In this document: positions 1-64,000 of the stretch, in pieces
How positions within the stretch are numbered: the stretch's first letter is position 1
Layout: every line of letters begins with the position of its first letter
DNA from: Pseudorasbora parva
Taxonomy: Eukaryota; Chordata; Actinopteri; Cypriniformes; Gobionidae
DNA length: 64,000 nt
NCBI RefSeq assembly: GCF_024679245.1
Contig: NC_090173.1
Coordinates: 25,138,160 to 25,202,159, forward strand
Reading direction: 5' to 3'
The notes under the pieces: model-generated
The model's input: only the letters and a program-made list of their open reading frames with translations
Told to the model about the DNA's origin: nothing
The model's database searches: none
Made by a program: the position numbers and the translations under genes

Positions 1-182
1 ACTTTGTCTATGTTTAGGATGGGAATCCAAGTCTTTAACAGTGTAAAAAGCTCAGTATGCATGAAACAGCATTTCACCCCCCCTTTAAAGTTTTATTTAA
101 TGATCACACAACTGTTTCTTGTGAGTTTCAGTACAGTATGTTTGAAAAAAAGTTGTCTCATTCTGTTTTTCCCCTCTCTCAG

Positions 183-3100
183 TAATGGTTACTCAATGTT
201 CTGTGCTGAGCTGATGTCCAGTATGAAAGACGTTCCCAGTACAGAGCGTATGGTCATGTGCAGCCAGCGCTGGAAAGTCCTTAAACAGAGCGAGAAAGAT
301 GCTTACCAAAAGCGCTGTGAACAGGTCTGTAACTTGGTGCTTTAATTTTGCGCACTTCCATCTGTTGACCAACCATCTATTAATATAAACAAGCCAACAT
401 GGATACATATCGAAGGTTTTTAGTCTCTGTAATAACATTTTTCTTTACACAGAAAAAGAAAGAATATGAAGTTGAGATGAATCGCTACTTATTAGTAAGT
501 ATATGTTTATGATAACGCACCCTCCAGTCTGTTTGTGTATTGTTTGCACCAATTTTCTACTTGGTTTGCATTTTAAATATGTTGCTGTGTTTCCCAGAGT
601 ATCTCAGAGGAGGAACAGCAGAGAATACTGTCAGAACAGAAGATGGGCAGCTTTAAAAGGGTAGGTGGTGCCGGCAGCCCCGCTTCCAAAAAGAAGAGCG
701 CATCAGCAAAGGTCAGTTTACCTGTCAATAATTTTTGGGTTATTTAGGGATTGGAACTTAAATGAGCTTACTGTATCTAGAACTTCACATCCTGAATGGT
801 CGTCTTTTTTTTTTTTGTTAATCCTAACAGTCTGCAGAGAAGCCCAAGCCCCCTGTGTCTGCAATGTTCATTTTCTCAGAGGAGAAGCGCCCAAAACTTC
901 AACAGGAAAGGCCTGATCTTTCTGACATGGAGCTCACCAGGCTACTAGCCCGCATGTGGAACGAGCTTTCTGACAAGAAGAAGGTAATAAAGACGCATTA
1001 ATGATCCAGAAATGGTAATCATATCATTCTATCACTGTATTGGCCAACAAAATGTTCAACTTGGAACATTTAATCATTCTTAATAGGAGAAGTATAAAAC
1101 TTTGGAGATGACACTGAAGGCAGATTCTGAAAAGCAGAGCAAAGAGGACAAAGGGAAACTACCAGAAACGCCCAAAACAGCTCAGGAAATCTGGCAACAG
1201 AGCGTCATTGGAGACTATCTCGCCCGATTCAAGGTATGGAATCATACATGCGATAAGTTAAAGGGGTCCTGATGTGATTTATTTATTATTTGATATGATT
1301 CATGAGGTTCACTTATATTGTTAGTATGATTTTTATCTAGTACAATGTCATAATTTAGAAATAAAAAGGTATTTTCTATCCTGATTTCAGCCTTCTAACT
1401 GAATGGGGGGAAAAAAAAATTTTTTCATGCTACTAAGAGAAACTCACTGGCTTGGTTTACTAATGCATAAACGGTGTTGAACGAGTTTGAGACAAATAAA
1501 ATCTGCCTGAACTTGAATCATTACACTTCAAATATCACAGATCAAGCATTAGAATGAACACTGTTACTTACATGTTTGTGGCGGTGCTGTCAAATCCATA
1601 TGGAAAAGTCTGTGTGTAAAGCCTGACATTAGCTTGCTATGATAGTTGGTCTTGTCGGTGTTACCGGTTTTCAGACTCAACACCATTTACATCACTTGTG
1701 GATGTAATGAACTCACAATTCAAGCAACCCGTGCCCGAATTGACACTAATTCAAAACTCAAACTAAAATGTGCACGGCTGCACAGAGCACGCATTTATGG
1801 CCGCAGAGTTATTCATGGCGTGTGCGCACGTTTTTAGTTCATGCATATGAAAGCTTAACTTTCATAGGAATTAATTGAAACCACCCGCTTTGCTCCGCTC
1901 CATTATTAATGCCAGAGCGGCCGTGTGCATGTTACTTTCGATTAGATAGAATTAGTGATGTAAAAGCCCAGTCGGTGAAACCGGTGTTGTCACACGTCGA
2001 TTAACCGGTGGGAAAAATTTCTCACCGTCACGACCTTATGCAGCTTATGCAAAGATGATGTTTTTCCACAGCCAGGAACAGCAACGCAATCTTGTAAACA
2101 ACTGCTTTAGCTCCACTCTCTTTGTGGGCGGGGACAATGATGCTATGTAAATGTGGGCCTTGTTGTCTTGCTCTAATCAGGCATATGCAAACGATTGGGT
2201 CCCTGTGACGTCACATGACACCTCACATCTAAACAAAGTGTTTTTACAGCTAGCGCGATTATATAAATGTTTTTTTTGTGTGTGTTTTTTATTGATGGCG
2301 ATGGCATTTGAAATTATAGAACTTTTAGGATGTAAAAAAACGTTGGCCAAAAAAACAAGAGAAATCATAATTTCCATGTCATGACCTCTTTAAACTGGTA
2401 GAATTACCTACAATACCTATTTTCAAGAGTTTGGCTCTGGTTTTATTTCATTTTTATGTTTATTACAGAAGTCTAGAATTCTCACCAAGGCTGGATTGAT
2501 CAAAAATACAATATAAAATAGTAATATTGTGAAATAAAATTAGTTTTCAATCTATATTTTTAATATATTTTAAAATGTCAACATCATTACTCCAGTCTTC
2601 AGTGTCACATAATTTTTCAGAAATCAGTATAATATGCTGATTTGCTGCTAAAGTAACTTTTTGTATTATTGATAAATACCGTTTTTTAAATGCCAACAAT
2701 AAATATACCATTGTGCAACTTAATATTTTTGTTGAAACCCTGATGCATTTCTTTGTTCCAGTATTGTAGGATTAATAGAAAGTTCAAAAGAACAGAATCT
2801 ATTTTAAATATTATTATAAATATATGTCACTTTTGATCAGTTTAATGTGTACTAGATGGAAAAAAGCATTCATTTCTTTAACTTGTTTTAAAAGTATTGC
2901 CCTCAAACTTTGTTTAAATTGAATGACTGAGTTTTTCTTAAACATACCACATGAAGAATTCCTGCCCATTAATGGCTGTGCAAATATATCTACCATAGAA
3001 AATTCTCTACCTCATTTTCTATTTGCAATTATTTGTTTTCTGATCTCTCCCTCTTCTTTAAATGTCAGAATGATCGGGGCAAAGCTCAGAAAGCCATGGA

Positions 3101-6100
3101 GGCCACCTGGAACACCATGGAGAAGAAAGAGAAGATCATGTGGATCAAGAAGGCTGCAGAAGACCAGAAGAGATATGAAGTGAGTCCAGACAAATTAGAA
3201 CCATCATTTCAAACACCATTTAAACTTCTTCAATAGATTGTCTGATCACCTGTCTACTGCCTAGTAGATATTTAAAAAAAAACTTTTTATTATGGCTTCT
3301 TGTTTGGAAGATGTACTTCTTCTTTTTTTAATTCTTCTGTTTTATGCAGAGAGAGCTGAGTGAGATGCGATCACCTGCCCCAGTCTTCATCCCTGGGAAG
3401 AAAATGAAATTTGATGGGGAACCTAAGAAACCACCCTCGTAAGTTCATTGTGTATCTGAGTGTTGATGTGTTTGAGGCAGTTCACTAGTCTTGCCTTCCC
3501 ACTCTTTCTAATCGTGATCTCTTCATGTGGTCTACAGGAACGGTTACCAGAAGTTCTCTCAAGAGATGCTGTCCAATGGGGAGCTGAACCATCTGCCCAT
3601 GAAAGAGCGCATGGGTGAAATTGGAGGCCGCTGGCAGCGACTCCCTCAGAAAGATAAGGACCGTTACAAAAGGATGGCGGAGGAGAAACAGAGGCAGTAC
3701 AAAGGTCTTCTGGAGCAGTGGCTTGCGGTACCCCTATATATTTATTATTATTTGACATTAGAGCAATATAAATATCTTGATTATGAATATCTAATATATT
3801 TACCCATTGACATACCCATTTTAAAACCAACAATTTGAATGTTGAATTCAAGGATAATAAAATTATTTTCTCCCTTACAGAGTTTATCATCACAAGAGAG
3901 AGCTGTGTATAAAGAATATAACTCTCTGGTGAGTCATAAATGTGCATATATTCAGGAATTCAGTCTTTCTTATGTGGAAAAAATGTAAAAAAAATTATTC
4001 TTGCGCTTTTCTTCTTCAGAAACGGAGGAGCACATTTAAACCCGGTGGCACGCCTGCTAAAGTGAAACCCAAGGCTAAAGGATCGGTGAGTTTTATCACT
4101 CTGTTGGCCCCTGTACATTTTTAGCAGCATGTACTAATTGTTCTGTATCATTGGTGACCTTATCCAAAGGATGATGAAGAGGATGACGACGATGATGATG
4201 ACGACGACGATGATGATGAAGAGAAGGAGTCTGATGACGGATCATCCTCTGATGACGACAGTGATGATGATGACGATGATGATGACGATGAAGATGACGT
4301 ATGATTTTTCATTCACATCATGTATTTTAAAACAGTCTTGCTGATGTAGGATCAGCCTAATAGGAATTCTGAAATGAGATTTTGTTTTTTTTGATTAGCG
4401 ATTAGGGGTGGGCAATATAACCAAAATCTTGTTTCAGAATATGATGAAAAAAATCCCAATAACAAGGGATGCCACAATTCCCAATATAATATAGAACCGT
4501 TCGGTACGGCATTCACGGTTCAATATGCGTTTTTTTTTTTCCCGGTTTTGCATTTAATTAATTATTTACATTTCTCTCCAATTAAAAAATTTATCTCAAT
4601 TTATTTTGACTCTTTTTGAGTGTGCCTGTGAGTCTACGTGCTGATATGAGCAAATATCCAATCATATACACTAAAGTTTGGGGGTGTTTAGCCGCGCTTT
4701 AAAGCCTTGCCGGTTATTCGTGTGTTTGTTTACATCAGCTGAGTGCGCGTGCCTGTCAAACACATGTGAGTAAGGGACTAAGTAGTCTTACTGCGCTAAT
4801 AAGGTCAAATACATAGCAGGTTAACTTATATAAACACAGTCGGTTATGTCTAAAGTGAAAGTAAAATCTGCATTTGTCTGTATATGAGATGCAAGCAGGT
4901 CTTAGCAGCGCAGCCTAGTGAATGCTTGTCCTTTAAGGGACAGTTCACCACTATATATAATTATGTTAATAAAAAACAAAAGACCTTTTAATACAGTAAC
5001 TTTTAATCAATGTTGTATATTGAAGACTATGTAGTTTTAATTGTAGCCTACATTTATTCATTCAATTTCATACTTAAATGCTTCTGTACATCTCTGAGCT
5101 ACCACTGTAAATCTTTATATATATATTTATTTTATATTATACAATAAATTGCAAATGTGTACAAGGTTTTTTTTTTTAAAGTAAAGTTTTAAGTTTAAGT
5201 AAGGGTTTAAGTCTTTAAAGTAAAATAGAGGTGTATTGCAATAAAAACCTTCTCTCCTTAACCTTTTTATTGTTCCTGTCGCCTAAGAATAGAATGGCAA
5301 AAAAACGAACTGAAAACCGTGGTTAAAAACCGAGGTATTTATTGAACATGTATATATATTATTATTTTTACACTCACCTAAAGGATTATAAGGAACACCA
5401 TACTAATACTGTGTTTGACCCCCTTAAGCCTTCAGAACTGCCTTAATTCTACATGGCATTGATTAAACAAGGTGCTGAAAACATTCTTTAGAAATGTTGG
5501 CCCATATTGATAGGATAGCATCTTGATGGAGATTTGTGGGATGCACATCCAGGGCACAAAGCTCCTGTTCCACCACATCCCAAAGATGCTCTATTGGGTT
5601 AAGATCTGGTAAATGTGGGGCCATTTTCATACAGTGAACTCATTGTCATGTTCAAGAAACCGATTTGATCTTTGTGACATGGTTCATTATCCTGCTGAAA
5701 TACATAAAGGGATGGACATGGTCAGAAACAATGCTCAGGTAGGCCATGGCATTCAAACGATGCCCAATTGGCACTAAGGGGCCTAAAGTGTGCCAAGAAA
5801 ACATCCCCCACAACATTACACCACCACCACCAGCCTGCACAGTGGTAAAAAGGCATGATGGATCCATGTTCTCATTCTGTTTACGCCCAAATTTTGACTC
5901 TACCATCTGAATGTCTCAACAGAAATCGAGACTCATCAGACCAGGCAACATTTCACCAGTCTTCAACTGTCCAATTTTGGTGAGCTTGTGCAAATTGTAG
6001 CATCTTTTTTCTATTTGTAGTGGAGATGAGTGGTACCCGGTGGGTTCTTCTGCTGTTGTAGCCCATCTACCTCAAGGTTGTGTGTGTTGTGGCTTCACAA

Positions 6101-7486
6101 ATGCTTTGCTGAATACCTTGGTTGTAACGAGTGGTTATTTCAGTCAAAGTTGCTCTTCTATCAGCTTGAATCAGTCGGCCCATTCTCCTCTGACCTCTAG
6201 CATCAACAAGGCATTTTCGCCCACAGGACTGCTGCATACTGGATGTTTTTCCCTTTTCACTCCATTCTTTGTAAATCCTAGAAATGGTTGTGCGTGAAAA
6301 TCCCAGTAACTGAGCAGATTGTGAAATACTCAGACCGGCCCGTCTGGCACCAACAACCATGCCACATTCAAAATTGCTTAAATCTCCTTTCTTTCCCATT
6401 CTGACATTCAGTTTGGAGTTCAGGAGATTGTCTTGACCAGGACCACACCCCTAAATGCATTGAAGCAACTGCCATGTTGGTTGATTAGATAATTGTATTA
6501 ATGAGAAATTGAACAGGTGTTCCTAATAATCCTTAACCTGACAAGCCAGACCCACATCAAGGTGTTTGGTCTGGAAATTCACCATTGACAGGGCTCAATC
6601 CGAGGGGCGGATAAACGGTTGTCTTTCAAACTCCCTCTGCACGGCGTGCACGCAATTGGATATTGCTACAACCAACCAGAGCAACAAAGGTGAAGCAGAG
6701 CTCGTTGACAGATTAAACTTTAGATGTATCCGGTCGGCAAAAATCAGAACACATCTTCCCTTCTTAAGAATGACTTCAGTGCCGTTCTTTTTCTCAGAGA
6801 AAAGCTTAACTCCAAGTCGTGGTCAAAGCTGATTCGAAAGACCGCCGTTCGCCAGTTTCTGTGTTTACTAGAAGCATGCGCACGTGCAACTTGGCCGTCA
6901 TTATATTAAGCACCACCCACCGACTCTATACATGATGTGATTGGCCCGACCAGAGTGTGGCGTTTACCGCTCAGAAGTGAATTGAGAGTTAGAGCTAGAC
7001 GACACTTGCGGCTAGGGTGCGTCTAGATTTCTAAGAGTGAGTGTATGTGTGTATATAGCACAACATAGTTATTTTATCAATAAGAACAGAGAAGCATATT
7101 ACAAACAAAAGAACAAAGAAACAAGTTAAATAAACTAAATATTTATTTTCTTTGTCACTTTACAGTGTCAATCACTTGGTACTGTGCTATGTGGCTAACT
7201 TTGAAAACATGATATAATGTTTATATATAATGTAATGTTGCCAAGCCTTATTAGCAATATGTACAGATGCATTTGGTAATCACAAAAAAACTGCCACTGT
7301 GCTCCAAAATTGGAATTGTCGATTAAATTTATTTTTTATTATAAAAATGTGAATGAAAAATAATGTTTCAAAATTCACTTTCAGAACGAGGACATAGAGG
7401 ATGAAGAGGTGGAGGATAAGGAGAATAAATCCGAAAGCAGCAGCAGTGCTTCCAGCTCTGATTCGTCGGGTTCGGACTCTGATTGA
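183..7486 (+). CDS. ubtf: Upstream binding transcription factor (UBF), 3' part
   Basis: UBF is the HMG-box factor that organises rDNA chromatin and recruits the RNA polymerase I machinery in the nucleolus. The 5' exons lie before the window. Twelve exons join in frame: 183-324, 453-494, 598-711, 831-983, 1087-1233, 3069-3179, 3350-3438, 3538-3727, 3881-3928, 4020-4085, 4170-4298, 7385-7486. All have AG/GT borders, and the phases sum correctly to the TGA at 7484-7486. The encoded order follows UBF from HMG box 3 ([25 protein letters not shown]) through box 4 ([19 protein letters not shown]), box 5 ([18 protein letters not shown]) and box 6 ([19 protein letters not shown]). It ends in an acidic tail encoded by GAT/GAC runs and a Ser/Asp-rich C-terminus. 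The tail here is mostly Asp; the human tail mixes more Glu. Transposons enlarge introns 1234-3068 and 4299-7384. Reading on past the possible donor at 661 to the one at 712 keeps the conserved SPASKK motif. Confidence 0.95.
1258..2393. mobile_element. TTAA-flanked non-autonomous DNA element in a ubtf intron
   Basis: TTAA occurs at 1258-1261 and again at 2390-2393. Just inside, the ends are imperfect inverted repeats: AGGGGTCCTGATGTG on the left and, in reverse complement, AGAGGTCATGACATG on the right. TTAA target duplications are typical of piggyBac and Kolobok elements. No transposase frame is visible in the ~1.1 kb, so it would be non-autonomous. The superfamily is not settled. Confidence 0.6.
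2410..2850 (-). repeat. Copy of a dispersed teleost repeat
   Basis: The stretch carries the reverse complement of a repeat that recurs in this window at 41290-41780, 43090-43260 and 58815-59275. Shared landmarks include a sequence close to CATTACTCCAG-TCTTCAGTGTCAC and runs resembling AATAAATGCTGTTCTTT. It fills the space up to the next ubtf exon. I do not assign a family name. Confidence 0.5.
4400..5365. repeat. Decayed hAT-like repeat material
   Basis: The stretch starts with GGGGTGGGCAATATAACC and contains matched 'ACCGT...CGGT' style segments (GAACCGTTCGGTACGG near 4494 and AAAACCGTGGTTAAAAACCG near 5313). This pattern is common at the ends of fish hAT-type elements. I could not fix its ends or a target duplication. 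It lies in the last ubtf intron. Confidence 0.3.
5371..6540 (-). mobile_element. Tc1-like transposon, decayed, in the last ubtf intron
   Basis: The ends carry inverted repeats: AAGGATTATAAGGAACACC near 5381 and, in reverse complement, AAGGATTATTAGGAACACC near 6516. On the minus strand an open frame at 6399-6067 gives the N-terminal paired-like HTH region of a Tc1 transposase ([20 protein letters not shown]). A further fragment lies at 5906-5652 ([19 protein letters not shown]). The frame is broken between them and the C-terminal catalytic part is short, so the element should be inactive. Confidence 0.75.
6541..7050. repeat. Dispersed repeat beside the Tc1 copy
   Basis: The segment begins CAAGCCAGACCCACATCAAG and shares the 'CCAGAC' character of repeats at 33540-33730 and 54890-55190. 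No gene is visible. The rest of the intron, to 7384, is plain AT-rich sequence. Confidence 0.3.
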
Positions 7487-8356
7487 TCCAGAGCTGAGTC
7501 AGGCTGAGCCCGCAGACTGCCAGAAACGCTGTGAACTGAGCCATGAGCCGGGGGTCTGAGCCTGCTCTGCACTGCGCTCTTCCCACCACAGGATGGGGCT
7601 CACCCCGCTGTCACACATCTGCACCACCTCACACACACAGTCTTTTCCTCCGCTTCTGTTCTCCCCTACACTTTTGGTTTTATTCGTTCCTCCCATGATG
7701 ATTGTGCTTGGCAGGTTTTAAAGCATTTTAGGCAACACACACAATGTTGATGTATAGTCTAAGTTCCTCCAGACCCCGCTGATCACAGAAAAAGGGTTGA
7801 GTGCTCTGATATTGGCTTGTAGTCGTCATGAGGCGTTATTAGAATGCCCCGTGTTTATACTTTAAAGGTAGAAAGACATAGAGAGCACCAGGTGCCATTT
7901 TCGTTTCTGTAAATGAGCCAAAGAGTCTCTTAGTTTCGCAGATTATTTCGGGAGGTACAGGGGACCAAATAATTGCACTCTGAAGAATGTCTGCTTTCTT
8001 TTCCTCTGTCTGTACCTCTCCTGTTCTTCCTAGTGGGGTTGTTCCACTCCTTTTCCTGCTCCCTCCATTTTTGCTTTGGTGTTTGTTTTCGCTGCTTCAT
8101 TTCGAAACAAATGTGGTGTTTTCAGGAACAATGAAGCCATTTTGAATGTCGCCATTTGGACCCCCAGCTGGTCTCGCACTCGGTGCCTGTTCATGAGGCG
8201 TTGGTGCGCGGCCCTTACCTGCACCTGATGTGGGGTTAAAGGTGAAAATGGACTATTTATTTTTGTCCTGTTGTAGGAATGCTGCCCGTAGCAGTTTTGT
8301 GATATGGATGTGATGAAGCCACAGCAAACGTGTTTAAGTTCGCTGTTCATTCAGAT

Positions 8357-8362
8357 AATAAA
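8357..8362 (+). terminator. Polyadenylation signal, proximal, for ubtf
   Basis: An exact AATAAA lies about 870 bp after the stop codon. It could produce a shorter alternative ubtf 3' end. Confidence 0.4.
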
Positions 8363-9578
8363 AGTGACTGATGTTACATAATGAGGACTAGTTTATCAGT
8401 TAATTGTTCTGCAGCACAGAAAGTTCTTTTAGAAAATTACTTTTTTGTTTTTTGCAGATTGGGCACCAACATGTTTTTTTGCCATTTTTTAATAATGGTT
8501 ATATGTTGTTTGAAGCTTTTTTTCCTCTTTCCAACCACTGTTTTATTTGGTGCTCCAAAGATATTTTTCTTTTTAAAATGTGATTGTTGTTTTAAATATG
8601 ATGGATGTGAGTTACCCCACAATTCAGTGCACTTATGATGGATGCCCAGTGTTCTTTCAGTATTTCTCTTTCTTCATTTCACCCATCAGCCCATAATCTT
8701 AACCACTTCACAGGTCTTTAATGCACCAGCTCAAGGAATGTAATGGAGATGTTTTATTTAAGAAAGGGGTATTGTTATTTGTTGTGTTTATGTATATATG
8801 AACAGTTTTGAGGGTGAGGGTATATTCTCTCATTCCAATGCCCTGGCCTAAAATGGCAACTAAATTAATTTGTAACCCACAACACAGCTTTCTGCGCTGA
8901 GCTACGACCTTTTACTCAGTATTTTTTACGCAACCCTCAAATTGATAGGGGCACTGTAAATGAATTTTTCCTATCAAAATGTTGATCCCTGATGATTTAC
9001 ATAAAAAGACAAGCGGATAATTTTGATTTGGGATTGCTGTGAAAAAAAGTTTGCTGCACCAGACTTGTAACCTATTCTAGTGCCCAAAATGATCAAGGCC
9101 TTGTGTCCTGCATAAAGTTCTTGGCTCAGTTTGAGAAACATAATTTGGTTATAGATTATTTGAATGATGGGCCGGGATAAAAAAAAACCCAGTGGACCTT
9201 TCAAGATTTGTTGATATTTTATAGGATTTTGAGACTTGCAAATAGACTTGGGTTGGGTTCAGTGCTGTTGTAAGGTATTTGTACATATAGCTTTCTTCTT
9301 CTTTTTTTTCTTTGTAATGAGTGAACATTATTACGTTTGTATTTTCAGTTGGCTAAGCAATGTACTGCTGTAGTCAAAATAAGTTTGTCAGTTGGGGAAA
9401 TGGTTTTAATTTGTTAATTTTTAGTTTTTTTGTTTGTTTTGTTTTTACCCCCTCCCCCATGTTTATTTGTAGAAATGGTAAAAAAGAGAAAAAGCTTAAA
9501 TTTGTACTACAGATTTGAAACATTTGGACGTTTTCTATAGCAAGAGATGTTATATCCCTGCAATTTACAATTTGAGCA

Positions 9579-9584
9579 AATAAA
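9579..9584 (+). terminator. Polyadenylation signal, distal, for ubtf
   Basis: An exact AATAAA lies about 2.1 kb after the ubtf stop and just before an (AT)n tract. It is the last convincing signal before repeats begin. Confidence 0.5.
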
Positions 9585-9635
9585 CCTCTTAAACAGTTCA
9601 TCTGTTTCTGTGTTTTTATTATATTATAGCCTACC

Positions 9636-9639
9636 ATTA

Positions 9640-9733
<94 letters not shown>
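9636..9733. repeat. (AT)n microsatellite
   Basis: A nearly pure AT dinucleotide run of about 95 bp directly follows the end of the ubtf 3'UTR. Confidence 0.95.
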
Positions 9734-9738
<5 letters not shown>

Positions 9739-9759
9739 TATGTGTGTGTGTAAGTCCTT

Positions 9760-10250
9760 ATGAGAGTCCGTAAATATGATCGCATAACTCCCATCCTACA
9801 CTCATTACACTAGCTTCATCACGGATCGATCATCGACTACAAAATTCTGCTCACCGGACATGCACCACCATATCTACAGGAACTCAAGTTCAGTCTGAAA
9901 TCCTCCACCTGCACCCTCAGATCATCAGGAGGCCACCTGCTTCTTCAAGTCCCCACCACTAGGCTTCGTACCATGGGAGACCAAGCTTTCTGCTCGGCTG
10001 GACCGGGGCTTTGGAATCATCTTCCCAATGAGTTCAATAATATCTGTCTGCAGAGCCGCTGAGAGCAGTACAGAGCCTGGACCAGTTTAAAGCTGAACTG
10101 AAAACTTTTCTGTTCAGAAAGGCTTTTGTGTTGATTGTTTGTATTATTCTTTTTTTTAATATAATTATTAATTTCCCCTTTTTCCATTGTTGCACTTTGA
10201 GATTCTTTGGAATGAAAAGTGCGTTACAAATAATGTATTATTATTAGGAA
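9760..10250 (+). mobile_element. 3' end of a LINE, reverse-transcriptase tail remnant
   Basis: Fragments of the usual C-terminus of fish L2/CR1-type LINE proteins can be read on the plus strand: GDQAFCSAGPGLWNHLPNEF, then a segment for 'QFKAELKTFLFRKAF'. A short 3' tail follows, GAAAAGTGCGTTACAAATAA with (TTA)n. The 5' end is truncated, as expected for incomplete reverse transcription. Frameshifts are present. Confidence 0.65.
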
Positions 10251-10562
10251 CGAACTCAAGGCAGTAGAATCGATGTGGCATCCAGATCGGTATTAGACTA
10301 GTGATGCCTAACTGGAGCCAAAATGGCAGCAGCGTTGTTTTATTTTCAAACATCATCTGTCTTCGAGACGAGTGATTTAATCAACCAGACATCTATTAGT
10401 TTATAACAAGATACCATTTCCATTATCTTCATAAGTACGTTCATTTTCAGCATGTTTGTTCTATGTCGTCTAACAGCGGGTCAGTGAATGACACAAGAAC
10501 CGGCCCGTTCTGTCTTGGTAAGTAGAAACAAAATTTAAACAAGAAGCGCGACAAATATTCTT

Positions 10563-10571
10563 TAAATATTC
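10563..10571. repeat. Left target-site duplication, TAAATATTC
   Basis: The nine bases immediately before the ACTGG terminus are repeated exactly after the opposite CCAGT terminus at 21485-21493. Confidence 0.85.
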
Positions 10572-10670
10572 ACTGGCATGAAGTTGGTTTGACGTTAGAC
10601 GTTTGATATTCGCAAATTTAGGGACCGTCTCTAAAGTTGCATACGACATTGGTATGCACGTTTCAAACTT
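10572..10670 (+). repeat. Left terminal inverted repeat, 99 bp
   Basis: It is identical by eye to the reverse complement of 21386-21484. It runs from ACTGGCATGAAG to GTTTCAAACTT, directly before the first 190-bp unit. Confidence 0.85.
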
Positions 10671-12884
10671 CAATAACATTTGAATGGAATAATTTACAGT
10701 CATAAATCCAACTGTACAGTGTTCATCCAGGTGTCGGCTATCATGCACATCTTTTATATTTTTGATTTATATTAAAATACACTGTCAAATCATACTTAAA
10801 TATTGCTGTTTTTCACTACTGTATATTGGCTCATACATAAATATGTCATATTTTAGAGCTCAATAACATTTGAATGGAATAATTTACAGTCATAAATCCA
10901 ACTGTACAGTGTTCATCCAGGTGTCGGCTATCATGCACATCTTTTATATTTTTGATTTATATTAAAATACACTGTCAAATCATACTTAAATATTGCTGTT
11001 TTTCACTACTGTATATTGGCTCATACATAAATATGTCATAATTTAGAGCTCAATAACATTTGAATGGAATAATTTACAGTCATAAATCCAACTGTACAGT
11101 GTTCATCCAGGTGTCGGCTATCATGCACATCTTTTATATTTTTGATTTATATTAAAATACACTGTCAAATCATACTTAAATATTGCTGTTTTTCACTACT
11201 GTATATTGGCTCATACATAAATATGTCATATTTTAGAGCTCAATAACATTTGAATGGAATAATTTACATTCATAAATCCAACTGTACAGTGTTCATCCAG
11301 GTGTCGGCTATCATGCACATCTTTTATATTTTTGATTTATATTAAAATACACTGTCAAGTCATACTTAAATATTGCTGTTTTCACTACTGTATATTGGCT
11401 CATACATAAATATGTCATAATTTAGAGCTCAATAACATTTGAATGGAATAATTTACAGTCATAAATCCAACTGTACAGTGTTCATCCAGGTGTCGGCTAT
11501 CATGCACATCTTTTATATTTTTGATTTATATTAAAATACACTGTCAAATCATACTTAAATATTGCTGTTTTTCACTACTGTATATTGGCTCATACATAAA
11601 TATGTAATAATTTAGAGCTCAATAACATTTGAATGGAATAATTTACAGTCATAAATCCAACTGTACAGTGTTCATCCAGGTGTCGGCTATCATGCACATC
11701 TTTTATATTTTTGATTTATATTAAAATACACTGTCAAATCATACTTAAATATTGCTGTTTTTCACTACTGTATATTGGCTCATACATAAATATGTCATAT
11801 TTTAGAGCTCAATAACATTTGAATGGAATAATTTACAGTCATAAATCCAACTGTACAGTGTTCATCCAGGTGACAGCAATCATGCACATCTTTTATATTT
11901 TTGATTTATATTAAAATACACTGTCAAGTCATACTTAAATATTGCTGTTTTCACTACTGTATATTGGCTCATACATAAATATGTCATAATTTAGAGCTCA
12001 ATAACATTTGAATGGAATAATTTACAGTCATAAATCCAACTGTATAGTGTTCATCCAGGTGACAGCAATCATGCACATCTTTTATATTTTTGATTTATAT
12101 TAAAATACACTGTCAAGTCATACTTATTGCTGTTTTCACTACTGTATATTGGCTCATACATAAATATGTAATAATTTAGAGCTCAATAACATTTGAATGG
12201 AATAATTTACAGTCATAAATCCAACTGTACAGTGATCATCCAGGTGTCGGCTATCATGCACATCTTTTATATTTTTGATTTATATTAAAATACACTGTCA
12301 AATCATACTTAAATATTGCTGTTTTCACTACTGTATATTGGCTCATACATAAATATGTCATAATTTAGAGCTCAATAACATTTGAATGGAATAATTTACG
12401 GCCATAAATCCAACTGTACAGTGTTCATCCAGGTGACAGCAATCATGCACATCTTTTATATTTTTGATTTATATTAAAATACACTGTCAAATCATACTTA
12501 AATATTGCTGTTTTTCACTACTGTATATTGGCTCATACATAAATATGTCATAATTTAGAGCTCAATAACATTTGAATGGAATAATTTACAGTCATAAATC
12601 CAACTGTACAGTGATCATCCAGGTGTCGGCTATCATGCACATCTTTTATATTTTTGATTTATATTAAAATACACTGTCAAGTCATACTTAAATATTGCTG
12701 TTTTCACTACTGTATATTGGCTCATACATAAATATGTCATAATTTAGAGCTCAATAACATTTGAATGGAATAATTTACAGTCATAAATCCAACTGTTCAG
12801 TGTTCATCCAGGTGTCGGCTATCATGCACATCTTTTATATTTTTGATTTATATTAAAATACACTGTCAAATCATACTTAAATAT
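10671..12884 (+). repeat. Left satellite arm: 12 tandem units of ~190 bp
   Basis: Units start with CAATAACATTTGAATGG at 10671, 10861, 11051, 11241, 11430, 11620, 11810, 11999, 12184, 12373, 12563 and 12752. The spacing is 190 or 189 bp, with one of 185. The last unit is cut at 12884, where DIRS sequence starts. Units are nearly identical. A diagnostic variant, GACAGCAATC in place of GTCGGCTATC, occurs in units 7, 8 and 10. No open frame runs through the units. Confidence 0.95.
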
Positions 12885-13700
12885 CGTAAGCAAGTGAAAT
12901 GGCCTCGACCACCCACTTGCTCATTCTCTGCTTAGATACTGGAGCCCCTTTCTTAGGGGCTCCGAAACAGACGAATAACTGATCGGTCTTTCTCCACAGG
13001 GCAGCTCTGTGGACATATGTATCTAATGCCCTAACAGGGCAGAGCAGATTTAATCTTTCCTGGTCTGACGTCGTGAACGGAGGAGGACAGAAGGCTTGGA
13101 GAGTAATGGGGCCCCGTGGGCTCGTAGGAACCTTGGGGACGTAACCCGGATGTAGAAAGGCCTTCACCATCCCGGCGCAAACTCTAAACATGAGGGCCTC
13201 ACTGACAGGGACTGAATATCTCCTATTCTTTTGAGAGACGATATGGCCAAAAGAAGGATAGTTTTTAGGGTGAGGAACTTGTCCAAAACCTCCTCTAAGG
13301 GTTCGAATGGCGGCCCGCACAAGCCCCTCAAAACAATGGCCAAGTCCCAAGCTGGGACCCTCGAGTGCATAGCCGGCCTCAACCTTAAAGTACCACGGAG
13401 GAAGCGTGTAATCAGAGGGTGTCTTCCCAAAGACACTCCACCCAAAGGGACGTGGAAGGCACCCAAGGCCGCCACGTACACCTTTATTGTGGAGGGGGTC
13501 AACCCTGCCGAGAACCTAGCCTGCAGAAACTCCAGCACTGTACCAACCGGGCAGTTAACTGGGTCCCACTGGCGTTCTCTGCACCAAGCTGAGAAAAGCT
13601 TCCATTTCAGAGCGTACAGCTTCCTCGTGGACGGAGCTCTGGAGTGAAGGATGGTCTCAACGACCTCGGCCGAGAGACCTTCCTCTATGAGCCTGGCCCC
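12877..13700 (-). pseudogene. DIRS tyrosine recombinase, truncated before its catalytic core is complete
   Basis: The N-terminal part is clear (LIEEGLSAEVVETIL, APSTRKLYALKWKLFSAWC), as is the region around the first catalytic Arg (LLLAISSLKRIGDIQSL). The frame then shifts to 13350-12877 and ends at KWVVEAISLAY, where satellite sequence begins. The H-x-x-R and Tyr motifs that should follow are absent, so the enzyme could not catalyse strand exchange. Confidence 0.8.
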
Positions 13701-14233
13701 CTCAGAGGCCAAGCCCATAGTTTCCACATCTCTGGGCGTGGGTGCAGGAATCTCCCGCCCGCCTGAGAGAGTAGATCCCTCCTGGTCGGAATCTCCATCG
13801 GAGAGCCTTCCAGGAGAGATACCAGGTCCGAAAACCATACTCTGGTCGGCCAGTACGGAGCCACCAGAAGTACTTGGGCCCCGTCCCGGCGTACCCTCTC
13901 CAGAACTCCTGGAAGCAAGACAATCGGGGGGAAGGCGTACAGGGGTAGCCTCGGCCACTCCTGTACCATGGCATCCAACCCTAGCGGGGCTGGATGGGAC
14001 AGAGAAAACCACTGCGGGCAGTGGGAATTCTCCGCCGAAGCAAAAAGATCTATCTCTGCCTTCCCATATACCTTCCATAGGAGCTCCACCACCTCTGGGT
14101 GAAGTCTCCATTCCCCGGGCCTCGGCCCCTGCCTCGACAGGCTGTCTGCTTCCTGATTCAGGACCCCCGGGATATATACTGCCCTGATTGACAGCAATTT
14201 CCCTTGGGCCCACAGGAGGATCCGATGCGCCAA
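13685..14233 (-). pseudogene. DIRS middle segment after RNase H
   Basis: This frame carries the normal DIRS continuation: IPGVLNQEADSLSRQ, AEIDLFASAENSHCP, LYAFPPIVLLPGVLERV, VLLVAPYWPTRVWFSDL. It lies one frameshift away from both the RT part and the recombinase part. DIRS elements often have overlapping frames here, so some of the shift may be original. Confidence 0.7.
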
Positions 14234-15818
14234 TTTGTCCAGTGGACGGGAACCTCAGACCCCCCTGATGATTTATATAGGCGACCACCGATGTGTTGTC
14301 TGACCTGACTAACACATGGTGGCCCCTGAGGTCGGGCAGAAACTGTTTCAATGCAAGAAACACTGCGAGCATCTCTAGCCGATTTATGTGCCAGTGCTGC
14401 TGATGTTCCTGCCATAGACCCTGGGATGAGCGACCACTCATGGTCGCCCCCCAGCCCGTGAGAGAGGCATCTGTCGTTAGCGTTACGCGACGAACATGAG
14501 CCCCTAACACGGGACCCTGAGATAGAAACCCCGGGTTTTTCCACATGACCAGAGCACGTAGGCATCGCCGCGTGACTTTGATCGTGCGGAGCGGATTTCC
14601 CCTCGGGGAGAACCCCTTTGTTTTGAGCCACCACTGCAGTGGCCTCATGTACAGTAGGCCAAGAGGTATTACGTTGGACGCTGCTGCCATGAGACGTAAC
14701 AGTTTCTGGAACTGTTTCACAGTGACGGCCCGGTCTAGCTTCTGCTCTTTGACTGCTGCCAGGATCGATGCTATGCGTGTTGGCGATAATTGCGCCCGCA
14801 TTATTACCGAGTCCCAGTTCACACCTAGAAAAGTGGTTCTCTGAGCCGGAGAAAGCACACTCTTCTTGGCGTTCAGCCTCAACCCCAACTTCGACATATG
14901 CGCGAGAACAGCATCTCGATGCTGAACCGCCATCTGCTCTGTATTCGCTAGAATCAGCAAGTCGTCGATATAATTCAGTGTGCGGATGCCCTGCAGATGC
15001 AACGGCGCCAGAGCTGCATCCACACACTTGGTGAATGTGCGGGGTGACAGTGCTAGACCGAAAGGAAGTACTCGATATTGGAATGCCTCTCCCCCGAAGG
15101 CAAACCTGAGGAACTTCCTGTGATGTGGAAGGATGGAGACATGAAAATACGCATCTTTGAGGTCTATGGGGACAAACCAATCCTCTAGTTTGATCTGCGA
15201 CACAATCTGTCTGAGTGTGAGCATCTTGAACTTGAGCTTGGCCACCGAGCGATTTAGTAGACGCAGATCTAATATCGGGCGTAAGCCCCCATCCTTCTTC
15301 GGCACGATGAAGTAACGGCTGTAAAACCCAGACTCCCTGCTGGGAGGGGGAACCCTCTCTATAGCCCCTTTTTGCAGGCGTGTCTGTACTTCCTGTGCCA
15401 TTACCAGAGCCTGCTCCGGGCCCACCTCTGTAGGTAGGACACCGCTGAAAGGAGGTGGCCGACTTTTGAATTGAATGGCGTACCCCCTTTCGATTATCTG
15501 CAGGACCCAATGAGATATATTTGATAGACGTTTCCACTCGTCTAGAAAATCTACTAAGGGAACCAGCCTCTCGAGGCTGGCCTCTGGTGTACTTTGAGCA
15601 ACAAGCACAGTGCCCTGAAGCGGCGGACCGGCAGGGAACAACTGACTTGACTGCTCGGGGGCCCCCCGAGGGGGGCGCGGACCACCCTCGGGTGGCCCGC
15701 GGAGACCGACTGCGCCCCGACATTGCGGCGGGGTTGGCAGCGCGGCCCCCAGAGGGTGCCGCAGAGAAACGGGTACCGTTGGCAGGGGTAAACACCGTTT
15801 TCCTACGGGGGGAACCAC
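14158..15818 (-). pseudogene. DIRS reverse transcriptase and RNase H region
   Basis: The minus-strand frame from 15818 shows reverse transcriptase blocks: IVPKKDGGLRPILDLRLLN, DLKDAYFHV, LPFGLALSPRTF and the YIDD active-site motif at 14961-14972. An RNase H-like block follows (LTTDASLTGWGA, HINRLEMLAVFLALKQF, VRSDNTSVVAYINHQGG). Near 14235 the meaningful reading moves to another frame, whose protein begins AHRILLWAQGKLLSIR. The formal open frame continues to 13164 but is nonsense over roughly 14240-13690. Confidence 0.85.
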
Positions 15819-15843
15819 CCTCAGCGTCCTGACGCTTCTGGCA

Positions 15844-17314
15844 TCAGGAACGCTTCGACGAGGCCTTCTTGGCGATCAGGACTGTCCTCAGATCAGCCCT
15901 GCCCCTCGAAGGCCTCGTCTGAGAGCGCCGCCCCTCGTCCCCGCGCTGAGGGGGAGTTCGGGTGGCGACGCTCTGTTTTTGCTTTGCCCTGTGCGAAGCG
16001 CTCGTACTCGGTTTGGGCTGCTTGATGTCAGCAGCAGCCCCAGGGACCTGGACCCGGAGAGGGAGGAACTGCTTGAGCGCTGCAGCTTGCTTTTTCGTCT
16101 CCTGGAACCTCTCGGTGACAGTATGGACTGCGTCACCGAAGAGGCCTCCAGGAGAAAGCGGCGCATCGAGCAGAAAGGCTTTCTCCCTCTCCTTGATGTC
16201 TGTGGGGTTTAACCAGAGATGCCTCTCCGTGGCCACCAAGGCTGCCATAGAGCGGCCCACACATCTGGCCGTCTCCTTGGTGGCCCGGAGAGCTAGATCA
16301 GCGGAAGAACGCAGCTCTGTAATAATATCTCCCCCCACGACATCACTACTATCCAGATCCCTCAGCAGGTCAGCCTGGTACGCCTGCACGATTGCCATCG
16401 TGTGCAGGCATGCAGCGCCTGACCCGCTGCCGAGTACGCTTTGCCCACCAGCGCCGACGTTGTTTTTAAAGGTCTGGTGGGCAAAGTCGGGGCTTTAAGG
16501 GACGATGCCGAAGAAGGCGAGAGATGGCTCGCGAGCGTCTCCTCGACCTTTGGCATCGCCCCATAACCATACTGTTTCAGCCCAGCGATGTTACTGTAGA
16601 CCGAAGTCTGTGGGCTGAAAACACGATATGATGCCGGTCTCCTCCACGACCTTGCCACCTCAGTGTGCAAGTCATGAAAGAACGGCAATCCCCGTCTCTG
16701 AGGCGCGAGAAGGCAGGAATCTCTCGTCTAATTTGCTTGTACGCTTTCTTCCTGCCTCATATCTCTCGGCTGGCCAGTCGATGTTAAGCCTGGCCACCGC
16801 TCGCGTCAGAACCTCAACGAGCTCCTCGCATGCAGGGGACTGAAGTGGCGAGTCTTCAGTCTCGATGCTTTCAACGTCCACCTCCTCAGAGCTGGACAGT
16901 TGAAGCACCGGCGACTCTCTCGGGGGGGAAGAAACCGCCATGCGTGCTTCCATGCCCCGAGAAGAGCCGCTGGATGGTGCAGGTGAGGGCAGAGATAAGG
17001 CAGCGCCCATCTCTAACCCCTCTGCAACATCCAATTGTGATCCCCACGACTGCAGCCTCCGCTCCGCCTCGGCAGCAAGCGGGACCAGAGCCGCGGGGAA
17101 CACGAGCCGAGGCACCCTCCTCAAAGAGTGCCCGGCGGGAGCGCAGCGTTCTCAGCGGTAACTTCTCACAATGCTCGCAAGCAGCCCCCTCAAGGGCTGC
17201 CTGGGCATGCTGCGCTCCCAAGCAGGCAACACAGAGAGAGTGTGTATCCCCACCCGTGATGTAGCGTGGGCAGGGATGAACACACTTCCTGAAATTGCTG
17301 CTTTCGCTCGCCAT
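15844..17314 (-). pseudogene. DIRS Gag-like ORF, frameshifted
   Basis: The protein can be followed through several frames. It starts at 17314 with a Cys-rich segment (CVACLGAQHAQAALEG, CEHCEKLP). It continues in 17124-16672 (acidic, Ser-rich), then 16688-16362 (SVYSNIAGLKQYGYGAMPKV), and ends in 16398-15844 (TERHLWLNPTDIKEREKAFL) with a basic Arg/Ser/Lys-rich C-terminus. Each change of frame needs an indel, so no intact Gag is made. The role as the structural/nucleic-acid-binding protein comes from family knowledge. Confidence 0.7.
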
Positions 17315-17605
17315 TCTCTATCTATTTTATTTTCTCTTTTTTTGTTATATATATATGGAATATATAACAAAAGGGTGGAAAAACTCTTGCAATAGACAGA
17401 CAAAAACACCAAATAGACAGACAGGTTCACACAGATCGCTTGCTGAAGGATCAGAAGCTAGTTCCTGTTTGTTTTCACGGACGCTTTATATTATAATTAT
17501 ATATATATTATAAATATATATATTAATTTGATATAATAAAATGTTTGTGTAATCTGTTCGATTTCATTATTAAGAAATGTATAATTTTTTTGCTCCTTTT
17601 TGGTA

Positions 17606-20600
17606 AATTTTGACATTTATGTATGAGCCAATATACAGTAGTGAAAAACAGCAATATTTAAGTATGATTTGACAGTGTATTTTAATATAAATCAAAAATA
17701 TAAAAGATGTGCATGATAGCCGACACCTGGATGAACACTGTACAGTTGGATTTATGACTGTAAATTATTCCATTCAAATGTTATTGAGCTCTAAATTATG
17801 ACATATTTATGTATGAGCCAATATACAGTAGTGAAAAACAGCAATATTTAAGTATGACTTGACAGTGTATTTTAATATAAATCAAAAATATAAAAGATGT
17901 GCATGATAGCCGACACCTGGATGAACACTATACAGTTGGATTTATGACTGTAAATTATTCCATTCAAATGTTATTGAGGTCTAAAATATGACATATTTAT
18001 GTATGAGCCAATATACAGTAGTGAAAACAGCAATATTTAAGTATGATTTGACAGTGTATTTTAATACAAATCAAAAATATAAAAGATGTGCATGATAGCC
18101 GACACCTGGATGAACACTGTACAGTTGGATTTATGACAGTAAATTATTCCATTCAAATGTTATTGAGCTCTAAATTATGACATATTTATGTATGAGCCAA
18201 TATATAGTAGTGAAAACAGCAATATTTAAGTATGATTTGACAGTGTATTTTAATACAAATCAAAAATATAAAAGATGTGCATGATAGCCGACACCTGGAT
18301 GAACACTGTACAGTTGGATTTATGACTGTAAATTATTCCATTCAAATGTTATTGAGCTCTAAAATATGACATATTTATGTATGAGCCAATATACAGTAGT
18401 GAAAAACAGCAATATTTAAGTATGATTTGACAGTGTATCTTAATACAAATCAAAAATATAAAAGATGTGCATGATAGCCGACACCTGGATGAACACTGTA
18501 CAGTTGGATTTATGACAGTAAATTATTCCATTCAAATGTTATTGAGCTCTAAAATATGACATATTTATGTATGAGCCAATATACAGTAGTGAAAAACAGC
18601 AATATTTAAGTATGATTTGACAGTGTATCTTAATACAAATCAAAAATATAAAAGATGTGCATGATAGCCGACACCTGGATGAACACTATACAGTTGGATT
18701 TATGACTGTAAATTATTCCATTCAAATGTTATTGAGCTCTAAATTATGACATATTTATGTATGAGCCAATATACAGTAGTGAAAAACAGCAATATTTAAG
18801 TATGATTTGACAGTGTATTTTAATATAAATCAAAAATATAAAAGATGTGCATGATAGCCGACACCTGGATGAACACTGTACAGTTGGATTTATGACAGTA
18901 AATTATTCCATTCAAATGTTATTGAGCTCTAAAATATGACATATTTATGTATGAGCCAATATACAGTAGTGAAAAACAGCAATATTTAAGTATGATTTGA
19001 CAGTGTATCTTAATACAAATCAAAAATATAAAAGATGTGCATGATAGCCGACACCTGGATGAACACTATACAGTTGGATTTATGACTGTAAATTATTCCA
19101 TTCAAATGTTATTGAGCTCTAAAATATGACATATTTATGTATGAGCCAATATATAGTAGTGAAAACAGCAATATTTAAGTATGATTTGACAGTGTATTTT
19201 AATACAAATCAAAAATATAAAAGATGTGCATGATAGCCGACACCTGGATGAACACTGTACAGTTGGATTTATGACTGTAAATTATTCCATTCAAATGTTA
19301 TTGAGCTCTAAAATATGACATATTTATGTATGAGCCAATATACAGTAGTGAAAAACAGCAATATTTAAGTATGATTTGACAGTGTATTTTAATATAAATC
19401 AAAAATATAAAAGATGTGCATGATAGCCGACACCTGGATGAACACTGTACAGTTGGATTTATGACAGTAAATTATTCCATTCAAATGTTATTGAGCTCTA
19501 AATTATGACATATTTATGTATGAGCCAATATATAGTAGTGAAAACAGCAATATTTAAGTATGATTTGACAGTGTATTTTAATACAAATCAAAAATATAAA
19601 AGATGTGCATGATAGCCGACACCTGGATGAACACTGTACAGTTGGATTTATGACTGTAAATTATTCCATTCAAATGTTATTGAGCTCTAAATTATGACAT
19701 ATTTATGTATGAGCCAATATATAGTAGTGAAAACAGCAATATTTAAGTATGATTTGACAGTGTATTTTAATACAAATCAAAAATATAAAAGATGTGCATG
19801 ATAGCCGACACCTGGATGAACACTGTACAGTTGGATTTATGACTGTAAATTATTCCATTCAAATGTTATTGAGCTCTAAAATATGACATATTTATGTATG
19901 AGCCAATATACAGTAGTGAAAAACAGCAATATTTAAGTATGATTTGACAGTGTATTTTAATATAAATCAAAAATATAAAAGATGTGCATGATAGCCGACA
20001 CCTGGATGAACACTGTACAGTTGGATTTATGACAGTAAATTATTCCATTCAAATGTTATTGAGCTCTAAATTATGACATATTTATGTATGAGCCAATATA
20101 TAGTAGTGAAAACAGCAATATTTAAGTATGATTTGACAGTGTATTTTAATACAAATCAAAAATATAAAAGATGTGCATGATAGCCGACACCTGGATGAAC
20201 ACTGTACAGTTGGATTTATGACTGTAAATTATTCCATTCAAATGTTATTGAGCTCTAAAATATGACATATTTATGTATGAGCCAATATACAGTAGTGAAA
20301 AACAGCAATATTTAAGTATGATTTGACAGTGTATTTTAATACAAATCAAAAATATAAAAGATGTGCATGATAGCCGACACCTGGATGAACACTGTACAGT
20401 TGGATTTATGACTGTAAATTATTCCATTCAAATGTTATTGAGCTCTAAAATATGACATTTATGTATGAGCCAATATACAGTAGTGAAAAACAGCAATATT
20501 TAAGTATGATTTGACAGTGTATTTTAATATAAATCAAAAATATAAAAGATGTGCATGATAGCCGACACCTGGATGAACACTGTACAGTTGGATTTATGAC

Positions 20601-21385
20601 TGTAAATTATTCCATTCAAATGTTATTGAGCTCTAAATTATGACATATTTATGTATGAGCCAATATATAGTGAAAAACAGCAATATTTAAGTATGATTTG
20701 ACAGTGTATTTTAATATAAATCAAAAATATAAAAGATGTGCATGATAGCCGACACCTGGATGAACACTGTACAGTTGGATTTATGACTGTAAATTATTCC
20801 ATTCAAATGTTATTGAGCTCTAAAATATGACATATTTATGTATGAGCCAATATACAGTAGTGAAAAACAGCAATATTTAAGTATGATTTGACAGTGTATT
20901 TTAATATAAATTAAAAAATATAAAAGATGTGCATGATTGCTGTCACCTGGATGAACACTGTACAGTTGGATTTATGACTGTAAATTATTCCATTCAAATG
21001 TTATTGAGCTCTAAAATATGACATATTTATGTATGAGCCAATATATAGTAGTGAAAACAGCAATATTTAAGTATGATTTGACAGTGTATCTTAATATAAA
21101 TCAAAAATATAAAAGATGTGCATGATAGCCGACACCTGGATGAACACTGTACAGTTGGATTTATGACTGTAAATTATTCCATTCAAATGTTATTGAGCTC
21201 TAAATTATGACATATTTATGTATGAGCCAATATACAGTAGTGAAAAACAGCAATATTTAAGTATGATTTGACAGTGTATTTTAATATAAATCAAAAATAT
21301 AAAAGATGTGCATGATAGCCGACACCTGGATGAACACTGTACAGTTGGATTTATGACTGTAAATTATTCCATTCAAATGTTATTG
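17606..21385 (-). repeat. Right satellite arm: 20 tandem units of ~190 bp, inverted
   Basis: It has the same unit as the left arm in reverse orientation, counted by 20 occurrences of AAATGTTATTGA. The first unit begins imperfectly near 17606-17612. Variants such as GACAGTAAAT/GACTGTAAAT and TACAAATC/TATAAATC recur in blocks, so some units may have been duplicated in groups. The left-arm variant (read here as GATTGCTGTC) appears once, near 20937. Confidence 0.95.
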
Positions 21386-21484
21386 AAGTTTGAAACGTGC
21401 ATACCAATGTCGTATGCAACTTTAGAGACGGTCCCTAAATTTGCGAATATCAAACGTCTAACGTCAAACCAACTTCATGCCAGT
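21386..21484 (-). repeat. Right terminal inverted repeat, 99 bp
   Basis: It is the inverted copy of 10572-10670 and begins after the twentieth unit of the right array. Confidence 0.85.
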
Positions 21485-21493
21485 TAAATATTC
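21485..21493. repeat. Right target-site duplication, TAAATATTC
   Basis: It matches 10563-10571 exactly. Part of it belongs to a 16-bp direct duplication of host sequence (ATATTCGGCGTCCGTT, 21488-21519). Confidence 0.85.
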
Positions 21494-22078
21494 GGCGTCC
21501 GTTATATTCGGCGTCCGTTACTACCGTATAACACGTTCCCCTGCGGTTTTGAAACAATGTTGCCAAAACCCGCCCATATGGAAAATAATGATAGAGAAAA
21601 CAGGGCAGTCCGCCAGTCGTAGCTGTCAACTGTGTTTATAGTGACAGTGTGTTCATTTGTGTTCAACAGTTTTATTATGTTTAAATGAACTTGGTTATTA
21701 GTTTCTGACCCTCGTTTATCATACTGGACTGCTGTTTTACTGTATAATTGCAGTGCCCGCCCTTGTTCACCGTATTTCCTCTATACATCAGTTTGTTGAA
21801 CATACATTTGCACATAAACATGTTATGAAATGGACGCTATCGCATTTGCAGTTTCAGAAAGAAAGTGTATACAAAACCATTTAAGATATTAACAAATTAG
21901 CTGCTGTTTAGCAATATCGCATTTTGATATGCTGAATCTCAAATCCTTTTTCAAAGGCTGGTAGTTGGACGAAGATACTAAATAATATTTGTGATGCAAT
22001 GGTCTTTGTGGTTTTCAGTGTTTTCCACCCCGTTCTCTATTGTCGAAAATGAGAGATCCCCTACAATAGTTGTTGCAA
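21494..22078 (+). promoter_or_regulatory. atxn7l3 5' flanking region
   Basis: Unique sequence lies between the end of the satellite-armed element and the atxn7l3 start codon. It begins with a tandem 16-bp duplication rich in CG (GGCGTCCGTT twice) and must hold the promoter and 5'UTR unless noncoding exons lie upstream of the transposon. I see no clear TATA box or certain transcription start. Confidence 0.4.
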
Positions 22079-25000
22079 ATGAAAATGGAGGATATGTCTC
22101 TGTCAGGCCTGGATAACACCAAGCTAGAGGTAAATAAATTGTTTTTCTGTTTTTCGTTGTTGTTGTTGTTTTGTTCATCTGAATGCACGTGTTTACATAA
22201 GTGGTTTTATGCAGGCTTCTTACCACTAAAATCCACATGGTCAGATACATATGTTATGTGTGTCCGCTTTAACCCAGGCCCTAAAAGTATTGCCTGTAGC
22301 ATTTATGATTCCATTTCATTTATTTATATGAATCTTCTCTCCTTTGTTTTTTTGTTTTTGTTGGGGGTGTAGGCCTTGGCTCATGACGTTTACTCTGACC
22401 TAGTGGAAGATGCCTGTTTAGGGCTGTGCTTTGAGGTGCACAGGGCGGTCAAACAGGGCTATTTCTTCCTGGATGATACGGACCAAGAAAGTATGAAGGA
22501 TTTTGGTGAGTCAGTCACATGAAAATATGCAAATTGATTATTCCTAAAACATGGGATGCATGATTTCAAAATGTGTCTCTATTTAATGTTTTCGCTGATG
22601 TAGAAATAGTGGACCAGCCAGGTGTAGACATCTTCGGGCAGGTGTACAACCAGTGGAAGAATAAGGAGTGTGTGTGTCCCAATTGCAGCCGGAGTATCGC
22701 GGCCTCTCGATTTGCTCCTCATCTGGAGAAGTGTCTCGGTATGGGCCGTAACAGCAGCCGAATAGCCAATCGCAGGTCAGTGGACTGTTGACGCTATTTA
22801 GCTCACTTTATGTACTTATACATGGGAACTTGCATCATTATTCGATAAAGGGAATGCTTAAATATTTGACAAATTATTTACTCACCCTATTGTCATTACA
22901 AATCTGTATACTGTGATATTTTTCCTTGTTTTGTTTATTTCTGTGATTTTGTTCCATTGACATGCACTGGTGGGAATATATGAAAAGTTGGGGCGTGTGG
23001 GGACACATTTCAAATCATTATTTTTCATATATAACACATGGAATTTTATTGATTGGCAAATTCTGGTGAAGTTTCAAAGCATTGAAGGCCGTTGTTCTGC
23101 TCTCTTTTTACAGAATAGCCAGCAGCAATAACACAAGCAAGTCAGAAAGTGATCAGGAAGACAATGATGATATCAATGACAACGACTGGTCCTATGGTTC
23201 AGAAAAGAAAGGTGAGCTCATCCAGTCTGTCTGCCTGCTTCCCACACAGCTGTTTGTTTTTTATTTAGTGAAACCTTGATTTCAATAATCATGAATAACA
23301 GTTTATTAACTGCTTATTTTTCACAGCCAAGAAGAGAAAGTCAGAAAAGGTATAACTTTTTTTTTGTTGAGACAAGCACTTGTTAAAAATTCAACCCAAA
23401 TATTCTAAATTATGATATTTTGTAAGTTTGTAAACGTATTGAAAATGATGATAAAATAAATCTTTGTGTATCCTAGAATCCAAACTCTCCCAGGAGATCC
23501 AAATCTCTAAAGCATAAGAATGGTTGGTTTTATTCTGATTGAGTTGTTTATCCAGTGCACTATTTGACAGACACCAGTCTTCACTTGAGCGTGTTATGAG
23601 TGTATTTTTTTTCTGGCTGCAGGAGAGCTCAGCGGCAGTGTAAATCCAGACCTGTACAAGGTGAGATGATTAGCTAAAGTATTTTGGTCATCGCTTTCAC
23701 TGTTGCCTTAATAACTGCAGTATTACAGCAATATTCTTTCACTTTCTCACTCATGTAGTATAACTACAGCTCTGGCATCAGTTATGAGACTTTGGGACCT
23801 GAGGAGCTGCGATCCATACTGACTACAGTAAGTAATATTTATCAAACAATATTTTTTCTTTCAAAATGAAAATACATTTTAACAAAAATTCAAAAAGTAG
23901 AGGCTCATCGTTTACCTACACATTATGTGTTTAGGCTTAAAAATAAAAGTCTTAAAGCTAACAAATCCTTTAATAATGAATCAAAGTAAAATAAATAAGT
24001 GGAATTTTGAATAATATTCAAAATAAAGAAAAATTATAATAATAAATTACTAATTTTCTTTATTTATGTAATATATTATCTTCTAATTCGGCGACTCTTG
24101 ACATTTTTTCTCATCATATAGCTATTTTTCAGATTATAATGTAGTTCATTTAAAATCAGTGTCTGAAGAATATGTACCTGACTAAAATAATAATTGTATT
24201 GTGGTGACAATTTTAAAAAAATTGTGAATCGTCTAGCCAATTTATTTTATGGATTCAGTGGTAAATTAAAGGGATAGCTCACCCAAAAATGAAAGTTGAC
24301 TCACCCTCATGTTGTTCCAAACCTGTGTAAATGTCTTTGTTCTGCTATATGTTTTAAACCAATCAGATCTGGCTCCCCCATTGACTTTAAAAAAAGAAAA
24401 AAGTCAGTGAGGGGCAAGCTCTGCTTAATTGATGTAAAAGATGATAACAGAATTTTCATTTTTGGATGAACTATCCCTTTAATGTAAAGTGTAATCAAAC
24501 ATTTCATAAAGTTATACCAATAAGAAATAACAAAATGGCAATCAACTGATCGTTTGACCATTTGCAGTGATAAGGATCAGCTGGTAAATGTCCTTATTTG
24601 ACCGTTATCAGAGGTGGCACTTCCCTCTTTTGTCAAAATCATGTACAAAATCTACCAACATCAAACTTCATGATATCAGTGATTTTATTTATTTATTTAT
24701 TGTAAATATTGTGTGAAATAAGTATTCAGTTGTCTTGTCTGCTATCATTACATTGTATTACTGTATTCGTTATATCATCTATCAGCCACATCGGTCAACT
24801 ACTGGAGTATCCATCTTGCTAAAAGGCTTTCTTTTTCCTCAGCAATGTGGGGTTGTATCAGAGCACACAAAGAAGATGTGCACTCGGTAAGAATTCAATC
24901 CATATTTGTGAACTGAAAGGAAACCATAAAAATAAACATCTGTGATTTATTCTTACAAATGCACACTGTGGTACACAAAGTCTACTGACATTTAGTTTCT

Positions 25001-28000
25001 TTCCGTTGCCTTATTGACTATGATCAAGTTTGTCTTTCCTTCGCCAGCAGAAAAAGTAAGTATTTTTCCACTGCAGGCATATTATTATGAGGAATAAAAA
25101 CTTGCAGCTGAAGGCTGAAACATCTGTGAAACCAGTCTAGGAGATTTAAGGGCTTTAAGTCTTTTAAAACTTAGTGGTATGGCTGCTTTTAACCTTGGAT
25201 AAAGCAACATTTAGATGGAGAATTTTTATTTTAACGAGTAGTTATGAATACATTTGGATTTTAAAAAAAAAGGAATATACTGATTTATTTAGTAATTGAA
25301 GTAATATCCTTAGAATTATATATTTGACTGTAGGAAGGTGAATAAATGAAAAAAATAAATCCCTTTTCAAGTGAACCATTCCTCTGATGAATCCTGTGTC
25401 ATGTGATCAGAAGTACTTTGAACAGGTACAGTCAGGGGGCATAGTTTTTCACTGTTCCAGTTTTGAGAGTGTGTGCGCGTGTGTGCTCCTTTAGTGCCAA
25501 AGAATGATTGTGCATGTGATGTGTAAACACATGATCTTTTTCATTTGTGTAAATGGAAATGATCATGTTGTGTTGGGACTGATTTTAAGGAACACAACTG
25601 GCAACTCCATATAAAACCCAATTTCTTGATTAGTTTTTTCCTGTGTCATTTGATTTGGCCTCTCTTATTTTAAAACATATAATTAAATAATCCATCTTCA
25701 TTCCAATTGGACGGTCATAGGTTGTTTGAAAGCACTGCCTGTTTTTACAAAGCAAGAGACTTTTTGAACATCAGCCAGCACTGAAACCCCCTTCCCTAAT
25801 TGCTAATATCTAACTCTAGAGCCCACTTTCGAACCCTGCTGGCGATGTTCACCTAGTCTCTCGGCCCGTCATTGTCTCTGGTGCAGTGCGTAATGCCACG
25901 TTGTGTCCTGGCAGGTCCCAGCGGTGTCCCCAGCACACGGACGAACAGAGGAGGGCAGTCAGGGTCTTCCTCCTTGGGCCGTCCGCGTGAGTTTCACCCC
26001 TTTTCCCAAACCTGACAGAAAAGAATCAATGGACTATTTCCTTTCCTTCCCTCTCTTAATATACTTCTTTTTCATCAAGCTTGTGATCATTTTAGATCTG
26101 AACAGAATAGTGAAAAATTAATAGGTCCTAGTATTGAGACCTGAGGCACCAGCTTAGGCCCCGTCCACACGGAGACGCGTTTAGCTGTATACGTATACAT
26201 TTTGTACCGTATCAACGTTTCGTCCACACGGATCCGGCGTTTTAGAAGCATGCATCCGATATTTTTCGAAACCGGGTCCCAAAGCGGATAAATCTGAAAA
26301 CGATCATCTTCCGTTTTCGTGTGTACAGCGAATCCGTATATTTTCTGAAACGGTGATGTCATCACACTACGTCCAGCACGGTGAAAGAGTTGAGGGATAC
26401 AACTACGGGCACTGGGCATGCGCACATCAATATCGCGTCATTGAATTAACGTATTTGCATTGTTGTAAGGGTATGTTTTGGGTTGGGGTAGGTGTAGGCA
26501 ATAATAAAACACATATGTTAAGTAGCAAATGTATTTATTGTTATTTTATTGTGAGATTTTGCCTCACCTCCGACCACTGCTATACCCCTGCTAGCCACAA
26601 CTCTTCTTCCCCGTTTTTAGTGTATTTCTGTGGCAGAATTACAGCGCCACACACTGGCCTGGCATGCAAACTACATCGTTTTTAGCCCGTTTTTGTAATC
26701 TCGTGTGGACGCAGATATTTCTTGAAACGAGGAGAAAAAAAGATCGGATTGGGAAAGTGCTAGCTTCGTGTGAACAGTGCCTTAGTCCGCTGTATTTTTT
26801 CATTTATTTTTATGTGTGACATGAAGGGTAACATTTTACTATGATGTTTTACCAACTAACAATGAATAATACAAGAAATTATTAACCTTAGTTACTTATG
26901 TTAAAATCAAAAGTTGTATCTGTTAACATTAGTTAATGCATTGTGCACTAAAGACTGGACTGCACTACACAACTAAGATTCTTGCCCTGATTTGCATTCT
27001 GGAGGAGTCAGTATTAGTTGCGGAAAGTTCGAGTGAAGCTGAACATTTTGGGCAGGCAAAGTTTACATATATCTCTGAAAATGGCATGATGTATGATGGG
27101 CACAGACTCATTAGTTGGAGCATATCTAACATGTTTGATTTTAGAAAACATTGTTTCCATATGATATACATCTCCAAGCAACCAGACAGCAACCTAGGGT
27201 CGGCCCAGATCTGGTACACGTGAAATGTACCAGATGTGGGCTGACATTATGTTGCTGTCTGGGAACAAAGTGTATGTTTCTTTGAGGCTGTTGCTGTTTT
27301 GCTCTGTAACCATTTTAATTACAGTTGAGATGTTTATGTCTAGTGTTTTAAAATCTGTTCAGATATTAAGTGTAGTGTATTACAGCTTTGACATGAACAA
27401 ATAATGAAGAACAACTATATTAACTACTAGGGGTGTAAGAATATATTGTGTAATAATATATCGCCATACAAAAAAGTGCAATAATATGTGTGTGTAGTAG
27501 ACAGTCTGTCTTGTGTATAGTTCACCCAAAATGAAAATGACTGTCAGAATTTTTTTTTACAAAAGTTTACAATTTGTGTCTACATTAAATTACTATATGT
27601 AATATATAATAATGCAACGGGTGAATATTTGTGGGTACTGATAATGCCAAATGTCTTGACAATGTGCAAGCAAATTCATTTAAAATAATTTTGTTGTTTC
27701 AGCTTCAGAATCAGGAATATTTGTATTCTTATGTCACCAGTTTTAATCAACAGTAATTCATTTTTTTGTTAACAGTTTACCATATCTTGGAGTATCGCAA
27801 TAATATCGTATTGTGAGTTTAATATCGTGATATGTATCGAATCGTGACACGAGTGTATCGTTACACCCCTATTAACTATTATAACGGGTTGATAAAATTC
27901 TGCAAAAAAATGTATCACTCATTGTTAGTTCATGTTAACAAATGAGATGAGACCTTATCTTAACGCGTTACGTGATTTTATGCCAGTTTGTCCTGCTCAA

Positions 28001-28805
28001 GCTTTGTTTTCCTTTTTCATGAAGATCAATTTTGCTAGTCCATTTCATTCATTAACTCAGCATAATATTTCCATAATCTCTCAAGTTTTTGTAGACTTAT
28101 TTACATGTAATGCACTTTGCAGATGCTGTCATCCAGAGCAAGTTCTTTAGCTTCACAATTTTAGTAATTATTCAATGTGCAGTTTTAACCTGTAGCATAA
28201 TAAGTGACAAAGGAAATTAAATCAGATCATCAGCAAAAGTCTCTTCAGTTTCAGATCGGTTGGTTATTTCTTTGAACTGGGGATCGTGGTAAACAGTGTC
28301 CTTATTCAGCATTTGTCATTGTGTACTCATATCTTGCATCCTGTTTGATAGGTCGACACTACCTGACGCTGACTCAATGCTGGAAAACGATGGTTATGAT
28401 GCCCCTGATGGCCAGCTCATCATGTCCCGTCTCCAATGGGACGGCTCCTCTGATATCTCACCATCAGACTCAGCATCTTCAAAAGCCAGTGAGTTTTTCA
28501 AGAACGCTTTAAAAAAATAATAATAATAATTTCTTTTTCACTTATTTGCTGTCTCATTCTCAGGCACCAATAACTCTGAATCTAAGAGAACTAAGAAAAA
28601 GAAGAAGCCCAGCACACTGTCTCTGACTGCTGCTGGAGTCGGAGGAGAGAGGGACAAAGGGCAGGAACGAGAGAGAGGAGACAGAGTAGTTGGCGGTGGT
28701 AGCGGTAGTAGCAGCTCCCAGAATGCACTGGGCTTGTCCAGTCGTAAAAAGCGACCTAAACTGCCAGTTCCTCCAGCCCCTAGCATCTACGATGACATGA
28801 ACTAA
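22079..28805 (+). CDS. atxn7l3: Ataxin-7-like protein 3, SAGA deubiquitinase module subunit
   Basis: ATXN7L3 (yeast Sgf11 counterpart) activates the USP22 deubiquitinase in SAGA, which removes ubiquitin from histone H2B. Twelve exons: 22079-22129, 22373-22505, 22604-22775, 23114-23211, 23327-23349, 23477-23522, 23623-23660, 23759-23827, 24843-24886, 25915-25986, 28352-28488, 28564-28805. They sum to 375 codons (374 aa). The start [17 protein letters not shown] matches the mammalian N-terminus. The Sgf11-type zinc finger is in exon 3 ([22 protein letters not shown]). A conserved acidic stretch follows ([20 protein letters not shown]), then a basic stretch. The SCA7 domain is spread over exons 8-10 ([39 protein letters not shown]). 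The C-terminus ends [11 protein letters not shown]. The two largest introns (23828-24842, 25987-28351) hold MITEs. All borders are GT-AG. Confidence 0.96.
24266..24482. mobile_element. Short TTAA MITE in an atxn7l3 intron
   Basis: TTAA is present at 24266-24269 and 24479-24482. The ends are inverted: AAGGGATAGCTCACCCAAAA on the left; the right end in reverse complement gives AAGGGATAGTTCATCCAAAA. The ~215-bp element has no coding capacity. The same ends appear at 31872-34827 and as a partial copy near 62700, so this is one family. Confidence 0.8.
26155..26790. mobile_element. hAT-like MITE in an atxn7l3 intron
   Basis: The left end reads GGCCCCGTCCACACGGAGAC; a CGTGTGGACG segment near 26700 and a GTGTGAACAGTGCCTTA end match it loosely in inverted orientation. 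CG-rich ends of this kind are common in fish hAT-derived MITEs. I found no clean 8-bp target duplication. Confidence 0.45.
27428..27871. mobile_element. hAT-type MITE, 444 bp, in an atxn7l3 intron
   Basis: The ends are inverted repeats starting TAGGGGTGTAA. The flanks are an 8-bp near-duplication, TTAACTAC (27420-27427) and TTAACTAT (27872-27879). Both features fit hAT transposition. The interior is AT-rich with no open frame. It sits within an older dispersed repeat whose halves lie on each side. Confidence 0.7.
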
Positions 28806-30030
28806 TGAACCTTGCGGACTTACACACACATTTCCTGATCATGACTGACTTGACGATTCCCCGTATGATCTTCAGTTTTCACCATTTCAAGGTACATGAG
28901 TGAGACTAGACACTCACTGTTGAACATGTATGAGAGGAAAGGTCTGCGTGGCATTTCAGAAATGTCATGGGCAGATGAGAACATTTGTTATGGCAGTGTT
29001 GCAGTGAAAAGTGAGTTTTGTGACTAAATGTGATTCTTGTGTGTGGACGTGAGTCAGAGTGAGACATTTTGTGTTTTAATTTTGCTATGCAGTTCACTGG
29101 CATTGCATACTCTTGTCTGTATGTATACATGAGATTTGGGTTTACAGTGACACATGGAAATGTGCCACGGTGTGCATGAGTGAATGGGTTGTTGCATATA
29201 TTTTGTCCCTTGTGGCTCATGTAATACAGGTGGTTAATTTGTGCAATGTCCTCAATATGGTCTTTTCATCATAATAGTCTTGCTAATGTTACTGCAACCG
29301 GTCTCAGCTGCTTTCTGCAAAACAACTATTACTCAATCTCTTGACAATGTCTTGCTAAATAATGGACTTGCATAGTGCTACAACAGCTTTCTGCCAAATC
29401 TGTGGATACACAATCATTTGCCTTTTGTATTTCTTTTTAAGTTAATATTCTTGTTTGTTGTCATGGCAAAATGTTCTGGTCTGATAACTATTTATTTAAT
29501 CTGCCTGTGAATGTTTGGAATTTTTTTTATAATCATGGCTTTTTGATTCCTCGGTTTTTCATCTCTGGCCGAACGTATGCATTTCCTTGGATTACAAAAT
29601 GTAAATGGCCGAAGAGTTTGATGATCCTTAGAGCACTTACTATGTTATGTTAGATGTTAGTGTGTTTTGTATGAAAAATGTTTGGTAAAATAAAAAAAAG
29701 TGTCAGAAATGCAAATAGTAATTGAAGTTGCACTTAAAACTGGATAAAATCCAGTCCATATAGACGCCGTATTGTCTTTCACAAAGTTTTATTTTTGTCA
29801 TTGAGCTGTTTGTGAATTTTGTTGCTTTAAGTTTTAATAACCTGAGAGCTTTTCGAGCGTGAATGGAAATGTCTGCATGATGGAGGGGAAAACGAAACGT
29901 GGTACAGCTTACACAAGATTTACCATTGCTGTGGGTGGATGTTTCTTCTGTGATGAGTTATTGCGCTGTCTCTCAATGGACTGTAGTATCTCTGTAATAT
30001 TCAAAATAAATGTCTCAGGATTCATCATTT
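28806..30030 (+). other. atxn7l3: atxn7l3 3' untranslated region
   Basis: Noncoding, T-rich sequence follows the TAA. AATAAA signals lie at 29689-29694 and 30005-30010. The convergent tmub2 transcript seems to end near 30340, so the two 3' ends are only a few hundred bases apart. Confidence 0.55.
30005..30010 (+). terminator. Polyadenylation signal for atxn7l3
   Basis: An exact AATAAA about 1.2 kb after the stop. Another at 29689-29694 could be used instead. Confidence 0.45.
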
Positions 30031-30350
30031 CTTTTCCTTTCCTTTGTTTTCAAAAATCAACTCATTCTTAAAAAGGTTTTGTCATCACCCGCATCATGTA
30101 ACCAAACCTTGTACGACTTGCTCTATGGCATATAAAGGTATTTTAAATGTTTTTTTATCCATACAGTGGAAATCAATGGGCTCCAATATTGCCCCAATGA
30201 TTTTCTAAAATGTATTTTGTATCATTGAAGCCATGCAGGTCTGTCTGTACCCCCATGGGAATTTTCTCTTTAAGCCTCATCGTGGATTTCTGAATGGTGT
30301 TAAATGTTTGGGGATAAGCACAACAGTGTTTTTTCAAAGATGAGCTTTTT

Positions 30351-30356
30351 TTTATT
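30351..30356 (-). terminator. Polyadenylation signal for tmub2
   Basis: TTTATT on the plus strand is AATAAA on the minus strand, about 970 bp after the tmub2 stop. It would give a 3'UTR ending just short of the end of atxn7l3. Confidence 0.4.
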
Positions 30357-31323
30357 CTGAATTACTGCATCAAAGCAAAAACAAAAAGCATTTTAATTAA
30401 AGAGGTGCTGGTTGTGTTAAAGCAATGGTGAGAATACCAGACTAGTTCCCCCCCTTTCTGACAATACTGAGAAAAAGTGTGACCCATTCATTTGAGAACC
30501 ATCACATTGTCAGAGTTTTAAGCTTCCTCCACAACTCTGATTTATCTACAGTAAATATATTGCTTATATACAGATTGTACACAGAACAAGAAATTATTTG
30601 CTTTGTTATCAGTCACATATGAATCGCCTATTAATGCAGTGAGTTTTCTATAGACTCTTTAGACTATAGCGGTCCAGTTGCTTCTGTGTGGCTTGCATGT
30701 AAAATCTTCAAGTATGAAACTCCTAATTGGTTACTATGAGTTGGAACTAGCAGCAGACACTAAACCAGACTATCATGTAGAAACATGTTTGAAATAAATA
30801 AAGATTTCAACTGGCAAATGAAAAACAAATCCTTCGATCTCAAACATCAAAAATCAGATGAGTAAATTAAAAAGGACATTGATATCGCGCAACATCTATG
30901 TGTGCAATAAGACTGAATGACTTTTTTTTTCTTCGTAATACAGATGATAGTGGTGCTAATAATAGCGGTGGAGATGAGACATTACATGATAAAAACCATC
31001 AGCTGACATAAACTGCAATTCCTCTAAAATAAAAGTCAGACATGGGATCCTGACTTCTCTTTACACAGAGAAGCTACACTTTAGGCTGAGATTAAATAAT
31101 TATAAAGCTAATTTTTTTTTTTCCCCAAGAAGCTAAATTATACAGCAGTGTTGCTGCTCACAAAGCTGAAAGCACTAGCACACACTCTCAACCCCACACG
31201 CGACTTCAGTCGTCTAAATGGCACCAGAACCCTCGAGGGCTCCCTGAGAACTTTCTCGGCTACCACTGACTTTCACGTTCTATTGTTTCGTTCTCCATAA
31301 TATTGGCATCTTAATTCGTCTTC

Positions 31324-37487
<6,164 letters not shown>

Positions 37488-37634
37488 CCCAGCCCCTCTC
37501 GACCTGTCAACATAAAACGCATTCATAAGCAATTTTACTTCAGTAATGTCACATATTTCTAAGTGAAATAGGATATTCAATAGGATATTCATAGGCAATA
37601 CAGTAATGAAACAAAATTAATATTTTCCTCTGGA

Positions 37635-37636
<2 letters not shown>

Positions 37637-37694
<58 letters not shown>
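37637..37694. repeat. (TA)n microsatellite
   Basis: A pure TA dinucleotide run of about 58 bp in the intron just upstream of the first coding tmub2 exon. Confidence 0.95.
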
Positions 37695-37696
<2 letters not shown>

Positions 37697-38398
37697 GATG
37701 CTCATCAAATACAATTTATTGTACAATATCTTAGTCTTGGAAAAAAATCTGGTTTAGGTAATTAGGTAATAGTAATAGGTAATTCTTGTTATTGATTGTG
37801 TTTGTGTCATTCGACTTTAGTTGTGTAGTTAATAAACTGATAGACACATCTTCAGCAGTGAGTTTTGTCGGTCGTAAATATCCCTAACTCTGTTACCTAA
37901 CATTAAGTGACACACTTCTTAACTGCATTAGACAATAAGCCCGATGGCACAAAGTACTGAGTGTTACATACTTTACTTTTGAAAGTAAACACAAATGTGG
38001 TACAGCATTAAAATGATAATTTCCCTTTGCTGTGTTATATATTAACTTAACTCATCATTAGATTTTAATACACTGTTATAAGACAGTTTTGTGCCTTAAC
38101 GTTAGAGGTTCGCTAGCGGTTTCCGCTAAAGCCACGTAAATCTTTAACAAACCTTCACCGTTACACATTTAATATCGCCAAAGGGACATATAAAAACGTT
38201 ACAGTCGACATTGAACACAAACGAGACGGAAAAAACAAGCAGAAAAGATATTTGATAAAATGATCTGCTTTGTTTTATCTGTCTGGAAAGGAAGGCAGCT
38301 AATCATGTACGTTAACATTAGCGGTGATACAGGACGACCTTGATTCGCGTTTTTTAACATAACACATGTCCTCTAAACATATATCACAGCACATTTAC

Positions 38399-38475
38399 CT
38401 TCTTTTACTTCAGATCATTCTGGGTTGACGTTGTTTTAGTCCCGACGCCAGTTACAAGACACAACACTTCGCATA
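38399..38475 (-). other. tmub2: tmub2 5' noncoding exon and promoter side
   Basis: On the minus strand a donor site (AAGAAG|GTAAATG, exon end at 38399) lies upstream of the first coding exon acceptor, in a CG-containing stretch. The upstream edge is a guess. A CACGTG E-box lies nearby at about 38546-38551. Confidence 0.45.
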
Positions 38476-38628
38476 GAAATAAATAAACACACGTACAATC
38501 TCACGCGCACGCGCACAACTGACGTTCGGGAAGAGTGGGAAGGTCACGTGGTAAACAAAAGTAAAGTTTTTTTTTTGGTGAAAACCATGGTGAAAACAAC
38601 TTAATGCTCAATATCTCACTCATTTCTA

Positions 38629-38631
<3 letters not shown>

Positions 38632-38670
<39 letters not shown>
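38632..38670. repeat. (CA)n microsatellite
   Basis: A CA dinucleotide run upstream of the tmub2 first exon. The AT-rich stretch from 38700 to 39300 holds no gene that I can see. Confidence 0.9.
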
Positions 38671-38674
<4 letters not shown>

Positions 38675-39309
38675 CCACGTGTGTAATCATATAAATCACA
38701 AGATTTCAGTGTTGCATGCACATTCTGGGAATATTTTTTGTTTTTGATATTTTAAATATTTTTGTACTATTATTTATCTGGCAGTTCTTTGTCAGGAGCC
38801 ACGCAATGCTGTCAAAGAGCTGTTGCTGCTTATTGTTTGAAAACCACACACACTAACGCAAATATAGCATGAAACAATACATTTAACAAGCAAGCCATTT
38901 AAAAATTACATTTGTAGATAAAAAATAAAAAGTGTAGAAAAAAATAAAAAATAAAAAAATAAAAAGTGTAGCATTTATATATAAATAAAACTGTAACCAA
39001 AGAAAGAAAAATGTTGTACAAGGCCACTGAATTTTGAACATTATATCTCTATATAATTACACGTGCAACAATGTTTAAAAAAAAAAAAAAATTATATTAA
39101 ATTATATTTTACAGATGTTGTGGTTTTCAAAACATATAGGTCTGCAATATATTACACTATCTTATCTGCACGATTTTTAAATAATATATTTGCAATTATC
39201 ACATTAATACAATAAATAAAATGGCAACTGTGAGTAATAAAGAAATGACAGAAATTATATATTTGGATGCACCATCAAAGCTGCAATAATACATTCAGTT
39301 AGTGATAAT

Positions 39310-39315
39310 TTTATT
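39310..39315 (-). terminator. Polyadenylation signal for asb16
   Basis: TTTATT on the plus strand reads AATAAA on the minus strand, about 385 bp after the asb16 stop. Confidence 0.4.
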
Positions 39316-39696
39316 CTCATTTCCTTGTTTATTTCACATTGCGAGGACATTCACTGGCACATATTGAAGCCCTATCCATCAATCAATATCACTATTAATA
39401 TTAGATTTGCAGTGCCTTATTTCTGTCTTTCAGGTCACAGCGGGCCTCTAAGTTTGAGACCTCTGCTCTGACAGCCGAACACCCCGGGGCACTGGTCCAT
39501 TTGGCCAGGGCTATAATCCATCCTAGACTGTGCTGCTATTGTCAAGAGGTGCCCAGGGATCTGAAACCATCAGACAGAAATCAGCCTATAACAATGTATT
39601 ATCAAAGATTATAAATATACTAAGTAAAAAAAAAATGGAGAAAGGTTCAGCCCACTAGTTTTTAGTCAGCTATTTTTGGATTCTCTAGAGTGGAGC

Positions 39697-45659
<5,963 letters not shown>

Positions 45660-45754
45660 CCTGACAAGAGTGCCTGTGCTTAGAAAAGTCCCAAAGTAGT
45701 ACACCTGGAACAAGAGTATTGGCACAGAGACTGTAGCCTTGTGCTGTTAGGCCT

Positions 45755-46000
45755 GGTTTCACAGACATGGCTTAGATTAAACCAGGGTTAATTGTTTAAT
45801 TAGAACATTTAAGTAGCTTTTATAAATGAGCCCTAGACAAAAACTAGTGTGCATCTTGAGACAAAACAATGGCACTAACATATTTAAGATATGTCAGCAC
45901 AAGTTGCTTTTAGTTAACATGCATATTAGCCTTGTCTGTGATTAGTAACCGAACATAGGAATGTTTATAAAGCCGCATTGCTCAATAGTTGAGCAAAACA
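45755..46000. repeat. MITE fragment upstream of asb16
   Basis: It begins AGGCCTGGTTTCACAGACAT and continues GGCTTAGATTAAACCAGGG, resembling the ends of a common fish DNA element. The other end was not located. Confidence 0.35.
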
Positions 46001-47506
46001 CCCACAGTAACAAGCAAGTTTCAAAAGTGATTTGTTTCTGTATTTAAAGAATAGACTTATATATTAATAAAACAGACATTACATAAATTAAATGCAATAA
46101 TAGACTATAAACAGGACAGCTCAGACACGCTGCAACAGCTGAGAACAGTGTTTGTTTGGGGTCTTCCTACCTTGAATGCACTTCGAACAGCTCCGCCTAT
46201 AGCCTAGTCTGTATACTTTAATAATTATGATAAACTTACCTAACACATTGTTTGCTGTAGAATATACTACTGTTTGCTGTTTCTCCTAATGAAATTACCG
46301 CATGTTCCTTCAAGAACGAAGCTGGATGTCACAAGATATTGTTGACCTGACACACGGTGGAGCTCTGGGTGGGTATTAATAGACTAGAATGTGAGCAAAT
46401 ATGTTCCTGCACTAACACGACATCGCCTGTAGATGGTGCACCAGATGATGTCACGTCCTATGTAAAATTCAAAACAAAACAATTTAAATGGGTTTGATCA
46501 ATTGAAGGTGTCATGATGGTTCTTGAAAAAACTGCATCATTGCAAAATATTTTATGGATTTGCCTTAGATGACCCACTTATGTAACTGTATTACATTGAT
46601 TGCATTTGATTGCTCTTTTGGAGTTATTGCTTCTGAAATTGAAAGATGAGTGTCCTTATGCTTTACACAATTTCTCGTTGATGAGGTTTAGCCTACCGTA
46701 TATAATATTCATTAGAAACTATTAAACATCTAAGGTCAGCATTAATGACATCTTGATCCTGGGATCTGTAGGCTAAAATAACCTAATTTTATTTTATTCT
46801 TTAATAATGAAAAAAAAATAATTTAGTAGTTGCTTATACCCATTTTATCTAGTCTTTTACTTTTTATATCCATAAACATTTTTAATAACTTGCGTTGATT
46901 TTCTAGCCTTCATAAACACAAAATATAAATGGGACATATTTAACAATTATGTTAAATAAAAAAAATAAAAAATGCATTAAATGAGATGCACAACTTTTAC
47001 TCATGACATCCCAGGTTCCACGCGGCAAGTCATAAATATTTTTTAAAAAAAGAAAAAACAAATCCTGGACTTCTGCCTCCTTACTTTCACTTTTATTTTT
47101 CAACGACGCAGCGCACGAAATTGGAAATTAATTAAATCTTGAATACAAACAATGAAATGTGCGACGAAATATTGATATAGAGACACGTAACTTAGATGAA
47201 AAAACAACTTTATCTTTACTCGTTTGCAAAAACTACATTGTAATCGTGACATTTGTCACCAACACTGTTGTTAGTTACACTTCCTGCATGCTCGAGCTCC
47301 GACGGACACAAACGCTGGACAGGACAACGACTTTTTCTTATTACAATGACTTAATGAGGAAGGTATTGTGACTGACAAATATTTCGGTTGGGCTATTACT
47401 GTATATAACTGTTCAAATAGCTTTTCTGGTGACGCATTAATAGTCATACCGCCCTTAAACACTTGTGTTTATTAAAACCGTGTTGATAGGTGGCAACCCT
47501 TAAGGA
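46001..47506. other. Intergenic region between divergent asb16 and the Deltex-like gene
   Basis: No convincing ORF. It holds the promoters of two divergent genes. An interferon-type element is possible at 47083-47095. An upstream noncoding asb16 exon is likely, because a splice acceptor lies at 45705-45706 in front of the start codon, but I cannot place it. Confidence 0.4.
47083..47095 (-). promoter_or_regulatory. Possible interferon-stimulated response element
   Basis: On the minus strand the sequence TAAAAGTGAAAGT resembles the ISRE/IRF core GAAA-NN-GAAA with one mismatch in the first half. It lies about 410 bp before the start codon of the Deltex-like gene, whose relatives (DTX3L, PARP14, RBM43) are interferon-linked. 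A chance match is possible in AT-rich DNA. Confidence 0.3.
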
Positions 47507-49659
47507 ATGGCAGAGGAAGGCCGTGCGGTGTGCGTTTACGGTTTGCCAACAGACGTGGATCGTGAACGTCTACGGGACAAATTACTGATTCACTTCCTAC
47601 GCGAGAGGAATGGAGGAGGAGAGGTCACGTCAGTCACTATCATCGGTCGGACACCTCCGCGTGCCCTCGTCACATTTGAGGAGAGTAGAGGTCAGAGAGA
47701 TTGTTTACATGTTTATTATGAAGGCAGTTAGACATCTCTGTAAATAGATGAATGAATGGATTTTGATATAACAGTTAGGGAGGGTGTGACACTTTTTAAT
47801 ATTGTCCTCTAAGATAAACAAGATTGTTGTTTCTTATGGGTGGGTTGGGGGAGGGGGGACATCCGTACTATATGGTCATAGAAATGGGGGGGGGGGGGGG
47901 GGGGCAAACCAACTGAATTATTTAATCAATTTAATTATATTCAATAGGGAGAATATAATTAAAAACATGAATGATTATACTTACTACATAATGCAAATAT
48001 TAAGGGTTGTATTTGGCACAACTTACCCCTGAGCTAATAATTCAGTTAATAATTCATAGCTATCCCTAAAGGCACAATATGTAGGATTTTTGGATTAAAA
48101 TATCCCAAAACAACTAGAAGAACAATGTTATATATTTTGTAACTTGTGTAAATACATTATCCCAAACATTTTCATGAATGTTTAAATCCAGAGAAATAAG
48201 CAGTTTTTAAACAGGACATGGACCGGGTCAGTATGTCGTCTATCAATGACATCATACCCACGTTAATGTGTTTTATTAGACAGGTGAGCGACTGTTTGGA
48301 TACATTAATCAACAGTTTTTTTTTAAATCACACTTTCTTGATTTACAGCGAGTACTATGTTTTGCCATGCCTACTATCGATCTAGCTCACTGCAGTGTGC
48401 AACAAGTATCTCACAGTAGCTGCAGAGCGAATGCTATTATAAGTAGCATTATAACATAACCTTCAACACACTCAAATGTATCTAATATTTTAAAACAGCA
48501 CTGCATTATCCCACATACACGAGTGGAAGAAGCGGACGTCTGCGGCATAATAAGAGCGCAGCTGCTCTCGAGCCGTGTCATGCTTGTCTCTCCTTAGCAA
48601 TCGATCCAGCGGGCTCGTTCCACTTCACCAGCTTTCAGTTTCACCCTGCTTCATACTACCGTAACCTTAATAAATATTTTATAAATTAGCTAATTCACGT
48701 ATAAGATTTCTGCCTGAGTCCCATTGGTTACTTTTTTTCACGGTCTGTAGAGGAGAAGACAAGCTACACCTTTGTAAACATGAATGGGCATCTGAAAGTG
48801 TGTTAAAAGATAGAGTACAGCTTACTGAAATGTCACATATAATCGCTCAATCCATGTTTCAACTGTGGAAAGATGTCAATAAAACAGTTTGTAAACAATG
48901 TCGCTTAATGTCACACTTAACTCCAGGAAAAAATATACAGCGTCCATAAACTCGTTAGTCGGCTAGAAAAATGTAATGTAGAGAAGCATTATGGTAAATA
49001 TATGCACCATACTACATATTCATTGTTTTTTGTTGTTCTTCAAAATTCAGCCACCATTTAAATATTTATATTTTATTATTATACAAAAAAACATAATTGA
49101 GGGTAATTTAAGTGTTTGCATGCAAATCAGTTAATTTTTACCTTTAATATTATAGTAGGCTAATGTGGTACCACCGACTGACTCCCATAGTTTAACGCAT
49201 TAGTTAAGAGATTTGTTTTCCTTGAGAACATTTGCCATGTATTGTGCCTGATATATATAAAAAATATTCAATATTGAATCAATTCGAATCGAGTTGCGAG
49301 TTTATAAATCAAAATCGATTCGAATTGTGAAATTTGTGTCAATACCCAGCCCTAGTTTTTAGCATACATTTCTGACACATCGTACCCCACTCTTTATTTT
49401 TCTGGTGCATACATTGAATTTCATTGCATGTTTCTGCCAAAGTAGTTGGTCATTGGAAAAAATCCAAAATGCACTGACTGGCAGACGACTGGCACCTACC
49501 TAATGAAGTCTCTGGCTCTTGCTGGCTGATTGGTCTGCCAAGGCTAAGGCAACATTTTAGTTGTGTAGTCAGTTTGCTGATAAACTGTATGTGTGGGGGG
49601 TGGGCAAGTTGTGAGAGGGTATTCTTTATGTCCTGTCAAGCCTAATTAAAGGCAGTGAG

Positions 49660-49716
<57 letters not shown>

Positions 49717-52700
49717 TTGCAGCAGAGTCAGATAAGTGAGTATCAGTGTCTTTGTTGAGAAAATAAGAATTGATGCTTTTATAAATCAGACATTATGAAA
49801 AATTAAGTTCCATCGGTGTATGCAAACTGCTGAATCAGTTGTTGCCTATCAAATGAGATTGATCCTTTCTTTCTGATTTTATTTAGTAGTCCAGAGTGTA
49901 CTTCGTCATCATCCTCACATTTTACAGCTGGACGGCATAAAATATGAACTCTCCCTGGGTCTCCCATGCCAAGAGCCCCTGAGTCTGAATAAGGTTTGCT
50001 GACAGAATAAGCAAGATTAGACAGTGCTTTTTTAAAATAAAAGTTCAAATTTCCCAATTAATTTTGTTTTTACGCAGTCACTTAGCTGATGTTCCTGTAC
50101 TCCTTTAGGTGATCCTCGATATGACAGTGACTGTTGATTGCAGTCCGCTTCCTCAGGGTGCAGACACTCTGAATGTACTGCGTAGTGAGTTTCCAGGTCT
50201 ACGTATGCAACATGGCTTAATACAGCATACGTGCACCTTGCAAGGCAGCTATTCAGATTTTCAAGGCGCTTTTGCTCATATGCAGATGCTATTTTATAAT
50301 CACCTTTCAAGAGCCAAATATCCTAATTTTAGTGGAGACAACGGTCAAGGTCCAGAGACAAGGGAAGACCATGCAAGTGTAAAGAAAAGGGCTACCCTTG
50401 CCTCCCAGTCACTAGGCCTTCATACAGGAGACCATAGCTCTGTGGGTTTTGGACAAGAGCACTACGGACTGCAAGATAGCAATGAGGCTCTCACTGAACG
50501 CAGTACTCAGACTCAGAAAAGAAAAATGGAGGAGGGAGCAGAGTGCAGGGTAGATGAAGCTGATTTAGAAGATCTTTCGATTATCATGGAAGCGGATGTG
50601 TTTGCATACCTGCAGAGTATTAAAGAGTACAAGTATATACTGCGTCATCACGGTGTGCAAGTAGTTCACGTTACATCCGAGGGAATCACCACCCTGTACC
50701 TGCAATCAGAGGTCCCAACTGGGTCAGAGGTTAAACAGAACATCCGGCAAGCCCATAAGGAACTGAGGCAGCTTTATCAACAGCAAGAGGGTTGCCTGAG
50801 GAAAGACCAGGTTCAAAAGAGTGCCCTTTACATGCCAGATGGACTGACTGTGACGCTAAAAAAGGTGCAGTTAGTACTGCCCAATGTTCTGTTTAGCTAT
50901 GACCAGGACAGCATTTATATAGTTGGAGAAAAAAGTGAGGTATCTCAGGCCAAACAAATGTTACTGCTGGGGTGTGAAAAAAGCATAATGGGGAGCTTAA
51001 CAGAAATGCCACCTTCCTCTCCTAGTTCTGCTTCAGCATCCCCTGAATCCTTTGAGAGAGAGCAACAAGTTAAGAGAAAAAGTGAAGTACATACTCCGGT
51101 GCCTCCTAAACTTATTGGCTATAGCACTGAACGAAAAGGGGATGTTGGGAATACAAAAGAATACAAACTGGCAGCTCGGTTTAAGAGCTCCGGCCTAGGA
51201 CTTGGTAAAGAGGAGTTGGGGGGAGACATAAGGAGTATCACTGCTAAAATGGACTTACTAATGTTAGACCTTAACTCTAAGTCAGCACCACCCACTAAGT
51301 CTTCACATTCACTCAGTAATGAACTGACAGGGGAAGGACCTGAAACATTCAGGACGGCAAGTCCAAGCTATACAGCGGAGGATGTCCTGTTTAAAAACCA
51401 AGACCCGCCATTTATGAATACATTTGGTGGAACCACCTTAAGCACATCCAAGGCCAAACCTACTACTACTAATACTGCTGGAATCACATCAACATTTACC
51501 ACAGGAGTCAAAGCTTCAGGGAATACAAGTGTGAATGTCTTATCAGCCAGTAGTAACGAAGTGAAGACAGCTGCTCCCTCCACAACATCAATACCCACTT
51601 TCAAATCCACTTTAAGAAGGACCAACAGTTTCTCTGGTCGGCCATACCTAAGAGAGCCAGTGCAAAATAACCAGATTACAGTTGAGACAATGATTAACGC
51701 ACATGCACATCAAAGAGCAAGATCTAATAGCATCAGTAGTGGAAGACCTAGTGAAGATTGTCCAATTACTACAGTGGAAGCAGAACTTACTGTGTCTTCT
51801 CTAATGTGGGCCTACATAAAGGAGGCATACTGCAACCAACTGGACAGCATGAAACCTGACTTGCAAATGTCTGAGAAACAAGCAAGCAAAAGTGAGATGA
51901 TTGTGACACTGAAGGGCACAGATTCATTGAAGGTTGGAGAAAGTCATCGGCAGCTTCAGAATCTAGTGGCTGTTGTGGCCAGTGACTTTTGCTCTCAGGA
52001 GGTACGTTTGGAAGAGCTTGGTGTGATTGAAAAAGATAAACTGTTTGACACCTGCTGCTGGAATGTCCGGTCACGTTTTCGCAAGGTCACCTTGCACACC
52101 ACTAAGAGCAGCATTTTCTTTCTTGGCCCAAAATTGCTTTGCTCTCAAGCCAGTGATATATTTAGGGTTGTATTTTCTGGGCAAAAGTCTCATTCCTTAT
52201 CACAAATGAAGATCTTCCAGGAGGGTGTAGATCAAGGAGCAACCAAAGAATCTTTGAGCATACAATCAACAAAGGCTAATCACTCTAAAGCTGATCAAAG
52301 TGTAAAGTTGTGTTCTTTACAGGATGCAAGTCAAGTGGATCAGCCTAACAGCAGTCGCAAGAGTAGATGTAAGTCAACCAAACAGAAATCAACTACATTG
52401 GAAAGGTTGGAGAACACTAGTTCTATGATGGATGAATTAAGCATGACAAACACACCAACCCAGTTAGCTAATGCCAGAAAAGACACGACGGGACCAAAAA
52501 CTGATGGGCCAACTTCTTTACCCCTTGAATCATACAAAAAACAAGATACCACAATGACTTTGAAACAGAGCAACCTGCTCTCCCATACCCTGTGCGAGCA
52601 ATGTGTGTGTGGAGCGATTAGTACAACTGCGAAACGGACCACCTGTGGTGTCATCCTTTGTTGCGAATGCCTACCATTTCATTTATACTGCCGAGTGTGT

Positions 52701-53903
52701 GGAAAAGAAGGGGTGTACACTCAGAATAAGGTGCTGGATCCAGTGCAAAGTTATGGCTCAAAGGACATAAGGCAAGAATATCAGACTCAAGATATGCATT
52801 CAGAACAAGAGGGCAGCAAAGAACACAAGGCCATCCAAGGAACTATGACATGTGCGGAGATGCCTTTAAGTCTTTCAGGCTATACAAAATACACAACGGC
52901 CAAGATCACGTACTGCATACCTGATGGCATACAAGGGGTATTAGCTTATATACAGTTTATTAAGTAAAGCATTCTAGACATATAGCTTACAATTATAAAA
53001 AAATATATACCAAATATTATTTTAATATAAAACAATATATCACCCTGTAATGTATGTACTTTACACATCTCTTCTAGGATAAGGATCCCTGTCCAGGGAC
53101 ACCATTCAAAGGTGGTATATTTGAGGCTTATCTGCCTCTTGACTCAAAGGGACGGAATTTATTGCCCTACCTGAAAAAGGCATTTAATCAAGGGCTAACA
53201 TTTACTATTAGTTCAAGCAAGAATGCCGGTGCTGGGGATGCTAAAGTGAACTGGGGCAAGATCCCCCACAAGACCAGGATGGAGGGAGGGAGGAGTAGGT
53301 GAGTATTTTGCATTTGTAGTGGAACGCGACCATTGGGAAGGGGAGGGAGTTTGGGGGAGCACATTAACTTGTTTGGGGCATGACCTATAAATGTCCCGCC
53401 TTGGCGCCAGCTCAGGTTAGTGCTGGTCATCTTTGACACAGCTATGTTTTGCCCAACTACAGTAGGCCTCTTAGTTCCAACAGACTAGCATCTCCTTTGT
53501 AGAGAACACCTATTTTTGTTTAAAGGGTAATAATCTGTTAAGATTGAACACAAAGTACATGACTGTGGCAGGATATCCATGGTGGCATGGTTAAAACATA
53601 TGCTATCACTCAGACATTGTTCTATACATCTACTGTTCAAGTAGATGTATAGAACTATAATTTCAATTTATCTTTAACTGAAATTGTCATTCAAGCCAAA
53701 TGTTGGAATTTCAAAGCATCTAGGAAAATTAACTTCTCACAATTCATTACATTGGGATTCCACATTTCCAATTAAATGTTTGTTTGTTTGTGTGCAGAAA
53801 TGGATATCCAGACTCTACATACCTTACTGTCTTGACTGAGGCACTAGTGGCTCATGGGGTTGAAGGAGCAGCTGCAATCAGTCAAGATCAAGCCAAATCC
53901 TGA
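47507..53903 (+). CDS. RBM43/PARP14-like N-terminus with RING-like and Deltex C-terminal domain
   Basis: Five exons join in phase: 47507-47690, 49887-49993, 50109-52937, 53078-53298, 53798-53903 (1148 aa). Residues 1-97 form an RRM/NID-like module as in RBM43, PARP14 and DTX3L (VYGLPTDVDRERLRDKLLIH, then VLRHHPHILQLDGIKYEL). The next part (98-165) and residues around 250-400 look like further RBM43-like or KH-like modules (DVFAYLQSIKEYKYILRHHG, GITTLYLQ). A Ser/Thr-rich linker follows. A RING-like Cys cluster spans 926-961, then a Deltex C-terminal domain from about 1022 (ITYCIPDGIQG, WGKIPHKTRM, NGYPDSTYL). Deltex proteins are ubiquitin ligases, some of which modify ADP-ribose. Here the RING His and the DTC His residues appear replaced, so activity is doubtful. 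The closest counterpart is probably DTX3L-like; I give no symbol. Confidence 0.85.
47691..49886 (+). other. Intron 1 of the Deltex-like gene: repeats only
   Basis: It contains a G-run of about 18 bp near 47886, a probable DNA element beginning AAAGGCACAATATGTAGGAT at 48070, a hAT-like end CAATACCCAGCCCTAG near 49340, and a (GT)n run at 49664-49714. A possible 10- to 13-nt microexon at 49728-49740 is flanked by AG and GTGAGT, but its inclusion would break the frame. Confidence 0.5.
49664..49714. repeat. (GT)n microsatellite
   Basis: A pure GT run of about 50 bp in intron 1 of the Deltex-like gene. Confidence 0.95.
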
Positions 53904-54165
53904 CCTTGAGAATAACAAATCAAAAGACCACAAATAATTGCTAAATTGTGAATTACTTATTTTCTTATATTTCTTTACTAGAAATGTAAATATAAAAAAA
54001 TGTGATTGTGACAGACTGCTTAGTATTTCTTCTAACAGGTATTTGCGTGTTTTGTACTTTTTGTAGTCGTTTTAGAGTGTCATTGACGTTTTGTAATCAT
54101 TGTACCATATCATTAATGCTCAACATAATGCTCTATGTGTTCTGAATAAGTTGGCATGCTTTTTA

Positions 54166-54171
54166 ATTAAA
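54166..54171 (+). terminator. Polyadenylation signal for the Deltex-like gene
   Basis: ATTAAA, a common variant, about 260 bp after the stop codon. Confidence 0.45.
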
Positions 54172-55525
54172 CAATGATCTTGTTTAAGAGATTGTGTTAA
54201 TTGTGATCCATTCTTTATCAGCCTGGCACATCTCATCTGGCTCCTCAAATTGTCTCACCTACTCAGGCTTTTATCTGTGGTATAAATGCTAAATCTGTGC
54301 ATGGTTGACTCAGTGTATGATTTTGTTGTAAAACCGGAAGTTGCATAATAATGTAATTGATTTTGAGTAAGCAGAAGGAAGCTAACTAGATTTATTTGCT
54401 GTCACAATGCTACGTGTTATGGGTAAGTGGTCCCTAGATTTTAGCATTATTAGGTTTTGGGGTGTTTCCGAATAATTGATCGGTGGTTATTATATGGCCT
54501 ACTCCAAAATGTTAGCTTCGATTAAAGTGATTAATATTGTATTTTTAATGTATATGGCTCATATGTCTGTAGGCTGAGTTTTTAAACTACATACACTTAA
54601 AATGTTAGGTTTGAACACTAAGTTCATAGTGTACAAATGAATGAATCTTATATATCTTTCCACTGCACAAAAAACACTGCAGCATTCCTGAACGTTTTCT
54701 TAATATGTCAAAGGAATCTGAGGAACAGGGTCATATTGCCTTTCTTTTTCCTTTTCTTCGAATCTGTCCTAGTATTATAACAGCGCCTGGAGCCTCAGCT
54801 CTGCAGCTCTGGGCCTTCTCCAGCATGAACACATTTTGTTTTTTGACAACAATGTCACTAAAGAAGTGTGTTTCTAGTTGTAAGGGAAAGATAACCTAGC
54901 CTTGTCCTGCCAAACTCTCGTACATTTCATTTGTACAGAGAGTCTGGCCATTCTACATTGACAAGCATTGTCAATGTAGAAGCATTGTCTCTGTTGAAGA
55001 TGAAAAGTATTGGATCTGCCGGGATTGGTTAATCGCTAACGTTTGGTCGTGATTTGATCAGAGAAATTGATTGATTTGAAAATTTGATCAGAGAAAATCA
55101 GAGAATGTATTCCAGATGGAGCACTGAAGGAAAATGAAAATTGAGTGGAAGTAAGTAGGAGGGTGGAGTCAGGCTAAAGATAACCCTGTTCAGCTTCCCA
55201 GAAAACCCAGAGTTAAACAGTGGGTTCAGTTTGTTTTGCCGAAGCAGCAACGGAGTTCTGCAAGTGTGGTTGTTTGTTCCCGCAACATGTTCGCAATCGG
55301 CGCGTAAAAGTGCATATAAAGTTATCCAGCAAGGGATAATGCCAGAATTATCAGAATTATTACTTATACCAGAAGTTTTGCATGTGTGTGCTCACTCTTT
55401 AGCTCCGCCCACTGCACTCCTCCACAAGTTTGGCTGTTTTCAGAAAAATCTGTACAGTGTATCTGTCTTTTATAAATATGATTAAACTAAAGACTCTTTG
55501 CAGATATGAAGGATGCAATACTACC
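54172..55525. other. Intergenic, repeat-bearing, no gene seen
   Basis: At 54890-55190 there is a repeat with 'CTTGTCCTGCCAAACTCTCG' and 'AGAGTCTGGCCATTCTACAT', similar to segments near 33650 and 6541. A partly palindromic stretch around 54950-54985 repeats CATTGTCAATGTAGA. The ORFs at 54705 and 55231 show no conserved features. Confidence 0.4.
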
Positions 55526-55526
55526 A

Positions 55527-56875
55527 ACCTGATTCTAAAAAGTTGGGACACTGTACAAATTGTGAATAAAAAAGGAATGCAATAATTTAAAAATCTCCTA
55601 AACTTATATTTTATTCACAATAGAATATAGATAACATATCAAATGTTGAAAGTGATTCAAATTTTGAAATGTCATGCCAAATATAGAAATCCCTCATTTT
55701 GGATTTCATGAGAGCTACACATTCCAAAAAAGTTGGGACATGTAGCAATAAGAGGCCGGAAAAGTTAAATGTACATATAAGGAACAGCTGGAGAACCAAT
55801 TTGCAACTTATTAGGGCAATTGTCAACATGATTGGGTATAAAAAGAGCCTCTCAGAGAGGCAGTGTCTCTCAGAAGTCAAGATGGGCAGAGGATCACTAA
55901 TTCCCCCAATGCTGCTACGAAAAATAGTGGAGCAATATCAGGAAGGGGTTTCTCAGAGAATAAAAAGAGTTTGAAGTTATCATCATCTACAGTGCATAAT
56001 GTCATCCAAATATTCAGAAAATCTGGAACAATCTCTGTGCGTAAGGGTCAAGGCCAGAAAACCATACTTGATGCCCGTGATCTTCAGGCCCTTAGACAGC
56101 ACTGCATCACATACAGGAATGCAACTGTAATAAAAATCGCAACACGGACTCAGGAATAAAACATTGTCGGTGAACACAATCCACCGTTCCATTCGCCTTT
56201 GCTGACTAAAACTATATAGGCCAAAAAAGAAGACATATCTAAACATGATCCAGAAGCTCAGACGTTTCTCTGGGCCGAAGCTCATTCAAAATGGACTACA
56301 TATGCTTCCATCCAGATGTTGTGTCTTTCAGGGAAGACTTTGCATTTTTCAACATGACAATGCCAGACCATATTCCACATTAATTACAACATTATGACTC
56401 TGTAGAAGAAGGATCCAGGTACTGAAGTGGCCAGCCTGCAGTCCAGATTTTTCACCCATTGAAAACATTTGGCACATCATAAAGAGGAAGATGTGACAAA
56501 GAAGACCTAAGACAGTAGAGCAACTAGAAGCCTGTATTAGATAAGAATCGGACAACATTCCTATTCCTAAACTTGAGCAACTTGTCTCCTCAGTCCCCAG
56601 ACATTTGCAGACTGTTATAAAAAGTAGAGGGGTTGCCACACAGTGATAAACATGGCATTGTCCCAACTTTTTTGAGATGTGTTGAAGCCATGACATTTTT
56701 AAATCAACTTATTTTCCCCTAAAATTATTTTATTTCTCAGTTTAAACATTTGATATGCCATTTAAGTTGTATTTTGAATAAAATATAGAACATTTAGAAA
56801 CTTCCACATCATTTAATTAGGTTTTTATTCACAGTTTGTACAGTTTCCCAACTTTTTTGGAATCGGGTTTGTACT
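55527..56875 (+). mobile_element. Tc1-like transposon, decayed
   Basis: The ends are inverted repeats: AAAAAGTTGGGACACTGTAC on the left and, in reverse complement, AAAAAGTTGGGAAACTGTAC on the right. A plus-strand N-terminal HTH remains at 55863-56159 (SSSTVHNVIQIFRKSGTIS). Later pieces (around 56355 HDNAR-like and 56440 'SPIENIW'-like) can be seen out of frame. No continuous transposase is left. Confidence 0.75.
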
Positions 56876-56974
56876 TTATATACTCAAGATTAACATGAGA
56901 TTGGCTGAAACTGTGTGTGTTACCCCCCTTTAAAGAGACAGGATACTAATTTCAACCTCAACTATATTGAAAGT

Positions 56975-57552
56975 AGCACCAGCAGCCATATCACCCTGTA
57001 GCCCAAGACTGGTTTCCCTCTGAAGCTAAGCAGGGCTGAGCCTGGCCAGTAGCTGGATGGGAGACCAACTGGGAAAACCAGGTAGCTGCTGGTAGAGGTG
57101 TTAGTGAGGCCAGCAGGGGGTGCTCACCCTGTGGTCTGTGTGGGTCCTAACACCTCAGTATATTGATGGGGACACTGTACTGTCAATGAGCACCATCTTT
57201 CGGATGAGATGTTAAACTAAGGTCCCGACTCTCTGTGGTCGTTAAATTTTTTTAAAATATTTAAAAAATAAAGAGTAGGGGTGTAACCCCGGCATTCCTG
57301 GGCAAATTTGCCAATTGGCCCCTATCCATTATGGCCTCCTAATCTTCCCCCTATCCTGATTGGCTTCATCACTCGGTCTCCTCTCCCCCATAAGCTGGCG
57401 TGTGGTGAGCGTTCTGGCGCAATATGGCTGCCGTCGCATCATCCAGGTGGGTGCTGCACATTGGTGGTGGTTTGAGGAGATTCACCCTTCTATGTAAAGC
57501 GATTTGAGTGCCTAGAAAAGCCTATATAAATGTAACAAATTATTATTATTTA
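56975..57552 (+). mobile_element. SINE3-type element with a 5S rRNA-derived head
   Basis: The head resembles 5S rRNA, including its internal control region: GAAGCTAAGCAGGGCTGAGC, then TGGATGGGAGACCAACTGGG. A SINE body follows, with a tail GTAAAGCGATTTGAGTGCC and a terminal (ATT)n. This layout matches zebrafish SINE3, which is transcribed by RNA polymerase III from a 5S-type promoter. It is near full length. Confidence 0.9.
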
Positions 57553-58560
57553 TCATTATATTCAGTAGAACAAAATACCACAGGGCATTATGAAGCCAGT
57601 AATGAGCTGTCATTATGACTTGTGGAATTTGGCCGAAATTGTTATTTGCATACATCACCCTTTCCACCATAGCTCAGGGCAGATATTTGTGTGCAAGTTT
57701 CTGCCACAAAGTAAAAAGTAAAATTAGCAATTGTGAGATTAAGGTCTAAAACATTAAAATTGCAATTATAAAAAAACACACCATTTTTTTTAAAAGTCAA
57801 AACAAAAATGAGAAACGGTTATAAGATATAAAGTAAAATGTATAGCCCCCATAAAATATAAAATTTTATGAAGTGACAAGAATACTTTTTGTGTGCCAAA
57901 AAAATAAAAAAATATTTTTTTTTCAGTAATCTCTTCTCTTCTGTCAGTCTCCTACACAGTTGACGAAGATACAGTGCAGCACTTCCGAGGGGTATGTCAG
58001 AACACCGGCTTACCATTGGCCGACGCTGTTCACGGGAGCACTTTGAGCATGCGCGTGATGCTGGCTGGAGCTAGCCAATGTAAATTGTTAAGGGGACTGA
58101 CACAGACGTGAAGAATAAAGTCATTATCTGTTTTGTTGTTTTTTTTTTTTTTGCATGCAAAAAGTATTCTAGTCGCTCCATAAAATTAAGGTTGAACCAT
58201 TGGAGTCACATGGACTATGACTTTAACAATGTCATTTTTTTACAATGTACATAATTTAACACCAACATGATTAAACATGGTTTGATTATGAGAATGTAGC
58301 AAATTAGAATGGGATTTCATGCTTTATATACATTTGAGGCATGTTGGTAGCTTTCCAAATATAGTAAATATTCAGATTTTGACAAACCTTCAATATCGTG
58401 TCACAATTTATTGAACATTATCAGTTTATACCATCTGGGATGTTATTTTCCCTGCATCTGTTCAGACACTAGCCAGAGTCATTCCCCATGCACAGTCCTC
58501 AGGGCAGAAAACCTGCCTTTTCAGTAGCTATATTCTTAGTCTCTCCACTGCATTGTCTTC
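57553..58560. other. Intergenic, no gene seen
   Basis: AT-rich sequence with no ORF of note. Confidence 0.4.
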
Positions 58561-58567
58561 ATTAAAA

Positions 58568-58693
58568 TGGCTGAGCACAGAGATCTGCTGCTCCAAGAGC
58601 AACTCAGCGGTCCTGCACCGATTCCCTGCGGACAGAGTTTTTGCATGAAATGCATCATTGGCTGCTCGGATTACAAAGCAAGAACTTTCTCAA
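58568..58693 (+). pseudogene. Decayed TRIM RING-finger fragment
   Basis: From an ATG at 58568 the frame reads MAEHRDLLLQEQLSG, then PIPCGQSFCMKCIIGC. It parallels the start and the 'DPVTIPCGHNYCMGC' part of TRIM RINGs, as in the gene at 61425. The first Cys pair is missing, the central His of CGH has become Gln, and the frame soon ends. It is most simply a dead relative of the TRIM-like gene 3 kb downstream. Confidence 0.6.
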
Positions 58694-58814
58694 AGGTTCT
58701 ACTTAATGTAGTTACATGTGGTTAATGTAGTGGATAAAGAAACTGAAAGTATTTCTAAGAGATCAAACCTTCAGTTTGGATCTTTCAAGTCTACACAACA
58801 TAAATGAAACTCAA

Positions 58815-59275
58815 TATACGCTACTGTTCAAAGGTTTGGGATTAGTAAGGTTTAAAAAAAGAAAAGAAATTAATACTTTTATTAAGCAACAATACATGAA
58901 ATGGTACATTTCCGGTACATTTTTTCAATACTTTTATGTTACAAAATATTTATATTTCAAATAAAAGCTGTTATTTTAAACTTTTATTCATAAAAGCTAT
59001 TAAACAGCACAACATTTTTTCAACATTGTAAATGTAAAAACATAATAAATGTTTTAAGCACCAAATCATCATCATAGAATCATTTCTGGAGTAATGATGC
59101 TGAAAATTCAGTTTTGCGTCACATAAATGACTTTTCAAAAATACTGTATATTAAACTAGAAAAGTTTATTTTAAATTCTAACAATATTTCACAACATTAC
59201 TGTTTTTATTACATTTTTAATTTATTTTGAAATAAATGCAGCCTTGATGAGCATCAGAGACTTCTTTCATAAACA
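58815..59275 (+). repeat. Copy of a dispersed teleost repeat
   Basis: It starts ACTGTTCAAAGGTTTGGGAT, continues with GAAATTAATACTTTTATTAA, and ends near AATGCAGCCTTGATGAGCAT. It is the plus-orientation version of copies at 2410 and 41290. Confidence 0.7.
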
Positions 59276-59339
59276 TTACATAATCTTATCAGTAGAGGAT
59301 TCTCACAAAGGATTTAAAGGCTTATGCATAACATATTTG

Positions 59340-59346
<7 letters not shown>

Positions 59347-59378
<32 letters not shown>
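59347..59378. repeat. (AT)n microsatellite
   Basis: A short pure AT run, followed 60 bp later by another TA-rich run. Confidence 0.9.
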
Positions 59379-59380
<2 letters not shown>

Positions 59381-59439
59381 GAATAATGAACTTTTATCAC
59401 ATATGCTAATTTTTTGATAAGGACCTGTGTATGTGTATA

Positions 59440-60690
59440 TATATAAGTTCATTTTTTTCCATAATGTAATGATAAAAAATAAACTTTCATATATCTTAGA
59501 TTCATTGCACACCAACTGAAATATTTCAGGTCTTTTATTGTTTTAATACTGATGATTTTGGCATACAGCTCATGAAAACCCAAAATTCCTATCTCAAAAA
59601 ATTAACATATCATGAAAAGTTTCTCTAAACGAGCTATTAACCTAATCATCTGAATCAACTAATAAACTCTAAACACCTGCAAAAGATTCCTGAGGCTTTT
59701 AAAAACTCCCAGCCTGGTTCATTACTCAAAACCGCAATCATGGGTAAGACTGCCGACCCGACCATGTCCAGAAGGCCATCATTGACACCCTCAAGCTAGA
59801 GGGTAAGACACAGAAAGACATTTCTGAACGAATAGGCTGTTCCCAGAGTGCTGTATCAAGGCACCTCAGTGGGAAGTCTGTGGGAAGGAAAAAGTGTGGC
59901 AAAAAAACGCTGCACAACGAGAAGAGGGGACTGGACCCTGAGGAAGATTGTGGAGAAAGACCGATTCCCTTGGGGGACCTGCGGAAGCAGTGGACTGAGT
60001 CTGGAGTAGAAACATCCAGAGCCACCGTGCACAGGCGTGTGCAGGAACTGGGCTACAGGTGCCACATTCCCCAGGTCAAGACATTTTTCAAGGTGCCAGA
60101 GTCTGGAGGAAGACTGGAGAAGGAAATGCCAAAATGCCTGAAGTCCAGTGTCAAGTACGCACAGTCAGTGATGGTCTGGGGTGCCATGTCAGCTGCTGGT
60201 GTTGGTCCACTGTGTTTTATCAAGGGCAGGGTCAATGCAGCTAGCTATCAGGAGATTTTGGAGCACTTCATGCTTCCATCTGCTGAAAAGCTTTATGGAG
60301 ATGAAGATTTGTTTTTTCAGCACGACCTGGCACCTGCTCACAGTGCCAAAACCACTGGTAAATGGTTTACTGACCATGGTATTACTGTGCTCCATTGGCC
60401 TGCCGACTCTCCTGACCTGAACCCCATAGAGAATCTGTGGGATATTGTGAAGAGAAAGTTGAGAGACGCAAGACCCAACACTCTGGATGAGCTTAAGGCC
60501 GCTATCGAAGCATCCTGGGCCTCCAGAACACCTCAGCAGTGCCACAGGCTGATCGCCTCCATGCCACGCCGCATTGAAGCAGTCATTTCTGCAAAAGGAT
60601 TCCCGACAAAGTATTGTGTTGTTGTTGTTTTTTTACAAATATAAATTAATGATACTTTCTTCATATACATTTGGATTATTTAACTTTTAA
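59440..60690 (+). mobile_element. Tc1-like transposon copy
   Basis: The 5' noncoding part (TTTCAGGTCTTTTATTGTTT and following) and the transposase at 59750-60644 follow the usual fish Tc1 layout. Clear terminal repeats were not resolved. Confidence 0.75.
59752..60644 (+). pseudogene. Tc1 transposase with an internal deletion
   Basis: Reading starts near 59739 (MGKTADPT), shifts frame by one base near 59765, and then runs openly to 60644. The HTH part is present (DISERIGCSQSAVSRHLSG). The second catalytic Asp lies in FFQHDLAPAHSA and the Glu in SPDLNPIENLW. Between KVPESGGRLEKE and CLKSSVKYAQSV about 45 residues are missing, including the expected 'FSDE' block with the first catalytic Asp. 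The protein would lack the DDE triad. Confidence 0.8.
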
Positions 60691-61410
60691 TGGGTCTCCT
60701 TCACTAAGCATGCGTACGCACATATTTCTGCATGAAATATGAGTACGAACAAATCACAATTCACCAAAGGTTTCATAATCATTTTTTCCCCCTCATTTTT
60801 ACAAAAAAATATAGGAACAACTTAAGCCACACGTACGCAAAAATAACTTACTCTGTATGGCTTTATAGTGGTGTTAAGTTATATTTCATCCTAAAATTAC
60901 AATAATTACATTAAAGTATTGTATTAATTGTATTATATAATCAATTTATAAAATGATATTTATTTGTTTATCAAATAAATACAATTAAATTATTTCTTAA
61001 ATGTATTTGGTAATATAATAAGAAAAGCTGCTTTATAGCTTCAGCTGCGAGGTTTCTCTGAAAAACGCAAATGTACGCACATGTTCAGCTGCTGCAGAGA
61101 GTCTGTATATAAGGTGTTTATTGTGAGATCTGGTGAGAATGGCACACTTGGCATTGCTTTACACTTATTCTAAAATATGGGGGGAAATTATAGGCGTGTC
61201 CAAACTTTTGGCCAGTAGTGTGTTTTCTCAAGGAAAAGTAATGAAAAAATACTTTGTTGACAGGGTTGAGATGCTTGTACCTGTCCAACAGGTTACTGTG
61301 CTCAAACAAGCCTGTTTTCTTTTTCTCTCTTTTGCTCTCGCATGCTCGGTACGGAACATGATATGTAGAGAGAGTGAACACTGCATTTAAAAAAGTCAAT
61401 TTTTCGTTCA
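60691..61410. other. Region upstream of the TRIM-like gene
   Basis: AT-rich sequence with GCGTACGCA-type motifs like those at 39970-41288, and the tail of a Tc1/mariner-type element (TGTCCAAACTTTTGGCCAGT near 61199). A splice-acceptor-like TTTTTCGTTCAG ends at 61410, just before the start codon. Confidence 0.4.
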
Positions 61411-61424
61411 GATAAGCGTATGAA

Positions 61425-62279
61425 ATGGCAGAGAAGTGTTTCGAAGACCGCGATCCATTCACCTGTCCCATCTGTCTGGATGCACTCCAGGATCCAGTGA
61501 CGATTCCCTGCGGACACAACTACTGCATGGGCTGCGTTAAAGACTACTGGGATCAAAATGGTGGCAAAGATGTTGGTTACAGTTGCCCTCAGTGTAGGAA
61601 GACCTTCTCGCCTCGGCCTGTTCTCAACAAAAACACCATGTTTGCAGAAGTGGTGGAGCGGTTTAAAAACACAAACCTTCAAGATTCTCCAACCACATAT
61701 TACGATGGACCTGGAGACATGGAGAAAGAAATCTGTACGGCCACAAAGCCCAGAACTTGTCCAGAAGGTAAGGATTCATGTTGTAAGAGTCACCTGAGAT
61801 ATCGTAACAATGACCATGCCAGAGAAAAGCACACAGTGATTGTTGTAAGTGGGGAACCTAAAGGAAATATTTGCTCACAGCACAACAGACCATTAGAAGA
61901 CCAACAGTTCATCTGTCCTATGTGTCTTCATGAAGTCCATCAAGGACATAAAGTGTTTTCAGTGGCACCCGAGAAGACAAAAACACTGAAGCGCAGGACG
62001 ACTCTGGTGAAACGTGAGCTCAGGAGCAAAGACAAGACAACTGGACATGGTAGGAGGGCATCTAATAAGAGGGTTCATGGCCCTGAGCATAGACATGGGC
62101 ATCGGAGTGGACATACCCGGGGCTCACATCTTAAAAGGGGCCATGAAACACACAAACACAGGGGTAATTCACATGGGCACAGTCATGGTGCTGGACACAG
62201 AAGGAAAAGACTGGGAATCATGGTTATGTCAGAAACTGGCGTAAGAAGAACCGCTCCGGATAACATCAGGGCGCTTTGA
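61425..62279 (+). CDS. TRIM-like RING protein with His-rich tail
   Basis: An open frame of 284 aa. It starts with a complete C3HC4 RING (C14, C17, C29, H31, C34, C37, C54, C57), the E2-binding domain of TRIM ubiquitin ligases. A short Cys/His region follows (CCKSHLRYRNNDHAREKH), then a B-box-like segment (CSQHNRPLEDQQFICPMCLH, then VHQGHKV) that lacks the middle Cys/Asp pair of a normal B-box 2. After about residue 205 the protein becomes His/Gly/Arg-rich, with repeated GH and HGH motifs, and ends at 284. TRIM coiled-coil and SPRY domains are absent. An acceptor-like AG at 61410 suggests a 5' noncoding exon. Fish TRIM families (for example finTRIM) are large; I cannot place this one. It may be a recent truncated gene or a pseudogene. 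Confidence 0.7.
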   Translation: MAEKCFEDRDPFTCPICLDALQDPVTIPCGHNYCMGCVKDYWDQNGGKDVGYSCPQCRKTFSPRPVLNKNTMFAEVVERFKNTNLQDSPTTYYDGPGDMEKEICTATKPRTCPEGKDSCCKSHLRYRNNDHAREKHTVIVVSGEPKGNICSQHNRPLEDQQFICPMCLHEVHQGHKVFSVAPEKTKTLKRRTTLVKRELRSKDKTTGHGRRASNKRVHGPEHRHGHRSGHTRGSHLKRGHETHKHRGNSHGHSHGAGHRRKRLGIMVMSETGVRRTAPDNIRAL

Positions 62280-62641
62280 ACTTTTGAGTTTGACCACAGT
62301 GTTGCAGATGCCATGTTTTCTAGAGGAATGTTGCTTCTACTAGATTCAGGCGTCGACATGTGACAGCAATCCATTTCTGGATGCATTTAATGTTCATTCT
62401 GTTATATAGCATGATTGTTTGCTGATATTCCTAACAATTCAAGATTGAGTTTATAAAAAATATGTTCAACGGCTTAGAAAACCTGACACACCTAAAATAA
62501 CTTACACTAAGATTACATCTCATCACTCAGATTACACACATGACACATCCTACTAGTTAAGACGTTTCCTGAATGTTGTATCAGAATGATTATTATTAAG
62601 GATAAAAAAATTAAGTTTATAAACATTCCACTCGCATCAAC

Positions 62642-62647
62642 AATAAA
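62642..62647 (+). terminator. Possible polyadenylation signal for the TRIM-like gene
   Basis: An exact AATAAA about 360 bp after the stop codon. Confidence 0.35.
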
Positions 62648-62697
62648 TTGCTAGCCTTATTATATAGTAAGGAAATTCCCATTACATTTCCTGGCCT

Positions 62698-62890
62698 TAA
62701 AGGGTTAGTTCCCCCAAAAATGACATTTCTTTCATTAATGACTCACCCCAATGTCGTTCCACACCACACACCTGTTTCTTTCTCGGCACACAGTTTAAGA
62801 TATTTTATATTAGTCCGAGGCCTTTTTGTCCTTCGAATGACGCTTCAAAAGAGTCTAACTAACCAACTGATGTCACATATGGACTACTCT
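62698..62890 (+). repeat. Partial copy of the TTAA element family
   Basis: It begins AAAGGGTTAGTTCCCCCAAA and continues 'GACTCACCCCAATGTCGTTC', matching the ends of the elements at 24266 and 31872. The matching second end is not present. Confidence 0.6.
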
Positions 62891-62894
62891 GATG

Positions 62895-64000
62895 ATGTTT
62901 TCATTACCTTCTGGACATGGACCGCAAGTGGGCATACACTTACATTCAAAGGACTAATAGTAGGTGGGCAAACAACTTTACGGTACATGAAACACATTGC
63001 TCAGCTCACTATGAACTACTGACTGTCTCATTTAGGCCACATTATTTGCCTCGTGAATTTGGACAAATAACAGTTATTTTAGTTTATGTGCCTGGACCAA
63101 ACTTTGTACTTGCTGCCGAATGCATAGCTGCAATTCTGCCGATGACCCAGTATTTTTGCTTGGAGATTTTAATAAATGCGATGTATCTACGCTGTTGCCA
63201 AATCTTGAGCAATATGTAACCTGTCCAACAAGACTGGTTAAGACTCTAGATAAATGTTTTGGTAACGTGGAAGGTGTATATGTTCCGAGGTCACATCCAC
63301 CTCTGGGACGCTCGGATCATAGTGTCATTCATTTGTTACCAAAATACAGGCAAGCGTTAAAGCTCCACTGTGTGATATTTTCCCCCATCTAGCGGTGTAA
63401 AGGTGTATGACCATCAGTGAATAATAGTTTCTGTTCCTCTCAATTCTGATTTCGTTTTAACTCCTACGGTGGTCGATTTAGTCCAAGATTAACATGGCAA
63501 TCCCCCTCTTCACATTCAACACGGTGCCATTGAGTGTTAAAAAGCGAAAGGCGAAAATTTAATTTACGGGTATGTCCCTCTTTGGCTAATGTACTTTCAA
63601 GATGGAGGAGCAACATGGAGACCAGCATTCGAACCCCTCACCCGTATGTGTTTTCAATGGCATATAAACTTACAAGAATACTTTATTACTTGAAAGAAGT
63701 AAATATACATTAATGAGCACATATATTTTTGAAAGAACGAAGTGTTTTTAGCTAAGAATAAACTAAAAAAGTTACACAGTGTAGCTTTAAAGAGGATGAA
63801 GCCTGCCGTTCAGCAGGTTCAAACATGGACCAGAGATTTAACAGAAGAGTTAAGAGGCTGTTTTGAGTGTACTGAATGGGACTTATTTTTTAATGATGAT
63901 GATTGCTGTGATCAGCAGAAAGTAAGAGAGTTAAATAAGGTAGTAAAAAGTAAGATAAAAGATGCACAGAATGAATATCAAGAGAATGTTGAATATAAAT
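62895..64000 (+). mobile_element. L2/CR1-like LINE, ORF2 endonuclease region, interrupted
   Basis: Endonuclease-type segments are readable: PREFGQITVILVYVPGP, then in another frame FLLGDFNKCDVSTLLPNLEQ, VTCPTRLVKTLDKCFG and PLGRSDHSVIHLLPKYRQAL. The reading resumes after a 430-bp insertion with TWTRDLTEELRGCFECTEWD, the start of the linker before reverse transcriptase. At least one frameshift lies near 63130. The element continues beyond the window. Confidence 0.8.
63361..63786. mobile_element. TTAA MITE inserted in the LINE
   Basis: The flanking TTAA copies are at 63357-63360 and 63787-63790. The ends are inverted: AGCTCCACTGTGTGATA and, in reverse complement, AGCTACACTGTGTAACT. Removing the element and one TTAA restores the LINE reading frame across the site. 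No coding capacity, so it is non-autonomous. Confidence 0.85.

Follow-up and report, generated by a model that had tools for sequence, protein, structure and literature searches.

A young, non-autonomous foldback transposon family, probably of MULE-NOF type, with a captured DIRS fragment in a teleost

The 64,000-nucleotide stretch of Pseudorasbora parva DNA analyzed here (the window) contains a recently mobile DNA transposon, a member of a family scattered through the genome. We conclude that this is a real and young foldback family in a teleost, that it is non-autonomous and probably of MULE-NOF type, and that it carries a captured fragment of a DIRS retrotransposon. We assign a probability of roughly 85% to the reading that it is a non-autonomous cut-and-paste foldback transposon of a MULE family, with a transposase like a group of fish proteins that have DDE, Ulp1-like and PHD domains, one of them labelled NOF-FB. 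Its most likely assignment is to the MULE-NOF foldbacks, with an architecture like that of Drosophila FB and Tetris.

The foldback element spans positions 10572-21484 of the window (10,913 bp), with the following features in and around it:

10563-10571, no strand: left 9-bp target-site duplication (TSD), TAAATATTC
10572-10669, plus strand: left terminal inverted repeat (TIR), 98 bp, beginning ACTGGCATGAAG; the first 110 bp recur unchanged at several other loci
10670-12884, plus strand: left array, 11.7 units of ~190 bp
12885-17603: loop between the arrays, 4.7 kb
12885-17490, minus strand: captured DIRS retrotransposon fragment (gag side, reverse transcriptase, RNase H and N-terminal part of the tyrosine recombinase), without both DIRS ends
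13164-15818, minus strand: 884-aa ORF of the DIRS cargo, with RVT_1 (E 3.1e-29) and RT_RNaseH (E 1.7e-07)
12877-13350, minus strand: tyrosine recombinase fragment, extending into the array, without the HSTR...Y end seen in relatives
17491-17523, no strand: AT-rich filler at the boundary between cargo and loop remnant
17524-17603, no strand: 80-bp remnant of the original loop, minus-strand start CCAAAAAGG, common to 8 of 9 loops compared
17604-21386, minus strand: right array, 19.9 units, orientation opposite to the left array
21387-21484, minus strand: right TIR, 98 bp
21485-21493, no strand: right 9-bp TSD, TAAATATTC

The exact 9-bp duplication on both sides and the opposed ~190-bp arrays of the original prediction, which had counted 12 units on the left and 20 on the right, were both borne out by these measurements. 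Its identical inverted repeats are also present, but their non-array length is 98 bp and not 99. Because the arrays begin directly inside the TIR and continue it, the exact inverted identity of the ends reaches 279 bp and exceeds the 98-bp TIR; the left and right arms align at 98.1% identity over 2,306 positions. The element thus has the long inverted repeats with tandem arrays of variable number and the TSD of about 8-10 bp that mark a foldback. Two further observations concern the surrounding DNA: a 16-bp direct repeat, ATATTCGGCGTCCGTT, at 21488-21520 overlaps the right target duplication, and the frames at 6067-6399 and 59880-60644 resemble Tc1/mariner remnants.

A search of the assembly (1.23 Gb in 79 contigs) with the 99 bp of the left end returned at least 41 TIR matches, with 40 of 330 candidates scored. 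We examined 13 two-ended insertions: the window copy, long copies on C13, C4, C14, C8, C3, C2, C1 and C23, and four short ones, namely a 137-bp mini-element (found on C11 and C3 with identical flank and therefore counted once) and elements of 100 bp (C19, L055), 315 bp (C15, L056) and 737 bp (C9 at 37.73 Mb, L062). An exact 9-bp TSD was present in 10 of the 13; the flanks of the C4 copy (L032) agree at 7 of 9 TSD positions, and no TSD was seen at the C1 copy (L037) or at L056. At the other TIR matches the second end was not found within the stretch fetched, and such copies may have lost or diverged at one end, or may extend beyond it. The many loci, each with its own TSD, rule out a single-locus assembly artefact, and the number of TIR matches together with that of exact duplications rules out chance duplication.

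The C8 (L034) and C23 elements each sit in a copy of the same dispersed repeat, at points separated by 21 bp. When the flanks of L034 are joined, they match the C23 sequence across the junction (98.7% identity, 150 bp); the C23 flanks, joined in turn, match L034 at 96.5% over 141 bp. Each locus is the other's empty site, which shows precise insertion with a 9-bp duplication. The original prediction of a mobile element, to be recognized by searching the genome with its 99-bp TIR and by other insertions with 9-bp duplications, is therefore upheld by a dispersed family, its exact TSDs and an empty site within the genome. The dispersed repeat, hit twice, is perhaps a preferred target. At L042 on C14, about 7.9 kb of other sequence (532-8429) parts the TIR and a partial unit from more units and a DIRS piece.

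Among the eight copies compared, arms hold 5 to 20 unit starts, and their lengths vary even where the loops are 99.5-99.6% identical (window, C3 and C1). Monomers (140 compared) from a single arm are 97.6% identical, those from opposite arms of one copy 97.4% and those from different copies 97.0%. Since arm length varies among copies with near-identical loops and monomers, array length changes faster than sequence.

The original prediction had also described the unit as satellite DNA spread by the element, that is, as a genomic satellite picked up and dispersed by a transposon. The long homogeneous arrays, with monomers about 97% identical, would suit such an origin; however, every unit match listed, of 194 in all and with 40 of 94 candidates scored, falls in a locus with a TIR match, and no unit arrays apart from TIR-bearing loci occur among these listed matches. 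The unit therefore appears to be a repeat internal to the element. Seven copies that look older (L058, L059, L060, L062, L063, L064 and L065) also count against a satellite: their TIR is 87-90% identical to that of the window (77% at the second end of L062) and their unit has diverged to 72-83%. Because the diverged unit lies near a diverged TIR, it seems to have long belonged to the element, and we regard the satellite origin as highly improbable. L061 has 64 bp of identical TIR without a unit match. A motif common to TIR and unit was considered and rejected, the longest shared word of 7 bp falling inside the distribution from 300 shuffles.

The original prediction gave no coding content for the loop; by its domains and relatives, the loop is mostly a captured fragment of an unrelated retrotransposon, DIRS. 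Its minus strand encodes reverse transcriptase (E 3.1e-29) and RNase H (E 1.7e-7), with an N-terminal recombinase stretch at E 0.26, below threshold. The 884-aa frame has 2,344 protein matches at E 1e-30 or better, and the best-scoring homolog shares 70% identity with it across 95% of its length. The coding order is that of DIRS (reverse transcriptase, RNase H, tyrosine recombinase), and relatives run on into HSTR...Y. On this domain order and on these relatives we take the cargo to be DIRS; no listed match carries that label.

DIRS is abundant in this genome (3,227 first-look candidates, 40 of them scored); the 36 listed rows that fall outside known family copies show 94-97% identity. This abundance, with the DIRS order retained in the cargo body, would agree with a simple nested insertion in which DIRS inserted itself into the foldback element. 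Set against the genomic DIRS copies on C16 and C24, however, the cargo begins inside their 5' end, stops just before the recombinase end bearing HSTR and the final Y, and is fused straight to the array at the recombinase side with an overlap of about 1 bp. The terminal repeats and catalytic tyrosine recombinase of a complete DIRS are thus absent from the window cargo, and self-insertion as the whole story is rejected on the loss of both DIRS ends and the direct join to the array. A full DIRS insertion may have been followed by two terminal deletions, but the DIRS ends themselves have been lost; overall, we consider nested insertion unlikely.

The join between cargo and array is identical in 5 of 5 copies keeping that end; cargo, full or partial, is present in 7 of 20 loci examined (for single-ended loci, within a fetched stretch of only ~10 kb), and the gag-side frames are split in all five copies compared. 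Cargo identity is 97-98% between the window type and the C2/C23 type and 99.1-99.6% within a type. The simplest order of events is a single capture, followed by trimming that differed at the opposite side and, last, by amplification. As in a Pack-TIR element, foreign sequence lies inside TIR and TSD in multiple copies, the cargo itself coming from a transposable element. A C-terminal piece of a DIRS-type recombinase of another lineage, 66% identical to P0173, lies at 205-445 of L060 (C9:31846580-31847480) between the diverged TIR and the unit, and is possibly a second capture.

No transposase was recognized in the window copy, all domains recognized in its loop being DIRS-type; this agrees with the original prediction, and the copy is non-autonomous. 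Pieces of a transposase gene are found elsewhere in the family. A PHD-finger exon, whole or in part, is kept in the loops of four other copies and corresponds to the 3' end of the gene; in L036 and C23 it carries substitutions. L043 holds the DDE part, with 7 stops within the 156 codons upstream of the open frame, and its gene sits between array pieces of one orientation, which indicates that L043 itself is rearranged. By eye, the stretch after the DDE part (about 2000-2760 of L043, minus strand) is apparently tandem-repeated, with simple repeats between the copies.

Relatives in other fish combine DDE, Ulp1 (Ulp1-like) and PHD domains in one protein. Most matches are unnamed and one, P0036, is labelled NOF-FB; the putative link to Drosophila NOF is this one source's label, and no recognizable Drosophila NOF was among the matches, profile search included. 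The residues D, D, C-x2-H and E, examined in the relatives and in L043, are present there: across their alignment, the second D, the C and the H are invariant in 20 rows, the first D is nearly invariant, and the E is present in 17 of 18 rows reaching that position, P0014 having H instead. The fold prediction comes nearest to a transposase of the IS256 family (IS256/MULE group), at a mean pLDDT of only 59. Neither the 532-aa ORF nor 13 relatives were assigned to a transposase family by Pfam.

From the relatives of the loop gene and the IS256/MULE-like fold, the Mutator-like motor of the original prediction is probable. The autonomous relative with the same TIR that it envisaged did not emerge, no intact transposase of the foldback family being found in the assembly, and for this reason we can only infer activity in trans. 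Several points weigh against the MULE reading: this lack of an intact transposase, together with the stops and rearrangement of L043; a NOF name taken from one label, with no Pfam transposase family and a low pLDDT; and the lack of an exact TSD at L032, L037 and L056. The motor could instead belong to another superfamily (Merlin or P/Galileo-like), with the NOF-like gene pieces being captured cargo too, an alternative that we judge quite improbable.

Elsewhere in the genome, NOF-like loci share no more than 66% identity with P0001, apart from one stretch of ~60 residues at 81%; some carry long open frames but represent different families. One of them, L057 (C18:22990000-22998500), gave no TIR match in the scan with 40 of 330 candidates scored, and the inverted repeats among the 25 of 38 pairs shown were AT runs. 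In this locus, which has an open frame, a 66-bp unit is repeated 29 times (151-2069) and a 209-bp unit 6.5 times (4161-5525): tandem growth occurs in another NOF-like element too.

We propose the following mechanism for the MULE-type foldback. A transposase supplied in trans would cut at the 98-bp ends, and the arrays would grow and shrink via unequal exchange or faulty repair; in one repair event, an internal stretch of a DIRS retrotransposon present in high copy number would have been copied into the loop, and transposition would then have multiplied this composite. More tentatively, and at somewhat less than even odds, the inverted arrays may act as a capture platform, in which breaks in arm or loop are repaired by copying in other elements and the resulting chimeras are multiplied by transposition. 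The pieces cited for this are at least two separate DIRS pieces (the window type and the other-lineage recombinase end in L060) and the L043 transposase gene, with array pieces on either side. If it is true, reverse-transcriptase sequence is being carried and amplified by a DNA transposon in a vertebrate genome.

Flies, nematodes and plants are the best-known hosts of foldback elements. The copies of the fish family, both young and old, range from 100 bp to 10.9 kb; together with the pieces of a probable transposase gene, the within-genome empty site and the relative order of cargo changes, they mean that array growth and sequence capture by foldbacks can be studied in a vertebrate. Drosophila FB and FB-NOF have repetitive, rearranging TIRs, a 9-bp TSD and a NOF-type MULE protein, and the fish family resembles them in these respects; the FB unit, at 31 bp, is far shorter than the ~190-bp fish unit. 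In the open PMC literature we found no paper on a foldback element in zebrafish or teleosts and none on a captured DIRS within a MULE foldback.

In its repeat table, a teleost survey gives the MULE-NOF copies of zebrafish as a count, with no architecture in that table (PMC4746887); they probably belong to the same transposase group as the fish foldback. Tm1 of root-knot nematodes has TIRs that are composite and contain variable tandem repeats, TSDs that are mostly 9 bp long and a Mutator transposase, and it has probably acquired sequence; its units are ~14 bp and its transposase is Phantom-type, against the ~190-bp units in the fish (PMC3169594). Ssk-FB4 is a Pack-TIR in which a Drosophila foldback captured a foreign gene inside its ends and moved copies to several sites; that cargo is a host gene, whereas the fish element carries part of a different transposable element (PMC8277862). 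The nearest in architecture is Tetris of Drosophila virilis, a foldback with ~220-bp tandem units inside its TIRs and 8-10 bp TSDs, attributed to Mutator, with a short relative, DAIBAM, that has end portions in common; in the sections describing it, no transposase was found and its unit forms kb-size satellite-like arrays (PMC4079207). Unlike Tetris as described there, the fish family shows no free arrays among the listed matches, and it has pieces of a transposase gene and a DIRS fragment.
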